A stretch of DNA of 10,558 bases from an uncultured Micrococcaceae bacterium. GTDB lineage: Bacteria; Actinomycetota; Actinomycetes; Actinomycetales; Micrococcaceae. Below are positions 1 to 10,558 of this stretch, piece by piece; position 1 is the stretch's first letter; the number at the start of each line of letters is the position of its first letter. The DNA lies in NCBI GenBank assembly GCA_937896705.1, contig CALBOC010000353.1, positions 1 through 10,558 of the forward strand. Reading direction: 5' to 3'. The notes below the pieces were generated by a model, which was given only the letters and a program-made list of their open reading frames with translations, was not told the origin of the DNA and searched no databases. The translations under genes were made by a program, and so were the position numbers.

Positions 1-499
1 CTGCGGTCACCGTGACAGTAGCCTGCTCGGCCTTGGCAATCTTGTCGTCATCGGTTTCACGGTCATCTTCAGTAATTTCGCCGCCTGCAGTTACATTGAG
101 TTCCTGAAGTTCGCTATCAACCACGATTTCGACCTCATATCGCTCAGTGTTATCATCATCGCGATCAATACTGACGATGAAGCCGTCGGCATATTCTGCC
201 TCGACCGCCGTCACGACATCAAACACCGGATCGCTCCCCATCGGCTCGGCATCATCGGCCTGCGTAGTAGCGTCGTCAGGAGAAGCCCCCTCGGTCGTGG
301 TGGCATCGTCAGTGGCCTCTTGCTGGTCATCGCCAGTGGTGCCTTGTGTTTCATTCGGGTCGACTGTTTCGACTTCCTGATCTGGCGGCTGCTGGTCGCC
401 AGCATCGTCGGTAGTGCAGGCGCTCAGCATGCCCAGAGCGGCTACTCCAGCCAGTCCGATGAATAGCTTCGAGCGGCGAGCGTTGATGTTCGTCAGCAT
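1..499 (-). CDS. PepSY-like domain lipoprotein, C-terminus beyond window
   Basis: This is a predicted exported lipoprotein of unknown function; 166 codons are visible and the reading frame stays open at the left edge. The start is the ATG at 499, with TAGGAG upstream (AGGAG is the complement of 504-508) four bases away. Residues 8-28 form a lipoprotein signal peptide: basic ARRSK, a hydrophobic run, then lipobox LSAC with lipidation at Cys28. Residues 29-90 are an acidic Asp/Glu/Gln/Thr linker. Residues about 92-150 form a PepSY-like alpha-beta module (VVTAVEAEY, then a YEVEIV strand, an LQELNV strand and a GGEIT turn). A second module appears to begin at 153 (IAKAEQATVTV) and is cut by the edge. 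PepSY domains are small extracytoplasmic modules proposed to act in peptidase inhibition or envelope sensing; which applies here is unknown. The gene diverges from dnaG. The same two-module sequence pattern occurs in the tail of S2 (rpsB) at the other end of the window. Confidence 0.85.
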   Translation of the reverse strand, partial: MLTNINARRSKLFIGLAGVAALGMLSACTTDDAGDQQPPDQEVETVDPNETQGTTGDDQQEATDDATTTEGASPDDATTQADDAEPMGSDPVFDVVTAVEAEYADGFIVSIDRDDDNTERYEVEIVVDSELQELNVTAGGEITEDDRETDDDKIAKAEQATVTVTA

Positions 500-538
500 A
501 AAACTCCTAGCCTTCCTTGAGATTTTCATTTCATGTTA

Positions 539-568
539 TTTATCGAAGATTGGCCTGAAAAGGTCCAA
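539..568 (-). promoter_or_regulatory. Candidate promoter of the PepSY-like lipoprotein
   Basis: On the minus strand TTGGAC (complement of 563-568) and GATAAA (complement of 539-544) are separated by 18 bp, resembling a housekeeping -35/-10 pair. Transcription would start around 532 and leave a leader of about 30 nt carrying the AGGAG site. The -10 match is only fair. Confidence 0.3.
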
Positions 569-685
569 CTGGTTCTCAGTGTAGCCACGGGCACTTTCAG
601 GTACGAGACATCGCCGCCCAGTAATTTGCGCCTCCTTAGAATGGGCAGCTCCCAGCCCGTCCGGCAGGTTGGAAGGAATCGTGTT

Positions 686-694
686 TTATCCACA
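686..694 (+). promoter_or_regulatory. DnaA-box 9-mer upstream of dnaG
   Basis: TTATCCACA is an exact match to the classical DnaA box. It lies 15 bp upstream of the proposed dnaG -35 element, where DnaA binding could modulate dnaG transcription. It is a single isolated box, so it is not an origin. Its function is inferred only from match and position. Confidence 0.4.
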
Positions 695-709
695 GAGCTT
701 ACGCCGCTG

Positions 710-740
710 TTGGGCCGTCCGCACTGCCTCGGCATAGACT
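710..740 (+). promoter_or_regulatory. Leaderless promoter of dnaG
   Basis: TAGACT at 735-740 fits the actinobacterial TANNNT -10 consensus, and TTGGGC at 710-715 is a modest -35 with a 19 bp spacer. The ATG at 747 lies six bases beyond the -10, where transcription would be expected to start. No Shine-Dalgarno sequence precedes either candidate ATG (741 or 747), which fits a leaderless mRNA. Confidence 0.5.
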
Positions 741-746
741 ATGGAC

Positions 747-2606
747 ATGGCAGGACGCATCACTCGGGAATCCATCGACAAGGTACTTGAAGCAACAGAC
801 TTGAAAGCAGTTGTTGAAGAACATGTATCACTTCGCACTGCCGGCATCGGCTCCTATAAGGGGCTGTGCCCGTTCCATGACGAACGCTCCCCATCGTTTC
901 ATGTCACGCCATCCAAGGGTTTTTACCACTGTTTTGGGTGCCAAGAATCTGGTGACGCGATCAAGTTCATCATGGAAACCGAACACACGTCTTTTTCCGA
1001 AACTGTAGAACTCCTGGCAGCGCGAACCAACATTAGTCTGGAATACGAGGAAGGTGTCGCGCCTGAACAGCAAACTGTGGCGACCCGACAACGCCTGTTG
1101 CAAGCGCACCAAATTGCCGACGAGTATTATCAGCAAGCGCTGACCTCTCCGGCGGCCGCGCACGCCCGAGCTTTCCTCCACGAGAAAGGGTTCACCCAAC
1201 AAGACGCCGAGTTATTTGGGGTGGGGTATGCCCCAGACGGGTGGAACGAGCTGCTGTCACATTTACAACAGCGTGGCTTCACTCTTGAAGAACTCACGGA
1301 GACCGGGCTATTTTCAGAAGGCCGTCGGGGGCTGTATGACCGTTTCCGGAACCGACTGATGTGGCCAATCAAAGACATGACTGACAATACAATCGGGTAC
1401 GGTGCTCGTCAGCTGGATGAAAATGACAAAGGTCCGAAGTACCTCAATACGCCAGAGACCCCGCTGTATAAGAAATCCCAAGTGCTCTACGGCCTCAATA
1501 TCGCCAAAAAACACATTGCGCGGGCACGTCAGCTGGTGGTCGTTGAAGGATACACCGATGTCATGGCAGCGCATCTTGCCGGCATCCAAACCGCCGTGGC
1601 AACCTGTGGGACGGCCTTTGGGGAAGGACACGTCAGGATCGCTCGGCGGCTCATCACCGATGACGGCTCTGGTGGCGAAATCATATTCACTTTCGATGGT
1701 GATGAAGCGGGACAGAAGGCTGCCATGCGAGCCTTCGAGTTTGATAATCAGATCGTAGCGCAGACTTTTGTCGCGGTAGCTCCTGAGGGGCAAGATCCCA
1801 ACGATTTGCGGCAACACTATGGTGACGAAGCCGTCCGGGAACTCATCGAAGGCAGAACACCACTGTTTGAGTTTGCTATCCGAACACGGCTCAAGGAATA
1901 CAACCTCGACTCCGTGGAGGGACGAACAGGTGCTCTGCATTATGCAGCACCAATAGTCAAAGAGATTCGCGACCCGATCATGCGTGATGGGTACATCCGC
2001 GAATTAGCCGGTTGGTTAGGCATGGACGTAGATGTTGTGCATCAAGTGGTTCAACGCGCTACAAAAGCCACCAGCCCTCGTAGACCTGCGGAGCCGTCTG
2101 ACCCGCAGCAGAGTGCAACCGGACCTCAAATGTTCCGTCCAGACCCGCGTGATCCAGTTGCCAGGATGGAAAAAGAGGCGCTGGAAGTGATTTTGCAGCG
2201 TCCTGAAACTTTGTCACAAGAGCAATGGAAAGCTTTATACAGTTCGTCCTTCAAAGTACCGGTGTATAACGCGATCCAAACGGCAGTGTTGGCTGCGGCA
2301 CGGAACGCTCAGGACACCACCAACTGGGTCCAGCACGTGACGGATGAAGCGCCCGGTGACCTGTATTCATTCGTCACTGAGCTCGCAGTTGCGCCCCTGC
2401 CAGCATCTTCAGAAGAAGAAGTCATTCGGTACTCGCGGGACATCATGAATCGCTTACTAGAAATGCAGATTACTGAACAGAAAGCAGAGCTCATCGGGAA
2501 GCTTCAGCGGTGGGATTCGCAAGAGGATCCCGTAGGATTTCAGGCCATCCAACAGCGCTTAGTTGAACTTGAAAACCAACGGCGTTTCCTGCGCCCGATT
2601 GACTAA
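747..2606 (+). CDS. dnaG: DNA primase DnaG
   Basis: DnaG synthesises the short RNA primers for replication and acts with the replicative helicase DnaB at the fork. The 619-residue product has the family's normal length and order. Residues 41-65 carry the CHC2 zinc-binding module (Cys41, His44, Cys62, Cys65). Residues about 120-250 are the catalytic-core N-terminal part, including the basic YGARQ and KYLNTPET motifs. The TOPRIM domain follows, with EGYTD (Glu267, Asp271) and FDGDEAG (Asp317, Asp319) as the predicted metal-binding acidic residues. Residues about 470-619 form a helical helicase-interaction domain. The ATG at 747 is preferred over the one at 741 because actinobacterial DnaG proteins usually begin MAGRI-like and because the -10 box spacing suggests a leaderless start there. 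The gene is flanked on both sides by minus-strand lipoprotein genes rather than by dgt, its usual actinobacterial neighbour. No frameshift or missing key residue is seen. Confidence 0.97.
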   Translation: MAGRITRESIDKVLEATDLKAVVEEHVSLRTAGIGSYKGLCPFHDERSPSFHVTPSKGFYHCFGCQESGDAIKFIMETEHTSFSETVELLAARTNISLEYEEGVAPEQQTVATRQRLLQAHQIADEYYQQALTSPAAAHARAFLHEKGFTQQDAELFGVGYAPDGWNELLSHLQQRGFTLEELTETGLFSEGRRGLYDRFRNRLMWPIKDMTDNTIGYGARQLDENDKGPKYLNTPETPLYKKSQVLYGLNIAKKHIARARQLVVVEGYTDVMAAHLAGIQTAVATCGTAFGEGHVRIARRLITDDGSGGEIIFTFDGDEAGQKAAMRAFEFDNQIVAQTFVAVAPEGQDPNDLRQHYGDEAVRELIEGRTPLFEFAIRTRLKEYNLDSVEGRTGALHYAAPIVKEIRDPIMRDGYIRELAGWLGMDVDVVHQVVQRATKATSPRRPAEPSDPQQSATGPQMFRPDPRDPVARMEKEALEVILQRPETLSQEQWKALYSSSFKVPVYNAIQTAVLAAARNAQDTTNWVQHVTDEAPGDLYSFVTELAVAPLPASSEEEVIRYSRDIMNRLLEMQITEQKAELIGKLQRWDSQEDPVGFQAIQQRLVELENQRRFLRPID

Positions 2607-2700
2607 CTATCATCGGGGCAGAAAACGCCGTCGTAATACGCCAACATAGTGTTTTGGTGGGACCTCAAGGGTGTGAAGTTCTAGGGGTGGGGAGGTGCTG

Positions 2701-3009
2701 TCAGAGAGCCCAGGAAACGGTGTTAGCGGCTAGTCCAAGAGACGTGGCGTTGCTTTCGCCTGCGCCTTCTACATCAGTGCCTTCCTCAGCGGGATCCTCT
2801 TGCATCGGATCCTCCGCTGGGTCCTGGTTCGGGTCTTCTGCTGGATCCTCCATGTTTGGATCCTGAGCCGGATCCTCTTGCATGCCTGGCTCTGCAGGCT
2901 CTTCTTCTGGGCTGGTGTCCTCCGCACAAGCGGTAAACAGCGCAAGTGCGGCAACTCCTGCGAAACCGGCGTACAGCTTGGAACGTTTAGAATTCGTTAT
3001 CTTAAACAC
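2701..3009 (-). CDS. Small lipoprotein with acidic Asp-Pro repeat
   Basis: This is a predicted 102-residue lipoprotein of unknown function. I chose the GTG at 3009 because AAGGAG (complement of 3019-3024) lies nine bases upstream and because this start gives a compact signal peptide; the longer frame to 3090 adds a non-signal-like N-terminus. Residues 8-28 (KRSKLY, hydrophobic AGFAGVAALAL, lipobox FTAC, Cys28) closely match the signal peptide of the lipoprotein at 1-499, so the two are probably paralogues. After Cys28 the protein is nearly all low-complexity and acidic, with EDPA, QDPN and EDPM units between residues 36 and 75, then a short neutral tail ending SWAL. There is no PepSY-like domain. 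It may be a surface spacer-type protein or a truncated sister copy. It converges on dnaG with 94 nt between the stop codons and no clear terminator. Confidence 0.75.
   Translation of the reverse strand: MFKITNSKRSKLYAGFAGVAALALFTACAEDTSPEEEPAEPGMQEDPAQDPNMEDPAEDPNQDPAEDPMQEDPAEEGTDVEGAGESNATSLGLAANTVSWAL
2792..2875. repeat. GGATCC-centred short repeats inside the Asp-Pro lipoprotein
   Basis: GGATCC occurs five times, at 2792, 2807, 2843, 2858 and 2870. The spacings of 15, 36, 15 and 12 bp are all multiples of three. The repeats encode the EDP units of the lipoprotein, so copy number could change without breaking the frame. Confidence 0.8.
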
Positions 3010-3169
3010 GGGGTTTATCTCCTTCGTTCTGTCAGTTCTTTCGTTGTATGTGGTTTTCAGCGATGGTCCTCGAGAGGCCCAATCTGCCAAAAAGTCTATC
3101 TGGTCACATTCGCTTTTTGCAGTATCGAGTAATGCGCAGGCCCATCGGAAAGCTCAAGATTCCATCGAT

Positions 3170-3199
3170 TCGACATCAGGAAAAGGAGTCTGCTATAGT
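3170..3199 (+). promoter_or_regulatory. Promoter of tRNA-Asn
   Basis: TATAGT at 3194-3199 is a good -10 and TCGACA at 3170-3175 a five-of-six match to TTGACA, with an 18 bp spacer. Transcription would start about 8-10 nt before the mature tRNA 5' end at 3215. Confidence 0.6.
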
Positions 3200-3214
3200 A
3201 TTCATTTGTTGCCT

Positions 3215-3286
3215 TCCCCCATAGCTCAACGGCAGAGCACTCGACTGTTAATCGAGGGGTTACTGGTTCGAATCCAGTTGGGGGAG
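3215..3286 (+). tRNA. tRNA-Asn (anticodon GUU)
   Basis: A complete 72-nt cloverleaf can be drawn. The acceptor stem is 3215-3221 with 3279-3285 and the discriminator is G3286. The D stem is GCTC/GAGC. The anticodon stem is CTCGA/TCGAG around loop CTGTTAA, with anticodon GTT at 3247-3249. The variable loop has five nucleotides, and the T stem is ACTGG/CCAGT with a TTCGAAT loop. All stems pair perfectly. The 3' CCA is not encoded and must be added post-transcriptionally. The gene has its own promoter and a strong terminator, so it is a single-gene unit. Confidence 0.97.
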
Positions 3287-3291
3287 CGATC

Positions 3292-3320
3292 AGACCCCGT
3301 CCGTGAGGACGGGGTCTTCT
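3292..3320 (+). terminator. Intrinsic terminator of tRNA-Asn
   Basis: Positions 3292-3302 and 3307-3317 form a perfect 11-bp GC-rich stem closed by a GTGA tetraloop. It is followed by TTCTAATTT, a weak T-rich tract. It begins six bases after the tRNA. Confidence 0.85.
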
Positions 3321-3664
3321 AATTTAAAATGTTCCGGGGGGCTCCTAGATCGTTGCGGTAGTGCGCAATGAGGGCTTCATGTATCGCTGAATTTGGTTGT
3401 TCTGCCTTGATACCTCTGGCGACTCATTCACTAAGGAAACCCGCATTGAGCGGGCGTCCGCTGGCCGCTCTGACCGCTGTTAGGGGAGTAGTGGCAGGTC
3501 TAGTGGTTCGCTATAAAATCACCCAGTGCTCGTTCAGAAGATTCACACAAACCTCTAAGGCATGCTGGCGTGTGTCGCACTACGCTGTTATCGCGCAGTC
3601 GAGGGTGGAAATTTCGGTCGAGCGACGATTGCTAGGGTGCCTTGGCGTAAGGGAGGCTAGAGAT
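3321..3664. other. Gene-poor stretch upstream of the DUF503 gene
   Basis: I see no convincing gene in these 344 nt. The plus-strand frame is open from 3368 into DUF503, but its translation is unlike any family I recognise and DUF503 has its own start. Structural features are a hairpin CCCGC/GCGGG (3440-3444 with 3450-3454), an alternative hairpin that reuses the same GCGG (3450-3453 with CCGC 3458-3461), and three CCGCT copies at 3458, 3465 and 3474. TATAAA at 3512-3517 could be a -10, but there is no good -35. A leader RNA for the next gene is possible but unproven. Confidence 0.4.
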
Positions 3665-3961
3665 ATGTGGATCGGCTGGAATGAATTCGACATATTGCTC
3701 GGCGACGTGCACTCCCTCAAATCTAAGCGGTCTGTCGTGCGGCCCATCGTGGCTGAAATTCGAAAGCGGTTTCAGATCTCAGTTGCCGAAGTTGAAGACG
3801 CAGAACTTTATCAGCGCGCTCGAATCGGAGTCTCTTTGGTGAGCGGCGATAGAAGCTATGTCGCAGAAACTTTGCAGAGGGTTGAAGAGGCGGTAGCCCA
3901 TCGACCGGAAATAGAATTGCTCTCGTCAAAAATGCGCCTTGTGCACTCCACAGACTTCTAA
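3665..3961 (+). CDS. YlxP/DUF503 family protein
   Basis: This 98-residue protein matches the YlxP/DUF503 family in length and in its motifs: an N-terminal strand ending LLGDVHSLKSKRSVVRPI, then a helix, then ARIGVSLVSGD and a C-terminal helix. The family is often encoded beside infB and rbfA and is linked to ribosome or translation functions, but its molecular role is not settled. Here it is separated from those genes. The start is the ATG at 3665, preceded by GGGAGG (3651-3656) eight bases away. An open in-frame extension back to 3368 exists, but it has no family resemblance and the Shine-Dalgarno site sits inside it, so I reject it. No clear terminator follows, although two competing weak hairpins lie at 3964-3993. 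Confidence 0.88.
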   Translation: MWIGWNEFDILLGDVHSLKSKRSVVRPIVAEIRKRFQISVAEVEDAELYQRARIGVSLVSGDRSYVAETLQRVEEAVAHRPEIELLSSKMRLVHSTDF

Positions 3962-3963
3962 AT

Positions 3964-3993
3964 CCGAACAGACCTTCGGGTTTTGATGTCTGT
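3964..3993 (+). other. Weak competing hairpins after the DUF503 gene
   Basis: CCGAA (3964-3968) can pair with TTCGG (3975-3979), followed by GTTTT, which would make a weak terminator. Alternatively ACAGAC (3968-3973) pairs perfectly with GTCTGT (3988-3993) across a 14-nt loop. The two folds exclude each other. Either would be a poor terminator. Confidence 0.3.
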
Positions 3994-4076
3994 CGGCATT
4001 CAAGGGTTGCATCAAGCATCACAAAACATCAGGCTAATAAAATAGAGCACGTATATAAGATGGTTGTCCTCCGGTT

Positions 4077-4082
4077 TATACT
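4077..4082 (+). promoter_or_regulatory. Candidate -10 box upstream of the holin-like gene
   Basis: TATACT is a good -10 match 54 nt before the ATG at 4136. No convincing -35 lies 16-19 bp upstream, so this is only a candidate. Confidence 0.25.
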
Positions 4083-4135
4083 GGTCAGACAGAGCATCAT
4101 AGATTTGACCGCATCACATATGAAGGTAGTGACTA

Positions 4136-5023
4136 ATGACCACCAATGGCGCACGTCAGGTGACGACTAAAACTCGGATGAGTTCGCTGCTTGATTTGCT
4201 GGCGACCATCTTCCGGCTAATTCCGAAGCAACTCAGTGACAATCTGATGCTGGTGAGCGGGCAACTGAAATCTAAGGGGATCCGCACTGGGGCCGGAGTT
4301 GGCGTGACGCTCCTAGGCCTGGTTTTTGGTTCAATAACTTTCATCGCCCTGGTGGTAGCCCTGATTGGCAGCTTCATGTCAGAGACGCCGCTGTGGCAGA
4401 CCTCGCTGTGGGTAGCTCTTGGAGCTTTTGTCCTCATGCTTGTCTTGCTCGGGGTCGGTTTCTTCATTATTCGCTCCAGCTTCCCGCTGATCGCGCCCGA
4501 AATCATTCAAGGCATGAAGCATGATGTGGGTTATATCTTGAAGGGCAATGCCTTTAACCCCGCAGAGTTTGATCGGCTAGAAGAAGAGCGACGTCACCAA
4601 CGTCAGGTCGAGAAACAGCGACGCCAGGAACAAGCAAAACGTGCCAAAAAAGAGCATAAGCAAGCGGTACGACGTGGCGAGGCTGCAGAATCGCTTCCCC
4701 AAACAGAACCGACAGAAGCTCAGATCCGGCATCGTATGGAGCTTCGTCGTAAGCACCTAGGTGATATTCGCACCGGTGTGGATGAGAAGACAGATTTCCG
4801 AGCCCAGTTTAATACCTTTACACGCCATGCGACCGGCAAAGTTCCTACCGACAACGTTGAACAAGCTACTTCACCGCTTGCAGCACATCATTCTGCCGCA
4901 CGAGCAGGGGAGAAGGTTAACGATGGGGTCGAATACGTCAAGGATCGGTGGCAACCTCTGACCGTGCTCGGCGCCTCGGTGACGACCGCAGCAATCTTGT
5001 TGCGCCGGCTCCGCCGTCGCTAG
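4136..5023 (+). CDS. Actinobacterial holin-X (phage holin superfamily III-like) membrane protein
   Basis: This 295-residue membrane protein resembles the chromosomal 'phage holin family' proteins common in Actinobacteria. That name comes from sequence family; a lysis role is not implied and the cellular function is unknown. Residues 1-50 are an amphipathic N-terminal region. Two hydrophobic helices at about 53-80 and 89-113, with a short turn between them, form the holin-like hairpin. Residues 145-182 are a strongly charged predicted coiled coil rich in Arg, Lys, Gln and Glu. Residues 200-270 are polar. A short hydrophobic segment at about 274-289 is followed by an RRLRRR tail that should stay cytoplasmic. 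GAAGG at 4122-4126 lies nine bases before the ATG. The CDP-alcohol phosphatidyltransferase follows after 42 nt on the same strand, so the two probably share a transcript. No phage genes are nearby. Confidence 0.8.
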   Translation: MTTNGARQVTTKTRMSSLLDLLATIFRLIPKQLSDNLMLVSGQLKSKGIRTGAGVGVTLLGLVFGSITFIALVVALIGSFMSETPLWQTSLWVALGAFVLMLVLLGVGFFIIRSSFPLIAPEIIQGMKHDVGYILKGNAFNPAEFDRLEEERRHQRQVEKQRRQEQAKRAKKEHKQAVRRGEAAESLPQTEPTEAQIRHRMELRRKHLGDIRTGVDEKTDFRAQFNTFTRHATGKVPTDNVEQATSPLAAHHSAARAGEKVNDGVEYVKDRWQPLTVLGASVTTAAILLRRLRRR

Positions 5024-5065
5024 GCTCCTGAGCCGCTAGGAGTTACTCATCATTTCGAGGTTGCT

Positions 5066-5728
5066 GTGAAGGGGCGGTCAGCCCAACCACCCAAAGACAA
5101 CGATGATTCAACAATCACGAACAACTGGCTGACCATCCCCAACGCGGTCACGTTGGCTAGGCTCCTGCTGGTTCCCGTCTTTGTCTGGCTGATGTTCCAC
5201 GATGAATACTGGATCGCACTGATCACACTCATCGTCCTCTTCTCAACCGACTGGATCGACGGCTTCCTTGCCCGTGCCCTCAACCAAGTATCCACGGTGG
5301 GCCAGTGGCTTGACCCACTGGCAGACCGGTTATCGCTGTGGGTGGTAGTCATTACGGTCGTGCTGTCGGGTTTGGCGCCGCTGTGGCTCGTTTTTGCGTT
5401 GGTCATCCCAGACCTTATTTTGGCCGGGGTCATGGCAGTCATTTACGCGGGGAACCCCAAAATGCGAGTCACCCTCTTAGGCAAAGCCCGCACGGCAGCT
5501 CTGATGGTCGGGGTGCCGGTCCTACTGTTGGCCGAGGCCCCTTTTCTGACAGATCAGCACTTCTGGCACACGCTAGCCATCGTGATTCTTGCGCTGGGAG
5601 CCCTGGGCCATATTCTGGCAAGCCTGGATTATCTTTTCCATGGGATACAAAATGCGCGCAAGATGCGCAAAGCAAATCTCGATCCACGCGACAAAACAGA
5701 TCGCGAAACATTCCTAGAGTCTGTCTAA
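5066..5728 (+). CDS. CDP-alcohol phosphatidyltransferase (PgsA-like)
   Basis: This integral membrane enzyme is predicted to transfer a phosphatidyl group from CDP-diacylglycerol to an alcohol such as glycerol-3-phosphate, inositol phosphate or phosphatidylglycerol, releasing CMP. The CDP-OH-P signature is complete: Asp65-Gly66-x2-Ala69-Arg70-x8-Gly79-x3-Asp83-x3-Asp87, with an additional Asp at 62. The four acidic residues bind the metals and Asp87 is the expected catalytic base. The 220 residues contain about six hydrophobic segments, matching the family, and LLGKART near 137-143 resembles the conserved Gly-Lys-x-x-Thr region of PGP-synthase-type enzymes. Substrate cannot be fixed from sequence; phosphatidylglycerophosphate synthase or a cardiolipin-type synthase are both plausible. 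The start is the GTG at 5066, with GAGG at 5057-5060. The likely partner upstream is the holin-like gene (42 nt). The next gene, a glycosyltransferase, is 135 nt downstream. Confidence 0.9.
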   Translation: MKGRSAQPPKDNDDSTITNNWLTIPNAVTLARLLLVPVFVWLMFHDEYWIALITLIVLFSTDWIDGFLARALNQVSTVGQWLDPLADRLSLWVVVITVVLSGLAPLWLVFALVIPDLILAGVMAVIYAGNPKMRVTLLGKARTAALMVGVPVLLLAEAPFLTDQHFWHTLAIVILALGALGHILASLDYLFHGIQNARKMRKANLDPRDKTDRETFLESV

Positions 5729-5863
5729 TCCTGTGGGTCCATTAGCTGTCTTTTCAGTGAATTTTTGCCACTACAGCCCCGGGTGGAGCAAAACAGTGCT
5801 TTAGGATCTGAACGTGCCCTAGGATCAACACGACACCAGAAAACATGAGGAGCTAAAAGAACT

Positions 5864-7081
5864 GTGCCAGAACACCAAGACACGCCGTTCCGAGTGCTCA
5901 TCGCTGCCGACACGTATCCGCCACACGTCAACGGAGCGGCGAAGTCGTGTTTTCGTCTGGCGACGGAACTTACCGCTCGAGGGTATGAGGTCCATGTTGT
6001 GGCGCCGCGTGACACCCCCGGTGCGGATACCGTCGAATACCAGCCGGAAGCCACGATTCATCGGTTGAAATCTTATGCCGCACCAACACACGAATTCTAT
6101 CGCTTAGTGATGCCCTGGTACGCAAACCGGACAATCGATGAGCTCATCGTGCAACTTGCTCCAGACGTGATCCACGCCCAATGTCACTATATGATTGGTG
6201 ACGCTGCTATCACGTCAGCTGACCGTCGTCGTATTCGGCTGATTTGTACGAACCACTTCATGCCGGAAAATTTGGATCCCTTCATCCCAGGACCGCAGTT
6301 TTTCAAAAACATTGTGTCCCGACGCTCGTGGTATGACATGGGTCGACTCATGCGCAGAGCAAATATTGTTACTACACCGACACCGTTATCGGCAAAAAGC
6401 ATGGGCGAAAATGCTCAACTCGATTATGTCCTGCCGGTCTCAAATGGCATCGACGTCGCAAAGTATGAGGCTCAAGCTCATGAACGCATCACCCCCCACC
6501 CGCATCCGACCGCGTTATTTGTGGGACGTTTGGCGGTGGAGAAGAATGTCGATGTGCTGTTAAAGGCCCTGACCCTGACAGACCCAGCTCTTAACATTCA
6601 CGCTGAGATCATTGGCGATGGCGAACAACGTGACTACTTGTACCGGCTCGCAAGGGAACTGGATGTCGCGGATCGGGTCCGTTTCCGCGGCTTAGTCTCT
6701 GACGAAGAACTCCGGGAAGCGTATCTACGGGCCGATGTATTCACCCAACCGTGCACGGCAGAACTCCAGTCATTGGCCTCCCTCGAAGCCATGAGCGCTT
6801 CCACCCCCGTGGTCCTGGCGAACGCGTTGGCTCTGCCACATCTGGTCTCCGAAGGCGTCAACGGGTATCTCTTTGAACCTTATAACGCCCAAGACATGGC
6901 GAAAAAACTCAATCGAGTCCTAGGCGCTTCACCCCAACAGCGTCAGAAGATGGGCGAAGCATCACACCGATTCGCCTCCAAGCACGCATATGGCAACGTC
7001 ATCGACATCGTCGAAGAAATGTATCACGGTGCCACGTCAGACGAGGTCGCGGGGATGCTTTCAGGAGCCAACCTGCGCTAG
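5864..7081 (+). CDS. GT4-family glycosyltransferase
   Basis: This 405-residue GT-B-fold retaining glycosyltransferase probably uses a nucleotide-sugar donor such as GDP-mannose or UDP-glucose on a lipid-linked or envelope acceptor. The N-terminal acceptor half has the glycine-loop motif TYPPHVNGAA (17-26). The C-terminal donor half has GRLAVEKN (221-228), with Arg222 and Lys227 as likely phosphate contacts, and the E-x7-E signature Glu300...Glu308 followed by AMSASTPVV. The region with CHYMIGDAA and the later TNHFMPEN resembles diacylglycerol or phosphatidylinositol mannosyl/glucosyl-transferases, but this is family likeness only. There is no transmembrane segment, so it is cytosolic or peripheral. 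The start is the GTG at 5864; AGGAG at 5848-5852 is 11 bases upstream, slightly long. TAGGATC occurs twice in the upstream gap (5802 and 5820), without a clear -35. The CDP-alcohol phosphatidyltransferase upstream supports a lipid-related role by context only. Confidence 0.88.
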   Translation: MPEHQDTPFRVLIAADTYPPHVNGAAKSCFRLATELTARGYEVHVVAPRDTPGADTVEYQPEATIHRLKSYAAPTHEFYRLVMPWYANRTIDELIVQLAPDVIHAQCHYMIGDAAITSADRRRIRLICTNHFMPENLDPFIPGPQFFKNIVSRRSWYDMGRLMRRANIVTTPTPLSAKSMGENAQLDYVLPVSNGIDVAKYEAQAHERITPHPHPTALFVGRLAVEKNVDVLLKALTLTDPALNIHAEIIGDGEQRDYLYRLARELDVADRVRFRGLVSDEELREAYLRADVFTQPCTAELQSLASLEAMSASTPVVLANALALPHLVSEGVNGYLFEPYNAQDMAKKLNRVLGASPQQRQKMGEASHRFASKHAYGNVIDIVEEMYHGATSDEVAGMLSGANLR

Positions 7082-7096
7082 ACTATGTGATCGTGC

Positions 7097-7140
7097 CGCC
7101 TGTCGTCCGCCCTTCTGGGGCTAAGGCAACACTTCAGGCG
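7097..7140 (+). other. Nested hairpin between the glycosyltransferase and the tRNA
   Basis: CGCCTG (7097-7102) pairs with CAGGCG (7135-7140). Inside it, GCCC (7109-7112) pairs with the GGGGC run ending at 7121 around a TTCT loop. No U-tract follows. It could be a weak terminator for the upstream gene or a processing structure just before the tRNA. Confidence 0.35.
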
Positions 7141-7147
7141 AACATGA

Positions 7148-7221
7148 GGGGCGTTAGCTCAGTTGGTTAGAGCAGAGGACTCATAATCCTTTGGTCACCG
7201 GTTCAAGTCCGGTACGCCCTA
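7148..7221 (+). tRNA. tRNA with anticodon CAU (Ile2 or elongator Met)
   Basis: A complete 74-nt cloverleaf is present. The acceptor stem is 7148-7154 with 7214-7220 and the discriminator is A7221. The D stem is GCTC/GAGC. The anticodon stem is GAGGA/TCCTT with loop CTCATAA and anticodon CAT at 7182-7184. The variable loop is TGGTC and the T stem ACCGG/CCGGT. The first acceptor pair is G1-U72, an unusual wobble. It is not initiator tRNA, because the three G-C pairs at the base of the anticodon stem are absent. The TTAGCTCAG context and TTTGGTC resemble tRNA-Ile2, in which C34 is modified to lysidine by TilS, but elongator Met is not excluded. CCA is not encoded. No terminator separates it from the next gene. 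Confidence 0.92.
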
Positions 7222-7242
7222 CTTTTCGCGAATGGAGTGAGC

Positions 7243-8379
7243 ATGCGATTCTTCATGGACGGTCGCTACATCCGAACTGATTATCATGATGGCATCTCGC
7301 GTTTCAGCCACTCTCTGATTCATGCGGTAGCGCGAATAGCTCCGCCGACCGTGATCATTCATGATCCCGCTCAGCGTGCTCTGCTCCCTGAAGATGTCGA
7401 CCTCGTGGAGCTGTCGCCGCCTACTTCGGTGTTCGAACCGCTGGCGGCCCGACGTCTCAACGTTTATCGGCCCGACGTCGTGTTTTCGCCCATGCAGACT
7501 ATCGGTTCGACTGGACGCACCTTCGGTTTGATCCTGACGCTGCATGATCTCATCTATTATCAGCACCGGACGCCACCCAAGAACCTGCCGCAATTCATCC
7601 GAGCGCTCTGGTACGCCTATCATCTGACCTACGTACCGCAACGCTTGTTGCTCAACCGCGCCGATGCCGTTGCAACCGTCTCTCAGACCTCCCAACGACT
7701 CATCCGAAAACACCGGCTCACATCTAGACCGGTACACGTGATCTCAAATGCGCCACCTGAAGTACAAATACCGCGCGACCCGACTCGTCGGCGCGACAAA
7801 TCGCTGGTGTATATGGGCTCCTTTATGGAGTATAAAAACGTTGAGCTCCTGATCCAAGCGATGCAACACCTGCCTGCATACCAGTTACATCTGTGCTCTC
7901 CTATTACCCCGACCCGACGAGCTGAGCTGCTCAACGTAGCTCGCCGCTATGATGTCGGCGACCGGCAACTGGTGTTCCACGATGGTATTGCGGATGACTC
8001 GTATCGCCAGTTGTTACGACGCTGTACCGCATTGGTCACCGCATCACGTTCCGAGGGATATGGACTACCCGTGGCCGAAGCGATGGCCGAGGGTACCCCC
8101 GTGATACTTTCAAATCTCGAAATTTTCCAAGAAATCGCCGGGCTAGACAATCCAGGCGCCTTGTTTATCGATGCTGACGCGACGAACCCCGCCCGACAAT
8201 TCGCGAATCAGGTGCTTCGATTAGAACACGACAGCACATTCACTGCAGCATCTCGAGGAGCCGTCGAACAGGCTCGATCATTTCGGTGGGAACAATCGGC
8301 CCGCGAGCTGCTCCGTATTGCCCAGGAGATCCATCAACGCCGCATCCGGGGGCCAGCCTATGATGCTGGATCAGTGTGA
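7243..8379 (+). CDS. GT4-family glycosyltransferase
   Basis: This 378-residue GT-B-fold glycosyltransferase has DGISRFSHSLIHAV (16-29) as the acceptor-side loop and TLHDLIYY (99-106), typical of mannosyl-/rhamnosyl-type GT4 enzymes. The donor-side motif is YMGSFMEYKN (190-199) with Lys198, and the E-x7-E signature is Glu271...Glu279 within SEGYGLPVAEAMAEGTPVI. It is predicted to be cytosolic and retaining; donor and acceptor are unknown. The ATG at 7243 has TGGAG at 7233-7237 and fits the family N-terminus (MRFFMDGRYI). A GTG at 7237 would overlap the Shine-Dalgarno site, so I rejected it. The start lies only 21 nt after the tRNA, suggesting read-through from the tRNA promoter and tRNA release from a joint transcript. 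The 3' end overlaps the convergent LytM-like gene by 22 nt. It is not close enough in sequence to the other GT4 gene here to be a recent duplicate. Confidence 0.88.
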   Translation: MRFFMDGRYIRTDYHDGISRFSHSLIHAVARIAPPTVIIHDPAQRALLPEDVDLVELSPPTSVFEPLAARRLNVYRPDVVFSPMQTIGSTGRTFGLILTLHDLIYYQHRTPPKNLPQFIRALWYAYHLTYVPQRLLLNRADAVATVSQTSQRLIRKHRLTSRPVHVISNAPPEVQIPRDPTRRRDKSLVYMGSFMEYKNVELLIQAMQHLPAYQLHLCSPITPTRRAELLNVARRYDVGDRQLVFHDGIADDSYRQLLRRCTALVTASRSEGYGLPVAEAMAEGTPVILSNLEIFQEIAGLDNPGALFIDADATNPARQFANQVLRLEHDSTFTAASRGAVEQARSFRWEQSARELLRIAQEIHQRRIRGPAYDAGSV

Positions 8380-9035
8380 ATCGGCCACAGAATCGAGGGT
8401 TCAGTCCAACCCAAGATGAATGCCGGATCAATATATAAGTCGCGTCTCGTGGAGCCGATACGCCAGGCATCCGGTTTTCGAACGCCCCAGTGCACGCACT
8501 GGACTTCGCAATGACTCACGCCCTTGGACAGTTCACCAAGCTGTTGCCCTTGGCTCACCGTGTCACCGGCCTGGAGGTCAGATTCCACTGGTTCAAAAGA
8601 CGACAACAGCCCGTTGGCGTGCCGGATCGTGATTACAGGCCTATCAACCACCGTGCCGACAAACGTGACCTCGCCCGCAGTGGGTGCCACGATCTGTTGG
8701 GTCGCTGACCGAAGGTCAAGACCACGATGAGCTGCTGACCACGGCATCTGCGGCGGGATGAAACTATGGACGATATCGGCTTCGCCGGCGCCGACTATCG
8801 GCGGTACCCAGTGTTCACTGGATGCCGCACTTGTTTGTGTTGCATCGGAGGCCGCCACACCAGGGGACCACCACGACAGCAGGATCATTGCATTGACAAG
8901 CACGACGACAACAGCCCAGAGGCCCGACGGAGGACGAGGCGAGGGTGACGTGCTCAAGGACGAGGAGTACATATTGGCTAGTGTGATCGGTTCAATCGCC
9001 GGGCGGTGAGCCATCGTCGGCGCTGGGGATATCAC
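8358..9035 (-). CDS. M23/LytM-like protein with replaced catalytic histidines
   Basis: This is a predicted membrane-anchored or secreted 225-residue protein. A polar N-terminus is followed by a hydrophobic segment at about 39-55 (a signal anchor or signal peptide) and an extracytoplasmic LytM-type beta domain at about 95-210. The zinc-ligand positions are kept: HRGLD (His103, Asp107) and His182 of CVHWG. The first His of the usual H-x-H is Cys180, and the position of the other catalytic His (in the usual Y-A-H) is Pro149 in SSFEPV. Together with Cys176 this matches a subgroup of actinobacterial M23 proteins encoded next to rpsB. Active M23 enzymes cut peptidoglycan cross-links; this one may instead be a non-catalytic regulator of cell-wall hydrolysis. 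The start is uncertain: the GTG at 9035 has only GGTGGGA-like sequence upstream, and an ATG at 9014 is an alternative. It is divergent from rpsB. Confidence 0.8.
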
Positions 9036-9130
9036 ACCGTCCCACCCAGCCGCTGTGGAAAGAGTATGCTATTGAATGTCTGCACATGCATATCGCCCGG
9101 TACTTCAACAATGAAGGTGCCGGTGAAGGT

Positions 9131-9137
9131 GAAGGAG
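9131..9137 (+). promoter_or_regulatory. Shine-Dalgarno site fixing the rpsB start
   Basis: GAAGGAG lies five bases before the ATG at 9143 and selects this start over the in-frame ATG at 9086, whose extra 19 residues are not S2-like. Upstream, TATGCT at 9065-9070 might be a -10, but no convincing -35 is present. Confidence 0.8.
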
Positions 9138-9142
9138 CAATC

Positions 9143-10309
9143 ATGGCTGTAGTAACGATGCGTGAACTATTAGAATCTGGTGCGCACTTTGGGCACCAGA
9201 CCAGTCGGTGGAATCCGAAGATGAAGCGTTTTATTTTCACCGAACGCAACGGTATTTACATCATCGATTTGCAACAATCCCTGTCGTTGATCGACCAGGC
9301 GTACGAATTCGTCAAAGAGACCGTCGCACACGGTGGCAGCATTCTCTTTGCCGGGACGAAAAAACAAGCGCAGGAATCCATCGCAGAACAGGCCACGCGA
9401 GTCGGGATGCCATACGTCAACCACCGCTGGTTGGGCGGTATGCTGACTAACTTTGCTACAGTGTCGAAACGCGTCGATCGAATGAAAGAACTTGAAGAGA
9501 TCGACTTCGAAGACGTTGCCGGTTCTGGCCACACGAAAAAAGAGCTGCTCCTGTTGGAGCGTGAACTCCGTAAGCTGCAAGCCAGTCTGGGTGGGATTCG
9601 CGATATGAGTCGAACTCCGTCTGCGCTCTGGGTGGTAGATACGGAAAAGGAACACCTAGCCGTTGACGAGGCGAACAAACTGGGCATCCCGGTCATCGCT
9701 ATCCTCGATACCAATGCCAACCCAGACCAAGTGACCTACCCAATCCCGGGCAATGACGACTCCATTCGTTCCGTCACGCTGTTGACCCGTGTAATCGCGG
9801 ACGCCGTGGCCGAAGGCTTGATGGCTCGACACGGTCAAGGCGACAACGCAGAGCCCATGGCCGAATGGGAACGAGAGCTCCTGCAAACCGATGCCACCAG
9901 CGGTTCAACCGATGCCCCTGATAAGCCGGTGCTGTCCGTACTGCAAGCTGTTGAGTCCGCGTATCCGAATAGCATCCTGGTTGAAGTCGAACAGGAAGAT
10001 GACGGCGCATCCTACGAGGTGGAGCTCGTTCATGAGCAACAGCTCTACGAACTAGATGTCACTCCCGCCGGTGAGATTTCGGTGGATGAGGTCGACTCAG
10101 ACGATGAAGATATTCAGCGCGCATCGCAGGTGACCGTCTCGCTCCGAGATGCCCTGCGTCAGGCTTTAACCCAGCATCAGGACGCCACGCTGGACTCGAT
10201 CGAACTCGAAGAAAAAGACGGTGCGCTGTACTGGGAAGTCGAATTGAAAGATACCCAAGGCCAAGACATTGAACTGAATATCCCGGCCGCAGGTGAAAAT
10301 TCCAAATAA
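9143..10309 (+). CDS. rpsB: 30S ribosomal protein S2 with tandem PepSY-like C-terminal extension
   Basis: S2 is an essential small-subunit protein that binds late on the solvent side of the 30S head/body junction. Residues 1-230 are a normal S2 core: [13 protein letters not shown], a GIYIIDLQ strand, GTKKQAQE, the [11 protein letters not shown] motif, [16 protein letters not shown] and the [14 protein letters not shown] helix. Residues 237-248 ([12 protein letters not shown]) still resemble the usual Micrococcales S2 tail. Instead of then stopping or continuing as low-complexity Ala/Glu, the protein runs on to residue 388. Residues about 263-329 and 330-385 are two acidic PepSY-like repeats, each with a helix, a Y-x-VEL strand pair and a final GE turn (SYEVEL; YWEVEL). 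The first repeat and the start of the second align with the lipoprotein at 1-499. The frame is continuous, with no stop or frameshift at the junction. It starts at ATG 9143. The usual downstream partner tsf does not begin within the following 249 nt. Confidence 0.95.
9926..10300 (+). repeat. Two tandem PepSY-like modules within rpsB
   Basis: These are protein-level repeats in the S2 tail: module 1 at residues about 263-329 and module 2 at about 330-385. Each contains a Y-x-VEL core followed by an EL strand and GE. By contrast, the S2 linker at 249-262 is short and rich in Ser, Thr, Asp and Pro. The modules are divergent, so they are not a recent DNA duplication. Confidence 0.65.
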
Positions 10310-10363
10310 CTCCGCGACACCCATGCCCAGGCGTGGTACGTCGTGACGGCATAATGCGCCGGT

Positions 10364-10538
10364 AGACCTGAGGTCTCGGGCGTGTGTGAAGCGTCACACG
10401 GAGGTAAAATTCGTGTGCGCTATAGGGTATGCTTGACAAAGCAATTGTGTGCCCACCTTGGTGGGCGCCTAATTGACTACGCGCGTGAGTGTGCAACCCC
10501 AGCGTTGCAGTTACACCCGTCGGTCCAGAGGAATCTGG
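10364..10538. other. Hairpin-rich region downstream of rpsB
   Basis: Five inverted repeats lie in 175 nt. AGACC/GGTCT at 10364-10376 has a TGA loop. GTGTGA/TCACAC at 10384-10399 has an AGCG loop. A long imperfect stem at 10442-10475 has outer arms CAATT/AATTG and inner arms GCCCAC/GTGGGC around a CTTG loop. TGCAAC/GTTGCA is at 10492-10509, and CCAGA/TCTGG at 10525-10538 has a GGAA loop. No U-tract follows any of them, so no clear rpsB terminator is seen. A TTGACA at 10433-10438 lacks a -10 partner. The region could be a leader RNA for the next gene. No known riboswitch class is recognised. Confidence 0.35.
10413..10436 (+). CDS. Possible 7-codon leader ORF
   Basis: GGAGG at 10400-10404 is an excellent Shine-Dalgarno site placed eight bases before a GTG that opens the tiny frame MCAIGYA, ending TGA at 10434-10436. 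It sits directly after the GTGTGA/TCACAC hairpin. It overlaps a second 15-codon frame, 10429-10476 (MLDKAIVCPPWWAPN), which carries tandem Trp codons inside the long hairpin. Either could be a leader peptide or chance; evidence is limited to the ribosome-binding site and geometry. Confidence 0.2.
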   Translation: MCAIGYA

Positions 10539-10558
10539 TCAGCGGTGCTTCCCGAACT

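Follow-up and report, generated by a model that had tools for sequence, protein, structure and literature searches.

Ribosomal protein uS2 is located on the back of the 30S subunit, at the hinge between head and body, and in E. coli it is required for bS1 binding (PMC10931766). In the 100S dimer of Lactococcus lactis, the C-terminal domain of long HPF docks mainly on uS2 (PMC5620043). Two described families resemble the protein studied here in being extended. NF051451 of NCBIfam (S2 sunset domain variant) is likewise from actinobacteria and adds a domain at the C-terminus of uS2; its cut-off was passed in 3 of 394 sampled genomes of the class, at a threshold that would hide any second, ordinary S2 there. 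NF008966/PRK12311 (long 30S ribosomal protein S2; model of 334 positions) is also longer than the usual uS2. With both listed in NCBIfam, the S2 tail has been known to bear an added domain before. E. coli likewise has a pair of genes for a single ribosomal protein, bL31A and bL31B, with possible ribosome heterogeneity (PMC7363858). Finally, the tandem-PepSY lipoproteins of Enteractinococcus, Micrococcus, and Nesterenkonia possess the same two-repeat domain as the tail described below, and are its nearest relatives outside S2 (~50% identity in Enteractinococcus).

Here we describe rpsB1, a gene in a 10,558-nucleotide stretch of DNA from an uncultured Micrococcaceae bacterium (the window), whose product, S2-PepSY, joins a uS2 core to a tandem PepSY tail. 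The reading that we prefer, and to which we would give about as much belief as doubt, is that rpsB1 encodes an alternative uS2 with a tail from a lipoprotein-type PepSY protein, present in some 30S subunits, where the tail forms an acidic knob that changes docking on the 30S back.

The fused frame and the predicted fold of its tail

The rpsB1 frame runs on the forward strand from an ATG at 9143 to a TAA at 10307-10309, that is, 388 codons without interruption, as the earlier note had read it, and the computed mass of the protein is 43.0 kDa. AAGGAG at 9132-9137 (+) reads as its ribosome-binding site. Residues 1-247 (9143-9883, +) form the uS2 core, which exceeded the cut-offs of both PF00318 (Ribosomal_S2; E 1.7e-94, 315.5 bits against 26.1 for the whole protein, residues 9-225) and TIGR01011 (334.5 bits against 76.3). 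It is followed by a short linker (residues 248-260, 9884-9922, +), the first PepSY repeat (approximately residues 261-319, 9923-10099, +), and the second repeat with the C-terminus (residues 320-388, 10100-10306, +). The core does end in EWERELL, at residue 247, but the earlier description of this motif as the usual tail needs refining: ordinary actinobacterial S2 continues past it into a low-complexity Ala/Glu/Pro-rich tail in 80 of 80 loci (read by eye, best 80 of 584). Thus, the PepSY pair, which makes up the last ~125 residues (~14 kDa), replaces a tail. The net charge of the window tail is -28, and that of the ordinary S2 tails in five two-gene genomes is -11 to -16.

The PepSY profile PF03413 (cut-off 24 bits) recognized the whole protein (E 5.5e-8, 33.4 bits, two stretches) and the tail alone (37.4 bits), bearing out the family assignment made from the letters. 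Taken one by one, repeat 1 was under the cut-off (17.2 bits) and repeat 2 just over it (25.0 bits). PF11396 (PepSY_like) scored 14.8 bits with the protein and 18.7 with the tail, below its cut-off of 28.3. Structure prediction also agreed with the expectation of a folded tail: AlphaFold2, run on the tail alone with 14 relatives, gave two helix-plus-strands units with a mean pLDDT of 88.8 and pTM of 0.82, and ten-residue blocks from tail residues 21-130 reached pLDDT 95-98. In the whole-protein model the tail was again confident (blocks of 84-94 for residues 261-380), with helix and strands in each repeat, and the linker had pLDDT <50. The pTM of this model was 0.44, so the position of the tail on S2 is predicted without confidence, which counts against the knob that we propose. 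A Foldseek search with the tail gave a single match below 0.001, the lipoprotein CD1622 (4exr, TMq 0.46); the rest were weak and included unrelated sliding clamps. With the full model, S2 and ribosome entries filled the 50 VIA-align matches listed, and the absence of PepSY rows among them is therefore uninformative. The best sequence match among solved structures was 9vy3 (propeptide, PepSY and peptidase M4), with E 5.2e-4 for the tail and 1.6e-9 for profile A3.

We searched residues 245-388 against ~5.8 billion proteins, and 35 proteins (clusters) of 472 candidates matched at E<=0.001. Both S2 and PepSY labels were found on 32 of the 35, and one was named Enteractinococcus fodinae. The window protein shared 70-99% identity with 22 others over the whole length and 42-98% with 14 others over the tail, and the hydrophobic core of the tail was kept across the latter range. 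P0006 diverges within repeat 2 and ends early; P0035 and P0036 have the tail without the PepSY label. The core of P0036 is almost that of an ordinary-type S2 and its PepSY tail is divergent, which would reflect either a chimeric contig of 1.5 kb or gene conversion between the two rpsB copies. Four genomes (G096, G112, G157, and G076) have the whole fused frame open, and in G169 a contig end interrupts it. An assembly slip or frameshift artefact was ruled out by the 35 matching clusters together with the full frame in four genomes. Public records give the E. fodinae tail as a separate 126-residue PepSY protein (P0037); in G096 the frame is open through S2. In a family-wide search, 102 of 395 genomes matched the tail at E<=0.001, and linkage of the match to S2 was read in the 16 genomes searched with the whole protein and in nine genomes of one genus.

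An ordinary rpsB gene behind the fusion in relatives, and its leader

We searched 16 genomes with the whole protein: S2-PepSY occurred together with an ordinary S2 in five of them (G096, G112, G157, G076, and G169), and the other 11 contained one S2. The rpsB1 gene lies just upstream of the ordinary rpsB2, with a gap of 313-347 bases in the four genomes where both genes are complete, and the ordinary S2 of the five two-gene genomes ends in an acidic tail of 41-49 residues. The frame after the S2 genes in three scanned genomes presumably encodes EF-Ts. In the E. coprophilus-like genome G112, the pair was found with equal scores on two contigs (C2:714000-719827 and C3:1-18000), which are probably overlapping contig ends. 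The genus of G096 (the Enteractinococcus genus group) is represented by nine genomes, five with the pair and four with the ordinary gene only; across an order-wide sample of 198 genomes, one S2 was found in 194, two in one (G096), and none was detected in three. Since an ordinary S2 follows in all five readable fusion genomes, the S2-PepSY of the window is probably a paralogue that leaves the essential S2 untouched. A second gene, as expected for paralogous ribosomal proteins, was present in five of the nine genus genomes, and in the window's genome its presence is deduced from the leader (below). Because four of the nine do without it, rpsB1 is dispensable, a point against our preferred reading. 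The earlier note was right about a folded tandem-PepSY extension on a ribosomal protein; what could not be seen in the window is that an ordinary S2 gene follows in five genomes and that rpsB1 itself lacks the leader.

To compare the cores, we defined near-invariant columns as those at least 97.5% identical among 80 actinobacterial S2 sequences (n=146). The window S2-PepSY keeps 140 of these. Altered columns numbered 5-12 in 12 S2-PepSY sequences, 3 in P0036, and 3 in the ordinary copies of the genus, and the change R21S marks 12 of 13 S2-PepSY sequences. Because only 5-12 of the 146 columns are altered (3 in P0036), the S2-PepSY core still looks like a working uS2. The departure from more columns than in ordinary S2 (5-12 versus 3) counts against the preferred reading.

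Between the window and G096, dN/dS was 0.014 for the core (dS 0.87) and 0.089 for the PepSY part (dS 1.0). The other pairs, which were more saturated, gave 0.014-0.066 for the core (9 of 10 computable) and 0.068-0.243 for PepSY (6 of 10); ordinary S2 gave 0.011-0.036 (10 of 10). By these ratios, both halves of S2-PepSY are under purifying selection. This bears on the idea that rpsB1 is a tolerated gain, an extra S2 interchangeable with the ordinary one, in which the PepSY pair is merely another acidic tail. That ordinary tails are acidic too and that four of nine genus genomes lack rpsB1 would fit such an idea, but we consider it unlikely: the PepSY codons are constrained in the computable pairs, the hydrophobic core of the tail persists down to 42% identity, and P0036 retains the tail although its core resembles the ordinary copy.

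The end of the window (10466-10558, +) matched covariance model R1 with 85.8 bits (E 4.1e-22) and represents the 5' part of a structured rpsB2 leader RNA clipped by the window end. R1 was built from nine genus leaders, with the window outside the training set; as its construction implies, seven training loci each matched once, and there was no match before rpsB1 in the five sequences spanning that stretch. A conserved leader lies between the two S2 genes and also precedes the lone S2 gene in the four fusion-less species. Outside the genus, weak matches lay in position before rpsB in Nesterenkonia (L002; 30.9 bits, E 1e-6) and Garicola (L004; 23.5 bits, E 1e-4); L138, L135, and L139 gave marginal matches, and the other loci gave none or none of significance (32 sources, 17 matches at E<=1). 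RNAalifold folded the leader with 52 pairs, and in 8 of these both partners are changed in one or more sequences (an uncontrolled count). Rfam, applied to the window and three rpsB loci, identified no family at the leader; it returned two tRNAs and three sub-gathering matches, none of them in the rpsB loci. We regard the rpsB leader (10427-10558 in the window) as a candidate for a new ribosomal-protein leader type. Because the window end matches the leader that precedes ordinary rpsB, the window's own genome very probably carries an ordinary rpsB2 starting ~90 bases past the window end; rpsB2 itself is not in the window, which weighs against the preferred reading.

A promoter-like GTATGCT is situated at 9064-9070 (+), 79 bases before the rpsB1 ATG, and another, of the expected rpsB2, at 10427-10433 (+). 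The motif GTA[TA]GCT recurs 79-90 bases before rpsB1 in five of five sequences and 230-231 bases before rpsB2 in four of four relatives. A sigma-70 scan found no promoter site, which is a point against expression as we propose it. Codon adaptation of the S2-PepSY core was 0.64, 0.58, and 0.55 in three genomes, above most neighbouring frames and below the ordinary S2 (0.68 and 0.71 in two genomes); the reference was a crude ORF set including some antisense frames, and the ordinary S2 of G157 was left out owing to an overlapping antisense frame.

The position of rpsB1 directly upstream of a conserved structured leader carried only by rpsB2 raises the question of whether S2-PepSY acts mainly off the ribosome, with its S2 part binding this leader and tuning the supply of S2 and EF-Ts. 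In E. coli, the rpsB-tsf mRNA is repressed by excess uS2 (PMC10931766). We think such a regulator quite unlikely, as the leader matches no Rfam family, its response to S2 is purely putative, and the PepSY part is left unexplained.

Descent of the gene and of its tail

In a tree of S2 cores, both copies and the four single-copy species formed one group (support 100/98), in which a branch of modest support (81/76) had S2-PepSY on one side. The tree thus places the rpsB duplication inside the Enteractinococcus genus group. An unrooted DnaG tree, from which G019 was left out (no DnaG in its region), separated a side with the fusion throughout (the window, G096, G169, G112, and G157) from a side with the fusion in G076 only (G024, G142, G076, G052, and G127). 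Either the duplication is old and was followed by losses, or the gene was transferred later. In the four fusion-less species, the upstream reading frames for M23 and a glycosyltransferase are present, but a search within 1.5 kb revealed nothing convincing of rpsB1 (one match of 20% identity, E 0.15).

A tree of 13 S2 tails and 32 of the 111 matches from the search that returned the lipoproteins grouped the S2 tails with lipoproteins of the same genus (support 99/94). The window has such a gene at 2-529 (-), divergent from dnaG: an open frame of 176 aa that encodes the N-terminal part of a tandem-PepSY lipoprotein, clipped by the window start, with 40% identity to the S2 tail over 89 residues. 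The link to exported proteins made in the earlier note was well founded, the tail being related to a family on exported lipoproteins with a copy in the window. Outside S2, a PepSY match was present in all nine genus genomes; in the three scanned, it reads as a lipoprotein. In two fusion-less species this lipoprotein match holds one stop codon each (G142:C19:7087-7488 and G127:C130:3371-3769), and it may run past the gene end there.

A second lipoprotein frame, at 2701-3009 (-), is convergent with dnaG and encodes 102 residues from a GTG start preceded by AAGGAG. It lacks PepSY and contains an acidic EDPA-type repeat; its N-terminus matches PepSY lipoproteins, and G096 has a counterpart ORF at the corresponding position. 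The position is occupied by a PepSY lipoprotein in Micrococcus lylae (L081), adjoining tRNA-Asn. We considered this frame as a donor whose PepSY part had moved to S2 and ruled it out, as a PepSY lipoprotein remains at 2-529. Because that gene persists and G096 has both lipoprotein frames, one on either side of dnaG, the tail was copied and not moved. Such an exchange could plausibly have taken place at the C-terminal end of S2, since Ala/Glu/Pro-rich tails end all 80 loci read (best 80 of 584).

Proposed roles of S2-PepSY and comparison with known systems

With the fusion, its fold, the gene pair in relatives, the leader, the selection, and the presence of the long-HPF domain established by computation, we propose the following course for the alternative uS2. 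Within the genus group to which Enteractinococcus belongs, rpsB would have been duplicated in tandem, producing the extra uS2 gene rpsB1. Its low-complexity acidic tail would then have been swapped for a tandem-PepSY part copied from a same-genus lipoprotein, a gene of the donor type lying ~8.6 kb from rpsB1, beside dnaG. The structured leader would have been kept by rpsB2, with rpsB1 expressed outside it, and S2-PepSY would serve as an alternative uS2 in a fraction of the 30S subunits. In these, the PepSY pair would form a folded, strongly acidic knob of ~14 kDa on the 30S back, where in other bacteria bS1 and the dimerisation domain of long HPF touch uS2. The C-terminal domain of long HPF is encoded in nine of nine genus genomes. 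Most likely, the knob would alter docking, by hindering or reshaping HPF-driven 100S pairing or by recruiting a partner, much as the PepSY protein DbfQ engages its sensor kinase (PMC12714742). More tentatively, and with somewhat more doubt than belief, the genus may run two classes of ribosomes, in which PepSY-headed 30S subunits control hibernation pairing or tether the ribosome to a partner, as a condition-dependent switch built from a borrowed domain of exported type, alongside ribosomes of the standard class.

We consider it very unlikely that the tail is instead a cytoplasmic metal-binding or protease-related module, on or off the ribosome: in favour, metal binding and protease inhibition have been associated with PepSY domains and DbfQ, a PepSY protein, interacts with the sensor kinase DbfS (PMC12714742), the tail is strongly acidic, and 9vy3 is its best solved-structure match; against, its lipoprotein relatives act outside the membrane, and their ligand may be absent from the cytoplasm.

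If the extra S2 is built in as an alternative uS2, these cells would have two kinds of ribosome. The protein concerned is single in 194 of 198 genomes of the order and is located where bS1 and hibernation factors act, and here a domain of exported type has entered the translation machinery. The natural coexistence of an ordinary S2 with one that has a folded head offers a ready system to ask about specialised ribosomes in bacteria, and isolates exist, as the tail matches name E. fodinae, E. coprophilus, and E. helveticum.

A search of open-licence PMC literature found neither S2 with PepSY nor paired S2 genes in this genus described in any paper; as far as this search can tell, the PepSY pair on S2 and its coexistence with an ordinary S2 are new. 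The sunset variant NF051451 differs in carrying another domain: S2-PepSY scored 468.8 bits against a cut-off of 710, in the S2 part only and up to profile position 278 of 382. Against NF008966, it scored 294.3 bits with a cut-off of 526, and the match was again confined to the S2 part. Unlike S2-PepSY, the tandem-PepSY lipoproteins have a signal peptide and a lipobox and are without an S2 part. Compared with bL31A/bL31B, the duplicated protein here is uS2, and one copy has acquired a folded domain whose relatives include an exported protein.
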